A stretch of 64,000 nt of DNA, from the NCBI GenBank assembly GCA_017302015.1, contig JAFLEE010000018.1, positions 1 to 64,000 of the forward strand, in the 5' to 3' direction. The translations under genes were made by a program, and so were the position numbers. Below are positions 1-64,000 of this stretch, one piece after another; positions within the stretch are counted from its first letter, which is position 1, and each line of letters starts with the position of its first letter. This DNA comes from Spirochaetota bacterium (GTDB lineage: Bacteria; Spirochaetota; UBA12135; COTS27; JAFLEE01). The notes under the pieces were generated by a model. It was not told the DNA's origin. It ran no database searches and saw nothing but the letters and a program-made list of their open reading frames with translations.

Positions 1-64
1 CAGAAAGGGTTGCCCGCAGGGCAGATCCAGGCTAAAAACACCCAAAAGAAGACCTACCGCTTGA

Positions 65-121
65 CCGGAATTTAGGTGAGGCAATGGGGGTGGGTTTCGT
101 CCGGATTTTTAGGTGAGGCAA
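65..121 (+). repeat. Two direct repeats, possible IS end
   Basis: Two near-identical 20/21-bp direct copies, starting CCGGA and ending TTTAGGTGAGGCAA, occupy 65-84 and 101-121, about 36 bp apart. The first 75 bp form an open reading frame that ends in TAG at 73-75 inside the first copy. Tandem short repeats just behind an ORF end are typical of transposase-binding ends of IS21-type elements, but neither a transposase nor a terminal inverted repeat can be seen because the window begins here. The IS assignment is inference. Confidence 0.3.
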
Positions 122-198
122 CTAGGGTCTCAAATCTCCATCTTTTAACCCTCTGAGATGACTGGACGAGTCGTGTTTTACAGGAAATTGAGAACCAC

Positions 199-226
199 TT
201 GAATTGTTTGGTTTTGGGAGTATAAT
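199..226 (+). promoter_or_regulatory. Sigma70-type promoter of the GntR/LacI regulator
   Basis: TTGAAT at 199-204 and a perfect TATAAT at 221-226 are 16 bp apart. The predicted start near 232-234 gives a leader of only about 13 nt before the ATG at 246, with no Shine-Dalgarno sequence. Confidence 0.65.
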
Positions 227-243
227 ACTACATATAGGTAGTA
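226..243. promoter_or_regulatory. Palindromic operator at the transcription start
   Basis: TACTAC (226-231) and GTAGTA (238-243) form a perfect 6-bp inverted repeat with a 6-bp spacer. It abuts the -10 box and covers the predicted start site, so a bound dimer would block transcription. Autorepression by the encoded regulator is inferred. Confidence 0.55.
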
Positions 244-245
244 AT

Positions 246-1436
246 ATGCCTCAGGCGCCCGGTCCCCTTTACCAGAAAATCCTCGAGACCCTCCTGAAGG
301 AGTTCGCCAAGGGCAAGCCTGCCCGGGGGGAGAAACTCCCCAGCGAGGCGCGGCTGGCGAAGCGGTTCGGGGTCAGCCTCATCACCATACGCCGGGTCGT
401 GCAGGAACTCCAGGCATTGGGGGCCGTCCGCTCGGTGCACGGGAAGGGGAGTTTCGTGCAGCACGCCGGCGCCCTGACGCGGCCGCCGCCCGGGGCCCAT
501 GTGGCGCTCCTCATCGATACCCTTAAGGGGCCCCATGCCCTCGAACGCATCGCGGCGGTGGAGGAGGTGGTCTCGGCCGCGGGCTACCATCTGCTGCTCA
601 AGGAGACGCGCTTCGACCCCGCGGTGCACGCGGCCTGCCTGAAATCCCTGGGCGACGGGGTGGCCGCCGTGCTCATCGATACCTGGGTCGACGAATACGA
701 CGAACCCGGGCGCGAACTCCGCTCCAAGGGCCTGCCGGTGGTCTTCATCAGCGAGCGCGATTATGGATCTTCATTCGAATATGTGGGCTATGGCGAGGAG
801 CAGGCGGGCCGCGAGGCCCTGGAGCGCCTGCGGGCAGACGGGGTGCGCGACCTGGCCCTCGTGCTCCAGACCACGGCCATCACCCCGCTGTCCCGGTTCC
901 TGGCGGCGGAGGCGGCCCGGCTCGGGTTCCCGAAACTCGAGGTCATCGATGTGGCCCATAGCCGGGCTTTCGATCCGGGCCTGCCCCTCATCGAACGGGA
1001 GCGCCGCGCCGCCATCGCCGTGGAGGCGACGCCCCAAGACCTCGCCCGATCCCTGGTGGGCGAGCGTCTCGCCGCGGGGCAGCGCCACGCTTGCTATTTC
1101 TGCATCAATGAATACGCGGCCGTGGGGGCCTATCAGGCCCTCGCCGATGGCGGCCTCGCGGCGCCTCGGGATGTCGGCCTCGTGGGTCTCGCCGATAGCG
1201 GGGCGTTCTTCCTAGGCATGACGCGGCGCCGCCTCACCGGGGTGATCAAACCCACCCGTTCCGCCGGGCTCAAGGCCGCCGAACTCCTTCTCGCTAGGTT
1301 GGGTTCCCGCTACGCCGGGGGCAGCCGAACGATCTTGCCCCACACCTGGCAGGCGGGGGAGACCTATGGGGTCGCGAGCGGAGAGCCGGAATTTTCTGAT
1401 CCGTCCATTACGAACGAGTCGATTCAAACGACTTAA
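246..1436 (+). CDS. GntR/LacI chimeric transcriptional regulator
   Basis: A 396-aa one-component sugar-responsive regulator. Residues about 5-75 form a GntR-type winged helix (KLPSEARLAKRFGVSLITIR, then the wing GKGSF). The rest is a LacI-type periplasmic-binding-protein fold that would bind a sugar ligand (VALLIDTLKG start, GLVGLADSG near the end). The frame can be extended to a TTG at 204, but that lies inside the promoter spacer, so ATG 246 is chosen. It sits 22 nt before a secreted GH42-like glycosidase and presumably controls it in response to a released sugar. An inverted repeat over its own start site suggests autoregulation. Class certain, ligand unknown. Confidence 0.9.
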   Translation: MPQAPGPLYQKILETLLKEFAKGKPARGEKLPSEARLAKRFGVSLITIRRVVQELQALGAVRSVHGKGSFVQHAGALTRPPPGAHVALLIDTLKGPHALERIAAVEEVVSAAGYHLLLKETRFDPAVHAACLKSLGDGVAAVLIDTWVDEYDEPGRELRSKGLPVVFISERDYGSSFEYVGYGEEQAGREALERLRADGVRDLALVLQTTAITPLSRFLAAEAARLGFPKLEVIDVAHSRAFDPGLPLIERERRAAIAVEATPQDLARSLVGERLAAGQRHACYFCINEYAAVGAYQALADGGLAAPRDVGLVGLADSGAFFLGMTRRRLTGVIKPTRSAGLKAAELLLARLGSRYAGGSRTILPHTWQAGETYGVASGEPEFSDPSITNESIQTT

Positions 1437-1458
1437 AACAACATCAAACGGAGATCCT

Positions 1459-4449
1459 ATGAAGCGCATCCTCGCCCCGACTCTGCTCCTCGCCTCCCTC
1501 GCGGCCCAACCCACCTTGACCCTCTCCGTGGGCCCCGCGGTGGGCATCGGTGAAAACCTCCTGCCCAATGGCGGCTTCGAGGATCTGGAGAACGATGCCC
1601 CCGTGGGCTGGTCGGTGAACCCGGGCAAGGCCCTGGCGAGCATCCGGGTTTCGCCCCGATCCTACGCGGGATCCTCCTCCGTCTTCCTGAGCAATGCGGC
1701 TCCCATGGCGCCCCACGTGTTCGGCCAACTCAACCTGAAGGCGCCGCTCTCCCTCAAGGACGGCGAAAAGTACACCCTCTCCGCCTTCGTGCTCGGGGAC
1801 AATCCGGGCAGCGCGTGGATGGGCGGGGGCCCCGGGTGGACGGTGCGCGTCCCCATCCCAAAAACTTCCGGTTCCTGGCAGAGGATCCGCCGCACCTTCA
1901 CCGCCCCCGCCGGAAGCGCCCAATTCCCCTTCATGATCAATACCGATAGCCCGACGCCGGGCTTCTGGGTGGACGGGATCAAATTGGAGCGCGGCGATCA
2001 GGCGACGCCGTACGTGGAAGAACCGGCCCGGGGCCGGGACGCCATCATCCTCATGGCGCCGGCGCCCCGCCTGGGCAGTTCCAACGAGAGCCTCGAACTC
2101 GAGGCGGTGCTCAAATTGCTGCGCGACGGGGAGATCACCGTGGGCCTCGCCTCGAAGGGCGCCGCGCGGAAGGCCAGGATCAAAGCCGGCGCCGGCGTCC
2201 AGCGCCTCGTCATGCGCCTCGCGGAGCCGGGAAGCCCCTCGGTGGAGGGGCGCCCCATCTCCCTCAAGATCGAATGCCTCGGGGAGAGCCGCGAAGTTTC
2301 ATTCGTTTGGTATGCCGGATTCGATGTGGCGGCCGCCGAAGCCGCGGCGAAAGGGGAGCGGGACCGCCTTTCTCGCTTGGTGGAGGCCGCCAAATCCCGC
2401 GCGCTCGCCCAACCCTACGCACGGGCGACCGTCGCGCTTTCGGAGCGCTTTTTGCGCATCGCCGCGGAGAAGCGGCAGCTCGGCCTCATCGCCGAGGCGC
2501 TGGAAGATTTCGCCTATCTCCGGGAACTCTGCCGCGGCGCCGCGGCGCAGCAGGAGCGGGTGGATTCGGGGAAGGAGACCCCCATGGTCCTTCCCGATCC
2601 GGACCTAAAAAAAATCACCCTCCGCGGGGGTTCCTTCTGGGTCGGTAACGAGCCCGTGGTGCTCCTCGGCGGCATGGGCTACGGCGAACTGCGCGACGAG
2701 ATGGATGCATACAGGGAATACGGCTTCAATAGCGTGGGCGACGATTGGGATTCCTTCTCGGCGATCCAGATGATGAAGAGCATGGAAAGCGCCGACGAGA
2801 GCGTCTTCCCCAAACTCAAGGCTAGCTGGGACGACCTCGCCAGGCGCAACCTCGCCGTCAGTTATAATCCGACGCTCCATTATTTCCCCTTCTGGGCCAC
2901 CCAGGAATTCCTCGACATCAACGGGGGCGATCCGGTGGATGTGCTGCCCGACTGGTCCGGCCGGGGGCGCCATCAGGGCAAGCGCCACAAACTCTACGGC
3001 GGCTTCTTTCCCTTCGCCATTGATTCTGAGAACTTGCGTCAGCTCGTGGCCGCCTACTATAAGCGCATCGGCCCCGCGGTGGAGTCCCACCCGGCCTTCC
3101 GGATTACCTGGCTCATGAACGAGCCCACCTATAAGAGCCGCGACGCCCATTACGTGGCCCTGTTCCGGGAGGCCATGGAGAAGCGCTACGTTTCGGTGGA
3201 CCGCCTCAATGCGGCCTGGAAGACCCAGTTCGCCTCTTTCTCCCAGGTGGGAATCCCCGCCGACCGCACCCCGGGCCAGTACGACTGGAAGGCCTTCCAC
3301 CAGGATCAGGTCGCCTCGTGGTTCGAGTGGCTGGGGAAGACCTTCCGGGCTTCGGCGCCCAAGGCCATCCTCTCCAGCAAGCCCATGGGATGGTGCCTCC
3401 TCGACCCCACCACGGGCATCGATTTCGAGCGGGAAGCCCTGGCCTGGGACGTGCCGGGATGCGACTCGGGGTTCTCCCCGTACCCCGCGGGCGATTTCGC
3501 CTACGGGTGGACGGAGCCCATCCTCGTCTACGATTTCCAGAAATCCGTGGCGCCGGAGAAGCCCCTGGCGAACCACGAATACCATTATGTGCACGAGCCC
3601 GAGGTCAGCGCCGAGTACGCCTACGCCACCTATTGGCAAAGCCATCTCCACGGCCTGCGCCTCTCCGAGTTCTGGGTCTGGAGCAAGGGCGACCTGCGGG
3701 GCGGCGACGGCGCCGCCGGGATGACGCACACGGCCTGGAGCCAGCCGAAGGTCGCCTGGGGCACTTCGAAGGCCGCCATCGATCTGCGCCGCTTGGCCCG
3801 GGTGCTCACGGCCTTCCCCGGAAAACCCGAGGCCTATCTCCTCTACAGCAAATCGAGCTTCTACGGGAACCAGGCGGTCCACGCCAAGACCCTCAAATCG
3901 GTCTACAGCACCGTCAATAGCTTGGATGCGCCGGTGGGCTTCATGACCGAACGCATGATCCTCCAGGGGGATCTCTCGAAGGCGAAACTCCTCATCATCC
4001 CGGGGGCCTCGGTCTCGGAAAAGAACGTGGCCGAGACGGTGCGCGCCTGGGCCGAGAAGGGGGGCCGGGTCGTCCTCGTAGGCGATTGTTTCTCAAGCGA
4101 TCCCTGGGGCGAAGCCCTGCCCGAGATCAAGGGTCAGCGATTCGTGGAGGCGGCGGCCCGCGAGTTGGCGCCTGCCTTCGATAAGGCGTTCAGCGAGGCC
4201 GGCGTTTCGCGGCCGATCCGCGCGAAGAACGCCCTGGGCGGTAGCGCCTGGCCCCTGGAAGTGCGCACGAGTCGGCTCGACGGCAAGCGTCTCGTCTACC
4301 TGCTGGGCCTGCAGGCGAAGACGATGACGGTGGAACTCGAAGCCGCCGGCGGGATCAAGGCGTGGGAGGATCTCGTGACGGGGGAGAAGGGCACCGCGCC
4401 TCGATTCACCGTGAAACCCTGCGACGTGAGGATTCTTCGGGTGGAGTAG
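1459..4449 (+). CDS. Secreted GH42-like glycosidase
   Basis: A 996-aa exported glycosidase. The signal peptide starts MKRILAPTLLLASLAAQ, followed by a CBM4/9-like beta-sandwich (NLLPNGGFEDLEN). A middle region of low similarity precedes a (beta/alpha)8 barrel from about residue 400. LMNEPTY carries the probable acid/base E555 and ANHEYHY the probable nucleophile E707, with spacing fitting clan GH-A and GH42. A trimerisation-like domain (LLIIPGASVSEKNVAETVR) follows. Start ATG 1459 has GGAG 5 nt upstream; the frame is open 93 nt further but that part overlaps the regulator. It is homologous to the GH42-like enzyme at 40434. Substrate, possibly a beta-galactoside, is not certain. Confidence 0.8.
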   Translation: MKRILAPTLLLASLAAQPTLTLSVGPAVGIGENLLPNGGFEDLENDAPVGWSVNPGKALASIRVSPRSYAGSSSVFLSNAAPMAPHVFGQLNLKAPLSLKDGEKYTLSAFVLGDNPGSAWMGGGPGWTVRVPIPKTSGSWQRIRRTFTAPAGSAQFPFMINTDSPTPGFWVDGIKLERGDQATPYVEEPARGRDAIILMAPAPRLGSSNESLELEAVLKLLRDGEITVGLASKGAARKARIKAGAGVQRLVMRLAEPGSPSVEGRPISLKIECLGESREVSFVWYAGFDVAAAEAAAKGERDRLSRLVEAAKSRALAQPYARATVALSERFLRIAAEKRQLGLIAEALEDFAYLRELCRGAAAQQERVDSGKETPMVLPDPDLKKITLRGGSFWVGNEPVVLLGGMGYGELRDEMDAYREYGFNSVGDDWDSFSAIQMMKSMESADESVFPKLKASWDDLARRNLAVSYNPTLHYFPFWATQEFLDINGGDPVDVLPDWSGRGRHQGKRHKLYGGFFPFAIDSENLRQLVAAYYKRIGPAVESHPAFRITWLMNEPTYKSRDAHYVALFREAMEKRYVSVDRLNAAWKTQFASFSQVGIPADRTPGQYDWKAFHQDQVASWFEWLGKTFRASAPKAILSSKPMGWCLLDPTTGIDFEREALAWDVPGCDSGFSPYPAGDFAYGWTEPILVYDFQKSVAPEKPLANHEYHYVHEPEVSAEYAYATYWQSHLHGLRLSEFWVWSKGDLRGGDGAAGMTHTAWSQPKVAWGTSKAAIDLRRLARVLTAFPGKPEAYLLYSKSSFYGNQAVHAKTLKSVYSTVNSLDAPVGFMTERMILQGDLSKAKLLIIPGASVSEKNVAETVRAWAEKGGRVVLVGDCFSSDPWGEALPEIKGQRFVEAAARELAPAFDKAFSEAGVSRPIRAKNALGGSAWPLEVRTSRLDGKRLVYLLGLQAKTMTVELEAAGGIKAWEDLVTGEKGTAPRFTVKPCDVRILRVE

Positions 4450-4526
4450 GGGTTTCGCCGGAACATGACCGGAAAGATCGCCCGAAAGTGAAATAATTCC
4501 GCTGCCGTAGGGCCCAACTTTGCGCG

Positions 4527-4555
4527 TTGACCGCGGGGGTGGATGGGGATACGAT
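4527..4555 (+). promoter_or_regulatory. Promoter predicting a leaderless kinase mRNA
   Basis: TTGACC at 4527-4532 and TACGAT at 4550-4555 are separated by exactly 17 bp. The -10 box ends 5 nt before the ATG at 4561, so the start site would coincide with the initiation codon. Confidence 0.5.
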
Positions 4556-4560
4556 GCGGC

Positions 4561-6444
4561 ATGAACCGGGGCATCCACCTTCCGGGCCGGGCCCTGCCCG
4601 TCTCGTTCGTCCTCGGGCTTTCGGGCTTTATCGGGGCCCATTTTTCCTTCGATTACGCCATCGGGTCGTTCACGGTTTCGGTCAATTGGGCTTACCTGTT
4701 CCCCCTCCTTGCCGCCATGGCCTATGGGCCCCGCGGGGCCCTCGTGGCCGGGGTCCTCGGCCTCGGGGCCTTCTATCCCTTCTATCTTTGGCCGACGAAC
4801 GGCTGGGCGAACGTGGCCAGTTCGCTCCTTTTCGTCGCCTGGTTCGCTTGGCAGGGCGGGTGCGCCGCCTCCCGGGAAACGAAACCGGCCTGGTGGAACC
4901 ATCCATTCGTCGCCCAGGTCTTCTATTGCGCGGCGTTCGCCCTCATGATCTTCGGGCTTTATCCGATCCTATTCTCCCTCAATCCGCCCCCCTGGCGGGC
5001 GGATGCCTATACCTCCATCCCCGCCTCGGTCCTCAATGGGATCGTCTTCAAGGAGGTGATCCTCACCTACCTCGCGGTGCTGGTGGTGGCTTCGCTCCTC
5101 AAGTCCAATCGGCTCCGCCGGCTGCTGGGCCTGCGCGTGCCGTCGTGGGCGCGCTATAACGACCGGATCCTCGCCGTGAGCATCCTCGGCTGCGGGGTCA
5201 TGGTGCTCTTCCACCGCGTCCTCGCCGGGATCCTCGTCACCCGCGATTTCCCGGGGGGCCTTTTCCTCCCGAGGGAATCCGGGGCCCTCATCGACCTCCT
5301 GATCCTTGGGTGCATCGGTTTCTTGACGGCCTACATCGTGACTCTCTTCATGGAGCGCCGTTGCCGGGCCGAAGAGTCCCTGGAGCAGAACCGGGAACTC
5401 CTCGGCAGTACCCTGCGGTCCATGGATGACCTCGTCTTCACCCTCGACGCCCTCGGCCGCATCACCCAGTACCATCAGCCGGCCGCTTGGATCGGCGGGG
5501 TGGACGACGCCCGCGGGATGGTCGGCCTCGAGTTCGGCCGGGCCCTCCCCGCGGGGCTCTGCCTGGCGATGGAGCCCATCCTCGGCAAGATTCTGGCCGG
5601 CGGCGTGACGGAGCCCCTGGAATATGCCCTCCAGACGGCCAAGGGTGAGCGGCGCTACCAAGCCAAGCTCTCGCCCCTGCGGGGATCCCCCGTCGCCGCC
5701 GGCGGGGTCACCGTCGTCGCGCGGGATGTCACCGAGCAGAAAAAAATGGAGGAGCGCCTTCGGCACACACAGAAGATGGAGGCCGTCGGCCGGCTGGCCG
5801 GGGGGATCGCCCACGATTTCAATAATCTCCTCGCCCCCATCGGCGTGCTCGCGGGCGTGGCCGAAATCCACGCCCGCGATCCGGTGAAACTGGCGGAGAC
5901 CCTCGAGCGCATCAAGAAAGCGGCCGCCCGCGCCCGGGAACTCACCCAGCAGATCCTCAGTTTCGGCCGGAAATCGCCGGAGAACGCCGCGCCCGTGGCG
6001 CTCGCGCCGGTGGTGAAGGAGTGCCTGAAATTGCTGCGGGCCAGCATGCCCACGAACGTCGAGGTCCACGTCGACCTGCGCTCGCAGGCGAAGGTGCTGG
6101 GCGATTCCGTCCAACTCTACCAGGTCGTCATGAACCTCTGCACCAACGCGTTCCAGGCCATGGAGGAGCGCGGCGGCGTGCTTTCCGTTTCCCTCGCCGA
6201 CGGCCCGACCGAGGGCGGGGCGCCGTCGGTGGTGCTGGAGTTCCGCGACACCGGCTGCGGCATCCCCGATGAGGTGAAGTCACGCATCTTCGAGCCGTAT
6301 TTCACGACGAAGGAAACCGGCAAGGGCAGCGGCCTGGGCCTCTCCGTCGTTCACGGCATCGTTGCCGGCATGCGGGGCAGCATCCAGTGCGAGAGTCTCG
6401 TGGGCCAGGGCACCTCGTTCTTGATCACGCTGCCGGCGTGCTAG
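4561..6444 (+). CDS. Membrane-bound PAS sensor histidine kinase
   Basis: A 627-aa sensor kinase. The first about 245 residues hold seven or eight hydrophobic segments resembling an integral-membrane sensory domain. A PAS domain follows (about 280-395), then HisKA with the phospho-acceptor H418 in RLAGGIAHDFNNLL, and HATPase_c with the G box (GKGSGLGLSVVHGI) near the end. There is no receiver domain and no response regulator beside it, so it is an orphan kinase and its partner must lie elsewhere. ATG 4561 is preferred to the in-frame ATG at 4543 because a promoter places the -10 box five bases before 4561. The signal sensed is unknown. Confidence 0.9.
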   Translation: MNRGIHLPGRALPVSFVLGLSGFIGAHFSFDYAIGSFTVSVNWAYLFPLLAAMAYGPRGALVAGVLGLGAFYPFYLWPTNGWANVASSLLFVAWFAWQGGCAASRETKPAWWNHPFVAQVFYCAAFALMIFGLYPILFSLNPPPWRADAYTSIPASVLNGIVFKEVILTYLAVLVVASLLKSNRLRRLLGLRVPSWARYNDRILAVSILGCGVMVLFHRVLAGILVTRDFPGGLFLPRESGALIDLLILGCIGFLTAYIVTLFMERRCRAEESLEQNRELLGSTLRSMDDLVFTLDALGRITQYHQPAAWIGGVDDARGMVGLEFGRALPAGLCLAMEPILGKILAGGVTEPLEYALQTAKGERRYQAKLSPLRGSPVAAGGVTVVARDVTEQKKMEERLRHTQKMEAVGRLAGGIAHDFNNLLAPIGVLAGVAEIHARDPVKLAETLERIKKAAARARELTQQILSFGRKSPENAAPVALAPVVKECLKLLRASMPTNVEVHVDLRSQAKVLGDSVQLYQVVMNLCTNAFQAMEERGGVLSVSLADGPTEGGAPSVVLEFRDTGCGIPDEVKSRIFEPYFTTKETGKGSGLGLSVVHGIVAGMRGSIQCESLVGQGTSFLITLPAC

Positions 6445-6537
6445 GCGGCCGGGGCTCGCGCCGCGGAAAGCGAGGTGTCGCGGACCCACCTCAACCAAGC
6501 TCCCGGGAATCGGGGCGGGGAGAGAGACTGCGGGGAG

Positions 6538-6567
6538 GCGGCGTGTTTCACCGTCGAAGCGCGCCGC
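6538..6567. terminator. Hairpin between convergent genes
   Basis: GCGGCGTG (6538-6545) pairs with CGCGCCGC (6560-6567) over eight positions, one of them a wobble, around a 14-nt loop. It lies between the kinase and the GH20 gene, which converge. No long T tract follows, so the terminator role is tentative. Confidence 0.35.
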
Positions 6568-6590
6568 TTAGCATTTCGAGCCCACGGGCT

Positions 6591-9248
6591 TCACTCCAGC
6601 CCCGTCACCGCCGCCACCACGATCCCGGCATTCTTGGCCGCCGTGAGGGTCAGGGTATCCACCTCGCCGTCCACGGCCAGGTCGTATTGCCAGAGCACTT
6701 GGCGGCCCCCGGCGGAGAAGGCGGGTTGGCAGACGGGATAGACCTCGCCGGAGGTGCCCTTAGTGAGGACCTTTCCGTTCTCCACATCCCCCGGGATGAT
6801 GATCTTCGACACCAGGTTCCCGATCTCGCGGCGAACGACGAGGGGTTGGCGGAGGGCGGCCCCGCCGGTGAGTTCCACCGCGCCGATCTCGCGCATGGCG
6901 CTATCGGTATTGAGGCTCGTGTAGAGGAGCGAGACCGCCTTGAGCCTCCGGCCGATCTTGAGGCGCAGAGGCTTCCCGTCCTCCACCAGTACGGCGGCCG
7001 CGGCGCCCTCCGCCGAGGCGATTTCAAACGCGACGCCGTTGTCGGCCACGAGCCGCCCCGGGGCGAAGCCGCCGCTGCCGGCGAGGGAGGCGTTGGCCAG
7101 GGGCGAGAGGTCGATGGCGACGGCACGATCTCCGGGCCGCGGATAGGCCCGGCGCGGGTAGACCCCGGCGATGACCCGCTCGAAAAGGCGATTGGCGAAG
7201 GAGTTTTCGCCGTAGGGCACGGCGGGTGACGCCGCGTTCCAGAAGGAGGCGCCGGCCTGTACGTAGGGCCAGAGTTTCTTCGGGTAGCGGAACATGGCCT
7301 GCCCGTTGCCGCTATAGCCGGTCCAGGTGGTATGGAGCATGCCGGGGCAGCCCTTGGCCTTGGCGTAGCGGGAGAAGTTCAGCAGGTTGGGGATGTCTTC
7401 TTCGCCGGTGGCGCCCCAGACCGGGAACCCGAGGGCCGTGAAGGGATCGACCTCCGGGAAATCCACGTTGGTGCGGTAGTCCCACACCGAGATGACATGG
7501 CGGCGGTCGAGTTTCTTGGCGACGGACATGAGGCCCTCCCGTTCGGCGGGATGGGAGCGGCCGTTTAGATAATCCTGCCAGAGGATGAGGGAGAGGTTTT
7601 CGCGCTTCGCCCAGGCCTCGTAGTATTGGATGTCCTTCCACAAAAGGTCGGCCAGGGGCTTTCCGAGGTTCGCGGGCCGGGCCGGGTATTTTCCCCGCAT
7701 GGTCACCTCATCGTGGCCGATATGGAGGTAGCGCGCTTTGGGGAAGGCGCGCCTAACGTCCGCAAGAAGTTCTCCCATCACCTCGTAGGTGCGCGGGTTG
7801 GAGACGTCGTAGGCGTAGGGCATGCCCGGGTCTTCCGCGAGGTCGAGGTTGGCTTTATTGCGGAAAAGGTACTCCGAATGACCGTAGGTCTGGAAGAGCG
7901 GGGTCACCTCGATGAAGTGCTCCTCGGCCAGGCGGCAGACCGCGGCGAGGTCTTCGGGCGTCATGCCCCAGGGCTGGTGGAGTTCGGGGTGGCTCGGCCA
8001 CTTCACGTATTCCACCTCCATGACGAGATGGTTGACTTTGAGCGGGCCGAAGACGTTGGTGATGAAGAGCCCGTGGAGTTTCCGCGCGTTCTCGTCGGCG
8101 AGGAGATGGACCGCGCGCACGGGGAAATCGGCCCAATCCTTCGCGGAGCCGGGGCGGAGTGCCCCCTGGTCGTCGACCATCTGGAGGAGCGTGCTGAAGG
8201 CGTAATAGACCGCCGCCGGGGTGGCGGCGCGGATGACGACCCCCGTGGGCAGGGCCTCGATCTCGAAGAGATCTTGGCGGGCGGCGGCGCCGGCGGGGAG
8301 CAGGCGCACCGTGACGAAGGGCTTCGCGCCCTCCATGGCCCGTCGGCCCGTGCCGAGGGCTTCCACCAATTCGTTCCAGAGGACGTGATAGCGGGTGCGG
8401 GGAAGGCCCTCGGGGATGGCGAGGCCGACGGCATCGGGCCAGGGGATGGCGCCCGGCTTGAAGGAAAGTTCCCGCGGGGCGGGGCAGATGGTCAGCGATC
8501 GGCTGCGCGGGGCGACGGCGGCCGTGGGGCGAAGGGGTGCGTCGCCCCCCCGGGGCGCGAGGGCCGGGAGCGCGGCGAAGCTCCTGAAATCGCCCGAAGC
8601 CGTGAGGGATAATTCGTGGAAGAACCGCTCGCCCTTGGCGATGGAAGGCGCGGCGAGCACGGCGACGAGGAAGACTTCGCGCCCCTTATAGGGCTTCGCC
8701 CGCCGGTCGACCCATTTGAAGCCCGGTCCCTGGACCGCCTCCACCGTGATGTCCCCGCTTCGGGTGCGCAGGGCGAGGCGCTTTATTTCCCGGTCGATGC
8801 CGGCGGGTTCGGCGCCGATGGCGGCCTTCTGCCCGTCGGCCTCGAGGGTGGCGCCCTCGAGGAAGGCGGAGGGGATGGCGAGGGGGATATACTCGATCAT
8901 GGCGTCGCGGTCCTGGCGCAGGGTGCCGTCCACCGTGAGGCGCAAGTTGGAATTGCCGCGCGCCTCCAGGCGCCAGGCATCCACGAAGAAATCCGAGGGG
9001 TTCTCGGGATCGGAGGTGATGAGGAAGGAACCGGGGCCCTTGACGACCTTGTAGGGCATTTTTTGGAGCCAGAAATACTGGGTTTTCCAAGACTTTTCAA
9101 CGCAGGTGAAGGAGGTGCCCATGCTGAACTTGTTCCCGCGGAAGGCGATGGTGGGCCCGTCGTTGCGGTTGGCGAGTTCGAAGGTCCACTCCTCTTGTCC
9201 TGGGAGCAGGGCGGCGAGGAGCGCGGCGGCGAGGGCGATTCGTTTCAT
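6591..9248 (-). CDS. Secreted GH20 beta-N-acetylhexosaminidase
   Basis: An 885-aa exported enzyme predicted to remove terminal GlcNAc or GalNAc from glycans. The signal peptide is MKRIALAAALLAALLPGQ. Residues about 20-235 are an unnamed domain shared with the next upstream gene. A GH20b-like alpha/beta domain (ICPAPRELSFKPGA) precedes the TIM barrel, whose YLHIGHDEV motif holds the catalytic pair D513-E514 of substrate-assisted GH20 catalysis; aromatic residues at HTTWTGYSG could line the active site. Start ATG 9248 has AGGAG 7 nt upstream; the longer frame to 9674 runs through the neighbouring gene. It is last in the operon regulator-deacetylase-hexosaminidase, 35 nt behind the deacetylase. 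Confidence 0.88.
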   Translation of the reverse strand: MKRIALAAALLAALLPGQEEWTFELANRNDGPTIAFRGNKFSMGTSFTCVEKSWKTQYFWLQKMPYKVVKGPGSFLITSDPENPSDFFVDAWRLEARGNSNLRLTVDGTLRQDRDAMIEYIPLAIPSAFLEGATLEADGQKAAIGAEPAGIDREIKRLALRTRSGDITVEAVQGPGFKWVDRRAKPYKGREVFLVAVLAAPSIAKGERFFHELSLTASGDFRSFAALPALAPRGGDAPLRPTAAVAPRSRSLTICPAPRELSFKPGAIPWPDAVGLAIPEGLPRTRYHVLWNELVEALGTGRRAMEGAKPFVTVRLLPAGAAARQDLFEIEALPTGVVIRAATPAAVYYAFSTLLQMVDDQGALRPGSAKDWADFPVRAVHLLADENARKLHGLFITNVFGPLKVNHLVMEVEYVKWPSHPELHQPWGMTPEDLAAVCRLAEEHFIEVTPLFQTYGHSEYLFRNKANLDLAEDPGMPYAYDVSNPRTYEVMGELLADVRRAFPKARYLHIGHDEVTMRGKYPARPANLGKPLADLLWKDIQYYEAWAKRENLSLILWQDYLNGRSHPAEREGLMSVAKKLDRRHVISVWDYRTNVDFPEVDPFTALGFPVWGATGEEDIPNLLNFSRYAKAKGCPGMLHTTWTGYSGNGQAMFRYPKKLWPYVQAGASFWNAASPAVPYGENSFANRLFERVIAGVYPRRAYPRPGDRAVAIDLSPLANASLAGSGGFAPGRLVADNGVAFEIASAEGAAAAVLVEDGKPLRLKIGRRLKAVSLLYTSLNTDSAMREIGAVELTGGAALRQPLVVRREIGNLVSKIIIPGDVENGKVLTKGTSGEVYPVCQPAFSAGGRQVLWQYDLAVDGEVDTLTLTAAKNAGIVVAAVTGLE

Positions 9249-9283
9249 GGGGGATCTCCTGGGTGGGATGGTGATCGGGTGGG

Positions 9284-10885
9284 TCATGGTTTTTTGCCCC
9301 AATGTTCGGGGTGGGTGAGGAGGATGGCTCGCCGGCCGGCGGGGATGGCCGCGAGGAGGTCGATGAGGGCGGCGACGGGTTTCCCCTTGAGCCTCGAGTC
9401 GATGTCTCCGGTGTTCACGTCGCGATTGAGGAGGTACGCTTCGTAGGCTAGGCCGAACTCGGAGATGGGCGACTCGCCGTAGGGGAAGCGCTCCCCATCC
9501 CGCACCGCGGTCCCCTTCTTCCCGAACTCGGAGAAGATCCACATATTGTTGAGCCCGGCGGCGATCACGGCGCCGTCGCCATGGGCCGCCGCGCCTTTCA
9601 CGGGAATGCCCATTGCCGCGTACTGGGCGAGTTCTTCCCGCAGGAAAGCGGCGGGGGAGTAATGGCGGTTCCACATCATGCTGAAGAGATCGGTGTGGAT
9701 TCCCAATTCAAAGCCTTCTTTGGCGAGGAACCGGGCGAGGGCCTCCACCGGGGCCTTCCGCTCCAGCCGTCCCCCGATGAACTTGGCGTAATAGGGCGCC
9801 GAGTGGAGGATGAAATAAGTGGATGGAAGGCCGGCCTCCTTCTCGATGCGCGCCATGGCGAGGGCCTTCTCCGGATGGGAATCGATGTCGTGGCGCATGC
9901 CGACGAGCACGGCGCCGCCTTCGCTCGCCGGGGCGGTTGAAAACTCGCCGAGGGTGGCGACCTTGTATCGGGGCTTGCGCAATTCTGCGAGGAGGAGACG
10001 GTAATCGTCCCAGGAAAAAACCCCATCGTAGGCGCTCTCGCCCTCCGCCAGGGCTTCCAATCCGGGTCCTTGTGCGGCCGGGGCGAAGAAATCGGAAGTT
10101 CGGAGGACCGCTTCTTTTTCGACCGCCATGGGCAGGGGGGCCGCGGCGAGTTCGGCGCCATATTCCAATTCGATTTCCTGGGAATAAGACGCGCCCTTCG
10201 CCACGGGAAATCCCTTCGCTTCCATGAGGATGAACGAGCGCTCGCCCAAATAGGGTTTCATGCGTCGGTCTTGCCAGATAAGGTCGGGCCCCCCGGTCAC
10301 GCGGATGGCGAGGTGGAATCCGTTCCCCTGGATGCGCCAGGCGCGGGCGGGAGCGAAGGCCAGGGGCGAGGAACCATCCCCGGTGACTGGCACGGGCGCG
10401 CTGCCCTGGGCGGTGATTTGGGCGCACGTGAGGAGCGCCGCCGGAACGGTGAGGAAGACATGGGTGACGAAGGCCGTGACCTCTTTCGTCAATTCGCCGC
10501 GCACCCTGCACACCAGCCGACCGGGGGATAGGACTTCCCAGCCGTAAGTGGACACCGAGAATACCGACTCGCCCGAGGGGTCGCTGGCGATCTGGAGGGA
10601 CGAAGCGCCGGTCGTGGCGACCACGGGGGTTTTCACGGGATAGAACCAATGGGATTTCCAGGGCGGCTCCATGCAGAGAAGCAGCGAGGCGGCGCTCAAG
10701 GTCTTCCCCGAATGGGCCAGGGAAAAGCCCCGGTCGTTCTTCCATTGGATCGTCCATCCATGGGCGTTGAGGGTTGGCGACGGGGCCTCGCCAAATGCCA
10801 GGGGCGCCGAGAGGAAAAGCGCGAGGACGGCCGAAGCGGCGAGATTGGAGAACTTGGGCCCGAGTCGGCGACGAGGTGCGATCAT
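9284..10885 (-). CDS. Secreted polysaccharide deacetylase-like protein
   Basis: A 533-aa exported protein. A signal/anchor peptide spans about residues 12-32. An uncharacterised domain (about 40-260) also present in the downstream GH20 enzyme follows, then a C-terminal NodB/CE4-like barrel. The barrel shows GMRHDIDSHPEKAL, with the aspartates D333 and D335 expected for catalysis and metal binding, and the later motif ELGIHTDLF. It probably removes acetyl groups from an amino-sugar polymer before or alongside the hexosaminidase. Start ATG 10885 has AGGAG 6 nt upstream. Because the usual H-x3-H metal motif is not obvious, it may be a divergent family or a non-catalytic relative. Confidence 0.7.
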   Translation of the reverse strand: MIAPRRRLGPKFSNLAASAVLALFLSAPLAFGEAPSPTLNAHGWTIQWKNDRGFSLAHSGKTLSAASLLLCMEPPWKSHWFYPVKTPVVATTGASSLQIASDPSGESVFSVSTYGWEVLSPGRLVCRVRGELTKEVTAFVTHVFLTVPAALLTCAQITAQGSAPVPVTGDGSSPLAFAPARAWRIQGNGFHLAIRVTGGPDLIWQDRRMKPYLGERSFILMEAKGFPVAKGASYSQEIELEYGAELAAAPLPMAVEKEAVLRTSDFFAPAAQGPGLEALAEGESAYDGVFSWDDYRLLLAELRKPRYKVATLGEFSTAPASEGGAVLVGMRHDIDSHPEKALAMARIEKEAGLPSTYFILHSAPYYAKFIGGRLERKAPVEALARFLAKEGFELGIHTDLFSMMWNRHYSPAAFLREELAQYAAMGIPVKGAAAHGDGAVIAAGLNNMWIFSEFGKKGTAVRDGERFPYGESPISEFGLAYEAYLLNRDVNTGDIDSRLKGKPVAALIDLLAAIPAGRRAILLTHPEHWGKKP

Positions 10886-10943
10886 CGGAATCTCCTGAGA
10901 TCGTCGCAGGCGGGAATGAAGGGTCGAGGTTTCGGGGAGTCGT

Positions 10944-11987
10944 TCATGGGGCCCCGGAACTTTCCCGGCGGATGAGGACGGGCGGGAGGGCAAGTGAAAC
11001 GGGCGCCCCTTCGCGCGCCGTAAGGGCCGAGCGCATGAGATCGAGGGCCCCTTGGCAGAGCCCGGCGAAATCCTGCTTCACGGTGGTCAGGGAGGGGATG
11101 GCATGGGCGGCGAGTTCGAGGTCGTCGCATCCCACCACGCTCACCTTCCCGGGAACCGAGAGGCCGGCTTCGTGCAGGGCGCGCATCGCCCCCAGGGCGG
11201 TGGCGTCGTTATTGCAGAAGAGGGCACTCTCCGGGAAATTGGGTCCGATGAGGCGGCCCAGGGCTTCGTATCCCTGGCGGATGCCGGCGGTCGGAAGGGC
11301 CCACTCGGGGCCGGGAAGGGCGGAGAACTCCCGGTGCGCCCGCAGCCAACCGCTTCGCCTCGCCGCTCCCACTTCCGCCGCGTCGCTGGGCATGAGGAGC
11401 GCGACGCGGGGATGGCCGAGTTCCAGGAGATGGCGCGTGGCGAGGTAGCCGAGGGCTTCTTGGTCGATGCCGACGCCGAGGTCGGCCCCACCGCTACGGT
11501 TGAGGCGCACCACGGGGAGGAGGCGGGAACGGCAATAGGCGGGGATGCCCTCGGGGTTCCAATCGCCGTAGAGGAAGACTCCCAGGGGGCCCTCGAAGAG
11601 GAGGCGCTTGCGGAAGAGGGCCTCGCTCTGGGGCGCGTCGGCCCCCCCGTGGGATTCGAGCACCACGAGTTCAAAGCCCGCGCGCTCGGCCAGGAGCCCG
11701 AGGCGGTCGCGGATTTCCTCGAGGACGGGGTCGGCCACCACGTCGGGGCGCATGCGCTTGGACACCAGGAGGCCGAGGCATTTTCGGGTGCGGTCGCGCC
11801 GCCGCCCCACCGGCCGCCGTTGGTAGCCCAGGCGTTCGGCCGCCTGGCGGATGCGCGTTCCCACTTCTTCGCTCACCAGGGCTGCATCGGTGAAATACCT
11901 GGAAATCGTGGCCACCGAGACCCCGGTTTTGAGGGCCAGGGTGCGGATGGTGGGGGAGCGCCGTGATTTGGATCCGGGGTGTAACAT
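10944..11987 (-). CDS. LacI-family regulator
   Basis: A 347-aa LacI-family regulator with an N-terminal helix-turn-helix (IRTLALKTGVSVATISRYFT) and hinge, then a sugar-binding periplasmic-protein fold (LGLLVSKRM; VSVVGCDDLELAAHAIPSLT). It is first in a minus-strand operon with the deacetylase-like (58 nt downstream) and GH20 genes, so it probably represses amino-sugar polymer degradation until the inducer appears. Its ATG lies inside an imperfect palindrome and only about 14 nt from a -10 box, suggesting an almost leaderless, autoregulated transcript. The ligand is not known. Confidence 0.9.
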   Translation of the reverse strand: MLHPGSKSRRSPTIRTLALKTGVSVATISRYFTDAALVSEEVGTRIRQAAERLGYQRRPVGRRRDRTRKCLGLLVSKRMRPDVVADPVLEEIRDRLGLLAERAGFELVVLESHGGADAPQSEALFRKRLLFEGPLGVFLYGDWNPEGIPAYCRSRLLPVVRLNRSGGADLGVGIDQEALGYLATRHLLELGHPRVALLMPSDAAEVGAARRSGWLRAHREFSALPGPEWALPTAGIRQGYEALGRLIGPNFPESALFCNNDATALGAMRALHEAGLSVPGKVSVVGCDDLELAAHAIPSLTTVKQDFAGLCQGALDLMRSALTAREGAPVSLALPPVLIRRESSGAP

Positions 11988-12000
11988 AAAAATAATGATA
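11982..12000. promoter_or_regulatory. Imperfect palindrome over the LacI start codon
   Basis: TAACAT (11982-11987) and ATGATA (11995-12000) form a 5-of-6 inverted repeat around 7 bp. It covers the start codon and predicted transcription start, a typical autoregulatory operator position. Confidence 0.4.
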
Positions 12001-12001
12001 C

Positions 12002-12030
12002 ATTCTGGGCCGAAACCGCCGGGAAGTCAA
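12002..12030 (-). promoter_or_regulatory. Promoter of the LacI operon
   Basis: On the minus strand TTGACT (12025-12030) and CAGAAT (12002-12007) are 17 bp apart, predicting a start about 8-10 nt before the ATG at 11987. The -10 box matches consensus at four positions only. Confidence 0.4.
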
Positions 12031-12196
12031 GGGTTCATGCGAGGGGGCGAATGAGCCCCATCGCTCCATTTTTTCCCACCGGAACCGGCAGTGGGGGCGA
12101 GTTTGCCCGGGGGCCTGTCTGCGGATAGATTCCATGGGCGCCGGGCGCTGCCGGGAGCCGTACGGCTCAAGGGGGCCGCCCGACCAAGGACGGCCC

Positions 12197-12901
12197 ATGC
12201 CCCGCGTCTACAAGCATTACGATTTCATCCTCGGCGCCTTCGTCACTGTGCTCATCTGCTCCAATTTCATCGGGGCGGCCAAGCAAGCGGTGGTGACCCT
12301 GCCGTACTTCGGGGAACTCACCTTCGGGGCCGGGGTGCTCTTCTTCCCCATCTCCTACATCTTCGGGGATATCCTCACCGAGGTCTACGGCTACGGCCTC
12401 GACCGCCGGGCGGTGTGGGCCGGTTTCGCGGGGCTGGCCTTCGCGTCGCTGATGTCGGCCGTCGTGGTGAACCTGCCCCCCGGCCATAGCGATTTCATGA
12501 AGACCTACCAAGGAGCCCTCGAGACCGTCTTCGGGAACGCCTGGCGCATCGCGCTGGCCTCCATGGTGGCCTTCTGGACGGGGAGTTTCGCCAATAGTTT
12601 CGTGCTGGCGAAGTTAAAGATCATGACGAAGGGAAGATTTTTGTGGATGCGCACCATCGGGTCGACCCTGGTGGGCGAACTCGTGGATTCCTCCCTCTTC
12701 TATTTCATCGCCTTCTACGGCATCTGGTCCACGGCCGATGTGGTGAAGGTGGCCATCGTGCAGTACCTCTTCAAGACCGGGTGGGAGGTCGTCATGACGC
12801 CGGTGACCTATCGCGTGGTGGCCTTCCTCAAGCGCACCGAGAACGAGGACTATTTCGACCGGGGGACGAACTTCTCCCCGTTCCGCCTCAAGAACGAGTA
12901 G
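12197..12901 (+). CDS. yhhQ: YhhQ-family queuosine-precursor transporter
   Basis: A 234-aa inner-membrane protein of the vut_1/YhhQ family, which imports 7-cyano-7-deazaguanine or related queuosine precursors for tRNA modification. Six or so hydrophobic helices are visible; the family signatures are FPISYIFGDILTEVYGY and TIGSTLVGELVDSSLFYFIAF, and length is normal. Start ATG 12197 has AAGGA 6 nt upstream. It stands alone, divergent from the LacI gene, and is a housekeeping gene among carbohydrate genes. The leader (12000-12196) has a GGGGC/GCCCC hairpin at 12044-12059 and a GAGCC/GGCUC hairpin from the palindrome GAGCCGTACGGCTC, but I could not match a preQ1 riboswitch. Confidence 0.9.
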   Translation: MPRVYKHYDFILGAFVTVLICSNFIGAAKQAVVTLPYFGELTFGAGVLFFPISYIFGDILTEVYGYGLDRRAVWAGFAGLAFASLMSAVVVNLPPGHSDFMKTYQGALETVFGNAWRIALASMVAFWTGSFANSFVLAKLKIMTKGRFLWMRTIGSTLVGELVDSSLFYFIAFYGIWSTADVVKVAIVQYLFKTGWEVVMTPVTYRVVAFLKRTENEDYFDRGTNFSPFRLKNE

Positions 12902-12926
12902 GCCGCCCGATCGCCGGGCAGGGTTC

Positions 12927-15416
12927 TCACCACTGTAGTTCCGCCACGGTGCGCCCTTCAAGGGGGAACGTCCACGCGACCCAGCCAGCCTCCGGCATGC
13001 CGCGGGGTGCGGAGGCCGGGAGGGCGACTCCTTGGCGCGTGAGCCGGTAGGACTTGGGCGCGGCACCCCTTACGGGGATCAGGAGCGTGACCTGAGGGTA
13101 CGGTTCGGCGGCCTCGGCCGGGTTCACCACCGCCGTGACCCGACCGTCGGCATGGAGGGCCGCGGCTACGTAAATCCCGGAAAGCGGTTCGCCCCCTTCG
13201 CCCGCAAGGCCTACATCCAAGCGCCGGCCCCCGGCCTCGGCCAAACGCAGGTAGTCTTCAAAAACGCGGTAGGCGGGGTAGGGAACTCCGTCCTTCGAGA
13301 TGAGGGAAAAATGGTGCTCGAGCCCCCCGCCGTGGAAGAGGTTCATCCGGGTATAGCCCCCCGCGGTGAAACGGGCCAAGGCCCGGTCAGTGAGGAGGGC
13401 TTGGATTTCGGGGTTGTACGTCCCCTGGAACCATTCCCCCGGCTTCCAGGGGAAGCCCATCTCATCCCAATAGACCACGGGGTCCAGTCCGAGGCTGTAG
13501 AGTTTCCCGGTGAGGAGTCCCGCCGGCACATCCCACCCGGGAGCTTTTCCGGCGTAGGGATGGAAGCCGAACTGGTCGCCGAGTTCCAGGGCGCCCGTCG
13601 CCGCCATGACTTCGAGATAACTTTCGTTGAAGCCCGCCATGCCCGCGGAGACGATGGGCACCCCGGGCGCCTTGGCCCGGATCACCGCCGCCACCGCCTT
13701 GAAGAGGACGGCGTATTCCTCCGCCGTGCCGCGGTAGAACTGGCGGATATTGGCCTCGTTCCAAACCTCATAGAGCCGGATGGAGGCCCCGTAGCGCTCG
13801 ATGACCTCGCCCGTGAAGGCCGCGAACTTCACGGGGTCGGGGGGCACGCAATGGGGACGTCCCGCCCGTTTGCCGTCGGCGTAGCGCTCGGGGCTGATGG
13901 CGAGCCATTCGGGGCAGCCCATGAGCACCGCATGGACCGGCGCCCCCAGCCCCGCCACCTCGGCGAACCAGGCATCCACGGCCTTCCACCTCGCCGGGTC
14001 CGAAGGGGGGCCCACCTTATTGAGGCGCAAATCGGCCCGGGCGTAGGTCCATCGCTTCGCGAGCTCCGGGGGGATCTTGGCCGGTCCGCCGATGTCGATG
14101 ACCATGGCCCCCGCGACCCACGGCGGGGTGCCCTTGGGCCGGGTCTCGATTTGAACGGCATCGAAGCGGATGGGGCGTGTCCCGGGGTTCCCCAGTTGGA
14201 GGTCCATGGACGGCCCCGGGGCCAGGGGCACGCACCGGGTGACCTCCACCGGCTGGTTGCCCAAGTCCATGCTGTCGTAATTTCCCGGGCCGTTGGCGTC
14301 GATGTAGCGGAAGAGTTCGTTCCACCGAAGGGCCTCGCCTTGCTTCACCCAAAGCCCCGCGCCGGTGGCCTCGAAGGCGACCTGGGCGCGAAGCCAGGCC
14401 GTCTGGGTACGTTCGGGGATCCGAAGGGTCGCCACTTCCCCCGGCGCCAATTGCCGGCCGACCCCTTCTTCGGAGGTTTGTGGCGGCAAATCCAGGTCGC
14501 TGCCGTCGAACCGGCCCCAGCGCTTCAGGGGGAGGGCCCCCTCGGGGTCGACCTGCCCCACGGGCGAACGCCGGGAGAAGGGCCCGAGGATGGGGATCTT
14601 CGGGTCGAGGACGAGTGAATCGGCATCGCCGATCGCCACGCGGCCTTCGCGCCAATCCAGGGCCAGGCGGGCCAAGCCGCACACCATGGCGGGCGCCCCG
14701 TCTCCTTCCCTGGTGAGGCGACCATCGGTGCAAACGATGCTAAAGCGTTTCCCGGACCGGACCCCGGCCACCAAGGGCACCACGTCCCGGCCATCCGACC
14801 TCCGGGTTCGGATGATGGGGATATACTGGGCCCCACCCACCGGCACGACCCACATGCCCTGGCGGAAGCCCGTCTGGTCCGAAAAAGCGCCGGCCAAGTA
14901 GCGGGTACCCAGGGCGGTGAGGGTGTGGCGGGTGCCCGTGTCGTGGCGCGGCGGATCGTAGAGGTATTCCAGGCCGAGGTGGCCCATCAGTTCCTGGGTT
15001 TGCCAGGCCCATTTGGGCTCGCGGGGTGAGAGGCGCCAGGCGTGGTCGGGGCCCTCCTCCATGGCGATCAACCACGGCAGGCGCGAGTCGAGGGCGATCA
15101 GCACGCCCCCCTCATCGGCGTGACGCTTCAGGTCGGCGATCCGCTCCCGGGGAATCGTGTCGCCCGGCATCATCAGCACGGGGACCGCCGAGGGATTGAA
15201 CTCCGCCCCGCCCATTTGGTTCGCGGTGAGACGCACCACGGTCAGGCCCCCCTTGGCGAGCCAGGCGGCGACCCGGTCGAGCCAGGGGCGGTCGATGGTG
15301 AACCGGGTTTCGGACCCTCCGATGGCGGGGTCCCACACGGCCACGGGCGCGGCCCAGGCGAGGCTGATAAGCCATCCCGCGATGGCGAACCACTTGGAGC
15401 GGAATAAAGAGACCAT
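12927..15416 (-). CDS. Secreted GH39-like glycosidase
   Basis: An 829-aa exported glycosidase. A signal peptide (about 1-22) is followed by a glutamine-amidotransferase-like fold (about 25-250), a beta-sandwich, and from about 440 a clan GH-A barrel. YEVWNEANIRQF holds the probable acid/base E554 and VVYWDEMGFP the probable nucleophile E652, a spacing of about 100 residues like other GH39-type enzymes. A short C-terminal beta domain follows. GGAG lies 6 nt before ATG 15416. It is divergent from an AraC regulator with only 39 nt between the start codons, so the two very likely form a regulator/target pair. The substrate is unresolved (xyloside, arabinoside or glucoside). Confidence 0.75.
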   Translation of the reverse strand: MVSLFRSKWFAIAGWLISLAWAAPVAVWDPAIGGSETRFTIDRPWLDRVAAWLAKGGLTVVRLTANQMGGAEFNPSAVPVLMMPGDTIPRERIADLKRHADEGGVLIALDSRLPWLIAMEEGPDHAWRLSPREPKWAWQTQELMGHLGLEYLYDPPRHDTGTRHTLTALGTRYLAGAFSDQTGFRQGMWVVPVGGAQYIPIIRTRRSDGRDVVPLVAGVRSGKRFSIVCTDGRLTREGDGAPAMVCGLARLALDWREGRVAIGDADSLVLDPKIPILGPFSRRSPVGQVDPEGALPLKRWGRFDGSDLDLPPQTSEEGVGRQLAPGEVATLRIPERTQTAWLRAQVAFEATGAGLWVKQGEALRWNELFRYIDANGPGNYDSMDLGNQPVEVTRCVPLAPGPSMDLQLGNPGTRPIRFDAVQIETRPKGTPPWVAGAMVIDIGGPAKIPPELAKRWTYARADLRLNKVGPPSDPARWKAVDAWFAEVAGLGAPVHAVLMGCPEWLAISPERYADGKRAGRPHCVPPDPVKFAAFTGEVIERYGASIRLYEVWNEANIRQFYRGTAEEYAVLFKAVAAVIRAKAPGVPIVSAGMAGFNESYLEVMAATGALELGDQFGFHPYAGKAPGWDVPAGLLTGKLYSLGLDPVVYWDEMGFPWKPGEWFQGTYNPEIQALLTDRALARFTAGGYTRMNLFHGGGLEHHFSLISKDGVPYPAYRVFEDYLRLAEAGGRRLDVGLAGEGGEPLSGIYVAAALHADGRVTAVVNPAEAAEPYPQVTLLIPVRGAAPKSYRLTRQGVALPASAPRGMPEAGWVAWTFPLEGRTVAELQW

Positions 15417-15444
15417 AGAACCCTCCGGGGACCCGATCGAACAT

Positions 15445-15450
15445 TTTAAT
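15445..15450 (+). promoter_or_regulatory. -10 box of a probable leaderless AraC mRNA
   Basis: TTTAAT at 15445-15450 ends 5 nt before the ATG at 15456, the same geometry as at 4550-4561 and 32002-32013. No clear -35 box was found; activator dependence could explain this. Confidence 0.35.
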
Positions 15451-15455
15451 CCGGT

Positions 15456-16313
15456 ATGGCAAGATGGGCCATGCCTGCCCGTGCTCCGCGTTTATCCAGG
15501 ATTGCTCGACCTACTAAAGCCCGCCCGAGGGATGACGCGCCGAGCGGGCCCCGCGCGCCCGCCTACGTGTTCGTGAGCGCGATGGCTTCCAACCCGACCT
15601 GGCGCATGGATGGCCAAAAACACGCCTTTTCCGAGATGATTTTGGTCTACCGGGGGTCCCAATCCGTGGCGTTCCGCCCGGGGCACCACCCATCTAGTGG
15701 GCCGATGGGGCGGGAGACCGCCGCGTCCGGCGAAGTGCTTCTATATCCAGCAGGGCTTTTCCATAGCGAGGCCTCGAACCCGCGGGATCCGGTGGAAACG
15801 GTTTGCGTGGCTTTCCGGGGCGCCCCCGGCGGGACCCTGCAAAAATTGATGGATCGAGAGGGGCATCTCCGCCTCATGGGCCGATGGCTCTACGAGACCC
15901 GGTTCCAGGACTACCCCGGCATCGGCCGATTGCGCGACGCCTACGTGGCCGCCATGGTCCAGGAGTTCCGGCGATTGGCGGCCCTCCCGGCCGAAGACGC
16001 CGCCGTGGGCCGGGTCCGCTCCCATATCCACGGGCACCTGCCGGCGCCCCTGGGACTCTCCGACCTCGCGGCGGTGGCCGGCATGAGCCGGTCCCATTTT
16101 TGCCGCCGCTACCACGCCCTCACCGGACGCACCCCGATGGAGGATCTCTGGCGCATCCGCCTGGAAGAAGCGCGGGCCCTCGTTCTTTCGAGCCGGAACA
16201 GCCTAGGCGCCATCGCCCGGGAAACCGGCTTCCGCAACCCGTATCATTTCAGCCGGAAATTCCGCCAAGTCTATGGCATGGCGCCGGGGTCGCTGCGCAA
16301 AGGCGCCGACTAG
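15456..16313 (+). CDS. AraC-family regulator, divergent from GH39 gene
   Basis: A 285-aa AraC-type regulator. Residues about 35-150 form a cupin-like ligand-binding domain (YVFVSAMASNPTWRM onward). The last 100 residues hold both helix-turn-helix motifs (LSDLAAVAGMSRSHFCRRYH and LGAIARETGFRNPYHFSRKF). Its gene is divergent from the GH39-like glycosidase and probably activates it on sensing a product. The basic first 30 residues look non-conserved, so the true start could be ATG 15471 or a GTG near 15567; ATG 15456 is kept because a -10 box lies 5 nt before it. Confidence 0.85.
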   Translation: MARWAMPARAPRLSRIARPTKARPRDDAPSGPRAPAYVFVSAMASNPTWRMDGQKHAFSEMILVYRGSQSVAFRPGHHPSSGPMGRETAASGEVLLYPAGLFHSEASNPRDPVETVCVAFRGAPGGTLQKLMDREGHLRLMGRWLYETRFQDYPGIGRLRDAYVAAMVQEFRRLAALPAEDAAVGRVRSHIHGHLPAPLGLSDLAAVAGMSRSHFCRRYHALTGRTPMEDLWRIRLEEARALVLSSRNSLGAIARETGFRNPYHFSRKFRQVYGMAPGSLRKGAD

Positions 16314-16428
16314 GTCGTGCCACGCGGCGAAAGCGGCCCCAGAACGGACCGCGGTTTTCGCCCGCGGGATTGCGCGAGGCCAAGAGCGGGGTGGCATTCG
16401 GCACCGCCGTGGCGTGGGCCGCGAACGT

Positions 16429-17301
16429 TCAGGTTCCCTGGAAATAGCCGCGGAAATACTTGTACCACATTCCCAATTTCTTCGCGCTGAAATCGATGGC
16501 CTCGTAGGGGAGCGCTTGGATTCGCCGCAGACGATAGCCGCCCTTGAGGATGAAGAGGTTCATGTATTTATTGTCGATGGCCTTGGATGGGCACGCGTAG
16601 ATGCAGCGCATGCACCACATGCACCGCCCCCCGAAGACGATTTTTCCATCGACTTCCGCGATATTCCCCGACGGGCAGTGTTTGATGCAATTACCGCAAT
16701 ACGTACAGGTTTTACCGGCGCGCAGGTATTTCCCGAAATAACGGGCGCCGTATCGATCCTCGAGGATGCCGATCCCGCGCAGGAGGCGCCTCGCGATCGG
16801 CCCGCAGGGGAGTTCTTTCCGCTCGCCGGCCAGGAGCGACGCCGCGAGCGCCTTCACCCGGTGCGCGGCCGCCTCGACGAGGGCCCGGTTGAGCCGGTCA
16901 TCGTAGGACAGCAGCCAATTGCACGGCATGGGGATGAGGGTGTCGTGAAAAACGTCGTACCCCTTGTTGGTGAGGAGCCGTATGGCCCGTTTACTCGAGC
17001 CGTAATTGATCGCGTGGTAATCCCCCGCGCTTTTCATGATGAAGACGGGCTTGCGCGCCGCCGGTAAAGATTCGAGGAAGGCGTAGACGAGGCCCGGGCA
17101 GTCGAACCCGAGCACCGGGTGAGCGATCCCGATGAGCGCGTATTCGTCCACCGAGATCGGGAGCCGCCCCCTCTGAACTTCCTCTATTTTAACCGTATCG
17201 ACCTGATAGGCACGGGTGCTCATCTCTGCAGCCAAGAGATCGACGAGGTGCTCGGTATTACCCGTTCCTGAGAAGTAATAGATCGCGCAGCGTCTCGTCA
17301 T
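16429..17301 (-). CDS. EFR1-type flavodoxin/ferredoxin fusion
   Basis: A 290-aa cytoplasmic electron carrier. The N-terminal flavodoxin-like fold has the FMN phosphate loop in YYFSGTGNTEHL. The C-terminal third carries two [4Fe-4S] motifs, CTYCGNCIKHCP from C199 and CMWCMRCIYACP from C227, as in the EFR1 ferredoxin family of anaerobes. It has no redox partner beside it; the nearest oxidoreductase is the double flavoprotein at 17699, whose electron donor it might be, which is only a guess. The gene has more A/T-ending codons than its neighbours. A TATAAT box inside a palindrome lies 30 nt upstream. No Shine-Dalgarno site is evident. Confidence 0.85.
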   Translation of the reverse strand: MTRRCAIYYFSGTGNTEHLVDLLAAEMSTRAYQVDTVKIEEVQRGRLPISVDEYALIGIAHPVLGFDCPGLVYAFLESLPAARKPVFIMKSAGDYHAINYGSSKRAIRLLTNKGYDVFHDTLIPMPCNWLLSYDDRLNRALVEAAAHRVKALAASLLAGERKELPCGPIARRLLRGIGILEDRYGARYFGKYLRAGKTCTYCGNCIKHCPSGNIAEVDGKIVFGGRCMWCMRCIYACPSKAIDNKYMNLFILKGGYRLRRIQALPYEAIDFSAKKLGMWYKYFRGYFQGT

Positions 17302-17698
17302 GGGATGCGTGGCTGGAAAGCCGCCGCCATGATTATAGAATCAAGGAAATTCCCATGCCGGACGCGGGGGAATGGTAAGGCCTGCGAGACTTCGAAGAGG
17401 GCCAGTGTGAATAACGGACACCGCGGGTGAATCTCTGCCATCGAACCGAAAGGCCCGGGACAGGACGCGCTCGGAGCATGAGTCTCCCAACGGTCCGTGG
17501 TGACGCCGAAGGTAGGGATCCACGCGATGGCGGAAATGTATAAACTTACCGAAATTCCGGAGACTCGGAATGGCTGAAATCAGGCTGAAAGGGTTTCGCG
17601 GTCATCATGCATGGCGTGAAAGTGACCAAAAAATGTCTTTTTTTTAAACAATTGAAAGTGAATTTCTGCCCATACTTTGACCGCCTACGGAGCCGATA
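17302..17698. other. 397-bp divergent intergenic region
   Basis: No credible gene was found. It holds the promoter and palindrome of the EFR1 gene (17330-17343), an inverted repeat ATTCCG-N6-CGGAAT at 17554-17571, a CATGCATG palindrome near 17607 and an A6/T8 tract ending at 17645. The last 60 bp are AT-rich. GGAG at 17689-17692 serves the flavoprotein gene. No convincing -35/-10 pair for that gene was seen. Confidence 0.5.
17330..17343. promoter_or_regulatory. Palindrome over the EFR1 -10 box
   Basis: TGATTATAGAATCA is a 12-of-14 palindrome; on the minus strand it contains a perfect TATAAT (17332-17337) 30 nt before the EFR1 ATG. It is a plausible repressor site, regulator unknown. Confidence 0.4.
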
Positions 17699-20692
17699 AT
17701 GGGTCAACTGAATCTCCCCTTTCATCCACCCGCTGACATCCTCATCTGCGGCAGCAGCCTGGGCGCTTGTGAACTCGCAGTCCAGATGGCCGAGCGCGGG
17801 AGGCGCACGGTCCTCGCCATGGAACGCGTCAATCCGTTCTATGAAGGCGTGGCGGCCCTGCGTTCCTGGGTCGAGGAGGGGGCGGGAAAGGCCTTCCCAT
17901 CCCTCTTGGGGCCGGTTTTGGCGAGACCCGAGTTCTGCGAAAGTATGGGTGGGCGCCTTTACTTCAACCCCGCGGCCGCTGTGATGGCGATCGAGGATGC
18001 CCTCTGCGATGCGGGGGTGAGCTTCTTCTATAACACCGCCCCTTCGCTTGCCCTGGCCCGGGGGAGGAGCCTCGCGGGGGTCGTGTTCGGTGGGAAGACT
18101 GGGCTTTTCGCCATCCCGGCGGAAGTGGTGGTGGATGCCACGCCTTCGGCCACGGTGGCCCAGGCGGCGGGGGTCGCATTCGATCCACCGGGGTCGCCTC
18201 GAATCCTGCATTACACGGTGGAACTCAGCCACCCCGTTCCGTCGTGCTCGGGGAAATACCGATCGGGCGACCTCGCGGTGGATTTTGAAATCCACCATCG
18301 ATATGCGTCCTTCGCGGTGGCATTATCCCCGGAATCGGACGGGCCCCTGGGAGAGATCGAAGACTTCCGCCGGGCCGCCGCGGCGGTCCTCGCCTTCGAA
18401 TACCGCGAGGGCGAGACGCGGTTTCGCGCCGCTGATGGGTATCTCATCGAGGGGGATGGGGGGGCCACGACGCTTCACGGGTGCGGCCAGGTGCGGGAAT
18501 ATCCCAACCTCTTCATCTTCGGCCCGCGTGGGACGCCGGGGGCGTCGGGGCGGAACAGCCTCCTCGGCCATCCCCACGATGCCTGGGCGCCTTTCGTGGC
18601 CGGATCCCGCGCCATCGATGAGCTCCTCGCCCGCGGTCCGAAGGAAAAGGGATCCGAACCCCTCCGCGCCATGAACGCCGCGGTCGATGGCCGTTGCGCG
18701 GGGCTGCTCCACCCAGAAGGCGAGGTCGGCGCGACCGATCCTGGCTTCGATGAGCCGGGGCTTGATGGGCGTGAGGTTGAGTTCTCGCCGCCCGCCCTTT
18801 CGCGCACGGCGCCGCTTTTGATCGCCGGCGCGGGAACCAGCGGCATCGCCGCGGCCTGGCGCGCGGGAAAAAAGGGGATGCAGGCCGTCTGCCTCGATCG
18901 AGGGCTGGAGCCGGGGGGTACCAACACCCTCGGGGGCGTGACCAAACTCTGGTATGGCAACGAAACGCCGGCGTTCAAGGCTTTCTACGAGGAGGTGGGC
19001 GCGACCCACGGCGGGCTCAATGCCGTGCCGTTCTCCCGAGCCCTTGGCCGCCTGGGGGTCCCGCTTTATCCGAACCTCTCCCTCACCGGGGTCACGAAGG
19101 CCGGCGAGAGGCTCACGTCCGTTCTCGCGGCCACGCCCCATGGGCTCATGGCCTTCGGCGCGGACCTCTTTATCGACGCCACGGGCGACGGGGCCCTGGC
19201 GGCCTGGGCGGGCGCCCCGTACCGCTTCGGCGGTGAACAGGACGATACGACGCTTTGGGGCTCGTTCGCTTATTTCGAGGCGGGGCGTCCCGAAGCGCGA
19301 CGCCCCTTCCTCTCCCCCTGCGACGAGCGCAGCGCCCGGGACGCGACGCGCTTTATCCTCGCCATGCGCCGCAATAGCCCGGTTCGTTTCGACGTGGCCC
19401 ATACGCCCGTGCCGTTCTATCTGGCCCCCCGCGAGAGCCGCCATATCGAAGGGCGGGGGGCGGTGGGCTACCTCGATGTGCTCGCGGGTCGCCGCTTCAA
19501 GCGGGGCATCCTCCGGGCACGGGGGAACCTCGATAATAAGGGCATCGCCACGAGCGACGCAGCCAAGGCGGGCTTCATCCCCGAGCATTGGCTCGAGGTC
19601 TTCGAGGCCACCATCCCCTACGACGCGTTCCTTTCCCCCGCGCTCTCCAATGGCTTCATCGCGGGCAAGGCCTACGCCATCACCCACGATGCCTTGGCCA
19701 TGGCGCGCATGCAGCGGGACCTCTATGTGCTCGGCATGGCGGCGGTCGAGGCCGCCTCGCTCGCCATGGGGCGCGGGAAGCGATTCGACGCCGTGCCGAT
19801 CGATGAGCTCCAGAGCGCCCTTTTCGATCTGGGCGCCTTGTCGCCCGGGGATATCGCCGAGGATGACCTGGGCTTCGGCGCGACCGCCGAGGCGTTGGCC
19901 CGCTCGGTGGCTCAGGCCGAATCCCTCGACGAAGCCTTGGTCGCTTCCGCGCGCCTCGCGATCCTGGGCAAGCCGACCGCCTTATCGGCTCTTTCCCCCT
20001 GGGCGTCGATCCATTCCCCCGCGCTCAGCCGCCTCCGCTGTTTCCTAGGGGACGAGCGCGGCGCCGAGATGCTTGCCGCGCAATGGCGGGTGGATTTGGG
20101 CGACGCAGGGCTTCCGCAAGAACTCTACCACGGCAAGCAGGCCACGCCGCACTTCATGCCCGATCAGGGCTATGCGCCCCTTCCTGCGCTTTCCCTTGGG
20201 AACCTCGCGGTCTCCCGCGCTGCCGAGATCAAGGGGCTTCTCTTGAGCCTCGCCTCAAGGCTCGAGCCCGAGTCGCTCGCGTTTAATGCGCGCTGGGGCT
20301 ATCTCTTCATCTTCGCCAACGCGTGCGAGGCCAACCCCGATCCCGTTTTCGCGCCGATCCTAGGGCGTCTGCGATCGAGCGCTCCCCTCTCCGTTCCCGT
20401 GGTCTCGCGCGGGGGGGACCTTCGCGGCGCCGTCGACCCCCACGCGGAACGCCACGGCTATTTGCGTCTGGCCCTCAGCCGAGCCATGGCGCGCTGCGGG
20501 AGCCCCGACGGCGCGCTGGCCCTCATCGGGTTTTTAGACGAGGCGCGCCTGCCGTGGGCGCGGAGCGCTCGCTCGGTGCTGCGCGAAATCAGCGGGATCG
20601 ACGCGGGGTTTGACGCCAAGGGTTGGACGCGCTGGCTCGAGAACCGGCGGGAGAATTTGCCCTGTGTCCCGGATAGTCGACGCTTTGGCTGA
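17699..20692 (+). CDS. Double FAD-dependent oxidoreductase with helical tail
   Basis: A 997-aa protein without signal peptide, built from two flavoprotein halves. The first half starts with a degenerate dinucleotide loop (ILICGSSLGACELA); the second, from about residue 370, has the canonical LLIAGAGTSGIAAAW followed by GGTNTLGG, typical of the FAD_oxidored/HdrA-like family seen in polysaccharide-degrading bacteria. From about residue 700 the sequence is alpha-helical and HEAT-like. The second half probably binds FAD and oxidises an alcohol or sugar acid; the first may be a non-binding copy. GGAG lies 6 nt before ATG 17699. It faces away from an EFR1 ferredoxin. The substrate is unknown. Confidence 0.75.
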   Translation: MGQLNLPFHPPADILICGSSLGACELAVQMAERGRRTVLAMERVNPFYEGVAALRSWVEEGAGKAFPSLLGPVLARPEFCESMGGRLYFNPAAAVMAIEDALCDAGVSFFYNTAPSLALARGRSLAGVVFGGKTGLFAIPAEVVVDATPSATVAQAAGVAFDPPGSPRILHYTVELSHPVPSCSGKYRSGDLAVDFEIHHRYASFAVALSPESDGPLGEIEDFRRAAAAVLAFEYREGETRFRAADGYLIEGDGGATTLHGCGQVREYPNLFIFGPRGTPGASGRNSLLGHPHDAWAPFVAGSRAIDELLARGPKEKGSEPLRAMNAAVDGRCAGLLHPEGEVGATDPGFDEPGLDGREVEFSPPALSRTAPLLIAGAGTSGIAAAWRAGKKGMQAVCLDRGLEPGGTNTLGGVTKLWYGNETPAFKAFYEEVGATHGGLNAVPFSRALGRLGVPLYPNLSLTGVTKAGERLTSVLAATPHGLMAFGADLFIDATGDGALAAWAGAPYRFGGEQDDTTLWGSFAYFEAGRPEARRPFLSPCDERSARDATRFILAMRRNSPVRFDVAHTPVPFYLAPRESRHIEGRGAVGYLDVLAGRRFKRGILRARGNLDNKGIATSDAAKAGFIPEHWLEVFEATIPYDAFLSPALSNGFIAGKAYAITHDALAMARMQRDLYVLGMAAVEAASLAMGRGKRFDAVPIDELQSALFDLGALSPGDIAEDDLGFGATAEALARSVAQAESLDEALVASARLAILGKPTALSALSPWASIHSPALSRLRCFLGDERGAEMLAAQWRVDLGDAGLPQELYHGKQATPHFMPDQGYAPLPALSLGNLAVSRAAEIKGLLLSLASRLEPESLAFNARWGYLFIFANACEANPDPVFAPILGRLRSSAPLSVPVVSRGGDLRGAVDPHAERHGYLRLALSRAMARCGSPDGALALIGFLDEARLPWARSARSVLREISGIDAGFDAKGWTRWLENRRENLPCVPDSRRFG

Positions 20693-20707
20693 AAGCGCCT
20701 GCCGCGG

Positions 20708-20743
20708 GTTGGCCTTCCCGTCGCAGAACGAATAGAGGCCAAC
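20708..20743. terminator. Inverted repeat between convergent genes
   Basis: GTTGGCCT (20708-20715) and AGGCCAAC (20736-20743) are a perfect 8-bp inverted repeat with a 20-nt loop, in the 126-bp gap between two convergent genes. A T5 run follows on the plus strand at 20758. A role in ending the flavoprotein transcript is possible, though the loop is long. Confidence 0.3.
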
Positions 20744-20818
20744 GACGGTCTTGGATGTTTTTCCCCCGTTCCGCCCCGCGAACGTGTCGGTCGCCGCCGC
20801 CGGGCCGTCCTCCCCGCC

Positions 20819-23800
20819 CTATTCCAGGCGCCCGAAGCCCAGGAGCGATGGGTCCTTATTCCCGCCGATGCCGCCGAACCATTCGATCCAACGGATGCGC
20901 CCCTTGCCATCGTTCTCATTGACGAGGAAGGCGAAGCGCAGGGCGGGGGAGGATGCGTCGTACTTCATCCCGAGCTTCTCGAAGGGGACCCTGGCCTCGT
21001 AGACCGTATGGTCCCCCGCTCGGCGCACGGCGATGGGGATGTCCCAAAGCCCGGCGAGTTTCGGGGAGGACGGGACATGGCACCAGGCCAGGGGGCCGTT
21101 CGGGCCCAGGGCCATGCTGAACTCGGTGAGCTTGCCCTCGGGGCTGCTGAGGGCGACTTGCACGCAATCGCCCCGCCAGATGTCGCCGTTGCCGTAGGCC
21201 TGCACATGCACGTCATCCACCACGTCGAAGAGGAAGACCATCGCTTGGTCGTCATGGGCGACGACGGCTTTCACCGAGAGGTCTTTCGGGCCCTTCCACA
21301 GCGGGGTATTGGGGTCGAAGGCGATGTCGTGGACGGCGGAAGCGGAATCCAGAATGAGGGCGGGGGCCTTGGCGGGCCAGGCGTCCCCCGGCTTCCAACC
21401 CGCGGGGAGGCGGGCGATCTTGTAGGCCGCCACGACGGATTGGGGGAGGAACAGGTTCTTGACGTTCGCCTCGGGGGCGTTGAGGGTGAAGTAATGGTTG
21501 CGAAGCCCGAGGCGTTCCCCGGCCGGGAAGACGACCGAAAAGGTGAGGGATCGGGAAGCGCCCGGGGCCAGGGAGAAGGTCTGGCTTTCGAGCACGGCGC
21601 TCTTCTCGTCCATCCACTTGAGTTCGACCTGGGCGGGCTTCGTCCAGGGGCTCTTCACGGTCACCGTGAAGTCGGCCTTCTCGCCGGGGCTCCCCGCGAC
21701 CACCGCGGGCGCCGTGAAGAGGGAGGCATCGCCCTTCGCCGCCGCCACGGGGGCGCGGGTGATGAGATAGATCGGGTAGGCGCTCACGCTCACGAGTACC
21801 TTGCCCGCTTCCGGGGCGAGGGTCTCCTCGCGGCCGAGGAGGTCGACGCGGGTGACGGGCTGGGCCGTCTCGAGGGAGAAGAGCACATTGGCGTCGGCGG
21901 CCCGGGGCCAGACCACGTGCACCCGCTCGCCGCCGGGGGCCTTGAATCGGTAGGCGAAGAGGCGGGGGTCCAGTTCCGGGGCCCCGTCGGGGACGGTATT
22001 GGCGAGGCGGCGGATGAGTTCGTTGTAGGCGACGAAGGCGGGCTTCGGCCGATTCTCGCTCGTGACGAGCCCGAAGGAATCGTCGGCGCCGGGGTCCATA
22101 TCCCAATAATCCTGCACGGTGAACCACGAGTAGAACTCGGTGTTCGAACGTGACTTCGCGTAGGCGATCTTCTTCACCAGGGTCGCGGCCTGGGAACGGT
22201 AGCCGTTATAGTCGTAGAGCGAGCGCTCACCGCTTTCGGTATTGCAGATCGGCACGCGCACCCCGGCTTCGGCCAAGTAGCCCTCGACCATCCCCTGGAG
22301 TTCGACGTAATTATCGAGCCGCCCGTGGGAGTGGAAGGCCGCGAGGTCGTAGAAGCCCTTGCCCTGCTGGTAGACGTCTTTCGTGAAGCCCTTCTTCTCC
22401 CGGGGGTGCTTCACCATGAGGCCGCCCGTGGCGATCCCGATCTTGGGCGAGACGGCCTTCAGGTTTGTGTAGAAGGCGCGCTGCATGGCGAGGTACTCAG
22501 CGATGCCCCCCTTGAAGGCCTCGCCGTCGGGTTCGTTCCAGAGTTCGAAGTACTTCACGTTGGGGAAGCGGTTGAGGTACGCGCCCAGATGGCGCACATG
22601 CTCGCCGAAAGCCGCGTAGTCGGAGGGGCCGGCGCCGTAGGCCGCGCCGGTCCATTCGGGGGCGATGGTGTAGCAGATGAAGGCGTCGATGCCGTACTTC
22701 TCCAGGATCTTGAGCATGGGCGTGAACCCCTCCGCCGGCCCCACGAAGCCCCGCTCCTGCTCGAAGCGCGGGCCGGTGATGCCGAAGCGCACGAGATCGA
22801 CCCCGAGGGCGCCGATCCATTCCTTATGCAGCAGGTTCTCTTCCTCCCCCTCCCACATCTCCTGGTCCTCGGCCCCGAACCACATGGGGGAGCGGTTGAT
22901 GCGGGCGCCATTGGGGTTGAACACGGCGAATGAGTCCTCGGCGATATAATTCGCCGCCCCGGAGACCGAGAGGCCCACGCGGTAATGCCCGATCGGTTGG
23001 GGCGCGACGCTGAAGGCGGCGGTCGCGCTCCCGTGGGCCGGGATCGAGAGGCGCTTCTCGTCCTTGGAAACCGGCTTGCCGAAGAAATCCGTGACGTCGA
23101 TGGCGACGGAAACGGCGGCGTCCTTGGCGGTCTGGTTGCGCAGGCGATAGAGGATGGAGGTTGCCTCCCCCGGGCGCGCGCCGAGGCCGCGGTAGATGGG
23201 GGTGAGCGAGACGAGTTTGCGTGGATCGGTCGTCTCTCCCGAGAGGGTGAGATCGTCGAGGAAGATCTCGCCCCGGCCGGCGGCCGATCCCACCAGGGTG
23301 ACGGCATGGATGCCCACGGGGCCCTCCATCGCCGCGGGGCCCGTGAGCGCCAGGCGGTATTCCTTCCACACGTTCTTCTCGAGCCCCACGGCTTCCGTCG
23401 AGGCCTTCTTCCCCTTCGCGTCGATCATTTCAAAGGCGAGCTTGGCCCCATAATCCTTGGGGTTGGCCCAGAACGAGACCATGCGGGGCGAGTGCAACCG
23501 GTTCTCCATGATCTTCGCGCGCCGGAACGACAGGCGGTAGGGCCCCGCCGCTTCGGTGAAATCGTAGCGGATCACCCCGGCCCACTCATCGTGGGCGGCT
23601 TCCTTGCGCGTGGAGCAGAGGAAGACGTGCCCGGCGTACCAGCGCCCCTTGGCCCCCTCGGAGAGGATCGCCCTCCAACTGCCCACATCCTCGAAATCGG
23701 CCACGACCGCTTCCACCGGCGTGCCCTTCGCGTGGGCGCGGAAGCGGGCGAGCACCTCGTCGGCGCCGAGGGCCGCGGGCAGCAGCCGCACCTCGTCGAG

Positions 23801-24376
23801 GGCTCCCTTGAGGCCCTCCGGGCTCCACGAACCCATGCGGCCGATGAGGACGGGTTCCGAGATTTCAGGGAGGGTGAGGGCGGCCTTGCGGACGAAGGGA
23901 TTCCCGTTGAGATAGAGGGTGAGCGAAGTTCCATCGTATACGCCGGCCAGGTGGTACCACGTGCCGGGGAGGAGGGCCTCCTTCTCGGTCTGGACGATGG
24001 TGGTCTTGTCGGCGGCGGTCTTCACCTCGAAGCGGAAACCGTTGCCGGGGCCCCGGTAATAGAGGGCCGCGCCGCATTTGCCGCCGGCGCCCCAGCGGGT
24101 GAGGATGCCCGCCCATTGCTGCTCGAGTTGATCGAGGCGCACCCAGGCCTCGAGGGTGAAGCGGTCGCCGCCGAGGGGGGGCGCTTGGGCCTCGAGGCTG
24201 CCCGACCCGTCGAGGAAGAGGGCCTTCCCCGCGATGCCGTCGATGCGGCCGGGCTTGCCGAGGGTCTTGCCGCCCCAATCCTCGCTTTCGAAGTTCCATT
24301 CGCCCAGCGCCTGGGCGGCGGCGAAGGCGAAGAGGAAGGGGAGCAGGCGCAGGAGGAGGGACAAGCTTTGGCGCAT
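20819..24376 (-). CDS. Secreted LamG-GH39-like-CBM9 glycosidase
   Basis: An 1185-aa exported multidomain enzyme. After a signal peptide (about 1-25) comes a LamG/concanavalin-type domain (about 30-205), a beta-sandwich (about 215-375), beta-rich linkers, then a GH39-like barrel. YFELWNEPDGEAF carries the probable acid/base E615 and ICNTESGERS the probable nucleophile E714. Further beta domains end in a CBM9-like module (about 1010-1180). Start ATG 24376 has AGGA 6 nt upstream. It is divergent from an AraC regulator, repeating the arrangement at 12927-16313. The two carbohydrate-binding ends suggest an insoluble or branched polymer; the bond cut is unknown. Confidence 0.78.
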   Translation of the reverse strand: MRQSLSLLLRLLPFLFAFAAAQALGEWNFESEDWGGKTLGKPGRIDGIAGKALFLDGSGSLEAQAPPLGGDRFTLEAWVRLDQLEQQWAGILTRWGAGGKCGAALYYRGPGNGFRFEVKTAADKTTIVQTEKEALLPGTWYHLAGVYDGTSLTLYLNGNPFVRKAALTLPEISEPVLIGRMGSWSPEGLKGALDEVRLLPAALGADEVLARFRAHAKGTPVEAVVADFEDVGSWRAILSEGAKGRWYAGHVFLCSTRKEAAHDEWAGVIRYDFTEAAGPYRLSFRRAKIMENRLHSPRMVSFWANPKDYGAKLAFEMIDAKGKKASTEAVGLEKNVWKEYRLALTGPAAMEGPVGIHAVTLVGSAAGRGEIFLDDLTLSGETTDPRKLVSLTPIYRGLGARPGEATSILYRLRNQTAKDAAVSVAIDVTDFFGKPVSKDEKRLSIPAHGSATAAFSVAPQPIGHYRVGLSVSGAANYIAEDSFAVFNPNGARINRSPMWFGAEDQEMWEGEEENLLHKEWIGALGVDLVRFGITGPRFEQERGFVGPAEGFTPMLKILEKYGIDAFICYTIAPEWTGAAYGAGPSDYAAFGEHVRHLGAYLNRFPNVKYFELWNEPDGEAFKGGIAEYLAMQRAFYTNLKAVSPKIGIATGGLMVKHPREKKGFTKDVYQQGKGFYDLAAFHSHGRLDNYVELQGMVEGYLAEAGVRVPICNTESGERSLYDYNGYRSQAATLVKKIAYAKSRSNTEFYSWFTVQDYWDMDPGADDSFGLVTSENRPKPAFVAYNELIRRLANTVPDGAPELDPRLFAYRFKAPGGERVHVVWPRAADANVLFSLETAQPVTRVDLLGREETLAPEAGKVLVSVSAYPIYLITRAPVAAAKGDASLFTAPAVVAGSPGEKADFTVTVKSPWTKPAQVELKWMDEKSAVLESQTFSLAPGASRSLTFSVVFPAGERLGLRNHYFTLNAPEANVKNLFLPQSVVAAYKIARLPAGWKPGDAWPAKAPALILDSASAVHDIAFDPNTPLWKGPKDLSVKAVVAHDDQAMVFLFDVVDDVHVQAYGNGDIWRGDCVQVALSSPEGKLTEFSMALGPNGPLAWCHVPSSPKLAGLWDIPIAVRRAGDHTVYEARVPFEKLGMKYDASSPALRFAFLVNENDGKGRIRWIEWFGGIGGNKDPSLLGFGRLE

Positions 24377-24443
24377 AGGATTTCCTGCCCCTATTTTCCG
24401 TTGGATTCGGGGCGAGAACGGTCAGGTTCCATCAATGGCGAAA

Positions 24444-24473
24444 TTGACACGGCCCGCCTTCCGAAGCCATGAT
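24444..24473 (+). promoter_or_regulatory. Promoter of the AraC gene
   Basis: TTGACA at 24444-24449 and CATGAT at 24468-24473 are 18 bp apart. The predicted start near 24480 is about 3 nt before the ATG at 24483, another leaderless arrangement. Confidence 0.4.
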
Positions 24474-24482
24474 TTCCAGGCC

Positions 24483-25409
24483 ATGCCCCCCTTGACGACC
24501 TACGAGGCCCACGGCACGGCGACCTATTTGCGCCGCCCCCACGAAGACGGTGTGGTCGTGGAGAACTTCACCGCCCTAAGCCGCCTGCGCGCCCACCACG
24601 CCGCGCCGCCCACCGAGGCGCATCGCCACGAGACCCTCGAGATCCACTACGTCGCCCGGGGCCAGCAACACCAAACGCTCTCGGGGAAGACCTATCTCCT
24701 CGCCCCCGGCGACGTGCTGGTCGCCCAACCCGGGGAACTCCATTTCAGCGGCCTCTTCCAGGAAAAGCGCCTGGAGTACGATCTCTCCATCGACCTGCGG
24801 GGACCCAAGGGCCGTTTCCTCGGTTTCCGTGGGGAGGAAGCGGAGGCCTTTCGGGATTCCCTGCGCCGATTGCCGCCCTTCTTCGCCACGGGAAACGAAC
24901 TGAAGGGCCCCCTCGACGGGATCCTCGCCCAGTACGCGCGGCCCCTGCCCCATAAGGGGATCGCCCTCATGGCGTCGGTCGCCGCCTTCCTCGTCGATCT
25001 CATCGATGCGAGCCATCGGGGGGCCAAGCGCCCGGTCTCCGCGCCCATTGCCCGCGTCGCCCGGCTCATCCGCGAGGGGCTCGGCGAGAAGGGAAATGCG
25101 GCGCAGTGGGCCCGCGCGGCGGGGCTGACTCCGTCGGGCCTGCGCCAACGCTTCACGCGGGAACTGGGGATGTCCCCGAAGGAGTTCGAATCCCGGGAAC
25201 GCCTAGAGGCCGCGGGCCGCCTTCTTCGCGCGACGGAGCGCAGCGTCACCGACATCGCCCTCAGCCTCGGCTATTCCTCGAGCCAGCATTTCGCCAAGCA
25301 ATTCCGCCTGGGGTGGCGCTGCACGCCGCGGGAGTACCGGGGAGCTGCCCGAGCGGGCGACCACGGGCGCTCTCCGACTCAAGCAGATGCTTGCCAGGAG
25401 CCTGTGTGA
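24483..25409 (+). CDS. AraC-family regulator, divergent from LamG-GH39 gene
   Basis: A 308-aa AraC-type regulator. The N-terminal cupin domain (HRHETLEIHYVARG to LLAPGDVLVAQPGELHF) would bind a sugar; the C-terminal part holds two helix-turn-helices (NAAQWARAAGLTPSGLRQRF and VTDIALSLGYSSSQHFAKQF). It probably activates the divergent LamG-GH39 gene. An in-frame ATG lies at 24435, but a TTGACA/CATGAT promoter within that stretch favours 24483. The last codons, QEPV and the stop, lie inside the terminal repeat of a MITE-like element, so the natural C-terminus may have been replaced by insertion. Confidence 0.85.
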   Translation: MPPLTTYEAHGTATYLRRPHEDGVVVENFTALSRLRAHHAAPPTEAHRHETLEIHYVARGQQHQTLSGKTYLLAPGDVLVAQPGELHFSGLFQEKRLEYDLSIDLRGPKGRFLGFRGEEAEAFRDSLRRLPPFFATGNELKGPLDGILAQYARPLPHKGIALMASVAAFLVDLIDASHRGAKRPVSAPIARVARLIREGLGEKGNAAQWARAAGLTPSGLRQRFTRELGMSPKEFESRERLEAAGRLLRATERSVTDIALSLGYSSSQHFAKQFRLGWRCTPREYRGAARAGDHGRSPTQADACQEPV

Positions 25410-25536
25410 CTTATTTCTATAAGCGCGATAATTGCCGGATTCGCAAGCGGAGGAGGTGAATCGATGCGTCGTCACCCGTTGAAAGCGGTTTCTGCCTGGC
25501 GATTCCGGCAAATGGGGAGAAGTTAAACAGGCTCCT
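25396..25536. mobile_element. 141-bp MITE-like palindromic element
   Basis: AGGAGCCTGTGTGACTT (25396-25412) and AAGTTAAACAGGCTCCT (25520-25536) are inverted repeats matching at 15 of 17 positions. Inside, AATTGCCGGATTCGC (25430-25444) and GCGATTCCGGCAAAT (25499-25513) form a second inverted pair matching at 13 of 15. The whole element could fold into one hairpin; it encodes no protein and carries stop codons used by both flanking convergent genes. This is the layout of a MITE mobilised by an IS elsewhere. No clear target duplication was found, so a structured shared 3' end is the alternative. Confidence 0.55.
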
Positions 25537-27073
25537 AGCGCGAATCCAGGGGCGTGAGGGAATCGGCGGCGCGCACGACCTCGACGATCTCCTTGGCCGT
25601 TTCGGCGTCGGTGAAGCCGGCGGAGAGCACGTCGCTGGTGAAGAGCATGGAGATGCGCGCCAAGGCGCGTAGCTGCTCCCGGGGGTTCTCCTTCGGCGTG
25701 AGGATGAGGAAGACGTGGCGCACGGGCTTGCCATCGGCGGCGTGGAGGTCGAGCCCCTCGCGCAGGCGGGCGTAGGCGATGCGCGTCTGGGCCAGGCCCT
25801 CGAGGCGCGCGTGGGGCAGGGCGAGGCCCGAGCCGGCCGTGGTGAAGCGTTCCCGCTCATACTGCATGACCCGGTCGAGGATCTTGGCCCTCGGGGGGCG
25901 GGGGACCTTCAGGGCGAGGCGCTCCACGAGGGCGGCGACCACTTCCTCCATCCCGGAGGCCTCGAGGTTGAGCAGGAGGTCGTCTTGGGCCAGGTGATCG
26001 GCGAGGCGCCAGGTATGGCCGACCTCGAACTCGTCGACGATCTCGCCCACGAGTTCCTCAAGCACGTCCTCGAAGGTGACGATGCCGATGGGCTTGCCGC
26101 CATCCTCGACCACCTGGGCCATATTGGTGGAGAGTCGCTGGATGGTGGGCAGGAGGTCGGAGAGGTTCAAGCTGGCCGCGACCTGCGGCAGGTGGCGCAG
26201 GGATTTGTCGAGGTCGATGGGCGCTCCGTCGCGCATTTGGCCGAGGAGGAGTTCCTTCAGGTAGACGTAACCTACGGGCTTTCGCGGATTGCCGTCGCAG
26301 ACGGGGTAGCGGCTATGCTGGCGCTCGAGGATCACCGCGCGGTTGGCCTCCCACGGCTGCTTGAGGTCGAGCATGGCCACCCGCTCGAGGGGCACCATGA
26401 TGGACTTGGCGGTGTAATCCCCCAGGTCGAGCACATTCTCGCACAGGAGCACCTTGGCCAGGCTCATCTTCCCCTCGGAATGGGACTGGCTGAGCACGAG
26501 GCGCAGCTCCTCCTTGGAGAAGACCGGCTCGGATTCGGTCACGGCGGACACGCCGAGGAGCCGCAGGATCGCGTTGGAGAGGGAATTGAGCGCCATGAGC
26601 GGGCCCCACAGGAGCAGGTAGGCCCCCTGCATCACGGGCGCCGCGGCGCGCAGCGAGGTTTCGGCCCGGGCGATGGCCAGGTACTTGGGCACCTGCTCGC
26701 CGAGGACGATGTGGAGCCCCGTGATGAGGGTGAAGGCCGCGGCGAGGGAGACCGAGTGGCGCAGGGCGGGGGAGAGGGCGCCGAAGGATTCGAAGAGCGG
26801 GGAGAAGAGTTGGGCGAAGGCGGATTCCCCGACCCAGCCGAGGGCCAGGCTCGCCATCGTGATTCCCAATTGGGAGGCTGCCAGGTAGCGGTCCATGCGG
26901 CGGTGCATGGAGAGCGCGAGGGCGGCGGAGCGGGCCTTGGCGCGCTCCTGGATCTCGAGTTGGGTCTTTCGGGCGCGCACCAAGGCGAACTCGAAGAGCA
27001 CGAAGAACGCGTTGGCCCCCACCAGGAGGATCGCGGCGAGGCATTTGAGGAGGATGGCGGAGGAAGCTGACAT
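25535..27073 (-). CDS. CorC/HlyC-type CNNM exporter with C-terminal EIIA domain
   Basis: A 512-aa membrane protein. Residues about 1-200 are a DUF21/CNNM transmembrane domain with four hydrophobic stretches (FEFALVRARKTQLE, then LHIVLGEQVPKYLA). Two CBS domains follow (about 210-330). The last 145 residues are a PTS EIIA type 2 domain with a phosphorylatable-looking histidine H421 in GLALPHARLEG. CNNM/CorC proteins export Mg2+ or Co2+; EIIA fusion suggests control by phosphorylation or use of the fold as a sensor. No other PTS gene is present. It ends inside a MITE-like repeat, converging on the AraC gene. No strong promoter was found. Confidence 0.85.
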   Translation of the reverse strand: MSASSAILLKCLAAILLVGANAFFVLFEFALVRARKTQLEIQERAKARSAALALSMHRRMDRYLAASQLGITMASLALGWVGESAFAQLFSPLFESFGALSPALRHSVSLAAAFTLITGLHIVLGEQVPKYLAIARAETSLRAAAPVMQGAYLLLWGPLMALNSLSNAILRLLGVSAVTESEPVFSKEELRLVLSQSHSEGKMSLAKVLLCENVLDLGDYTAKSIMVPLERVAMLDLKQPWEANRAVILERQHSRYPVCDGNPRKPVGYVYLKELLLGQMRDGAPIDLDKSLRHLPQVAASLNLSDLLPTIQRLSTNMAQVVEDGGKPIGIVTFEDVLEELVGEIVDEFEVGHTWRLADHLAQDDLLLNLEASGMEEVVAALVERLALKVPRPPRAKILDRVMQYERERFTTAGSGLALPHARLEGLAQTRIAYARLREGLDLHAADGKPVRHVFLILTPKENPREQLRALARISMLFTSDVLSAGFTDAETAKEIVEVVRAADSLTPLDSR

Positions 27074-27166
27074 GGGAAAGGGGCCCTTATCTTATCCTAG
27101 GAGGCTGCTCGAAGGATCCGCCCGCCGCGGTTGCCGCTGTGAGCGTGGAGAGGATTCGGCGCATGG

Positions 27167-27196
27167 CGCGATTCGACGGGGTTCGCGTTTTTTTTT
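27167..27196 (+). terminator. Factor-independent terminator with no gene before it
   Basis: CGCGA (27167-27171) pairs with TCGCG (27083-type arm at 27183-27187) around an 11-nt loop, directly followed by nine T residues (27188-27196). Both flanking genes lie on the minus strand, so this plus-strand terminator has no visible protein gene; it may end an unannotated small RNA. Confidence 0.4.
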
Positions 27197-27240
27197 CGGC
27201 CGGCCGTGCGATAGAAACGGCGACGGTGGAGGTGCGGAGT

Positions 27241-27972
27241 TCACGCCGTGAGGCGGAACCCGACGATGGCGTGCTTGGTCTCGGGCAGGTACCAGCGCCG
27301 AAGGGCCGCGCGGGCCAAGGCGCTTCGGTAGCGCCAGGCGCCCCCGCGGGAGATGCGGAACTTCCCGGCCGGGGGGCCGACGGGGTCGACGGCCTCGCCC
27401 TCGGGGTAGGCGCCGAAATAATCCAGGCACCATTCCCACACGTTGCCGTGCATGTCGTAGAGGCCCCACGGGTTGGGCTTATAGCTCGCCACGTCGGCGG
27501 TCTCGCCGGGGTCGTGTTCGGTCTTGGCGCTCTCATCGGCCGTCGCGCGTTCGATATGGGCCTGTTTCACGTCGAGTTCGGCGCCGGTGGAGAAGGCGGT
27601 CTGGGTGCCCGCGCGGCAGGCGTACTCCCACTGGGCCTCCGTGGGGAGGGAAAAACGGGCCCCGCAGAGTTCGCCGAGTTTGGCGCAGAACTCATTGGCT
27701 TCGGTCCAGGACACATGCTCCACCGGACGCTTGGGCCCGGGGAATTTGGCAGGGTTCACCCCCATGACGGCCTGGTAGAGTTCCTGGGTGACGGGGGTCT
27801 CTCCCATATAGAAGGGTTTGCTCAGGGTCACGGGGTGGGGGGCCTCTTCCTTCTCGCGGCCCGCCTCGTCTTCGGGGCTTCCCATGGTGAAGGAACCGGC
27901 GGGGATGGGCACCAGTTTGAAGGCGACGCCTTGGACGGTGAAGGTACGGGGTTGGGAGGCGTCAGACGGCAT
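27241..27972 (-). CDS. SUMF1/FGE-domain protein lacking the catalytic cysteine
   Basis: A 243-aa protein of the formylglycine-generating-enzyme (SUMF1) fold, without signal peptide. Family motifs are clear: FTMGSPEDEAGR, PVTQELYQAVMG, VSWTEANEFCAKL, LPTEAQWEYACRAGT, GLYDMHGNVWEW and the C-terminal RGGAW and VGFRL. True FGEs have copper-binding cysteines in the RGGSW-region; here that region (RISRGGAWRYRSALARAALRRW) has none, so it is unlikely to convert cysteine to formylglycine. Such proteins serve as binding or signalling modules. Start ATG 27972 has AGGA 6 nt upstream; the ORF is open 54 nt further. No sulfatase gene lies nearby. Confidence 0.85.
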   Translation of the reverse strand: MPSDASQPRTFTVQGVAFKLVPIPAGSFTMGSPEDEAGREKEEAPHPVTLSKPFYMGETPVTQELYQAVMGVNPAKFPGPKRPVEHVSWTEANEFCAKLGELCGARFSLPTEAQWEYACRAGTQTAFSTGAELDVKQAHIERATADESAKTEHDPGETADVASYKPNPWGLYDMHGNVWEWCLDYFGAYPEGEAVDPVGPPAGKFRISRGGAWRYRSALARAALRRWYLPETKHAIVGFRLTA

Positions 27973-28094
27973 GGAGATTCCTATGAAGTGGGTGGGCTTG
28001 CGGCCAGCGGCCGCGGGGTCATTCAACGGCGTCTTCCCGACTCCGGAATGGGGGGCCCATTATCCCATCAGGGCCGCCGCTCCCCCATCCGCGC

Positions 28095-28123
28095 TTGACA
28101 TCGGCGGACCCCTGGAGCATAAT
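28095..28123 (+). promoter_or_regulatory. Near-consensus sigma70 promoter of the GH141-like gene
   Basis: TTGACA (28095-28100) and CATAAT (28118-28123) are exactly 17 bp apart, predicting a start near 28130, 30 nt before the ATG. This is among the strongest promoters in the window. Confidence 0.7.
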
Positions 28124-28131
28124 CGGGTGAT

Positions 28132-28145
28132 GGCTAACGTTAGCC
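28132..28145. promoter_or_regulatory. Perfect 14-bp operator, LacI type
   Basis: GGCTAACGTTAGCC is a perfect palindrome with the central CG typical of LacI-family sites, placed just after the predicted start. Strong promoter plus start-site operator implies tight repression. No regulator adjoins the gene; a LacI protein encoded elsewhere is inferred. Confidence 0.6.
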
Positions 28146-28159
28146 TTTCGGGAGGCCGA

Positions 28160-30907
28160 ATGAAACCATGCCTGGTGCCGATCTTCCTCGCGCTGCTGAT
28201 GCCGCCCCTCATGGCGGAAACGGCCTTCTATGTCGCCCCGGATGGCCAAGACGGCTGGAGCGGCACGCGCTCCGCGCCCAATGCCGGCCGGACCGACGGC
28301 CCTTTCGCCACGCCGGCGCGGGCCCGTGACGCGATCCGCGCGGCGAAGAAGGCCGGGGTGACCGGGCCCTATACCGTGGACCTGCGCGGGGGCCAATACG
28401 AACTAAACGAGACCCTGAGCTTCGAGGCGCAGGACTCCGGCACCCCCCAGGCGCCGGTCGTTTGGCGCTCCTACCCCGGGGAGACGGCGCTCTTAAGCGG
28501 CGGAAAGGCGCTCACCGGCCTGGTCGAGAGCAAGACGGGCGGGAAGCGGGCCTGGAAGGCGACGCTCCCCGACGTGCGCGCCGGGTCTTGGTATTTTCGC
28601 CAACTCTTCATCGCGCCCAAGGGCGACGCCCAGTACCTGCGCCGCTACCGGCCGCACTCGGCCATGAAACTCGTCGCCGGCCTCACGGATTCCCCCTCGC
28701 GCAAGGCCGCTCCCCACCGCGCCGCCCAGAAAGATTTCGTGTTCTACGCCGGCGACTTCAAGGATTGGGCCAATCTCTCCGACGTCGAGGTCGTGGCCCT
28801 CCACGAGTGGAGTTCCTCGCGCCTCCTCATCGAGCAGCTCGACCTCAAGAAGCGCGTCGTGACCTTCACGGGGCTCCCGACCTTCCGCATCGGGCATTGG
28901 TGGGCGGGGGCGCATAATCCCTATTACATCGAGAACGTGAAGGAGGCCCTGGGCAAGGAGGGGGAATGGTACCTCGACCGGAAATCCGGAGAGTTCACCT
29001 ACCTCCCCCTGCCGGGCGAGACCCTCGCCGCCTCCCGCCTCGTGGCGCCCCGCCTCGCCCAGATCCTGAAGATCGCCGGAGCCTATTCGAACGGCGACTT
29101 CGTCTCTTACCTCATGTTCAGCAATCTCCAATTCGCCCACAACGATTCGTCCCTGCCCAAGGAGGGCTATAGCGGGTCCCAGGGGCACCCCGACCTCCCC
29201 GCTTCCATCGAACTCGTGGGCGCCGAGGGTTGCGCCTTCCTGCGGTGCGTGATCGCCCACACGGGCAATTACGGCCTGTCGTTCGGGCTCGGCTGCCGGG
29301 AGAACCGCGTGGTGGGCTCCCGCCTCTTCGATCTCGGCGGGGGCGGCGTGAAGATCGGCGACATCGCGGCGGACGGGAAGACCGAAGCGCCCGTGCTGCC
29401 CGTCGGCAATCGGGTGGAGAACTGCGCGATCTCCGACGGCGGCCTCCTCTACTACTCGGCCAACGCGATCTGGGCCGGCCTCGTGCGGGGCTCGGTTTTG
29501 CGCCACAACGACATCCACGACTTCACCTACGCGGGCATCGCCGTCGGCTGGAAATGGGACGATTCCAAGACGGGGTGCGCCTCCAACCTCATCGAGGGCA
29601 ATCTCATCCGCCGCGTCTGCACGCTCCTCGCCGACGGCGCGAGCATCTACACCCTCGGCCGCCAGCCCGGCACCGTCATCCGGGGCAACGTGCTGCGCGA
29701 CAACGTGAAGAGCCCCTTCGCCCGGGAGCATTGGCAGCTCGGCCTCTATCTCGACGAGGGCTCCTCCGAGATGCTCGTGGAGAATAATATCGTCCACCGG
29801 GTGGGCACCCACGGCTTCAATATCAACGGCGGGGCCCAGAACCTCGTGCGCAATAATATCCTCGGGCCCGTCTACGGCAACCACGGGTTCTTCATCCGCT
29901 GCTACAAGAAGCCCTTCTCCGCGGGGAACCGGTTCGAGAAAAACCTCTCGTATTGCGATAGCCCCGAACTTGTCGACGACGCCTGGGCCCCCGCCGTCTT
30001 CGATTGCCGCTCCAACCTCTACTTCAATTTCAGCGGCAAGCCGTCCTCCTTCCGCGGGAAGACCCTCGCCCAGTGGCAGGCTGCTGGCCAGGACGCGGGG
30101 TCGATCGTCGCCGATCCGCTCTTCGAAGCGCCCGAGAAGGCCGATTACCGCCTCAAGCCCGGCTCCCCGGCCCCAGCCCTCGGCTTCAAGCCCTTCACGG
30201 TGGATGCGGGGCTGGAAAGCGAGTACCAAGGCCTCGAAACAAGCCCCGCGGTGAGCCCGTTGCCCGTGATGGCCATGGCGATGCCCCCGATCCCCGAAGC
30301 GGTGCTGGCGCCCCCGGCCAACGCGCCGATTTTCCGGGCCAAGCGCATGGCGGGCGCGCCGAGTCTGGACGGAGTTCTTCGCCCCGGCGAATGGCCCGAA
30401 GCCTCCAAAATGGAGCGCACGCCCACTCGGGAACTCATCCAAACGAAGGCCCCCACCGTCGCCTTCCGCCACGACGGGAAAACGCTCTTCGTCGCGGTCT
30501 CCGTGCCCTGCGACCCGGCGAAGCTCAATCGGGGGATGCAATGGGGCGGCAGCGACGGGGTCGAGGTATGCCTTGCGGCCCTCAAAGCCCCGATGCTCGA
30601 GCGCGTCTACGTGCTCCACGGCTACACGGGCGGCACCCACGAGAGCATCGCCGACGCCGGCGCCAAGAAGGAGGCCGCCAAGGCCTTCGGCGAGGCCGTC
30701 CGCCATGCGGCGAAGGTGGGGGAGTCGGGCTGGGTCTCCGAGTGGGCGATCCCGCTGTCGGCCCTCGGGGTAAAGGGGGCGTCGGGGGTAAAACTCGGCG
30801 TCAACCTGTGCGCGCGGCGCACCGAGACCCGGGAATGGATCATGCTCATGGGAACCCAGGGCCCGACCTACCAACTCTATAACGCGGGGTTCTGCGAGCT
30901 CGAATAG
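28160..30907 (+). CDS. Secreted beta-helix enzyme (GH141-like) with CBM9-like tail
   Basis: A 915-aa exported protein. A signal peptide (MKPCLVPIFLALLMPPLMAE) leads into the typical opening of such enzymes, FYVAPDGQDGWSGTRSAPN. A right-handed parallel beta-helix follows to about residue 660, with repeated turns such as NRVENCAISDGG and GVKIGDI. GH141 enzymes of this design are alpha-L-fucosidases or xylanases. The last 200 residues are a CBM9-like domain (PSLDGVLRPGEWPEA), also seen in two other secreted enzymes here. Start ATG 28160 has GGAGG 4 nt upstream. Polysaccharide lyase families share the fold, so GH141 is the best but not the only choice. Confidence 0.75.
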   Translation: MKPCLVPIFLALLMPPLMAETAFYVAPDGQDGWSGTRSAPNAGRTDGPFATPARARDAIRAAKKAGVTGPYTVDLRGGQYELNETLSFEAQDSGTPQAPVVWRSYPGETALLSGGKALTGLVESKTGGKRAWKATLPDVRAGSWYFRQLFIAPKGDAQYLRRYRPHSAMKLVAGLTDSPSRKAAPHRAAQKDFVFYAGDFKDWANLSDVEVVALHEWSSSRLLIEQLDLKKRVVTFTGLPTFRIGHWWAGAHNPYYIENVKEALGKEGEWYLDRKSGEFTYLPLPGETLAASRLVAPRLAQILKIAGAYSNGDFVSYLMFSNLQFAHNDSSLPKEGYSGSQGHPDLPASIELVGAEGCAFLRCVIAHTGNYGLSFGLGCRENRVVGSRLFDLGGGGVKIGDIAADGKTEAPVLPVGNRVENCAISDGGLLYYSANAIWAGLVRGSVLRHNDIHDFTYAGIAVGWKWDDSKTGCASNLIEGNLIRRVCTLLADGASIYTLGRQPGTVIRGNVLRDNVKSPFAREHWQLGLYLDEGSSEMLVENNIVHRVGTHGFNINGGAQNLVRNNILGPVYGNHGFFIRCYKKPFSAGNRFEKNLSYCDSPELVDDAWAPAVFDCRSNLYFNFSGKPSSFRGKTLAQWQAAGQDAGSIVADPLFEAPEKADYRLKPGSPAPALGFKPFTVDAGLESEYQGLETSPAVSPLPVMAMAMPPIPEAVLAPPANAPIFRAKRMAGAPSLDGVLRPGEWPEASKMERTPTRELIQTKAPTVAFRHDGKTLFVAVSVPCDPAKLNRGMQWGGSDGVEVCLAALKAPMLERVYVLHGYTGGTHESIADAGAKKEAAKAFGEAVRHAAKVGESGWVSEWAIPLSALGVKGASGVKLGVNLCARRTETREWIMLMGTQGPTYQLYNAGFCELE

Positions 30908-31053
30908 CCGTTTCGCGACGGGCCGCCCGGTCCAATTCGGATAGGCGCGCACCGTTTCAGAGGCCGGGGCCAAATCGCCGGGGGATTGAACTCCTTAAGT
31001 CGGGGGATGAATATTATCGGGTCGGTATCGAAACCCGAGGGGTGAGCGGATCG

Positions 31054-31069
31054 CCCCGAATATTCGGGG
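31054..31069. promoter_or_regulatory. Perfect 16-bp palindrome before the hemerythrin gene
   Basis: CCCCGAATATTCGGGG lies 33-48 nt upstream of the ATG, between a weak TTGAAC box (30986-30991) with AT-rich -10 region and the gene. It could be an operator or a leader hairpin. Confidence 0.4.
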
Positions 31070-31101
31070 GAAGCGACCCAACGATTCCCCAAGGAGCCCC
31101 C

Positions 31102-31521
31102 ATGAAGACCCAGGTTCTGCGGCAAGAACACCAGGCGCTGCTTAAGCTCGTTGGGGACCTCTCCACCGGCATCCAGGCCACCGCCTGCGATGCGGCGTTG
31201 GGCAAGCAATGTCGCGACCAACTCGTCCAATTGGGCGCCCAGTTGAACATCCACCTGATCGCGGAGGACAAGATGGTCTACCCCGATCTGGCCGCGGGGA
31301 AAGATGCCGTGGCCGCGGAAACCGCGCGGCGTTTCATGGCGGAAATGGGCCAGATCGGCGAAGCGTTCAAGAAATTCATGAAGAAGTACCCGGCGGGAGC
31401 GACCATCGAGGCCCAATACGCGGTCTTCTGCGCCGACCTCAAGGAAATCTTCAAGGTTATCGGCGCTCGAATCACCCGGGAGGAAGCCGAACTCTACCCC
31501 TTGGTCGACAAGACGATGTGA
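31102..31521 (+). CDS. Hemerythrin-like protein
   Basis: A 139-aa four-helix-bundle protein of the hemerythrin HHE family that would hold a di-iron site for binding O2, NO or other oxidants. Visible ligand candidates are RQEHQALL, NIHLIAEDKMVYPDL and REEAELYPLV. AAGGAG lies 5 nt before ATG 31102; the ORF is open 60 nt upstream without a start of equal quality. It converges on a second, different hemerythrin at 31592-32002. A 16-bp palindrome in its leader suggests regulation, possibly by redox or metal state. Confidence 0.8.
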   Translation: MKTQVLRQEHQALLKLVGDLSTGIQATACDAALGKQCRDQLVQLGAQLNIHLIAEDKMVYPDLAAGKDAVAAETARRFMAEMGQIGEAFKKFMKKYPAGATIEAQYAVFCADLKEIFKVIGARITREEAELYPLVDKTM

Positions 31522-31591
31522 TTCGCCGATCCCGAACCCGCATGGGGTCTTCCGCGCCCCCCATGTCGGCGCCGGGCGGGGTGCGCGGCCC

Positions 31592-32002
31592 TCAGGCCTT
31601 GGCTTGGTGGAGGCGCTCGATGAGCCAATGCCCGAAAGCCTTGTCTTCGGTCTGGGTATGGTGGGCGAACCAGTCCATCATGAACTTGACGAGGTCCGAA
31701 AGGTTTTCCTTGCGGGTTTCGATGTCCTTCAGGTGCTGCTTCAGGTCTTCGAGGAGCTTCACGTGGGCGGCGGCGTGGCTCTCGCGGGCGCCGTACTTGC
31801 TTTGGAGCATGAGGTTCTCTTCGCTGACGAAATGGTATTCGGCGTAGCGGCGGACCTCGAGCAGGGTCCGCAGCAGGATCTCCCCGGTGAGGAGCTTGCC
31901 GAGGGAATCGTAGAGGCGCCGCAGGATCTTCAGGAATTGCTTGTGCTGGTCGTCGATCTCTTCCACACCGACGCTGTATTCCTCTCGCCAGTTCAAGTCC
32001 AT
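31592..32002 (-). CDS. Bacteriohemerythrin
   Basis: A 136-aa canonical bacteriohemerythrin, a cytoplasmic non-heme di-iron oxygen carrier or sensor. All signature positions are present: EEIDDQHKQFL, YAEYHFVSEENLM, ESHAAAHVKLL and WFAHHTQTEDKAFG. It suits an anaerobe or microaerophile that has to buffer or detect oxygen. The -10 box TATAAT (32008-32013, minus strand) lies 5 nt before the ATG with no Shine-Dalgarno site, so the mRNA is predicted to be leaderless. Converges with the hemerythrin-like gene and is divergent from a LacI regulator. Confidence 0.93.
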   Translation of the reverse strand: MDLNWREEYSVGVEEIDDQHKQFLKILRRLYDSLGKLLTGEILLRTLLEVRRYAEYHFVSEENLMLQSKYGARESHAAAHVKLLEDLKQHLKDIETRKENLSDLVKFMMDWFAHHTQTEDKAFGHWLIERLHQAKA

Positions 32003-32007
32003 GGGGG

Positions 32008-32013
32008 ATTATA
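32008..32013 (-). promoter_or_regulatory. -10 box of leaderless bacteriohemerythrin mRNA
   Basis: TATAAT on the minus strand is followed by CCCCC and then the ATG at 32002, so transcription should start at or next to the A of the start codon. No strong -35 box. Confidence 0.5.
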
Positions 32014-32088
32014 TACCCTGGAACACCGCTTGAATGCGGGGAAGATCCCCCCCGGGGGACCGGCGTCTGGAATGAAACTTTCGATTAA

Positions 32089-32101
32089 TTAAAACGGTTA
32101 A
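32089..32101. promoter_or_regulatory. Upstream LacI-type half-palindrome
   Basis: TTAAAACGGTTAA has TTAA at both ends around CG, resembling the perfect site at 32145-32156 and lying 56 bp from it, about five helical turns. Repression by looping is possible. Confidence 0.35.
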
Positions 32102-32107
32102 AATAGT

Positions 32108-32136
32108 TTGACAAATATCAGAAAAATGCCTATTAT
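32108..32136 (+). promoter_or_regulatory. Near-consensus promoter of the LacI regulator
   Basis: TTGACA (32108-32113) and TATTAT (32131-32136) are 17 bp apart, predicting a start near 32143 and a leader of about 14 nt. Confidence 0.7.
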
Positions 32137-32144
32137 CACGTTAG

Positions 32145-32156
32145 TTAATCGTTTAA
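32145..32156. promoter_or_regulatory. LacI-type operator abutting the start codon
   Basis: TTAATCGTTTAA reads TTAAnCGnTTAA, a symmetric site with central CG. It covers the predicted start region and ends next to the ATG at 32157, fitting autorepression of the LacI-glycosidase operon. Confidence 0.55.
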
Positions 32157-33155
32157 ATGAAATTAACTCAAAAGAAGATTGCCGAACTCCTTGGATGCTC
32201 CGTCGCGACGGTTTCCCTCGCGCTGAGCCATTCTGAACGCATCAGCCCGCAAACGCGCAAGAAAGTCCTGGATCTCGCCGAATTGGGCCAGTACCGCCCG
32301 GATCTCCAAGCGCGCAGCTTAAGCACCGGCCGGTCCAAAACCATCGGGCTCATCGTCGGCTCGCTCCGTTCGCCCTTCCACGGGCTGCTCGCCACGAATG
32401 TCCAGGCTTGCCTGCGCGACCGGGGCTACATGGGCATCACCATCCCGGCCGAGATCTATGGGCGGGGAAGCGACGCCGTCGAAGCCCTCCTCTCCCATCA
32501 AGTCGATGGCATCCTCTCCGTGACGCTCAGCGATGAAGAAGCCCGCCGGGTCCGCGACGCGGGCATTCCCCTGGTCGTCTACGGGAGCGTCCAGGGGCCG
32601 GGGGTCTTCCTGGACGAGCGGGCCGGGGCCTGCCTCGCCACCGAGCATTTGCTGGGCCTGGGTCGACGCCGCCTGGTCTACCTGGGCCACCGGGGGCCGG
32701 GGGATGCGCGCTTTGAAGGCTTCCGCGACGGGCTGGCTTCCGTGGGCCTCGCGGTCCACCCATCATCCGGGGTGGCGGTGGGGGATGCGAGCTTGGCCGC
32801 CAGCGGCGCGGCCGCCATGGGGGAACTCCTTTCCGCCGGAGCGGCCATCGATGGGGTGGTCTGCCGCAACGACGCATTGGCCATCGGGGCCATGCGCGCC
32901 CTCGCCGAGGCCGGGCGCTCGGTGCCCGGGGATGTGGCGGTCGTCGGCTTCGATGACCTGGAGATCTGCGCGTCCCTCCCCGTTTCCCTCACGAGCGTGC
33001 GGGTGGATGTGCCCCGCATCGCAGAAGATCTCGTCGCCGCGCTGATGGATCTATTGCAAGAAGGCCCGCAAGGGGTGGCGGAGTTCCCGGCCCCGCGGGT
33101 TTCCACGCCGGTATTGATGGTGCGCGAATCGACGGTCGGAAGGAGTCCACGATGA
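32157..33155 (+). CDS. LacI-family regulator
   Basis: A 332-aa LacI-family regulator. The helix-turn-helix begins at residue 1 (KLTQKKIAELLGCSVATVSL) and is followed by the hinge and sugar-binding core (TIGLIVGSLRSPFHGLLATN; VAVVGFDDLEICASLPVSLT). The gene overlaps the following glycosidase by 4 nt (ATGA), so regulator and target are co-transcribed and translationally coupled. Palindromes TTAA-CG-TTAA on either side of a near-consensus promoter suggest it represses its own operon until a sugar derived from the glycosidase's substrate binds. The ligand is unknown. Confidence 0.92.
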   Translation: MKLTQKKIAELLGCSVATVSLALSHSERISPQTRKKVLDLAELGQYRPDLQARSLSTGRSKTIGLIVGSLRSPFHGLLATNVQACLRDRGYMGITIPAEIYGRGSDAVEALLSHQVDGILSVTLSDEEARRVRDAGIPLVVYGSVQGPGVFLDERAGACLATEHLLGLGRRRLVYLGHRGPGDARFEGFRDGLASVGLAVHPSSGVAVGDASLAASGAAAMGELLSAGAAIDGVVCRNDALAIGAMRALAEAGRSVPGDVAVVGFDDLEICASLPVSLTSVRVDVPRIAEDLVAALMDLLQEGPQGVAEFPAPRVSTPVLMVRESTVGRSPR

Positions 33156-36106
33156 ACAGCCCGTTCTCTCGTTCGGTTGCCGTATGCTTGGCGCTATTCA
33201 CCCTCGCATGGGCCGGGGAAACGCAGGGCGCCCGCGCAGAGCGGGGGACGCCGGTGATCGACGGGGCGCCCACGGAGGCGGTGTGGTCCTCGGCCAAGCG
33301 CTACGGCGATTTCGTGAAACTCGGGCTCGCCGAGCCCGCGTCGGTGGCCACCGAGTTCTCCGTGCTCTACGACGACGAGAACCTTTATTTCGGCGTCCGA
33401 TGCCGCCAGCCCATGGCCGCCCTCGCCGCCCGCTCCCGCACCCGCGACCACGCGGGCATCTTCGCCGACGATTCGGTGGAGATCTTCCTCAACCCCTTCG
33501 TGGGATCGGGGGATGCCCAGGTCCAGCGCTATTTCCAGATCGCGGTGTCCGTAAGCGGCGCCTGGTACGACACCGCCAAGCAGCGGGGCGACCTGGGAAC
33601 GGTGCTCGAGGAGCCTTCCTGGAACCCCGACCTGCGGGTGAGAACGGCCCTGGGCGCCGAGGGGTGGAGCGCCGAAATCGCCATCCCCCTCGCCCCATTG
33701 GGCCTCGGTCGCGCCCACGGGGGGTCCTTCGCCATGAACCTCACCCGCAATTGGCAGGGGGTCCGGCCCACCGAATGGAGCACCTGGGCGCGGCTTAGCC
33801 GCAAGAACTTCAACCTTCCCGATGAGTTCCCGCGCCTCGAGGGGATCGATGCGGATTTCGCGCCTTACCGGTGGGAACTCTCGGGTATCCTCCTCGGGGC
33901 GCCGCAGCGGGGGCCCGCCGGCCTCGTCGTGCCCTGCCATTTCGAATTGGAGAACCTGGGCGCCTCGGAGCGGAATCTGGAAATCACCGCGCGCCTCACC
34001 GCGGCAAACGGCTCGGCGGTGGAACGCACGGCCCTCCTCTCCGTCAAGCCGGGCCGGCAAGGGGTCGACTGGCCGCTGGAGCCGCGCATCGAGGGCCTCC
34101 ATGATCTCGAGGTCTGGGGCCGGGATCCCGCCACCGGCCGCGACGGGCTCTACGCCATCCGGGGAAAAAACCGCATCTACGACTCCCTCCTCGAGGTGGC
34201 CCTCACCGCGCCCGCCTATCGCAACGCGTTTTTCAGCGATGAAAACTCGGGGAAAGTGGAGGGCGAAGCGACGGTCAACCTCGAGGAGTCTCGCCTCAAA
34301 TCCCACGCGCTCCGCCTCGGTTTCACGGGCCCGACCGGCAAATCCCTCGACCTGACCGTGGACCTCGCCGGGAAGCGCACCCCGTGGTCCCTCGCCGTCG
34401 GCGCCCTGGAAGAGGGCGCCTACCGCCTGAGCGTCGAACTCGTTCGCCGGGCCGACCTCGCCGTACTCGCCGCGGTGACGAACACGATCCGGAAACTCCC
34501 CCGCCAAGAAGGCGAGGTGCGCTACGACCGGGACCGAAACGCCATGCGCGTGGATGGCAAGCCGTTCCTCCCCGTGGGCTGGTACGGCGCGGGCGACAGC
34601 GAGGCCGATTTCGACCGCCTCCCCGCCACCCATTTCAATATGCTCTATAACGGGGTGGCGATCTGGAAGGGCGCGGCGGGCACCCTCGCCTTCCTCGACA
34701 AGGCGAAGAGCCGGGGGCTCAAGTTCATGACCTGGCTCTATCCGAACGACCGGATGCTCAAGGAGAAACTTAAGGATGTGGACCATCCGAGCAAGGAGAT
34801 ACTCGCCGAGATCGCCGCCTTCATGGCCGCAGTGCGTAGCCATCCGGCCCTCCTGGGTTGGTACATCGCCGATGAGCCCGAATACAACCGCCTGCGGCCC
34901 AGCTGCCTGGAGGATATCTACCGGCTCGCCCGGGAGGTCGATCCCCATCACCCCGTGGTGATGCTCAATTGCACGGCCCCGGCGATCCGGGAGTACCGGG
35001 ATGGCGGCGATATCCTCATGCCCGACCCGTATCCCGCCTTCTACAAGGAACCCCTGGCCTCCCGCGTGGACATCGAGAAGGTCGCCGAGTTCGTCTCCAT
35101 CGCCAAGGCGGCGAACCTGGGCCGGGGCCCCGTTTGGGTGACGCCCGAGGCGTTCACCTACGCCAACGAGCCCGCCTTCAAGGACCGGCGCTACCCGACC
35201 TTCGACGAGGAACGCGCGATGTCGCTCTTGGCCCTCGTCCATGGCGCCACGGGCTTCTGCTATTTCTCCTATCCCTCCCACCTCAACGCCCCCGAGCTCT
35301 TCGTGGGTATGCCCGCCCTGGCCGAGGAACTCCAAGCCCTCGCCCCGGTCATCCTGGACGGGGAGCGCGTCGCGGTGAGTTCTTCCTCGAAGGAGGTCCA
35401 GGCCGCGTGCTGGCGTCTCGGGACCGCCTATACCCTCATCGCCGTCCACACCCGGGAGGGCTCGGTGGAGGCGACCCTGACCGTGCACGGTGGCCCCGGC
35501 GGCGCTTGGACGGTGGGGATGGAAGAACGGAGCGCGGTTTTCTCCGGGGGCGCGCTGCGCGAGGTGTTCGGCCCCGCGGCGGCCCGCGTCTACACGACGG
35601 GCAAGCCTGCGACCCGGCGCACCGCTACCTCAATCCGCAAGGAAATCGCGGAGCACGGGATCGCCCTCGGGAAGAAGGGCAATCTCGCCTTCGGCGGCGG
35701 GGGGGCGAAGGTCGCCTGCTCGGCGCCGGCCACGGCGGACACACTCTCCTCGGTCGTCGATGGGTGCACCCAACCCCGATCCATGGGGATCACGTTCCGG
35801 GGGGCGCCCTCGGCGCAGAATCCCCAATGGGTGGAGGTGACGTTCCCGAAGCGCGCCACGGTGGGCCGGGTCGTCCTCCACGCCATGCTCCCCGAGTTCG
35901 TGTGGAAACTCGACTCCCCCTATCTCTTCGATTACCGCCTCTCATGGCGCGACGGGGCCGCTTGGACCCCCCTGGCGGAAGGGTCCGCCGACCGGGGAAT
36001 GATTGAAATCGCCTTCCCGCCCGTGGCGACCGAGAGCCTGTGGGTGGAGTTCGTCAAATCACGGGGCCGGATCGATCTGGTCGAGGTGGAAGCCTATGGC
36101 AAATAA
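33152..36106 (+). CDS. Secreted CBM9-glycosidase with discoidin-like tail
   Basis: A 984-aa exported enzyme. The signal peptide (about 1-25) is followed by a CBM9-like domain (about 28-225; GTPVIDGAPTEAVWSSAKRY, DDENLYFGVRC), beta-sandwich linkers, and a clan GH-A-like barrel from about residue 460 (MRVDGKPFLPVGWYGAG). GWYIADEPEYN holds the probable acid/base E575, VTPEAF a possible nucleophile E666. The C-terminal 130 residues look like a F5/8-type (discoidin) binding domain (WVEVTFPKRATVGRVVLHA). Translationally coupled to the LacI gene before and the LamG gene after it. Exact GH family uncertain; GH2 or GH5-related. Confidence 0.7.
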   Translation: MNSPFSRSVAVCLALFTLAWAGETQGARAERGTPVIDGAPTEAVWSSAKRYGDFVKLGLAEPASVATEFSVLYDDENLYFGVRCRQPMAALAARSRTRDHAGIFADDSVEIFLNPFVGSGDAQVQRYFQIAVSVSGAWYDTAKQRGDLGTVLEEPSWNPDLRVRTALGAEGWSAEIAIPLAPLGLGRAHGGSFAMNLTRNWQGVRPTEWSTWARLSRKNFNLPDEFPRLEGIDADFAPYRWELSGILLGAPQRGPAGLVVPCHFELENLGASERNLEITARLTAANGSAVERTALLSVKPGRQGVDWPLEPRIEGLHDLEVWGRDPATGRDGLYAIRGKNRIYDSLLEVALTAPAYRNAFFSDENSGKVEGEATVNLEESRLKSHALRLGFTGPTGKSLDLTVDLAGKRTPWSLAVGALEEGAYRLSVELVRRADLAVLAAVTNTIRKLPRQEGEVRYDRDRNAMRVDGKPFLPVGWYGAGDSEADFDRLPATHFNMLYNGVAIWKGAAGTLAFLDKAKSRGLKFMTWLYPNDRMLKEKLKDVDHPSKEILAEIAAFMAAVRSHPALLGWYIADEPEYNRLRPSCLEDIYRLAREVDPHHPVVMLNCTAPAIREYRDGGDILMPDPYPAFYKEPLASRVDIEKVAEFVSIAKAANLGRGPVWVTPEAFTYANEPAFKDRRYPTFDEERAMSLLALVHGATGFCYFSYPSHLNAPELFVGMPALAEELQALAPVILDGERVAVSSSSKEVQAACWRLGTAYTLIAVHTREGSVEATLTVHGGPGGAWTVGMEERSAVFSGGALREVFGPAAARVYTTGKPATRRTATSIRKEIAEHGIALGKKGNLAFGGGGAKVACSAPATADTLSSVVDGCTQPRSMGITFRGAPSAQNPQWVEVTFPKRATVGRVVLHAMLPEFVWKLDSPYLFDYRLSWRDGAAWTPLAEGSADRGMIEIAFPPVATESLWVEFVKSRGRIDLVEVEAYGK

Positions 36107-36857
36107 CAAAACGACTTGGTGGGCGGCCCTCTTCGTGCTGGCCTGCGCCGGCGCCCAGGAGTTCCCGCTGCGCTCCGTGCAGATCCCAGACGCGCCGTCG
36201 CTCCTTCTCGCCCATTTCGACGGGACGCTCCTGGATGAGATTTCGGGGAACGAGGCGAAGGCGAGCGGACCGCTTCCGTTCTGCCGGGGAAAGTTCGGCA
36301 AGGGCGTTTTCTTCCCCCGCGACTCGAAGGAGATCCTCTCTTTCGCCCCCAAACTCCCCTGGGCCGAGGGGGCCGGTACGCTGTCGCTTTGGATCCGCCT
36401 CGATTGGGAGCCGCGCACCAATGTCACGAGCGGGCGGACGATCGTGGACATCTTCACCCGAAACGAGAAGGCCAATCGCGCCCGGCTCTACCTCTACGCC
36501 AACGGCGAAAAATCTCCGGGAACCCATCTATTCCTCGTTCTCTCCGACGCCGCAGGAAAGTCCATTTCCCACGGGGTCGACCTGGGTCAGGACGCCAAAT
36601 GGCGGGCGGGGGACTGGCATCATTTGGTCGTATCGTGGATGAGCGGCAAGGGCATCGTCTTCGCCCTCGACGGCGCGGCGCAAAAAATCGGCAAGCCGGG
36701 GGAAAATTGGGAGATGGACCTCACCGCCTGCGAGATCTTCGTCGGGATGCCCTTCTATGCGGCTTCCCGGCTGGCCCAGGGAAAGCCGGTTCCCCCCCTC
36801 GAGGGCGCGCTGGATGAACTTATGATTTCCAGGCAGGCCCTCCTGGCGTTTCCCTGA
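36096..36857 (+). CDS. Secreted LamG/concanavalin-like protein
   Basis: A 253-aa exported protein made of a signal peptide (about 1-20) and one LamG/laminin-G-type jelly roll (LLLAHFDGTLLDEISGNEAK; GTLSLWIRLDWEP; WHHLVVSWMSGKGIVFALDG; GALDELMISRQAL). Such domains bind glycans. The start ATG overlaps the preceding glycosidase by 11 nt, the third gene of a LacI-glycosidase-LamG operon, so it probably binds the same polysaccharide or its products outside the cell. A similar domain is fused to the enzyme at 20819. Confidence 0.8.
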   Translation: MANNKTTWWAALFVLACAGAQEFPLRSVQIPDAPSLLLAHFDGTLLDEISGNEAKASGPLPFCRGKFGKGVFFPRDSKEILSFAPKLPWAEGAGTLSLWIRLDWEPRTNVTSGRTIVDIFTRNEKANRARLYLYANGEKSPGTHLFLVLSDAAGKSISHGVDLGQDAKWRAGDWHHLVVSWMSGKGIVFALDGAAQKIGKPGENWEMDLTACEIFVGMPFYAASRLAQGKPVPPLEGALDELMISRQALLAFP

Positions 36858-36884
36858 TCCGCGGACCTCGGGGACGGAGACGGC

Positions 36885-36899
36885 GGGAGGGGCCCTCCC
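36885..36899 (+). terminator. GC hairpin after the LamG gene
   Basis: GGGAGG (36885-36890) and CCTCCC (36894-36899) pair around GGC. No T tract follows, so it might be a pause, processing or weak terminator site. Confidence 0.3.
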
Positions 36900-36930
36900 C
36901 AGGGAATGCTTTCGCCGCTTAGGAGCCCCG

Positions 36931-37530
36931 ATGAACTCGATTCGACCGACCCGGCGTTTCGCGCTTCTGTGTCCCCTGCTTTTCGCGTTTGGGATGGCGG
37001 GAGCGCCCGAGGATGCCATCCTCGTTCTCCTCGAAGGGGTGCCGTCGGGTTTCAAGGCCGAGGGATAAGCCGGCGTCGCGCCCGCGACCTATGGGAAGAG
37101 CCTGAGGGTCCTGGTGACCGAAAAAGCCACGTCCTGGTGCGCCCTTTTCCTGAAGGCAGGCGCCCCGATCGCACTTGAGGGGCCTGCCGCCAAACGCTAC
37201 TTGGTCTTTTCCATCAATGGCGATGAAGACTCTTTTGGCGCCCATACGGGGGACCAAAAACTCCAGATTTCCCTCGCCAACCAGAAGGTCAACTTAGACA
37301 AGAAGGGCCACCTGCCGCTCTCGGGCTTCATCGAGGGCGGCGCGGTGGACCCTGACCCCGCCACCCGGCAACGGGTCGTCGTGCCCCTGGCCAAATTCGA
37401 CCGCGCCGGGGAGAAGACCGGGGTGGATACGATGTCGCTGCAGTATGTCGCCGCGCCCCCCAAGGCCGGCATCTGCATCGCCTCGATGTCTTTCACCGCG
37501 ACGCTTCCCGAGCCCTCGCCCGTGCGCGAG
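36931..37530 (+). pseudogene. Decayed copy of the GH42-like gene's N-terminal module
   Basis: The segment keeps AGGAG (36922-36925 region), an ATG, a signal peptide (FALLCPLLFAFGMAG) and a beta-sandwich module matching residues about 30-210 of the enzyme at 40434. Codon 46 is a TAA (37066-37068) where the paralogue has tryptophan; the frame then continues intact (SLRVLVTEKATSWCALFL; QKLQISLANQKVNLDKKGHL; LQYVAAPPKAGICIASM). Homology stops at about 37530; the open frame runs on to 37923 only as antisense of the AraC gene. The catalytic part is missing. Nucleotide similarity to 40700-41010 is high. Stop plus truncation make it a duplicated, dying gene. Confidence 0.8.
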
Positions 37531-37611
37531 GTTCGCGGAAAGGGTCAAACGCGCCCGCCGAAGAAGGCTGCCCATCCTCATGGGGTGATGATGGTATTCG
37601 CGCGGGAGCGC

Positions 37612-37628
37612 GCCCCATGGGGCTTTTT
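37612..37628 (+). terminator. Small hairpin with T5
   Basis: The palindrome GCCCCATGGGGC (37612-37623) is followed by TTTTT. It lies between the pseudogene and the convergent AraC gene. The RNA stem would be only 4-5 bp, so a weak terminator. Confidence 0.35.
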
Positions 37629-37641
37629 AAGCGGTTCTCCC

Positions 37642-38466
37642 TCACGTTCCCCGATGCACCCCCGGCGCCGCCCCGAAGAGGCGCTGGTATTGCCGGCAGA
37701 ACGTCGGCACGCTGGCGTAACCCATGCGTCGCGCCACTTCGGCCACCGAGACGTCTTCCTGCTGGAGCATGACCGAGGCCTGCCGGAGTTTCTCGCGCAT
37801 GATGAACACGCGGGGAGTCACCCCGTGGGTATTGAGGAAGAGTTTGCAGAAGTACTCCCGGCTCAAGTGGAGCGCGGAGGCCAGTTCGGAAGCGCGGATC
37901 GGGCGAGAGGCGTTTCGGGATAAGTAGAGGAAGATCGTCTCCGATTGGCCCTCGGTCAGGGTGCGCTTCCCCGGGTGGCGGGCGGTGCGAGCGAGGAGCA
38001 TCCCCGTGAACAGCAGGCTGAATTGGGCGCGCAGGCGCGAGGCTTGCCAGGGATTCTGTCGACGGTTTTCGGAGAGGATGCTGCGAAGGATCGGGAGGAG
38101 ACCGAGCGCCTGGGCCACGTGGAGGAAGGGCTCGGCGCAGGCGACGGGCGCTCCGTTCTCCAACAACCGGAAGGCGAGAAAATAGGCGGAAACCCCCTTG
38201 TCGATGCGGTAATCGTGGGCGACCCCGGGGGAGACGAGGAGCAGTTCGCCCGGGCGACAGAGGAGGCGCTTTTCGCCGAATCGATAGCGGGCCGCTCCCT
38301 GGTGGCCGAATTGGAGCCCGAAATGGGGGGCGATCCAACCATGTTGGCCCTGGGGGTGGGGGGACGTATAGCGGTACCCGGTAGCCACCTCGATCCCGAG
38401 TTTTCCATCGCAAAGCAGGGCGGTCAGGCGATCGAGGGGGAGGGATTTTTGCTTGGAAGACCGCAT
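37642..38466 (-). CDS. AraC-family regulator
   Basis: A 274-aa AraC-type regulator. An N-terminal cupin (YTSPHPQGQHGWIAPHFGLQ; CRPGELLLVSPGVAHDYRI) would bind a sugar; the C-terminus has two helix-turn-helices (ASELASALHLSREYFCKLF and VSVAEVARRMGYASVPTFCR). It converges on the pseudogene and is divergent from a histidine phosphatase; its target is probably the nearby glycosidase group (39384-44018) or once was the lost gene. A TATAAT at 38519-38524 on this strand would give a 50-nt leader; no Shine-Dalgarno site is clear. Confidence 0.88.
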   Translation of the reverse strand: MRSSKQKSLPLDRLTALLCDGKLGIEVATGYRYTSPHPQGQHGWIAPHFGLQFGHQGAARYRFGEKRLLCRPGELLLVSPGVAHDYRIDKGVSAYFLAFRLLENGAPVACAEPFLHVAQALGLLPILRSILSENRRQNPWQASRLRAQFSLLFTGMLLARTARHPGKRTLTEGQSETIFLYLSRNASRPIRASELASALHLSREYFCKLFLNTHGVTPRVFIMREKLRQASVMLQQEDVSVAEVARRMGYASVPTFCRQYQRLFGAAPGVHRGT

Positions 38467-38576
38467 TCGGGATAAGGATTCGCCCTTGGGGAAATGGAAA
38501 CCCCGGGCTGACCGGGCTATTATAACCGGAGAGTCGGGCGGGAAGGACAGGAGACGCGGATGGGGGCGGATTCGTG

Positions 38577-39260
38577 ATGGCCAAAGACGCGGAAAATACG
38601 GGGAGAGCGGTGTGGCTCGTGCGCCACGGGCACCGGGCGGACGAAGCGGGCGCCCCCTCGGAGGGCCTCGGCCTCCCGCCCTTGTCCACCCGGGGGCGAA
38701 AGGAGGCGCACATGCTCGCCCGCTCGATCACCCGCCCACCCGATCTCCTCGTCGCCTCGCCCTTCGTGAGGGCCCAGGAAACCCTCGCGCCGGCACGCGC
38801 GCGTTTCCCCGGGACGCCCTTCGAAACCTGGCCCGTGCAGGAGTTCACCATGATCCCCGCCGCGATGTTCGAGGGCACGACCTGCGAGGATCGGGAATCT
38901 GCCATCGACGCCTATTGGGCGGCCAAGGATCCGACGCGCAACCAAGGGCCGGGGGCGGAGTCGTTCGTGGAACTGATCCAAAGGGTCGAGACGTTCATCG
39001 AGGCGCTGCGCGCGCGCCGAGAAAGGTTTACGGTGGTCGTCAGCCACGGCTACACGATCCAAGCGGCGTTGTGGCGCCTTCGGGAACCGGAAGCGGTCCT
39101 GGATGGGCGCGCCATGGATCGATTCCAGGCATTCCGGGGCATCACGCCGGTGCCCACCGTCATCGTCTTCCCGCTCACCGTGGGCCATGCGGGCACGATC
39201 CACGTCGGTGTTCCCTGGCGCCCGTTGAAAGGCCCGGGCGGCCCGGGGCCGAGGGATTGA
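38577..39260 (+). CDS. Histidine-phosphatase-family protein
   Basis: A 227-aa cytoplasmic protein of the histidine phosphatase (phosphoglycerate-mutase-like) superfamily. The catalytic RHG motif is in VWLVRHGHRADEAG; the second histidine is in TVVVSHGYTIQAAL. It could dephosphorylate a sugar phosphate or other metabolite. The codon before ATG 38577 is GTG, so translation could start three bases earlier. It is divergent from the AraC gene and is followed, 123 nt later, by the GH113-like gene. The substrate cannot be told from sequence. Confidence 0.8.
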   Translation: MAKDAENTGRAVWLVRHGHRADEAGAPSEGLGLPPLSTRGRKEAHMLARSITRPPDLLVASPFVRAQETLAPARARFPGTPFETWPVQEFTMIPAAMFEGTTCEDRESAIDAYWAAKDPTRNQGPGAESFVELIQRVETFIEALRARRERFTVVVSHGYTIQAALWRLREPEAVLDGRAMDRFQAFRGITPVPTVIVFPLTVGHAGTIHVGVPWRPLKGPGGPGPRD

Positions 39261-39383
39261 ATGCCATGCTCGGCGCGCGTCCCGCGAATCGAAAATCGCG
39301 CTCGGCGGCATGAATCCCCGCCATCGCCGGCGCCCCAGACCCCCTTCGTCGATGATTTTAAAATGCACCAATAGGAACCCCCC

Positions 39384-40376
39384 ATGCCCGCATCCACCCG
39401 ACCGCTCCCCTTCCTCCGTGGCGTCAATTTCGGCTTCCTCGGGAAACGGGGCTATCTCCGCGACCCGCGACACGCAGCCGATCTCGAGCGCATGAAGGCG
39501 CTGGGCATCGACACGGTGGCCCTCAATATCGCCTTCTTCCAGGAAACCTTCGCCAGCACCCGCGTTTTCCTGGATGTGGAGAACACCCCCGACGACCTCG
39601 AGATCGTCTCGTTCACCGAGGCGTGCCACCGCGCGGGCCTCAAGGTCATCCTGCGCCCCGTCCTCGAGTGCTGGGATAGCACGCCCCGCATGAACATCCA
39701 ATTCCCCCCCGACGGCATCGGCCACCTGGAAGGCGTCGTTCCCCGGTATTGGGAGGCCTGGTTCCGCAGTTTCACCGCGGCCATGGTGCATTTCGCCCGC
39801 CTGGCGGAAACGACGAAGGCGTTCATGCTCAGCCTCAATTGCGAGATGGCGTCGACCGAGCACATGGAAGCGGGATGGGCGTCGGTCGTCGGGGCCGTGA
39901 GGGAGGTCTATGGCGGCCAAGTCGTCTACAATGCGTTCCCCTGGGGGGCCAAGCGCGAATGGTACCGACTGCTCGACCAGATCTTCTTCAGTTTCTACGC
40001 CGAGGCGCCCACGGGCATCGACGAGCAGGTGAAGATGCTCAAGGGATACGCCGAGCATTACCATAAGCCCGTCGTCCTCGGCGAGTTCGGGGTGCGTTCT
40101 TTCCGCAAGGTGCCCGAGCAGCAGACCGGCGCCGATTTCAACTGGACCGGGGAATACGACGGGAAGCGCCAGGTCGATTTCTTCAACAATGTGCTGTCGC
40201 GGGTGTGGAGCGAGCCGTGGTGCGGTGGCGCGCTCTATTGGAAATGGGACGAGAACCAGGATCGCAAGAACTTCAGGGGCGACCCCCGGGGCGACATGGG
40301 CCTCACGATCCAGGGGAAGCCGGCGGAAGAGGCGCTGCGGGGATGGTTCACGCGGGAGGACCGGGCCCGCCTTTGA
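39384..40376 (+). CDS. GH113-like glycosidase, probably cytoplasmic
   Basis: A 330-aa single-domain (beta/alpha)8 enzyme with no signal peptide, resembling GH113 beta-mannanases and related GTA-TIM proteins. It opens with LPFLRGVNFGFLGKRGY and ends with LYWKWDENQD. Probable catalytic residues are E154 in LNCEMAS and E234 in VVLGEFGVRS, 80 residues apart. AGGA lies 7 nt before ATG 39384. Lacking export, it probably cuts oligosaccharides taken up into the cell. The secreted GH42-like enzyme follows 57 nt later and may supply them. Mannan specificity is inferred from family only. Confidence 0.72.
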   Translation: MPASTRPLPFLRGVNFGFLGKRGYLRDPRHAADLERMKALGIDTVALNIAFFQETFASTRVFLDVENTPDDLEIVSFTEACHRAGLKVILRPVLECWDSTPRMNIQFPPDGIGHLEGVVPRYWEAWFRSFTAAMVHFARLAETTKAFMLSLNCEMASTEHMEAGWASVVGAVREVYGGQVVYNAFPWGAKREWYRLLDQIFFSFYAEAPTGIDEQVKMLKGYAEHYHKPVVLGEFGVRSFRKVPEQQTGADFNWTGEYDGKRQVDFFNNVLSRVWSEPWCGGALYWKWDENQDRKNFRGDPRGDMGLTIQGKPAEEALRGWFTREDRARL

Positions 40377-40433
40377 TCTGATGGGAAAATCCCCCGGCAC
40401 CGCGTTTCACTTCTCGACTTCAGGAGCCTCCCG

Positions 40434-43400
40434 ATGACCCATTCCCGCCCGATCGCCTTCCTGATCGCGACTCTCTTCGCCCTCGCCGGGGCCCAGGATC
40501 CCGCGTCGCGACCCTCCGATGCCGCCCCCATCGTCCTCGATGGGGTGCCCACGGGCTTCAAAACCGAAGGCTGGGGCGGGGTCTCGCCGGCGAGCGAAGG
40601 GAAGAGCCTTCGATTGGTCGTGACCGAGAAGGCCACGCCCTGGTGCGGCATGTTCCTGCGGGGCAATGCCCCCATCCCGTTCACGGCAGCGTCCACCAAT
40701 CTTTTCCTGGTCTTTTTTGTCAATGGGGATGACGATTCCTTCGCCGCCCATGTCGGGGCCCAGAAACTCCAGATCTCGCTCTCCAGCCAGAAGGTGACCT
40801 TCGATAAAAAAGGCCATATCCCCCTGTCGCCCTTCATCGAGGACGGCGCCGTCGATGGCGATCCCGCCACCTGGCAGCGGGTGGTGGTTCCCCTCGAAAA
40901 GTTCGACCGTTCGATGGAGCAGACGTCGCTGGATACGATTTCCCTGCAATATGTCGCCGCGCCCCCCAAGGCGGGGATCCGCATTTCCTCCATGTACCTT
41001 TCTGCCCAGCGCCCCGCGGCGAAGGTGGGACTCCCCAAGGTCGACGCCAAACCGGCCGTCGATACGGTTTTCCCCGAACTCGCCGACTTGCCGAAAGAAC
41101 TCCTGATGGCCCGCGACGCCGCGGTGACGGTGAGCCCAGAGGGTTCCTACCTTGTCGACGGGAAACCCCGCTTCCTCATCGGCGCCCAGGTGGAAGCCGG
41201 CCTGGCCTCGACCCTCGCCCCGCGCATGGGCTACGATCCCAAGTACGCCTGGATCTACGAGTCGCCGGTGGACTGGGAGCGGGCCCAGCGATTGGGGTTC
41301 GACACCCTGGGGGCATTCTTCCCCAGCAGTTGGGTGCGCAAGCGCGACCCCAAATTGCCCTTCGCCGGCATCGGCACCCCGCCCAACGACGAAGCGGCCT
41401 TCGACCCATTCCTCCAGAAACTCCAATTGCCCCTCTATGTCGACATGACCTGCGAGAGTTGGACCCACGGGATCCTCATCGGCAGCAAGGCCATCCCCGA
41501 AGAGGCCAAGTCCGACAAGAACAAGACCCATTTCCTGCGCTATAGCATCCTCCACCCCGAGGGGGTTTCCCTCTATAAAGAGATGATGGTGTCCATCGCC
41601 CAGCGGGCCCTGAAAAACGGCGCCAAGCCCCTTTTTTACGAACTCTTCAACGAGCCCGCCTACCGGGATGAGAACGCCTACAATCGGGGGCTCTTCATCG
41701 AGTGGCTGAAGAAGAAATGGGGGACGATCCAGCGGCTCAATACGGCCTGGCGCACCCGCTACGGGACCTTCGAAGAGATCGCCTCGTGGAGGGCGCCCTC
41801 CGACCAGACGGGCCTCTTCGTCGATTGGCTGAAGTTCCTCGAGGGCTCGTTCACCGAACTCTGCCGCGTCGGCCGAGACACGGTGCGCGGGGTCGACCCC
41901 GCGGCCCGCACCTGCGTGCAGATCATGGGCATGTACTATTACCGCAGCCTTCCCGCCAGCGGGGTGAACATCTTCGAGGTCAATCGCATCATGGATTCCG
42001 TCTCCATGCCCACGGGAGGCGGCCTGTCTTCCCTCGGCACGGGGCTGCGCAGCCCCCCGTCCAGCGCCGTCCAGGCCAATTGCCTCGTGGACGCGGAGGG
42101 GCTCCTGATGGCGCGCTTCTTTGCCAACCTCGCCGACGGCAAGAAGCCGATCCACGACGGGGAGTTCTACGGCGGCGGCGCGAAGGACCGCAAGACCCTG
42201 GTGAACTCGCTCTGGCTCGAACTCGCCCGGGGCATGGACGCCTCCTACCTATTCGTCTGGGACAAGCGCGCTTGGGATTGGAAGACGGAGGAGGAGGGCC
42301 GCAAGGCCGCCGAGAAATTCCCCTACCTCTGGCTCAACCCGTACGCCAAGCCCGTCGACGCCATGGGGGGCTTCCTCGATTTCAAGAAGGAGATGAAGCG
42401 CGTCGAGGCGCTCCTCATGCCCAAGCCCCGGGGCGTGGACCATCCCGTCGCGCTCCTGGTCTCCTATCCCACGGAGCGCACCGTCGGGGTGGCGACGGCG
42501 GAGCATAACGCCGTGCTGCCCTACGCGGCCGCCCTCAGTTTCAGCCACCACGGCTTCGACGTCGTGATGGAGGAGCAATTTCCCGAGGGGCGCCTCGATC
42601 GCTACCGGGTGCTCGTGGCCGCCGGCGTGAAGAACCTCTACCCGGCGAGCCCCGGCGCCCTCATGAAGTTCCTCACCCGCGGCGGCGTGCTCATCGTCGG
42701 CCTCGACCTCCCCGTGCTCGACGAATACGAGAACCCCCAGCCCTGGCCGGCGATGGAAGGCCTGCGTTTGGGGTCAAAGGCCCCCGCCACCGGCAATGAA
42801 CTCGCGCTCACCATCCCGCGTTGGGAAAAACTCCCGGGCGCACTGCGGGCCGCGGGCTACCTCGAGGTGGAAGCGGCGAAGGATTGGGAGACGGCGGGGA
42901 GCCTGGGCGGGAAGCCCGCCCTGCTGCGGAAAGCGGTGGGGAAGGGGAGCGTGTGGTACCTGGGCGCCAAGCTGCCGGAGTACGCCCTGGCCTCCGTCCT
43001 GGGGAGCATCCTCCAGAGGGAGAAAGTGGAGCGGGCCTTCGACTTAAGCGACGCGGCCACCGGCGAACTCGAGCCGAACGTGGAGGTCGAATGGGCCGAC
43101 CGGGGGGACCAGAAAGCCTTCTTCCTGTTCAATTGGGACCTCTACTCCAAACTCGCCCGTCTCCGTCCCGCCCGGATGGAAGGCTTCACCGCCGCCTACG
43201 ATCCGGTGGATGGCCAGCGCTACGAGCTTTCCGAGAAGGGCTTGGCCCTCACGCTCCCGCCCCAAACGCGCAAACTCGTGGTCTTCTCCAAGGCTCCCGC
43301 CCCGGCTTCGCTGGCCTACGCCGACGAGGCGGCCGTGCGCGAAGCGCATCGGCGGGCCCGGGAAGGGGAGGCACGCGCGTCGCGCGTGGGCGAGGCCGCC

Positions 43401-44018
43401 TCGGCCGCGGCGGAAAACGCCAATCGCTACCCGGTCGACCTCGCCAAGACCGTTCGCCTCGACCTGCGCCCATTTTGCACCCGCAAGTTCACCGACGAGA
43501 AGCCCGGCGATGGCCAGGGCGGCTGGACCGACGAGGGCGAGAATAGCCTGCGCGGCGTCCCCGACGGCCTGCAGACCCTCCTCGGCGTGCCCTTCGATAT
43601 CATCCGCTGGGACATGAACAATAACCGCTCCTGCATCGTCCTCGGGAGCAAACGCGAACTTTCCCTGCCCCGGGAAGCCGCGGGGATCTCCGTGGGCGAG
43701 GCCCTGAAATCCATCTATTTCTGCCATGCCGTGGGCTTCGCCTCGGACGGCGCCGAGGCCTTCTTCTACCGCGTTCGCTTCGCCGATGGCGGTAGCCGCG
43801 AAGTGCCGATCACGGTGGGCAAGCAGGTGGCCGATTGGTGGATTAAAAAACCCACCGGCGAGGCGCGCATCGCCTTCCAGAACTCCGAGAAGAAGGGCTT
43901 CTGGTGCTGGAAATGGGAGAACCCCGAGCCCTCCCGTCGCATCGCGGCCCTCGACATCGTCTCCCGCGGCAACGAGCCGATCCCCATCGTCATCGCCATC
44001 ACGGGGGAACGGGAGTGA
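40434..44018 (+). CDS. Secreted GH42-like multidomain glycosidase
   Basis: An 1194-aa exported enzyme. After the signal peptide (about 1-20) comes a beta-sandwich (about 30-210) also kept in the pseudogene at 36931, then a GH42-like barrel: FYELFNEPAYRDEN with acid/base E407 and HDGEFYGGG with probable nucleophile E577. A beta-galactosidase trimerisation-like domain follows (VALLVSYPTERTVGVATAEH; VLVAAGVKNLYPAS). The last about 185 residues are an unnamed domain (GDGQGGWTDEGENSLRG; VPFDIIRWDMNNN; FADGGSREVPI) found also in the GH5-like enzyme at 53227. AGGAG lies 7 nt before ATG 40434. It overlaps the HAD gene. Confidence 0.78.
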   Translation: MTHSRPIAFLIATLFALAGAQDPASRPSDAAPIVLDGVPTGFKTEGWGGVSPASEGKSLRLVVTEKATPWCGMFLRGNAPIPFTAASTNLFLVFFVNGDDDSFAAHVGAQKLQISLSSQKVTFDKKGHIPLSPFIEDGAVDGDPATWQRVVVPLEKFDRSMEQTSLDTISLQYVAAPPKAGIRISSMYLSAQRPAAKVGLPKVDAKPAVDTVFPELADLPKELLMARDAAVTVSPEGSYLVDGKPRFLIGAQVEAGLASTLAPRMGYDPKYAWIYESPVDWERAQRLGFDTLGAFFPSSWVRKRDPKLPFAGIGTPPNDEAAFDPFLQKLQLPLYVDMTCESWTHGILIGSKAIPEEAKSDKNKTHFLRYSILHPEGVSLYKEMMVSIAQRALKNGAKPLFYELFNEPAYRDENAYNRGLFIEWLKKKWGTIQRLNTAWRTRYGTFEEIASWRAPSDQTGLFVDWLKFLEGSFTELCRVGRDTVRGVDPAARTCVQIMGMYYYRSLPASGVNIFEVNRIMDSVSMPTGGGLSSLGTGLRSPPSSAVQANCLVDAEGLLMARFFANLADGKKPIHDGEFYGGGAKDRKTLVNSLWLELARGMDASYLFVWDKRAWDWKTEEEGRKAAEKFPYLWLNPYAKPVDAMGGFLDFKKEMKRVEALLMPKPRGVDHPVALLVSYPTERTVGVATAEHNAVLPYAAALSFSHHGFDVVMEEQFPEGRLDRYRVLVAAGVKNLYPASPGALMKFLTRGGVLIVGLDLPVLDEYENPQPWPAMEGLRLGSKAPATGNELALTIPRWEKLPGALRAAGYLEVEAAKDWETAGSLGGKPALLRKAVGKGSVWYLGAKLPEYALASVLGSILQREKVERAFDLSDAATGELEPNVEVEWADRGDQKAFFLFNWDLYSKLARLRPARMEGFTAAYDPVDGQRYELSEKGLALTLPPQTRKLVVFSKAPAPASLAYADEAAVREAHRRAREGEARASRVGEAASAAAENANRYPVDLAKTVRLDLRPFCTRKFTDEKPGDGQGGWTDEGENSLRGVPDGLQTLLGVPFDIIRWDMNNNRSCIVLGSKRELSLPREAAGISVGEALKSIYFCHAVGFASDGAEAFFYRVRFADGGSREVPITVGKQVADWWIKKPTGEARIAFQNSEKKGFWCWKWENPEPSRRIAALDIVSRGNEPIPIVIAITGERE

Positions 44019-44857
44019 GGGGGGGCGGCGGCCGGGATGCCGCCGAGCGTCCACGGTCGGGCGACCGGCCGGCGGGCTTGCGGATCGAAGGCCGCGACAT
44101 CCGACTCATCGTCTCCGATCTCGACCGCACCTTGCTCAATTCGAAAAGCGACTTTTCTGAGAAAACCCTCCGCACCATCGCCCACTGCCGCGCGAAGGGC
44201 CTCTTGTTCGCCTTCGCCACGGCCCGCTCCGAGCGTTCGGCCAAGCGTCTCATCGACGCGGTGAAGCCCGATTTCGTCATCTCCGATTCGGGGGCGCTGC
44301 TAAAGGGGAACGGCCAGACGCTCTATCGCCGGGCGCTCACCGCGGCGACCGCCGACGGGCTCCTGCGCGACTTGAAAGCGAGCGGGGTCGTATCGTGCCT
44401 CACCGCCGACACCGAAGATGGTTATTTCGCCAATCATCCCCCCAGCCAATACCCCGATTACGCCCACGGAATCTTCACCGATTTCAGCGGGCCCCTCGGG
44501 CGCGAGTGCTATAAAATCTCGGTGGAATACCGTGATTTGGGTCCGGTTGTTCGCATCGCCGAACGCTACCCCGAATGCGCCTGGATGGGCTACGTCGACG
44601 AGTCTTGGCTTAAAATCGGGCCCCGGGAGGCGACCAAGTGGCTGGCCGTAGAGGCGTTGCTGTCCCATCTGGCCCTCGAGCCCCGGCACTACGCCGCCTT
44701 CGGGGATGACTTAAGCGACCTCGAGATGATCGAGCGTGCGGGAATGGGGGTGGCCATGGCGAACGCAATCCCCGCGGTGCGCGCGAAGGCCGCCTTCGTG
44801 GCCGGGAATCACGACCAAGATGGCGTCGCGCGTTTCCTCGAGGCCTATTTCCGCTGA
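44015..44857 (+). CDS. Cof-type HAD phosphatase
   Basis: A 280-aa cytoplasmic HAD-superfamily phosphatase of the Cof subfamily. Motif I is LIVSDLDRTLLNSK, motif II FATARSERSAKR, and motif IV YAAFGDDLSDLEM. It would dephosphorylate a sugar phosphate. The frame has no ATG at its front; GTG 44015 overlaps the TGA of the glycosidase (GTGA) and gives coupling, while TTG 44078 just before the domain is an alternative. Co-transcription with the GH42-like gene suggests a role in the metabolism of the released sugar or in preventing toxic sugar-phosphate accumulation. Confidence 0.85.
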   Translation: MRGGGGRDAAERPRSGDRPAGLRIEGRDIRLIVSDLDRTLLNSKSDFSEKTLRTIAHCRAKGLLFAFATARSERSAKRLIDAVKPDFVISDSGALLKGNGQTLYRRALTAATADGLLRDLKASGVVSCLTADTEDGYFANHPPSQYPDYAHGIFTDFSGPLGRECYKISVEYRDLGPVVRIAERYPECAWMGYVDESWLKIGPREATKWLAVEALLSHLALEPRHYAAFGDDLSDLEMIERAGMGVAMANAIPAVRAKAAFVAGNHDQDGVARFLEAYFR

Positions 44858-44918
44858 TTCCTCCGGCCCGCTCGAGGCATCGGTCCTTGCATCGGGCCCT
44901 GGACCCGGGCACGGGGAC

Positions 44919-45719
44919 TTAGCGGAACAAGGAGGGGTGCGCCATCTCCGCGCCCACGCCCAGGCGAACGGATACGCCCGCCGTGAACGCCACATAGTCG
45001 CGATTGGCATATTTCGAGGGGATCGCGAGTTCCAGCCGGGGGATGATGGAGAGGGTGCGGCTGGACCGCAGGTCGGCTTCCGCGCGCAGGAGGACATCGT
45101 TGGGGAGCAGGGTGCCGATGAGGAGGCGCTCGCCGCCCTTGAGGAAGCCCTGGGAACCCGCATAGGCGGCGGTGAAGTGGAGGGGAACTTTCCCGCCCGC
45201 GACGGGGTCCCAGCGGAGGTCGAACACCCAATACAACCCGCTCTGCAGCGGGGTCAAGTCGAAATAGAAATGGAGGCCCGGTTTTACGGTGGCGCAGGGG
45301 AGCGTGAGGAGCAGGAAGGGCTCGATCCCATCGGCCCCGTAGGAGCCGGGCTTGGCCATGAGGTTCCTCGTATAAGTAAAACCCGAGAGGACCTCGAGGC
45401 GCTCCCCCGCCGTTAGGAGGAGGTCGACGAAGAGGCGGCTTCGGGACTCGTCGGCCATTTCGCTGTGGAATTTTTGGTTCCGGCCGGTGAGGGCGAAGAA
45501 GAGATCGGATTCGATCGCGAGGGAGAAGCGCGGGATCGGCCGCCAACGTTCGGTATAGAACACGTGGACGAGGAGTTCGTTCTGGGTGGTCGGTTGGATG
45601 CCGCGCCAAAGGCGTCCCCAGGCGAGTTCCACCCCCCCGTCGAAGCCGAGGGCGACCGGCTTCTCATCGGGAAAGGCCAGGGCGGCGAAGAGGAGCCCGA
45701 CAAGTGCGGCGCGTGTCAT
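44919..45719 (-). CDS. Predicted outer-membrane beta-barrel protein
   Basis: A 266-aa exported protein with a signal peptide (MTRAALVGLLFAALAFP) and alternating hydrophobic/polar strands ending in aromatic residues (GLHFYFDLTPL; YVAFTAGVSVRLGVG), as in outer-membrane barrels of the DUF-type. No known family recognised. ATG 45719 overlaps the upstream lipoprotein-like gene's TGA (ATGA), so it is the last gene of the four-gene minus-strand operon with the WD40-caspase. GTG 45728 is an alternative start. It could anchor or secrete a product of the operon; that is inference. Confidence 0.6.
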   Translation of the reverse strand: MTRAALVGLLFAALAFPDEKPVALGFDGGVELAWGRLWRGIQPTTQNELLVHVFYTERWRPIPRFSLAIESDLFFALTGRNQKFHSEMADESRSRLFVDLLLTAGERLEVLSGFTYTRNLMAKPGSYGADGIEPFLLLTLPCATVKPGLHFYFDLTPLQSGLYWVFDLRWDPVAGGKVPLHFTAAYAGSQGFLKGGERLLIGTLLPNDVLLRAEADLRSSRTLSIIPRLELAIPSKYANRDYVAFTAGVSVRLGVGAEMAHPSLFR

Positions 45720-46735
45720 TCGTACCACGCCTCATGGTCGAAGCCGTCGCGGTTGGTGCCCGGAGCGCCGAGTTTCAGGACCCGCAATTTCTCGACGGGG
45801 AATAGATTGAGGTCGAATCGGTGCGTACGGGAATCGTAGGCGGGGAGGCCTGAGTAGGGATCCGTAGAGAAACTCCGGCGGTTGATGAATTGGATGGATA
45901 GCGCCCCGGTATCGCAGACGTAGCCCCCGTACTCTTGCAGGGCGCGGAAGAGGGCCATGCGGGTCGAATCCAGCCCCAGGGCGCCCAGGTCGAGGGAAGG
46001 ATCCAATTGGAGGAGCGCTCCCATGGGGAGGGCATCGGCGGCGTCGATGCGTCCATCGGTATAGCTCGCCGGGGAGACCGGACCGGATTTCCGGATGCTC
46101 GGCACGCTCAGGGCGAGGGCGTGGGGGATGCGCCCCGCCTGTAATTCCTGGGGCCAGACCACCCCGGCCAGGAGCGAGAACCCCGAGGCCCGGGCGCTGA
46201 TGTACGGATTCACGCCGTCGCCCGAGAGGTCGAAGAGGGCGGCGTTGCCGCAGGCCCATTCCCCGCGGACGTTCACGAGCCGCCAAAACTCGAAGGAAAG
46301 GCCGCTTGAGACATCGATGAGGGCGAGATGGCTATCGGTGCCGCCATTGGGGAGGGCCCAGTCGGGGAGGGGCACCGACTTCACCCCGCGACGGCGGTCG
46401 CCCTGGTTTCGAATGGGGAGGAACCGCCTCGCGGTGGAGGCTTCCGCATAATACACGGCCACCCCGTCGTTCTCGGTTTCGGCGTAGGGGCTATCCGGCG
46501 CCCGTTCCGCGACGAGCCGGGCGACGTAGGCCGATGAATCGGGATCCACCGGGGCGCCTGCGGGTATCCTGCGGGCCCACGGCGCGTTCGTCGGGAAGGC
46601 GAAGACGGGCACCTCGCCGATCGCCTTGGGGTTTGCGGGGGGCTCGAAAACGGAGCAGGAAAGGGGGATTAGCAGGAGCGCACAGAGCGTGGCGGGCGGC
46701 GAAAATCGTTTGAGGTCTTGGAGGGGATATCGCAT
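45716..46735 (-). CDS. Secreted lipoprotein-like protein of unknown function
   Basis: A 339-aa exported protein. The N-terminus has a hydrophobic stretch ending in IPLSC, a possible lipobox giving a lipid-anchored Cys. The mature part contains conserved-looking motifs (PVDPDSSAYVARLV; NDGVAVYYAEAST; LFDLSGDGVNPYISARASGF; AGRIPHALALSVP; ALQEYGGYVCDTGAL) of a family I have seen in secreted proteins of soil actinobacteria, with no assigned activity. It overlaps the barrel gene by 4 nt and follows the DUF4384 gene by 60 nt. Role in the operon unknown; perhaps a periplasmic or surface enzyme or receptor. Confidence 0.6.
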   Translation of the reverse strand: MRYPLQDLKRFSPPATLCALLLIPLSCSVFEPPANPKAIGEVPVFAFPTNAPWARRIPAGAPVDPDSSAYVARLVAERAPDSPYAETENDGVAVYYAEASTARRFLPIRNQGDRRRGVKSVPLPDWALPNGGTDSHLALIDVSSGLSFEFWRLVNVRGEWACGNAALFDLSGDGVNPYISARASGFSLLAGVVWPQELQAGRIPHALALSVPSIRKSGPVSPASYTDGRIDAADALPMGALLQLDPSLDLGALGLDSTRMALFRALQEYGGYVCDTGALSIQFINRRSFSTDPYSGLPAYDSRTHRFDLNLFPVEKLRVLKLGAPGTNRDGFDHEAWYE

Positions 46736-46795
46736 GCGGACAGAGGAATGAACGGGGGCGAGGTTAACATGCCCGAAGCGCCTGCGCCCGCTGGT

Positions 46796-47758
46796 TCAGG
46801 GTTCCACGTCGATCTCGATGACCTGGCTCTTCCACGCGGCGGCCTTCAACCCGGTGGCGGTGATCTTGAGCCCCCGCGTGGCCAGGAGGCGCTCGCTTTC
46901 TTTCACCGTGCGGAAGCCCTCGCCCTCGAGTTTGACCCGGTCGAGCCAGGGGACCTTGGCTTCGGTGAAGAACGCCACCACGGTATCGCGCCCGATGGGC
47001 TCGCTGACGGTGATCTCAAAGGTATCTTTCGCGCCGGGGATGGCATAGGCCACGCCCGCGGCCACTTTATGGTCGGGGGTCAGGTCGTTGGGGTAGAGCA
47101 CCACCACGTCGCCCGAGGGCTGCAGGTCGACGAGGGTGATGAAGCCGTCGCGGCTGGATTTGAAGGAGAAGACCAGGGTGTCGCCGAGGCGCGCCTTGCC
47201 CTCTTTCGCGGAGGTGATCGTGTCGAGGCGGCCCCCGCCCTTGGCGCGGCGTTGGACGGAGAACTCGAGGCGGATGTCGGGATTGTCGTTGCGCATCGAT
47301 TTGAGGTTCTCCCGGGCGAGGAAGGTCTCCACCCCCGAGGCGAGTTTCGCCGAGAGTTTCTCGGCATCCCCGGGGGCCACGGAGGCGGTGGCGATGAGGC
47401 GGGAACTCTGGATGTGGAGGATGCGTGCCGTGAGGGCGGTCTTGGAGGCGGTGGCGACGAGGAGCGCCTGCACCCCCTGCATCTCGCCCGACTTCACGGC
47501 GGTGGCCGGGTTGACGAAGCCGGATTCGGAGAGGGCCACCTCTTTGAGGAGTTCCTTCGTCTTGGAGCGGTCGACGAGCAGGAGGAACTTGAAGCGCCCG
47601 AGTTGGGCCGCGAGGTCGGAGGTGAGCCCCTCGTTCGCGCTCCCCGGGCGGCCCTCTTCCGCCACCGGCGCCAAGGCGAGGCGCAGGACATCCTGGGCCG
47701 CGAGGGCCGGGGCGATGAGGGCGAGGGCGAAGAATATTCGGCGGGCCAGATCGTTCAT
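46796..47758 (-). CDS. CsgG-like/DUF4384 protein
   Basis: A 320-aa exported protein. After the signal peptide (about 1-21) comes a CsgG-like domain (LLLVDRSKTKELLKEVALSE; SGEMQGVQALLVATASK), and the C-terminal half is DUF4384 (GFITLVDLQPSGDVVVLYPN; VAAGVAYAIPGA; GRDTVVAFFTEA). DUF4384 often accompanies or is fused to caspase-like proteins; here the WD40-caspase gene lies 46 nt upstream. A TACGAT box 7 nt before the ATG suggests an additional leaderless transcript. It may couple protease state to the envelope; mechanism unknown. Confidence 0.78.
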   Translation of the reverse strand: MNDLARRIFFALALIAPALAAQDVLRLALAPVAEEGRPGSANEGLTSDLAAQLGRFKFLLLVDRSKTKELLKEVALSESGFVNPATAVKSGEMQGVQALLVATASKTALTARILHIQSSRLIATASVAPGDAEKLSAKLASGVETFLARENLKSMRNDNPDIRLEFSVQRRAKGGGRLDTITSAKEGKARLGDTLVFSFKSSRDGFITLVDLQPSGDVVVLYPNDLTPDHKVAAGVAYAIPGAKDTFEITVSEPIGRDTVVAFFTEAKVPWLDRVKLEGEGFRTVKESERLLATRGLKITATGLKAAAWKSQVIEIDVEP

Positions 47759-47765
47759 GGGGGCA

Positions 47766-47771
47766 ATCGTA
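47766..47771 (-). promoter_or_regulatory. -10 box of the DUF4384 gene
   Basis: TACGAT on the minus strand ends 7 nt before the ATG at 47758. No -35 box at proper distance was seen. It could give a separate leaderless transcript within the operon. Confidence 0.3.
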
Positions 47772-47804
47772 TCACGAATGCGTCGGGGAGCCGCGACAAT
47801 GGCC

Positions 47805-50672
47805 CTATTTGCCGACCACGGGGAAGTCGGGCACCGTGGCCGGGATGGCCGTGGCGGGGGTTTGCTTGCGCCCCGGGAGTTCCTTCACGCGCTTGGAGAG
47901 GTACCAATTGACGCCGAAGACCGTGATGGCGCCGGTGTCATCCCAGCCCGGCGCCCCGCCGAGGGCCTCGACGAGGGCCTTGGTGAAGGCGCCGTTGGCC
48001 CAGGCCGAATCTTCGAAGGCGAATTGCCGGCCGGTGGCGGAGGTGAAGACGATGGCGCCGTTCTCGGCGGAGGCGAGTTCGTTGACGAGGCCGTCGGTGC
48101 CGCTGCGGTCGCCCAGCACGTTCCCCGATTGGCAGCTATCGATGAAGAAAAGCGCGCGGCCGGCGATGGAGGAGACCGCCTTGCGGATCACGGCGAAGCC
48201 CAGGCAGGTCTTCTCCAGGCGCTCGGGGTCTGCGTCGACGGGAAGGAACCAGAATTTGCCAGTGGGATCGCTCACCCCGTGCCCCGCCAGGAAGACCATG
48301 GCGGTATCGTCGGCCTTCGTCTGGCCGCGGATCCATTCGAGGCCGGCCTCGCAGGCGGCGCGCGTGCCCTCGGCATCGGTGAGCAGGCGCTCGTTCACCT
48401 CGCGGTAGAGCTTCCCCTTCTGGGCCCGGATGATGGCCGTGAAATCCCGGGCGTCCTTGGCCGCGTACTTGAGGCGCAGCGACGGCTCGCGGTACTCGCT
48501 CACGCCGATGGCGAGGACGAAGAGGCGGGGTTTGGGGGGCGCGTTCGAACTCCCCGCCCACCTCAGGCGCACCGAGGCGGCCGCTCCGGCGCCATGGGCG
48601 TTCTCGCCGAAGGCCGAGACGACGACATCGCGCTCGGGCAGTTCGAGGTCGAGGCTGCGTTCGTCGGGGGCCTCGGGCTTCGCGCGGATCGAAAGCCCCC
48701 GGGAGCCGGAGAGCGGCCGCCCATCCACCAGGATCTTCACTCCCGTGATCGGTTCTCCCCCGGGGGAGCGCACCCGCACGCGGAGTTTTTGGGAAGTTGT
48801 AGAGAAGGCGTCCGAATCGGTCGGAGATAGGATGGTGAGCACGGGGGGAAGTCGCCCCTCGATGGGAGCGGCCACGGGGCGATCGCCCACGGCCTTGGGT
48901 TGCGCGTCGCCCTCCCAAGTCTTTACGACCGCATCGATCCAATCGGGGCGGAAGCGGCCGTCGCGGAAGCGCCCGATGGGGAAGAAATCCGCGGCGTCGC
49001 GGGGGCCGCGGTTGACGTGCCATCCCAGGAGGTCTTCGGCGCCCGCCGCGGCGTCGTAGTACCCCTTCGGCGTCCACAGAATCCAGCGGGAGCGGTCGGC
49101 GTGGGGGAAGAGTGCCAGCACTTCGGTGCCGCTATCCATGCGGAACCAACGGATCGTACCGTCGGCGAAGGCGGCCACGGCCGTCCTCCCGTCAGGGCTC
49201 ACGTCCACGCACCAGGCGAGGGCCGGAGCGCTTCGCTGCCAGCGAAGGGCCCCATCTGCGCCATAGGCCCTGAGTTTGAAGGAGGTGCCGAGGATGAAGG
49301 CGGAAAGATCGCCCGTCGCCGCCGCGCAGGTCGAATGCTCGCCCACGTCGAGGGGGATGGCCTTCCCGGAAAGGGTCGGGGAAGGGGAGTTTCGCCAGGA
49401 TGCGAGGGGGAGCCCCTGGAGCCGGGCGGGGCGTAGTTCGGGGGGGACCTCCGGGAGATAGGCGCGCCGGGCGAGGGAGAACGCCACGAGGGGTCCGCGG
49501 CTCTCGAAGGCGAAGGCCACGACAGACCCGTCGGTTGAGAGGGCGAACCGGTCGTGGTTCTCGTCGTTGATGGCCATGGGCGGCTTGCGCGACCAAAGGA
49601 TTTTCCCAGCGGAGTCGACGCGACCGAGCGCGGGATCGCAGGAAGCGAAGGCAAGACCGCCTGGGAGGGCGAGGAGCGAGGTGACCGTATCTTCGCAAAG
49701 GGCCGTGTCGACGGCGGCGCCGTAGGCGGGTGGCGCGAATCGCCTCAGAAGATTGCCGCGCTCGCGGGGCCACCCCGATGCCCAGAGGGATCCATCCCCG
49801 CCGAAGGCGACCACGGAAAGATTGCCCGCCCGAAGCATCGGCTCGGCGATGGGAAGGGGCGTCGGCGCCCCGGCAAATTTCCAGAGATCGAGCTTGTTCT
49901 GGTCGTTGAAACCCACGGCCATGCGCGACCCGTCGGCGGCGAAGGCCACGCCGAACGGTGCGCGGCCGCCGCGGGGGGCGAGGGTCTCGAGCAGGATGAG
50001 CCCATCGTCACCAACTTTGAAGAGGCGGATGGAGCCGTCGAAGCCCGTGGCGGCGAGGAGCGTGGTCGAAGTTCCCGCGCCCGGGATCTGGTAGAAGGCG
50101 GCGCCGTAGGACGGGGCCGCGAAACGCCCATCGGCGTCGGGGGGCAGGGCGACGTAGCCGTCGCCGCGGCGCGTGAACACGCGCACCCCGTTCTTCCCCA
50201 AGAGCGAGGCCGCGAGGAAGCGGCCATCGGCGCTGAGGGCGAGGTGCTGCACCACATCGGGGAGCTCGCCGAAGGCCTCCACCAAGTCGCCCGTCTCCCG
50301 GTCGAAGCGGTCGATCTGAACGCGGCCGCTGGTCTCGTAGCCGGTATAGCCCGCCGCGAGGACCCAGCGCCCCTCGGGGGTCATGGCCACGGCGTGGAGG
50401 CGTCCCTCGCCACCCGCTGCGATGGGGGGCCGAAGCACGCGAAGGAGGCGCCCGCTCGCCGCGTCCCAGATGCGGGCGGTCTTGTCGTGGGAGGCCGTGG
50501 CGAGGAAGCGCCCCCGTGCGTCGCCGGCCACTTGGTTGATGCGGGCCGTATGCATGCCGGCCTCGAGTCGCAAGACGGGCTCGCGGGAAAGTTCGGCTGG
50601 ATGCAGGCACCGGACGGAGAGGCCCAGGAGCAGCGCGAGGAGGGGGAGGGGATGCGGGGCGGTCTTATTCAT
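47805..50672 (-). CDS. Exported WD40-caspase (peptidase C14-like)
   Basis: A 955-aa exported protein. A signal peptide (about 1-27) is followed by WD40-type repeats (ARGRFLATASHDKTARIWDA and further blades to about 510), a beta-rich linker (about 590-690), then a caspase-like fold from about 705 (LFVLAIGVSEYREPSL). The catalytic dyad is intact: H798 in FLAGHGVSD and C847 in FFIDSCQSG. Such proteases cut after basic or acidic residues depending on family. It is the first gene of the operon with the DUF4384 protein, a lipoprotein and a barrel. A TATAAT lies at 50706-50711 on this strand, 33 nt before the ATG. Confidence 0.85.
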   Translation of the reverse strand: MNKTAPHPLPLLALLLGLSVRCLHPAELSREPVLRLEAGMHTARINQVAGDARGRFLATASHDKTARIWDAASGRLLRVLRPPIAAGGEGRLHAVAMTPEGRWVLAAGYTGYETSGRVQIDRFDRETGDLVEAFGELPDVVQHLALSADGRFLAASLLGKNGVRVFTRRGDGYVALPPDADGRFAAPSYGAAFYQIPGAGTSTTLLAATGFDGSIRLFKVGDDGLILLETLAPRGGRAPFGVAFAADGSRMAVGFNDQNKLDLWKFAGAPTPLPIAEPMLRAGNLSVVAFGGDGSLWASGWPRERGNLLRRFAPPAYGAAVDTALCEDTVTSLLALPGGLAFASCDPALGRVDSAGKILWSRKPPMAINDENHDRFALSTDGSVVAFAFESRGPLVAFSLARRAYLPEVPPELRPARLQGLPLASWRNSPSPTLSGKAIPLDVGEHSTCAAATGDLSAFILGTSFKLRAYGADGALRWQRSAPALAWCVDVSPDGRTAVAAFADGTIRWFRMDSGTEVLALFPHADRSRWILWTPKGYYDAAAGAEDLLGWHVNRGPRDAADFFPIGRFRDGRFRPDWIDAVVKTWEGDAQPKAVGDRPVAAPIEGRLPPVLTILSPTDSDAFSTTSQKLRVRVRSPGGEPITGVKILVDGRPLSGSRGLSIRAKPEAPDERSLDLELPERDVVVSAFGENAHGAGAAASVRLRWAGSSNAPPKPRLFVLAIGVSEYREPSLRLKYAAKDARDFTAIIRAQKGKLYREVNERLLTDAEGTRAACEAGLEWIRGQTKADDTAMVFLAGHGVSDPTGKFWFLPVDADPERLEKTCLGFAVIRKAVSSIAGRALFFIDSCQSGNVLGDRSGTDGLVNELASAENGAIVFTSATGRQFAFEDSAWANGAFTKALVEALGGAPGWDDTGAITVFGVNWYLSKRVKELPGRKQTPATAIPATVPDFPVVGK

Positions 50673-50705
50673 GGTCCTTCCGTCGCGGAGGCGGTCCGCG
50701 GGAGA

Positions 50706-50711
50706 ATTATA
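50706..50711 (-). promoter_or_regulatory. -10 box of the WD40-caspase operon
   Basis: Perfect TATAAT on the minus strand, 33 nt before the caspase ATG. The -35 region (CCGACC at 17 bp) is poor. Confidence 0.4.
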
Positions 50712-50788
50712 GCCCAGAAGGAGGGGTGGGTCGGGGGCGGCGGTCCTCCTTTCGGCCGGCGTAAGGGAATAGCCTCCGCGGGCCCCGA

Positions 50789-51562
50789 TTAGGACAGGTG
50801 GCGTTTATGCCGCCAGACGCAGTCGAATTGGGTCACGAGCATGGACCCGAAGTGCTGCTCGGCGGTCGCATGGTAGACGTCGTAGAGGTTCACGAGGCGG
50901 AACCCCCACCCCGAGAGCAGCTGGAACATCTCGAGGAAGGCCTGCGCCTCCCAGGAGGCGTCGCGTTGAAGGGAGACCTCGATGAGGAGCGTGTCCACCG
51001 AATCGCGGAAGGTGCGCTCCCCGCCGCGCAGCACCTTCATTTCATGGCCTTCCACGTCGATTTTGATGAGATCGATCCCCCCCGGGGGGAGTTGCGGGCG
51101 GATCGAATCGAGGGTGGCGAGGCGGATCGTTTCCGTCGAGAGTTCCCGGACCTTGGGGTTGATCTTCTTATGGAACTCGGCCTGGGCTTCCAGGGAATTG
51201 GCGCCGTGGGCGGTCGTCAAGTGGATCTCGGCCTCCCCCTCCCGGTCGGAGAGCGCCAACGCGTGGAGCTCGCAACGGTCGCGATAGGGGGCCATGCGCT
51301 CAGCGAGGCGGCGATAGGTGGCGGATACGGGTTCGAAGCAGACGATGCGGGCGCCCGGGTAGCTCTTGGCGGCCGCGATGGAAACGTCCCCCTGGTTGGC
51401 CCCCACGTCGAGGATCAATTTCGGCTCGAGCCCCGCAGGCACCGCATCGAACGGGTGGATTTTTCGGCGATCGACGGGCCCGGTCGCCACGGGCCCGCGG
51501 AAGAGTTTGCGCCATCCGCGCGCGAATAGCGGAGGGAAAAAATCGCTAGGAGTCAACTTCAT
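50789..51562 (-). CDS. FkbM-family SAM-dependent methyltransferase
   Basis: A 257-aa methyltransferase of the FkbM family. The SAM-binding loop is LILDVGANQGDVSIAAA; later motifs are IVCFEPVSATYRRL and the characteristic LIKIDVEGHEMKVLRGG. These enzymes O-methylate sugars or lipids of envelope polymers and secondary metabolites. ATG 51562 is chosen because the longer frame runs into non-conserved repetitive sequence. A TATGAT lies at 51621-51626 on this strand. No Shine-Dalgarno site is evident. It stands alone; the acceptor is unknown. Confidence 0.88.
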   Translation of the reverse strand: MKLTPSDFFPPLFARGWRKLFRGPVATGPVDRRKIHPFDAVPAGLEPKLILDVGANQGDVSIAAAKSYPGARIVCFEPVSATYRRLAERMAPYRDRCELHALALSDREGEAEIHLTTAHGANSLEAQAEFHKKINPKVRELSTETIRLATLDSIRPQLPPGGIDLIKIDVEGHEMKVLRGGERTFRDSVDTLLIEVSLQRDASWEAQAFLEMFQLLSGWGFRLVNLYDVYHATAEQHFGSMLVTQFDCVWRHKRHLS

Positions 51563-51949
51563 CGGGGGCCCCGAATGGGTCGGATGGTGGCGCCGGTCGG
51601 ACCGCCGGGGAACGCTGGGTATCATACCACATTTTCCCGGGCCCGAGGCGGGAAACGCGGGGGCCCCCCCCTTTTTTTCCGTAGCGTGGCCCGCGGCGCC
51701 GGGGGAAGGCGCGCGTGCGCGCGACGGGGTGCGCCTGGACACGAAGATCAGCCGCGTGCATTGGCTTATCCGCGACGGCGGCGGACCGTCGGTCCTCCCC
51801 CGACCGCGGGCGGTTGAGGTCGTCATGCGCGATCGGCCCGAAATCATTGCCCCCAACAGGCGCACGATACGGCCATCGGCGTCGCGGGTCTCGCTCCAGT
51901 ATGGTTGACGGGCGGTTTGAACGGGAATCTCATGGGGTTCCCCATTTTC

Positions 51950-51978
51950 TTGACAGAGGCCCCAGGGGAGATTATGAT
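51950..51978 (+). promoter_or_regulatory. Near-consensus promoter of the GntR/LacI regulator
   Basis: TTGACA (51950-51955) and TATGAT (51973-51978) are exactly 17 bp apart, predicting a start near 51985 and an 11-nt leader. Confidence 0.7.
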
Positions 51979-51993
51979 TCACTAAGTATATCA
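51975..51993. promoter_or_regulatory. 19-bp palindromic operator
   Basis: TGATTCACTAAGTATATCA has the symmetric pattern TGATnnACTnAGTnnATCA (14 of 18 arm positions pair). It overlaps the -10 box and covers the start site, ending three bases before the ATG. Autorepression is inferred. Confidence 0.55.
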
Positions 51994-51995
51994 AA

Positions 51996-53195
51996 ATGCC
52001 CCCCCGCCGATCCGCCCCCCCTTCCCAGCCGAAAGGCGCCTTTCCCGGCGCGGGCGAACTCCCCTTGCCCGAACGCCTGGTCTTGGGGGAGATCCTCTCC
52101 CCCGGCCTCGACGCCGGCGCGCGGCTTGCGCCCATGCGGGGCTTGGCGGCGAAGTACGGCGTCACCTACCTCACGCTTTCCCGGGCCGTGGCGAAATTAT
52201 CCAAGGCGGGGGTCGTGAAGACCGAGGGCCGCCACGGCATGTTCGTGCAGTCCCTTACCTGTGCCGTGCGGCATTGCGGCCGTCGACCCGTGGTGGCCCT
52301 CGTCACCCTCACGGGCGATTACCATATCCGTCCCCTCGTCGCCGAACTCGCGGGCGCCCTCCATGGCGAAGGCCTCCAGACCGTGGAGCACCTCATCCGC
52401 CACGGGGGAGCGGACCAGACCGGCGCCCTGCGCGATTTCGTGGAGCGTTGGCGGCCCTGCGCCCTCGTGGCGCGCCTGCCCAACGACTATCCCCACCTCG
52501 CCTATTTCAGCGAACTCTACGACCGCCAGCGCCTCCCGGTGGTCTTCATCGAGAATGAAGCGCCCTTCCCCGCGCCGCGCGTGCATGTGGGCGACCGCGA
52601 GGGGGGCCGCCTCGCCGCACGCCATCTCCTCGAACTCGGGCACCGCAAACTGGCCTGGTTCGGGGGAATCTTCGATCTCCACGATCCTTTGGATCCCGCC
52701 AGCCAAGTGCCCGAGGCCGCGCGCCGCGCTTCCCGGGAGCGGTATTCGGGGTTCCGCGACGGCCTCGCTGACAGGGGGATCGCCGAGGCGCCCGCCTCGG
52801 TGGGTTTGAGCATCTTCCACCCGGCCAGCCAGGCGCATGGCGTGGAGCGCATCCTCGATCTGGTGGACGGCGGGGTGACGGCCTTCGGTTGCTCCAGCGA
52901 CCTCGGGGCGGCTTGGTTCCGTGAACTCCTGCTGCACCATGGCATCGAGGTGCCGGCCCGCGTCTCCGTGGTGGGGTTCGACGCCGAAAGCGAGGCCGCC
53001 CCCGGGGTGCGCCTCACGAGCGTCGATCCGCGCACGGATGAAATCGTGCGCCAAGTCGTGGCCTGGGTGAGGGATGAATTGCATCGTCCCCAGAGCGCCC
53101 GCGGGGAAAGCCGCGTGATCACGCCCGCCCTCTTCGTCGGGGAAACCACCGTCGCCCCGCCGTCCGTCATCCGCCATCGAAACGAGAGGCATTGA
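51996..53195 (+). CDS. GntR/LacI chimeric transcriptional regulator
   Basis: A 399-aa regulator with a GntR-type winged helix (LAAKYGVTYLTLSRAVAKLS, then EGRHGMFVQ) after a proline-rich N-terminal stretch, and a LacI-like sugar-binding domain (VVALVTLTGDYHIRPLVAEL; RVSVVGFDAESEAAPGVRLT). It sits 31 nt before a large secreted GH5-like glycosidase, its probable target, the same layout as at 246-4449. The strong promoter with a start-site palindrome suggests autorepression. Ligand unknown. Confidence 0.9.
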   Translation: MPPRRSAPPSQPKGAFPGAGELPLPERLVLGEILSPGLDAGARLAPMRGLAAKYGVTYLTLSRAVAKLSKAGVVKTEGRHGMFVQSLTCAVRHCGRRPVVALVTLTGDYHIRPLVAELAGALHGEGLQTVEHLIRHGGADQTGALRDFVERWRPCALVARLPNDYPHLAYFSELYDRQRLPVVFIENEAPFPAPRVHVGDREGGRLAARHLLELGHRKLAWFGGIFDLHDPLDPASQVPEAARRASRERYSGFRDGLADRGIAEAPASVGLSIFHPASQAHGVERILDLVDGGVTAFGCSSDLGAAWFRELLLHHGIEVPARVSVVGFDAESEAAPGVRLTSVDPRTDEIVRQVVAWVRDELHRPQSARGESRVITPALFVGETTVAPPSVIRHRNERH

Positions 53196-53226
53196 CCTCA
53201 TTCTAATCGCTTCTAGGAGTCGCCCC

Positions 53227-56200
53227 ATGAACGCCACATTTTTCCGCCTGTCCACGCTCATCGCAGCCCTCTCGTGGATACCCGCCTTTCTCGCGGCTGA
53301 ACCCGCGGGCTCCGCCCGTGTGCAGGTGGGCGGAAAAGGAAAGATCAACCTGACGGCGGGCAAAACCACCCCAGGTGGGAGTATGGCCAATATCACTTGG
53401 GGAAGCGAGGACGAACGAAAAAAAACCCTCACGGCGGAGATCCCGCTCCAAGAGGGGTGGTCCGAGTTTTCGGTCTCGTTCACGCCCGACGCCAGCGGGG
53501 TCGTGCAAATCGACCTCTCCGGCGCGGACCGTAGCGGTCCCGACAAGAAAAAGCGCGCGCTCTATACCTATTTCGACGATCTGTCGGCCACAGGCGCCGA
53601 CCTCGCCGGGGGAGATTTCGAGGTGGTGGAGGATGGCAAGCCCGCCCATTGGTGGTTCTGGTCCCCCGATACCAATCGGCCGGGGATGGCGGTGCGCAAC
53701 CCCGCGCTGGCCCACGGCGGAAATTTCTTCGTCGCCGCCTGGGCCCAAGGCGCGCTCGTCCGGAACTTGACGGTGAAGGCCGGCGAGACCGTCACCCTCC
53801 GCGGCTTCGCCAAACCCGCCCCCGAAGGAATCGACCCCCGCGCGCTCTCGCTCCCGCCTCCGCCGAAGGAACCCCGCAAGCTCCCCGTGAACCCGAGGCT
53901 CTCGTTCTTCGATCTGGCCCCCGCGGCCAATATGGGCTTCCAAGACGACGCGGCGGGCGACGGCAAGGGCGGCTGGTCGGACCAGGGCCCCGGCAACGAT
54001 TTCCGCGAGTTCGACCTGGGCCAGAAGACCTTCGGCGACGTGCCTTTCCGCATCACCGACCCGGCCGCCAACGGCGGGAAGGCGGTGCTCTCTTTCCGCC
54101 ATGATCCCTCGTTTCTGACGGGCTTGGAGAAGGCGACGATCCCGGCGCCCCCGAAGAGCATCGGGCGCTACCTTTATCTGTTGCACACCTCCTGCTGGTT
54201 CGGCCTCAAAGAGGGAGAGACCGCCGCCACGGTGACGGTGGGATTCGCCGATGGATCGAAGCGCGTCCTCGAGGTCCAGGGGAAGCGCGAGGTCGGCGAT
54301 TGGTGGAACCCGCCCCGCCTCGAAAACGGCGTGGTGGTCGTCTCGAAGGCCAACCAGAGCGCGCTGGTGGGGATCTACCTGTCCCGCTTCGATCTGGGCG
54401 CCCAAATGGAGGTGAAGCGCCTCGAGTTCTCCACCGGCGCCAAACTCCTGTGGATCGTCGTGGGGGCCACGCTCTCCGACGGCGACTATCCGCTGCCCGA
54501 GATCCGCAAACTCGAGATCCGCGCGGGGAAGGAGTGGCGGGCCCTGCCCGACGCGGATCTCGCGGTGAAGGCGGGCACGGCCCTCGATTTCAGCCATTGG
54601 ATCGACCCGTCGCCCGCGGGCAGCAAGGGGCGCGTCATCGGCCGCCCCGACGGCACCCTCGCCTTCGCCAAGGAGCCGGCCAAACCCGTGCGCTTCTATA
54701 CCGCCTGCGGGTTCCCCACCGAATCCAACGCGGGGGAACTCGCCGAGGCCTACGCCGAGACGATCTACCGGCAGGGCTATAATCTGGTGCGCCTTCATTT
54801 CGTCGACCAGTACCTCACGGCCCAGACGGTGGGCACCTGGGGTAAGACCCTCTCCCTGGGGGCCCAGGCCGATTTCGACCGGCGCCTCGAGGCCGGGGAA
54901 TCGGCGTTCTCGCCGCAGCGCCTCGATCACATCGACCGGTTTGTCGCGGCCCTTAAAAAGCGCGGGATCTACCTCTATCTCGACGGCATGAGTTCGTGGA
55001 CGGGGCTCTACCCGGCCAATTGTTGGTATGACAAAAACGGGGTGGAGCCGATGAAGCCCCGCATATTCTACGACCCCGTGGCGCGGCGCCATTACCAGCA
55101 CGCCCTGCGGCAATTCCTCCTGCGCACCAATGCCTACACCGGCACGACCCTGGCGACCGATCCCCAGGTCGCCATGATCCTCGGCTTCAACGAGATCACC
55201 ATGGGCCTGACCCAGAAGAATGCGGCGACGAACCTCCTTCCCCAGTGGCGGGCCTTCCTGGCGTCCCGGTTCCCCGACGTGAAGGCCTACCGGGCGGCCT
55301 ATTGCTGCCCCGAACCCAATATCACCCGTTTCGACGAAGCGCCCTTCTTCACCCAGGGCGACCTCTGGCACGAGGCGCGCCGCAAGGTCGTCGCGGCCTT
55401 CCTCAACCAATTGGAGGAGGAGACTTCGGGCTGGATGGAGAAGGAATTGCGGGGCCTGGGCTATACGGGCCTCTATACGATGTACGATTGGCTCTATAGC
55501 CTGCGTCTCTACCTGGCCCGTGCGAAGGCGGGGGTGGTTTCCATGCACGGGTATTTTTCCCACCCCTTCGAACTCGGGGGAAAGCAGGCGGTTTCCCAGG
55601 GAAGTTCCCTGGCCGCGGACCTCAATTGGTGGCGCGCCATGGCGGCGACCCGGATCGCCGGGGAACCGTTTGCCCTCATGGAATACGGCCACGTCTATTG
55701 GAACCGCTATCGCTACGAGGAGGGCCTGGCCATCGGCGCCTACGCCAGTTTCCAGGATCACGCGGCCCTCACCGGGTTCGCGTGGCCCGTGGGGCTCGCG
55801 CCCAAACTCAGCGCGCCGTTTAACGTCGGCGCCGACCCCATCGGCCGCGCCAGCCAGGTGGTCAGCGGCCTCCTCTTCATGGATCGCGCCGCCTCGGTGG
55901 CGGCGCATCGGGTCGATATCCCCCTTTCCCGGGGCCTCGCCCTCGATCGGCACGAGCACGCCATCAGCGGGGATCAGAGCCGCCTCGCCCTGCTCACCGG
56001 CTTCGCGGTGGCCGTGGAGGGCCGCGAATGCGCGGTGAAGCCGGCCCTCCAGATCCCCATGGGCGACGGCGCGAAGACCGTGGACAGCGCCTTCTGGTCC
56101 TCCGTCGTCGACGCCGAGAGCGGCACCTTCGCCGGGGCCCTCGAGCGGCTGCGCAAGGAGGGCATCCTCCCCGCCAAGAACCGCACCGACCTCGCGAAGA

Positions 56201-56703
56201 AGATCTATGAAACCGAGAACGGGGAGATCCTCCTGGAATCGGGGAAACGGCGGCTCACGGTGGAGACGCCCCGCCTCGCCGGCCTCTGCACCGATCGTTG
56301 GGAATCGCCCCTGCGCGCGGGGCCGCTCATCGTGGAGTCCTCTTCGGAACCCGCGTCGATCACCCTCGCGAGCCGTGATGGGCAGGCCTTGGGCCTCGCG
56401 CGGCGGCTGCTCCTCGTCATCGCCACCGATGCACGGAACAGCGATAGCCGCTACGAGGATGAGGAAGGAGTCGTCATGAAGGATAAGGGGAAACTTCCCC
56501 TGCTGATGAAAACGGCGAAGCTTTCCCTGCGCCTCGAGCGCGCTCCCTCGGCAGGGCCGCTTAAGGCGTGGGCTCTCGCCCTCGACGGCACCCGGCGCGA
56601 CGAACTTGCGGTCAAGCCCGCCCCGGGCGGCCTGCGCCTTGAACTCGATAGCGGGGCCTGGGACTGCGGGGCGACGCCGTTTGTGGAATTGGCGGAGAGA
56701 TAA
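53227..56703 (+). CDS. Secreted GH5-like multidomain glycosidase
   Basis: An 1158-aa exported enzyme. A signal peptide (about 1-24) is followed by a beta-sandwich (about 25-190), an unnamed domain (about 220-430; GDGKGGWSDQGPGNDF, VTVGFADGSKRVLEV) shared with the C-terminus of the enzyme at 40434, and a clan GH-A barrel from about 480. GFNEITMGL carries the probable acid/base E656 and LMEYGHVYW the probable nucleophile E819. The C-terminus is beta-rich. AGGAG lies 7 nt before ATG 53227. It follows its putative GntR/LacI regulator. Substrate unknown; GH5 is the nearest class but not certain. Confidence 0.72.
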   Translation: MNATFFRLSTLIAALSWIPAFLAAEPAGSARVQVGGKGKINLTAGKTTPGGSMANITWGSEDERKKTLTAEIPLQEGWSEFSVSFTPDASGVVQIDLSGADRSGPDKKKRALYTYFDDLSATGADLAGGDFEVVEDGKPAHWWFWSPDTNRPGMAVRNPALAHGGNFFVAAWAQGALVRNLTVKAGETVTLRGFAKPAPEGIDPRALSLPPPPKEPRKLPVNPRLSFFDLAPAANMGFQDDAAGDGKGGWSDQGPGNDFREFDLGQKTFGDVPFRITDPAANGGKAVLSFRHDPSFLTGLEKATIPAPPKSIGRYLYLLHTSCWFGLKEGETAATVTVGFADGSKRVLEVQGKREVGDWWNPPRLENGVVVVSKANQSALVGIYLSRFDLGAQMEVKRLEFSTGAKLLWIVVGATLSDGDYPLPEIRKLEIRAGKEWRALPDADLAVKAGTALDFSHWIDPSPAGSKGRVIGRPDGTLAFAKEPAKPVRFYTACGFPTESNAGELAEAYAETIYRQGYNLVRLHFVDQYLTAQTVGTWGKTLSLGAQADFDRRLEAGESAFSPQRLDHIDRFVAALKKRGIYLYLDGMSSWTGLYPANCWYDKNGVEPMKPRIFYDPVARRHYQHALRQFLLRTNAYTGTTLATDPQVAMILGFNEITMGLTQKNAATNLLPQWRAFLASRFPDVKAYRAAYCCPEPNITRFDEAPFFTQGDLWHEARRKVVAAFLNQLEEETSGWMEKELRGLGYTGLYTMYDWLYSLRLYLARAKAGVVSMHGYFSHPFELGGKQAVSQGSSLAADLNWWRAMAATRIAGEPFALMEYGHVYWNRYRYEEGLAIGAYASFQDHAALTGFAWPVGLAPKLSAPFNVGADPIGRASQVVSGLLFMDRAASVAAHRVDIPLSRGLALDRHEHAISGDQSRLALLTGFAVAVEGRECAVKPALQIPMGDGAKTVDSAFWSSVVDAESGTFAGALERLRKEGILPAKNRTDLAKKIYETENGEILLESGKRRLTVETPRLAGLCTDRWESPLRAGPLIVESSSEPASITLASRDGQALGLARRLLLVIATDARNSDSRYEDEEGVVMKDKGKLPLLMKTAKLSLRLERAPSAGPLKAWALALDGTRRDELAVKPAPGGLRLELDSGAWDCGATPFVELAER

Positions 56704-56741
56704 TTCCTAGAACGGGCGAGGCGTCCACGTCGTCGAGCGCT

Positions 56742-56788
56742 GCGAGGCGGTTCGAGCCAACAATCGGGCCGTCCGGAGACCGCCTCGC
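56742..56788. terminator. Inverted repeat between convergent glycosidase genes
   Basis: GCGAGGCGGT (56742-56751) and ACCGCCTCGC (56779-56788) are a perfect 10-bp inverted repeat with a 27-nt loop in the 123-bp gap between convergent genes. It lacks a T tract; possible bidirectional transcript end. Confidence 0.35.
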
Positions 56789-56826
56789 TCGAAGGAGTGG
56801 GGGATGGCAAGTCCCGTTTTCGATTC

Positions 56827-58548
56827 CTACTCGATGAGGATCGGCGTCTCCCCGACCTCGATCTTTCCCCGAACCGGGGTCACCGCCCTCCCGAACACAT
56901 CCGTGCCCCTGGCAAACCCCGATGGCGCGGCCTTGTCGACCGTTGTATCGGCGTTCCACACCAGGGTGGCGGTCCGACCACCGCGCGCCAGCGTGACGGT
57001 GTAGGTGCCGTCCGCATCGCGGACACAGCCCGTCATGATGGCTCCGATGAGCCAGGCGCCGATGGACTGGTAGGCTTTGGCGGCCAACTTGAGTTCATTA
57101 TTGTCCTCTCGGAGGCCCATGCCGCCTTCCCAGCGGTAGAGGCACCAGAGCGGGATGCCCATGGCCCAATTGAGCGCATAGCCCCGGGCGATAAAGCAGC
57201 CCGCGCGCTCGATCGGGATGGTTTTTTCGGTATCGACCCCGGCGCCTTGGCTGTCCTTCGCGTAGGCGGATTCGATGGACCAGCCCGCTTCGGTGTTCAG
57301 AAGGGGTTTCTCGCAATGGTACTTTTTCATCATGTCGCGGATGATCTGCATTTTCGTGAGGGCGAACTCGGGGCCGCCGGCGCCGGTATAAAAATGGAAA
57401 CCGATCGCGTCGACGTATTGGTTCAGGCCGAGTTCGAAGAGCCCTTCGAGGTAGCCCACCCCCGCCGCGGCGGGCGAGGGGGAGATGACCATGGCGGCGG
57501 GATCGATTTCCTTCACGATTTGGTACATCTCTTTTTGAAGCTCGATGAGTTTGGCTTTGCTGCCTGAATAGAAGCCGCTGATGTCGGGCTCATTCCAACC
57601 CTCATAATATTTGACTTTGCCCTTGCAGCGCGTGGCCACGGTGCGTACGTAATGGCGCCAGTCGGCCATGTCCATGGGCTCGGCGGCGCAGCCCATCCAC
57701 CAGGAGCCGTAGATGGGCTTTTAATTCGAGCGCGCCGAGGCCCAGGTGGGCGAGAGCGCCATCGGGAGGATGAGATCGATGGCGCGCTCCTTCGAGAGGG
57801 CGAAGTAATGATCCAGCACGTCCCAGCGCCATGCGCCCTTGGTCGGCTCCAGCCAATTCCAGGTCGTGTTGCAATCCCAAAGCCTCAGCGTCTTAAGCGG
57901 GACCGCGGGCCAGGGCCGGCTGTCCTTGGCCTTTTCGGCCTTGTGGGGGTTAAACGGCTCATAGTGCAGCCCGAATAAGCTCTCGGGAATCGGCTGCGCG
58001 GGAGGGGTGAACGTCATCGGGCCGAAGCCCTTCTTATCCGCGGGAATGACCGCGGCGTCGTCGACCCAGAGCGTCCCCACCTGCTTGAAGGCGATCATGA
58101 GCGCGGCGTCGGGATCGTCGGAAGCGATCATCTCGGTGTAGCGAACTTCTTGCCATTCGGTGCCGATCTTCAAGGAGCGGATGGCGTAGGTGTTATAGGG
58201 TTTCGCCTTTTTTCGGAGATACACATCCACCTGCATCGGATCTTTGGCGCGCAGCCAAACGGACACCGTATGCTGTTTCCCCTTTTCGATGGGGGTCGTC
58301 GCCATCAGGATGACGGCCCCGCTGGTGAACTCGGTGCATTCCACTCGCTGGCACGTTTTCCCGCCATGGGGATTCGAGGACTCGTCGCTGAAAATAACTT
58401 TAACTTTGGCCCAGGACGAACCTTCTTCCCAGCCATTGGCGATGGCCTTGCCGCTGAAGCCGTCCTCAAAGCCGGGATTGCGCAGGGTGTTGTCGGCGGG
58501 CCAGGCGATCGATAGCGCGGTGAGCGCGAAGAGGATGATCGGACGCAA
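56827..58548 (-). pseudogene. GH39-like glycosidase broken by one in-frame stop
   Basis: Read through one TAA at 57721-57723 (codon 276), the frame gives a complete 573-codon exported glycosidase: signal peptide (MRPIILFALTALSIAWP), CBM4/9-like module (NTLRNPGFEDGFSGK), and a GH39-like barrel (LRLWDCNTTWNWLEP; SPTWASARSN before the stop; KPIYGSWW after it). The barrel keeps acid/base E320 (EGWNEPDIS) and nucleophile E420 (LNTEAGW). Family members usually have a glutamate or similar at the stop position, so GAA to TAA is a simple explanation. Both halves stay free of other defects, so the loss is recent, or it is a sequencing error. It follows the CE7 gene by 47 nt. Confidence 0.85.
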
Positions 58549-58595
58549 GGGGATCCTTTGGGGGCGGCTTAAGGCGCCCCCTGCACGCTCGGGCG

Positions 58596-59924
58596 CTATC
58601 TCTTGATCTCCTCGAAAAACCGGCCGCTGGCCTCGTTAAAGGGCCGTGCCTCGTTATGGCGGCCGGTATGGGGGCAATCGGGCATCGAAATGAGCTGTTT
58701 GTCTCCGCGCAAGGCATTGAACGCTGCGAGCACATGGGTCGCCGGGCTGGTCGTGTCGATGAGCCCCACCGCCACGAGGCAATGGGCCCGGGTGCGCGCG
58801 GCGAAAAAGCAGGGCTCGTAATAGGAGGCGCACTCTTCCACCTGCGCGCGCAGGGAGTCCGGGGCCCAGCCCCAACCGGGCCAGCCTTTATAGAGCCCGC
58901 GGAATCCGGCGCTTAGGTCGCAGCCCGCCGGGACATTGACGCAGAGGTGGGTCACCTCGGGGCTGAGGCCGGCGGCGGCGAAACTTTGGAAGCCGCCCTG
59001 GCTGGTCCCGGTGACGAGGAGGACCTTCCGGTTCCAATCGGGGCGGGTGACGACCCAGTCGATGGCGCGCCGCGTGCCGAGGAACATGCGCTTCACGTAG
59101 GTGGTGTCGCGGTTGGTATTTCCGAGGCCCATGTAGCCCTTCAGCGGCCCCGCATCCTGCTGCTTGTAGAACTCGGGCGGCTCATCCACCGGAAGGTCGT
59201 GGGCGATGATGTTCAACGCCAGGTAGCCGCGCCGGGCGTGGCCGAGGGCCCAATCTTTTTGGAGCGGGTAGACGCCGGCGTACTGGTACTGCACCACCGC
59301 GGGGAAGGGCCCGTCTCCTTCCGGTTTCGCCCAATAGCCTCGCACGTGGGTGCCGTTGATATTGTCCAGTTCGAGTTTTCCGAGGAGGAAACCGGCCGGC
59401 GTGCCTTCGTTGGTGGTCAGCACGGGGTTCATGGGGATGGCGGCGAGCCGTTTGATCTGGTCTTTCCAGTAGGCGTCGAAATCCGCGGGCTCCTTCGCCG
59501 TCGTGCGGATTTGGCTGTCGTCCACGAGGGCTCCCCCATTGAAGACGCGGGGTTTTCCCTGGGCGGGATCTTCGGTGAGGACCAAGAACATCCACCCCAT
59601 GCCTTCCGCGGGGCAGGTCACCGTGGCGTCCGCCGCGAGGTCGACCGTGCCCGAGGCGATGGCCGGCGGAACCCCGTTTTTTAGGACCTGCCATTTCCAG
59701 GAATCGGGCATGGCGCCGTCCTCCTTCTTGATGGTCCAGGTGATTTTTTCGCCGCTCTTGTAGCGCCCGGTCGGATGATCGGGGAGGGAGCGCAGCCAGG
59801 GCTCCGCCGCGAACGCGAGCGGGGCGAGGGCGAGGAGCGCGAGGATCGTGAAGACCCCACGGCGGCGGGGGCGCGCCTTGGATCGCCCCGGATTGGTTTC
59901 GGGGCGCGAGTCGGAATGCGTCAT
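58596..59924 (-). CDS. Secreted CE7-type acetyl esterase
   Basis: A 442-aa exported alpha/beta-hydrolase of carbohydrate esterase family 7 (acetylxylan esterase/cephalosporin deacetylase type). A membrane segment or signal follows a basic N-terminus (about 24-40), then a beta domain and the esterase. The triad is visible: nucleophile S308 in VTGTSQGGFQ, D390 in GLIDTTSP and H419 in CPHTGRH. It removes acetyl groups from xylan-like chains. An extended -10 box (TGCTAAAAT) lies upstream at 59979-59987 on this strand. It is followed 47 nt later by the broken GH39-like gene, so the two would have acted together on an acetylated, branched polymer. Confidence 0.88.
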   Translation of the reverse strand: MTHSDSRPETNPGRSKARPRRRGVFTILALLALAPLAFAAEPWLRSLPDHPTGRYKSGEKITWTIKKEDGAMPDSWKWQVLKNGVPPAIASGTVDLAADATVTCPAEGMGWMFLVLTEDPAQGKPRVFNGGALVDDSQIRTTAKEPADFDAYWKDQIKRLAAIPMNPVLTTNEGTPAGFLLGKLELDNINGTHVRGYWAKPEGDGPFPAVVQYQYAGVYPLQKDWALGHARRGYLALNIIAHDLPVDEPPEFYKQQDAGPLKGYMGLGNTNRDTTYVKRMFLGTRRAIDWVVTRPDWNRKVLLVTGTSQGGFQSFAAAGLSPEVTHLCVNVPAGCDLSAGFRGLYKGWPGWGWAPDSLRAQVEECASYYEPCFFAARTRAHCLVAVGLIDTTSPATHVLAAFNALRGDKQLISMPDCPHTGRHNEARPFNEASGRFFEEIKR

Positions 59925-59978
59925 GGGTCAATCCTGATCCCCTTCCGCTTCGGCCGCGCGGGTCGGGATCGCGCCCCT

Positions 59979-59987
59979 ATTTTAGCA
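59979..59987 (-). promoter_or_regulatory. Extended -10 box of the CE7 gene
   Basis: On the minus strand TGCTAAAAT fits an extended -10 element (TGnTATAAT) about 55 nt before the ATG; no -35 box is needed for such promoters. Confidence 0.4.
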
Positions 59988-60013
59988 GAAAGAGGGGCGG
60001 AGGGGGCGGACCC

Positions 60014-60991
60014 TCAGGCCAAGAGGCGCTCGCGCACGAAGCGCGCCGTCGCGATGGGGTCGCGCTTGGCGAGGAGGGCCTCCACCGCGGCCAGACCGAC
60101 CCGGTCGAGGGTGGCCTCCAGGCGCTGGATGAAGAGGACGCTCGCCTCCACCGCCCCGTGCCCGTCCTCCCGGTAGGGGTATTGATCGATGGAATACCAG
60201 CCGGCGTAGCCCGTGCGGCGCAGCCAATAGAGCATCTCGAAGTACTCCACCAGGCGCACGGATCCCGCGATCATGTCGTCATCCCAGGCGCCGTGGTTGT
60301 CGTTGCAATGGAGGTGGAAGAGGCGGTTGCCGGAGAGGGAGAGGAGCGCGATCATCTCGGCGACGTTCTCGCCGGCCATGAAGGCGTGCCCCGTGTCGAT
60401 GGTGATGCCCACGTGCTCGCCGCATTGGGCGGCGACGAGGAGGGTATCCGCCGCCCGGGCAAGGTAGGAATGGTTGCGCGGTTCCTTCACCTTGTATTCC
60501 AGGGCGAGGCGGACCTTTTTACCCTCCGCATAGGCCGCGACTTCCTGGAGCCCGGAGAGGAGCCAGGATCTTTCCTCTATATAATCGGTCGCCAGGGCGT
60601 AATCGTAGCCGTCCTGGCCGGGCCAGAGGTTCACGAGGCCGCAGCCGAGTTCCACCGCCACATCGACCATGGCCTTGGTCGTGGCCACGGCGTCGGCGCG
60701 GATCGCGGCGTCACGCGAGGTGAAGGATCCTCGGCCCCATTTCTTCTGTCCGAAGACATCGGGGATGATGGAGGCGCACCGCAGGCCCGCATCCCCCAGG
60801 AGCTTCTTCATCTCCAGGACGTTGCGTTCGTCGATGTCCCAGGTGCCCACGAGTTCGATCCCCTTCACGCCGGGGATGGAGGCCGCCTGGCGCACCATGA
60901 GGGCCTTGTCGAGGGGCTCTTTATATCCGGTGGAAAGGAAGCGGTCGCAGGTATTGCCGAGGTTTCCGAGGATGACGGAGTAGGGGTTCAT
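60014..60991 (-). CDS. Sugar-phosphate isomerase/epimerase, xylose-isomerase-like barrel
   Basis: A 325-aa cytoplasmic protein of the AP-endonuclease-2/xylose-isomerase-like TIM-barrel family. Likely metal ligands occur in LALEYKVKEPRNH, ITIDTGHAFMAGENV, LFHLHCNDNHGAWDDD and YSIDQYPYREDG. The start ATG overlaps the stop of the GH78 rhamnosidase (ATGA, 60988-60991), so the pair is co-translated. The likely job is isomerising the sugar released, possibly L-rhamnose to L-rhamnulose; that is inferred from context. AGGAAA lies 7 nt upstream. Confidence 0.82.
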   Translation of the reverse strand: MNPYSVILGNLGNTCDRFLSTGYKEPLDKALMVRQAASIPGVKGIELVGTWDIDERNVLEMKKLLGDAGLRCASIIPDVFGQKKWGRGSFTSRDAAIRADAVATTKAMVDVAVELGCGLVNLWPGQDGYDYALATDYIEERSWLLSGLQEVAAYAEGKKVRLALEYKVKEPRNHSYLARAADTLLVAAQCGEHVGITIDTGHAFMAGENVAEMIALLSLSGNRLFHLHCNDNHGAWDDDMIAGSVRLVEYFEMLYWLRRTGYAGWYSIDQYPYREDGHGAVEASVLFIQRLEATLDRVGLAAVEALLAKRDPIATARFVRERLLA

Positions 60992-63303
60992 GGTTTTTTC
61001 CTTTGGATGGGGATGGTGTGGAGGCCGGTGGGATAGGCTTTCTGGCCGACGAAGGCGACGCATCCCGCCGGCACCTGGAGTTGGGCCAGGAGGCCATCGC
61101 CTTCGCGCTTCCATTCGACTCGGATCGGACCCCGGGGGGTGGGGATCCGGCCTTCGGCGCCGTCCAGATCATGGGGGTTCGGGTCGAACGAGAATGTCTT
61201 GAATCCCGGCGTGAGCGGCCGCACGCCGAGGAGGCTCTCCTGGAAATAGGCCACGGGCGCCGCCCCGAAGCCGTGGCAATTGCTGGCGGCTTTCGTTGGG
61301 GATTTGAAACCCTCGGGATACACCCCGTATTCCCAGAGCGTTTTCGCGCCCCGGTCCACCATGGCGCCCCAATAACGGCGGATCCGATCGAGTGCCGCCT
61401 TCCCCATCCCCGCCTGGTCCATGGCCTGGAAGAGGAAATGATGGAGATAGAGTTCGGGGATGCGCAAAGCCCCGTCGTCGAGGGCCTCCCGGGCGGCCGA
61501 CGCCTTGGCCGCGGGGAGCAGCCCCGTCAGCCGGGCGAGGGCGTGGGTCAATTGGCTGGAAGCCATCGGGTTCCACGCGGCCTCGCCTTCCCAATCCATG
61601 AGGCGGCCCGCGGCGGCGTTCCAGAACCGGTCCTGGATGGCGGCGAAGGTCTCCGCGGCGAGCCGCCCATGGCGCTCGCCATCCCCGCGGCCCAGTTCCT
61701 TTTCGAGCCAGGCCGCGCTCTGGCGGCCGAGGACATAGAGGCCCTCCAGGAGTGAACTGCGCTTTCCCTCGAGTTTTACCCCGAGCAGGTGGTAGGACCA
61801 GTCGATGAAATTCCAATAATGCGGGGGCGCCAGCAGGCCGCCCTCCGACCTCCAGCCCTCCATCACGTCGAGGACTTCTTCCATCACCGGCAGGAGTTCG
61901 GCGGCGAGGCCCCGATCCCCCGTGTAGAGGAGGTAGTCTTTCAGGATGATGGGGAGGAGCGCGTTGGTGGCGGCGAGCACGAGACGGGGGTCGCCGGTAT
62001 CGGGGCAGACCCCGGGCACCACCCCGTCTTCGCGCCGGTTGGAGAGGGCGAGGCGCAGGGCGTGGGCGTTCATGCGGGCGTCCCCGAAGGCCTGGAGGGT
62101 CGCCCGGTTCTCCACGAGCAGGTCGTTCACCCAGAAGGCCCGCTCCCGCCAGGGGCAATCGTTGAACACGTCGGTGGTGCAGGCCGACAGGGTCTCGAGG
62201 CAGACGTTCCAGATCCGGTTGAGGCGGTGGTCGCTGCAATGGAAGGCGCCGGTGGAGGGCCAGGGGTAGCGGCGGTCCACGGCTGAGATCTTGTGCAAGG
62301 TGAGCGGTCCCTTGGGATTTCGGAACGACAATTGGACGAAACGGAAGCCCCGCTCGTGGAGTTCGCTTCCGAGGGTCTGGCGGCCCCGGCGCGTGGTGGT
62401 GCGGTCGGCCATGCGGTATTCGCCCCGGGCCGCGACCAGGCGCCCATCGAAGAGTTCCTCGTCATAGCCGATGTCCACCACGGTCCCGTCTTGCGCAGTC
62501 AGTTCGACTTCGAGGAAGCCGATGACCGTCTCCCCGAAATCCAGTGTCACGGAAAACTCGCCACCATCCGTCGGCAGGGCGACCGACTCGCCCGATGCAA
62601 GGGTGAGCGCCTGGCAAGCGGCGCGAAGATCCTCGTCGGCCGTATGCCCTTCCCGCGTCATGGCCTCCGCCACGTCGACGGGGGGAACCTCGCTTTCGCT
62701 GGCGATGCGGGCCGCGGCGCAGATCTGGGCGGGGTGAAGGACGCGCTTCCTTAGCGGCGCCACAGGTCGGGGCAAGAGCTCCTTTCCATAGAAGGGTTCC
62801 CCGGCGGGAGCGAGGGCGCGGGCGGGTTCCCACGGTGAAGCGTCACGGCCCAATTCCCATCCTTCGGGAGAAAGGCGCAGGTCGCGCCACTGGCTGAAAC
62901 CGATCTGGGGGCAGAGGAGGGGGGCCTGGTCGCTCCATTCTCCGGTGACGAGGGTTTCCCAGTCCCCGGGGCAGCCCTCCACATCCACCGTGAGCGCCGC
63001 GGCGACGGGGAAACTCACGTAATTGGGGCGGTTCATGGATTGGACCAGCACGCCGATCCAATTCACCCCCGGCGCGAGGTGCCCGCTGATGTCATAGGTG
63101 TCGTAGAAATTGAGCGTCCGGGATCCCCGGGCCGGGCCCTCGCCCAGCGCGCGCCCGTTCACCCAGAGTTTGTAATAGGATTCGGCGGCGATATGGAGTC
63201 GCTGCCCCGGCGTCACCCGATCTAGGTCGAGGCGGCGCCGGGCCCTGAAATAGAGATTGGGGCGGTGCTCATCGCCGGTAGCCGTGATCCAAGTCGCGCG
63301 CAT
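60988..63303 (-). CDS. GH78 alpha-L-rhamnosidase
   Basis: A 771-aa protein of the GH78 family, without a signal peptide and therefore probably cytoplasmic. N-terminal beta domains (ESYYKLWVNGRALGEGPARG) and a F5/8-like part lead to an (alpha/alpha)6 barrel with the diagnostic CTTDVFNDCPWRERAFWVND, in which E387 is the probable general acid, and GFGAAPVAYFQESLLGVRPL near the C-terminus. It removes terminal L-rhamnose from plant or algal oligosaccharides. GGAG lies 6 nt before ATG 63303. Translational coupling to the sugar isomerase suggests a short rhamnose-use pathway. Confidence 0.9.
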   Translation of the reverse strand: MRATWITATGDEHRPNLYFRARRRLDLDRVTPGQRLHIAAESYYKLWVNGRALGEGPARGSRTLNFYDTYDISGHLAPGVNWIGVLVQSMNRPNYVSFPVAAALTVDVEGCPGDWETLVTGEWSDQAPLLCPQIGFSQWRDLRLSPEGWELGRDASPWEPARALAPAGEPFYGKELLPRPVAPLRKRVLHPAQICAAARIASESEVPPVDVAEAMTREGHTADEDLRAACQALTLASGESVALPTDGGEFSVTLDFGETVIGFLEVELTAQDGTVVDIGYDEELFDGRLVAARGEYRMADRTTTRRGRQTLGSELHERGFRFVQLSFRNPKGPLTLHKISAVDRRYPWPSTGAFHCSDHRLNRIWNVCLETLSACTTDVFNDCPWRERAFWVNDLLVENRATLQAFGDARMNAHALRLALSNRREDGVVPGVCPDTGDPRLVLAATNALLPIILKDYLLYTGDRGLAAELLPVMEEVLDVMEGWRSEGGLLAPPHYWNFIDWSYHLLGVKLEGKRSSLLEGLYVLGRQSAAWLEKELGRGDGERHGRLAAETFAAIQDRFWNAAAGRLMDWEGEAAWNPMASSQLTHALARLTGLLPAAKASAAREALDDGALRIPELYLHHFLFQAMDQAGMGKAALDRIRRYWGAMVDRGAKTLWEYGVYPEGFKSPTKAASNCHGFGAAPVAYFQESLLGVRPLTPGFKTFSFDPNPHDLDGAEGRIPTPRGPIRVEWKREGDGLLAQLQVPAGCVAFVGQKAYPTGLHTIPIQRKKP

Positions 63304-63426
63304 CCTTCACTCCTCACCCGGGCGTGAAAAGATTCTAGCCCGTGCGGGGCCCCGGGGGAATAGACGGATGGCCGCGCCCCATGGACATTTTGCCGTGGGC
63401 GATGCGGCCGAGAAACGGCGATTTCT

Positions 63427-64000
63427 TCAGGCTTTTTTAAAGCGCGCGACTCCGAGGGCGTGGCGCGGGGCGTGTAGGCGGACATGTTCTCCCTGGCCTT
63501 CGACCCGATACTCGCCGACCCCGTCGGCCGAGAGGAAGCGGTGGCCGGGGACAGTGAGCTGGGCCTCCTCGACCTCGCGGTGGCTCTGGGCGAAGACCAC
63601 GGCCAATTCATCGCCGTGGGCGAAGGCCCGGGCCTCCAACTCGGGGTTGTCGAGGGAGAAGCCCAGGGTGTCGCGGTAGGCGCCCCGCAGGAGGACATCC
63701 GCCTGCCGCTGGCGCAGGGCGTTCACCCGGGAGAGGTAGGCCTCGTAGCGGGGGGCCTCGTGGATCGTCTTGCGGCAGCGGTAGATCTCCACATCGCTGC
63801 GAAGTCCCTTGAGGACGGCGTGGTTCACCCGGCGCTCGATGTCGGTGTCGTCGCGGATCTCGCGGTCGCTCATGATGATCTCGGGGAAGAGGAAGCGGAA
63901 GAAATCGATGAACCCCCGGGTGCGCGGCTTCTCCCCGGTCTTCTCCCAGTCGTTGAGGGCGCCGCAGAAGCCCGAGAGGCTGTGGATGAAGTCGACGTGC
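63427..64000 (-). CDS. C-terminal part of a glycosidase-like protein (DUF6259-type?)
   Basis: The gene runs off the window; 190 residues are visible, starting at HVDFIHSLSGFCGALNDWEK. The part (FLFPEIIMSDREIRDDTDIE; VNALRQRQADVLLRG; ending ALGVARFKKA) resembles the C-terminal region of large uncharacterised glycosidase-like proteins (possibly DUF6259) common in Lentisphaerae-type bacteria. It precedes the GH78 gene by 123 nt on the same strand, so it belongs to the same cluster. An internal ATG at 63873 is not the start, since the frame continues upstream. Confidence 0.5.
   Translation of the reverse strand, partial: HVDFIHSLSGFCGALNDWEKTGEKPRTRGFIDFFRFLFPEIIMSDREIRDDTDIERRVNHAVLKGLRSDVEIYRCRKTIHEAPRYEAYLSRVNALRQRQADVLLRGAYRDTLGFSLDNPELEARAFAHGDELAVVFAQSHREVEEAQLTVPGHRFLSADGVGEYRVEGQGEHVRLHAPRHALGVARFKKA

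Follow-up and report, generated by a model that had tools for sequence, protein, structure and literature searches.

In bacteria, caspase homologues are for the most part described as enzymes of cell death or defence that work in the cytoplasm. Many metacaspases have already been suspected of carrying signal peptides, so that export of a caspase is in itself no novelty, and OmpA is listed in 14 metacaspase operons (Asplund-Samuelsson et al., PMC3501461). Moreover, of 473 cyanobacterial orthocaspases, 23 are reported to be fused to the uncharacterised domain DUF4384 (PMC8283722). Neither an exported WD40 orthocaspase nor a caspase-DUF4384 fusion is without precedent; no published account of a recurrent pairing of the two in trans was found in the literature searched, and it is this recurrent exported pairing that is the valuable part of the locus described here.

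Anatomy of the four-gene run

The window, that is, the whole stretch of 64,000 nucleotides that was analysed, belongs to a 5.4-Mb genome assembled in 165 contigs, probably that of a spirochaete: three FlaA matches, which 14 control genomes lack, and the composition of its set of relatives suggest Spirochaetota. The locus consists of four genes on the minus strand. The first codes for an exported WD40-orthocaspase of 955 amino acids (47805..50672) with Pfam WD40 and Peptidase_C14 matches above the cut-off, and is followed by the gene for an exported protein of 320 amino acids (46796..47758) that combines a CsgG/FlgO/LpoB/TolB-N-like domain with DUF4384. Downstream of these lie an open reading frame for a lipoprotein of 339 amino acids with a conserved Cys27, from an unnamed family (45716..46735), and a gene for a putative outer-membrane beta-barrel (44919..45728), predicted with low confidence to be nearly all-beta, of 269 amino acids when read from a GTG, or of 266 from an alternative ATG at 45719 that forms an ATGA overlap with the stop codon of the preceding gene. 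The preliminary description had reported four minus-strand frames separated by 46 nt, 60 nt and the 4-nt ATGA overlap, and had assigned signal peptides to all four proteins; the ORF coordinates bear out the former, and every one of the four proteins shows a signal sequence.

The 116-nt gap 5' of the caspase gene (50673..50788, no strand assigned) is the expected promoter site, although no sigma-70 consensus was found in it. The term operon is used here for the spacing only, since no terminator or promoter is evident above chance inside the run. The same four-gene set recurs in no other searched genome; conservation of the neighbourhood, which the preliminary description had proposed as a check, is not borne out. 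Scans for Rfam families and tRNAs across the window returned no matches. The window also encodes several glycoside hydrolase, esterase and CBM proteins; a 512-aa ORF that joins CNNM transmembrane, CBS and PTS EIIA domains in an unusual transporter/phosphotransferase fusion (25535-27073, minus strand); and a GntR-like helix-turn-helix fused to a LacI-type sugar-binding domain, adjoining a large secreted glycosidase-like protein (51996-53195, plus strand). The four genes most likely represent two modules, the caspase with the DUF4384 protein and the lipoprotein with the putative barrel, as judged from their distribution among genomes.

The exported caspase and its DUF4384 partner

The caspase is laid out as a signal peptide, a beta-propeller (residues ~30-530), a weak Ig-like region (~610-705) and a C14 domain (~716-930); in Pfam, WD40 scores 54.4 bits against a curated cut-off of 27, and Peptidase_C14 40.8 bits against 21.4. 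The catalytic dyad had been placed correctly at H798 and C847, and both residues are invariant in the 8 aligned homologues; DUF4384-linked caspases whose domain can be read keep the His and Cys as well. D740 and D845 are likewise invariant in these 8 sequences and, mapped by alignment and by comparison with metacaspases, are candidate acids of an S1 pocket for Arg or Lys, a putative pocket kept in all aligned relatives. Among solved structures, the top sequence match is the MALT1 paracaspase (E 2e-5), an Arg-specific C14 relative. The closest full-length relatives were found in 9 of 393 genomes, in a Nitrospirae MAG and in two Chromatiaceae; full-length relatives as a whole come from spirochaete genomes, the Nitrospirae MAG, Chromatiaceae and Azospirillum. 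Wherever the N-terminus of an aligned WD40-caspase can be read, it has a signal sequence, and in nearly all measured members the N-terminal hydrophobic segment exceeds the rest of the chain (2.36 against 1.91 elsewhere for the window protein); one relative (L046, on G070:C37) bears a lipobox-like Cys. The conservation of the export signal and of the dyad across phyla supports the earlier proposal that an apparently active caspase is exported.

The same conservation of export weighs against the reading of the protein as an anti-phage or cell-suicide caspase. That reading draws on a match to a generic PADLOC caspase profile (30 bits) and on a distant one to the EACC1-associated conflict caspase model of NCBIfam (NF047832), which reaches 84 bits and stays below its cut-off of 140; the neighbours, however, include no sensor NTPase, gasdermin or nuclease partner, and such a function is regarded as decidedly improbable.

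In the 320-aa protein, DUF4384 (PF14326) scores 70 bits against a curated cut-off of 27. The N-terminal domain matches CsgG with 15.4 bits, below the cut-off of 20.8 and over ~64 of 210 positions, whereas homologues in the same slot pass that cut-off and are also matched by the FlgO, LpoB and TolB-N models. The signal peptide of the protein is of type I and ends ALAA|Q, with no lipobox or lipidated N-terminal Cys; in the close homologues, a type I signal with A-Q or a similar end is followed by the CsgG/FlgO/LpoB/TolB-N-matched domain, a conserved linker and DUF4384. A search of PDB sequences returned no match. The protein had been described as CsgG-like and of outer-membrane assembly type: its tie to the caspase holds, while the assembly type is not supported, because the lipid-anchor Cys and a full CsgG family match are both missing. 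On the same grounds, a CsgG-type outer-membrane secretion channel with the caspase as an accessory protease was rejected as very improbable; the weak CsgG profile match and its clearer counterparts in homologues speak for it, but the homologues fit FlgO, LpoB and TolB-N as well, and the examined neighbours include no curli subunit or accessory genes.

The tie between the two proteins emerges from their neighbourhoods, read at 20 loci. Among the 384 genomes searched, 11 other full-length relatives of the DUF4384 protein were found (34-49% identity), four of which are encoded directly beside a WD40-caspase. The source genome has a single DUF4384 gene and five caspases, one of which the DUF4384 gene adjoins. 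In a set of 12 other spirochaete genomes chosen by the DUF4384 protein alone, caspases being disregarded, the gene lies beside a WD40-caspase in five (G081, G010, G033, G130 and G169), where 0.01 such cases would be expected (P about 3e-13 on the assumption of independence). The caspase is exported in each of the five, which represent four families, G010 and G033 being of the same genus; in G130, a small predicted ORF lies between the two genes. The gene is clearly apart from caspases in six of the 12 (G218, G070, G161, G022, G056 and G134). Outside family f7 and G379, each genome has one DUF4384 gene and one to three caspases. An additional pair, with a gap of 1-2 nt, is present in G013, a locus found via its caspase; in G201, a sixth genome of the set of 12, the DUF4384 gene is followed by a WD40 gene that the end of the contig truncates, and in G099 two of the four DUF4384 copies adjoin a caspase. 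An earlier co-occurrence count (7 of 9, P 6e-4) is supportive only. Eight close caspase relatives have no directly adjoining DUF4384 gene (two in G070, one each in G099, G178, G219, G379, G023 and at L049); in G161, the contig stops just past the caspase. The pairing is therefore recurrent and not obligatory, since other genomes with DUF4384 carry the gene elsewhere. The caspases of the five paired genomes form a WD40-caspase subfamily at a greater distance, with identities, where given, of about 24-31% across the matched part, indicating that the pairing either was in place before the group of close orthologs or came about more than once. A separate arrangement is seen in spirochaete family f7, which may be the Leptospiraceae: there an exported ankyrin-repeat gene immediately precedes that of the WD40-caspase (L072:6355-10370, L073:4553-8744, L044:6969-11041), and the caspase frame at L044 is broken in two close to the region of the catalytic cysteine.

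The association extends beyond spirochaetes, and its conservation across phyla sustains the link first proposed between the caspase and the CsgG-like/DUF4384 protein. In Halochromatium and Rhabdochromatium (Chromatiaceae, purple sulphur bacteria), the WD40-caspase gene is transcribed divergently from an operon that comprises an OmpA-TPR gene, a second caspase gene and a CsgG-DUF4384 gene; both domains of the CsgG-DUF4384 protein score above the cut-off, and the second, exported caspase has a weak DUF4384-like tail (15.8 bits, below the cut-off). On three Azospirillum plasmids, a glycine-zipper gene precedes the WD40-caspase gene, and an exported caspase-DUF4384 fusion is encoded near and divergent from the latter, with DUF4384 scores of 36 and 41 bits in the two that were scanned.

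In these three Azospirillum records the caspase stands directly upstream of tssL, and on a Pseudoroseomonas plasmid it lies near vgrG, an arrangement that could cast it as an accessory of type VI secretion. A VipB/TssC gene is absent, however, from the source genome (an incomplete assembly) and from 15 other tested genomes carrying the caspase or its partner, so the type VI context appears to be a local association: the link may hold in Alphaproteobacteria, and as an explanation of the window locus it is scarcely credible. The exported WD40-caspase lies together with a glycine-zipper gene in such type VI clusters on Azospirillum and Pseudoroseomonas plasmids (L138, L139, L144, L140).

The linker of the DUF4384 protein bears on the role of the protein within the pair. 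Its Arg residues, in the motif ARENLKxMRNDSPDI, are nearly invariant in 12 close homologues, and orthocaspases cut after basic residues (PMC6426788); the DUF4384 protein could accordingly be a caspase substrate, cut in this linker to free one domain as a signal. The motif is nonetheless missing from more distant paired homologues (L043, L050, L126, L129), and caspase-DUF4384 fusions suggest a regulatory domain instead. The substrate model is considered unlikely, and the protein is more probably a periplasmic adaptor or regulator.

The lipoprotein and putative barrel genes

A profile search detected strong lipoprotein relatives at six loci in five genomes, namely the window, another contig (C62) of the source genome and G037, G162, G146 and G344. 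In all six, the next gene on the same strand is a barrel homologue that touches, overlaps or lies a few bases off the lipoprotein gene. The second copy of the source genome (L040:1266-3123, G000 contig C62) encodes a lipoprotein 39-40% identical to that of the window, on a short contig with no caspase. The pair has no caspase nearby at any of the five loci outside the window, and it never lies beside the closest full-length caspase relatives (nine genomes, the Nitrospirae MAG and the two Chromatiaceae); the nine caspase-positive and ten lipoprotein-positive genomes share only the source genome. The lipoprotein/barrel module thus adjoins the caspase pair only in the source genome.

This distribution weakens the reading of the locus as one four-gene envelope system, in which the caspase processes the lipoprotein or barrel or controls export through them, as in the protease maturing surface proteins or controlling export that was originally put forward. 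The tight spacing on one strand and the export signals on all four proteins argue for such a system; yet the lipoprotein/barrel pair stands alone elsewhere, every other genome seen that has the caspase pair is without it, and among the searched genomes only this one carries both modules. The inclusion of the lipoprotein and barrel in the caspase system is therefore not supported, and a single four-gene system is considered quite improbable.

As for the proteins themselves, Cys27 of the lipoprotein follows a hydrophobic segment and is kept in six close relatives, with Pro at position -3 in the window protein where Leu is usual; D134, H136, E149, H205 and D275 are invariant in ten family members. 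Neither the lipoprotein nor the barrel matches Pfam, NCBIfam or PADLOC, and the lipoprotein matches no PDB sequence or fold (best fold E 0.62). The structure prediction suggested earlier for the 339-aa and 266-aa proteins gave a lipoprotein AlphaFold model from 10 sequences with pLDDT 76 and pTM 0.78 (two of the five models fair and three poor) and a low-confidence barrel model (mean pLDDT 55.6), nearly all-beta with long strands. The top Foldseek matches of the latter are SAM50, OmpF and TamA, all insignificant at E > 0.4. The barrel of the preliminary description is here a putative one, with no family match and a model of low confidence.

Another spirochaete family has distant relatives of the lipoprotein that carry no lipobox, as do plasmids of Actinomycetota and Alphaproteobacteria, and two distant matches to the lipoprotein profile (24-26% identity) lie on viral contigs. 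A Tsukamurella plasmid protein (L141:1214-3340) combines CBM60 and PA14 with a relative of the window lipoprotein as its C-terminal domain. The CBM60/PA14 fusion, together with D134, H136, E149 and H205, hints at a polysaccharide-acting domain in the family, and the module probably handles envelope polysaccharide, as suggested by this one distant domain fusion and the surroundings.

Proposed roles and comparison with known systems

The explanation towards which the evidence leans, at somewhat better than even chances, is that of two modules, an exported orthocaspase with a dedicated envelope DUF4384 partner and a separate lipoprotein/barrel pair. The caspase would cross the inner membrane and act in the periplasm, where its WD40 beta-propeller may bind envelope partners or substrates and the C14 domain may cleave after Arg or Lys. 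The exported DUF4384 protein would be its dedicated envelope partner, most likely as a regulator or adaptor and less likely as a substrate, whose CsgG/LpoB/TolB-N-like domain may dock to an envelope component while the DUF4384 domain contacts the caspase. The lipoprotein and putative outer-membrane barrel would form a separate conserved pair, here placed downstream and probably devoted to envelope polysaccharide. More tentatively, and with rather less than even chances, the caspase and the CsgG/LpoB/TolB-N-like DUF4384 protein might be a widespread periplasmic protease-sensor pair for envelope stress or maintenance, unrelated to cell death, with DUF4384 as a general caspase-regulating module acting in trans or fused.

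Against the prevailing view of cytoplasmic death and defence enzymes, a conserved exported pair would offer a concrete non-death role in the envelope. DUF4384 is marked out as a likely caspase partner, and the lipoprotein and barrel define an unnamed pair of envelope gene families.

In comparison with known systems, the window caspase shares with WD40 orthocaspases and prokaryotic metacaspases (PMC3501461, PMC8283722) the C14 His/Cys dyad and WD40, their commonest accessory domain, but differs in the position of the caspase domain, C-terminal to the propeller, in its conserved export signal and in the dedicated DUF4384 gene adjoining it. The caspase-DUF4384 fusions of cyanobacteria and Azospirillum, and more weakly of Chromatiaceae, likewise link the two domains, whereas the window has two separate exported proteins, with DUF4384 joined to a CsgG/LpoB-like domain. 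The N-terminal domain of the partner resembles the periplasmic CsgG/FlgO/LpoB/TolB-N domains, weakly in the window and better in homologues; unlike the CsgG group, the partner is not a full CsgG, has no lipobox and ends in DUF4384. Lastly, MALT1, the solved structure nearest to the window caspase in sequence, is a cytosolic human protein with death and Ig domains, whereas the window caspase carries a propeller.
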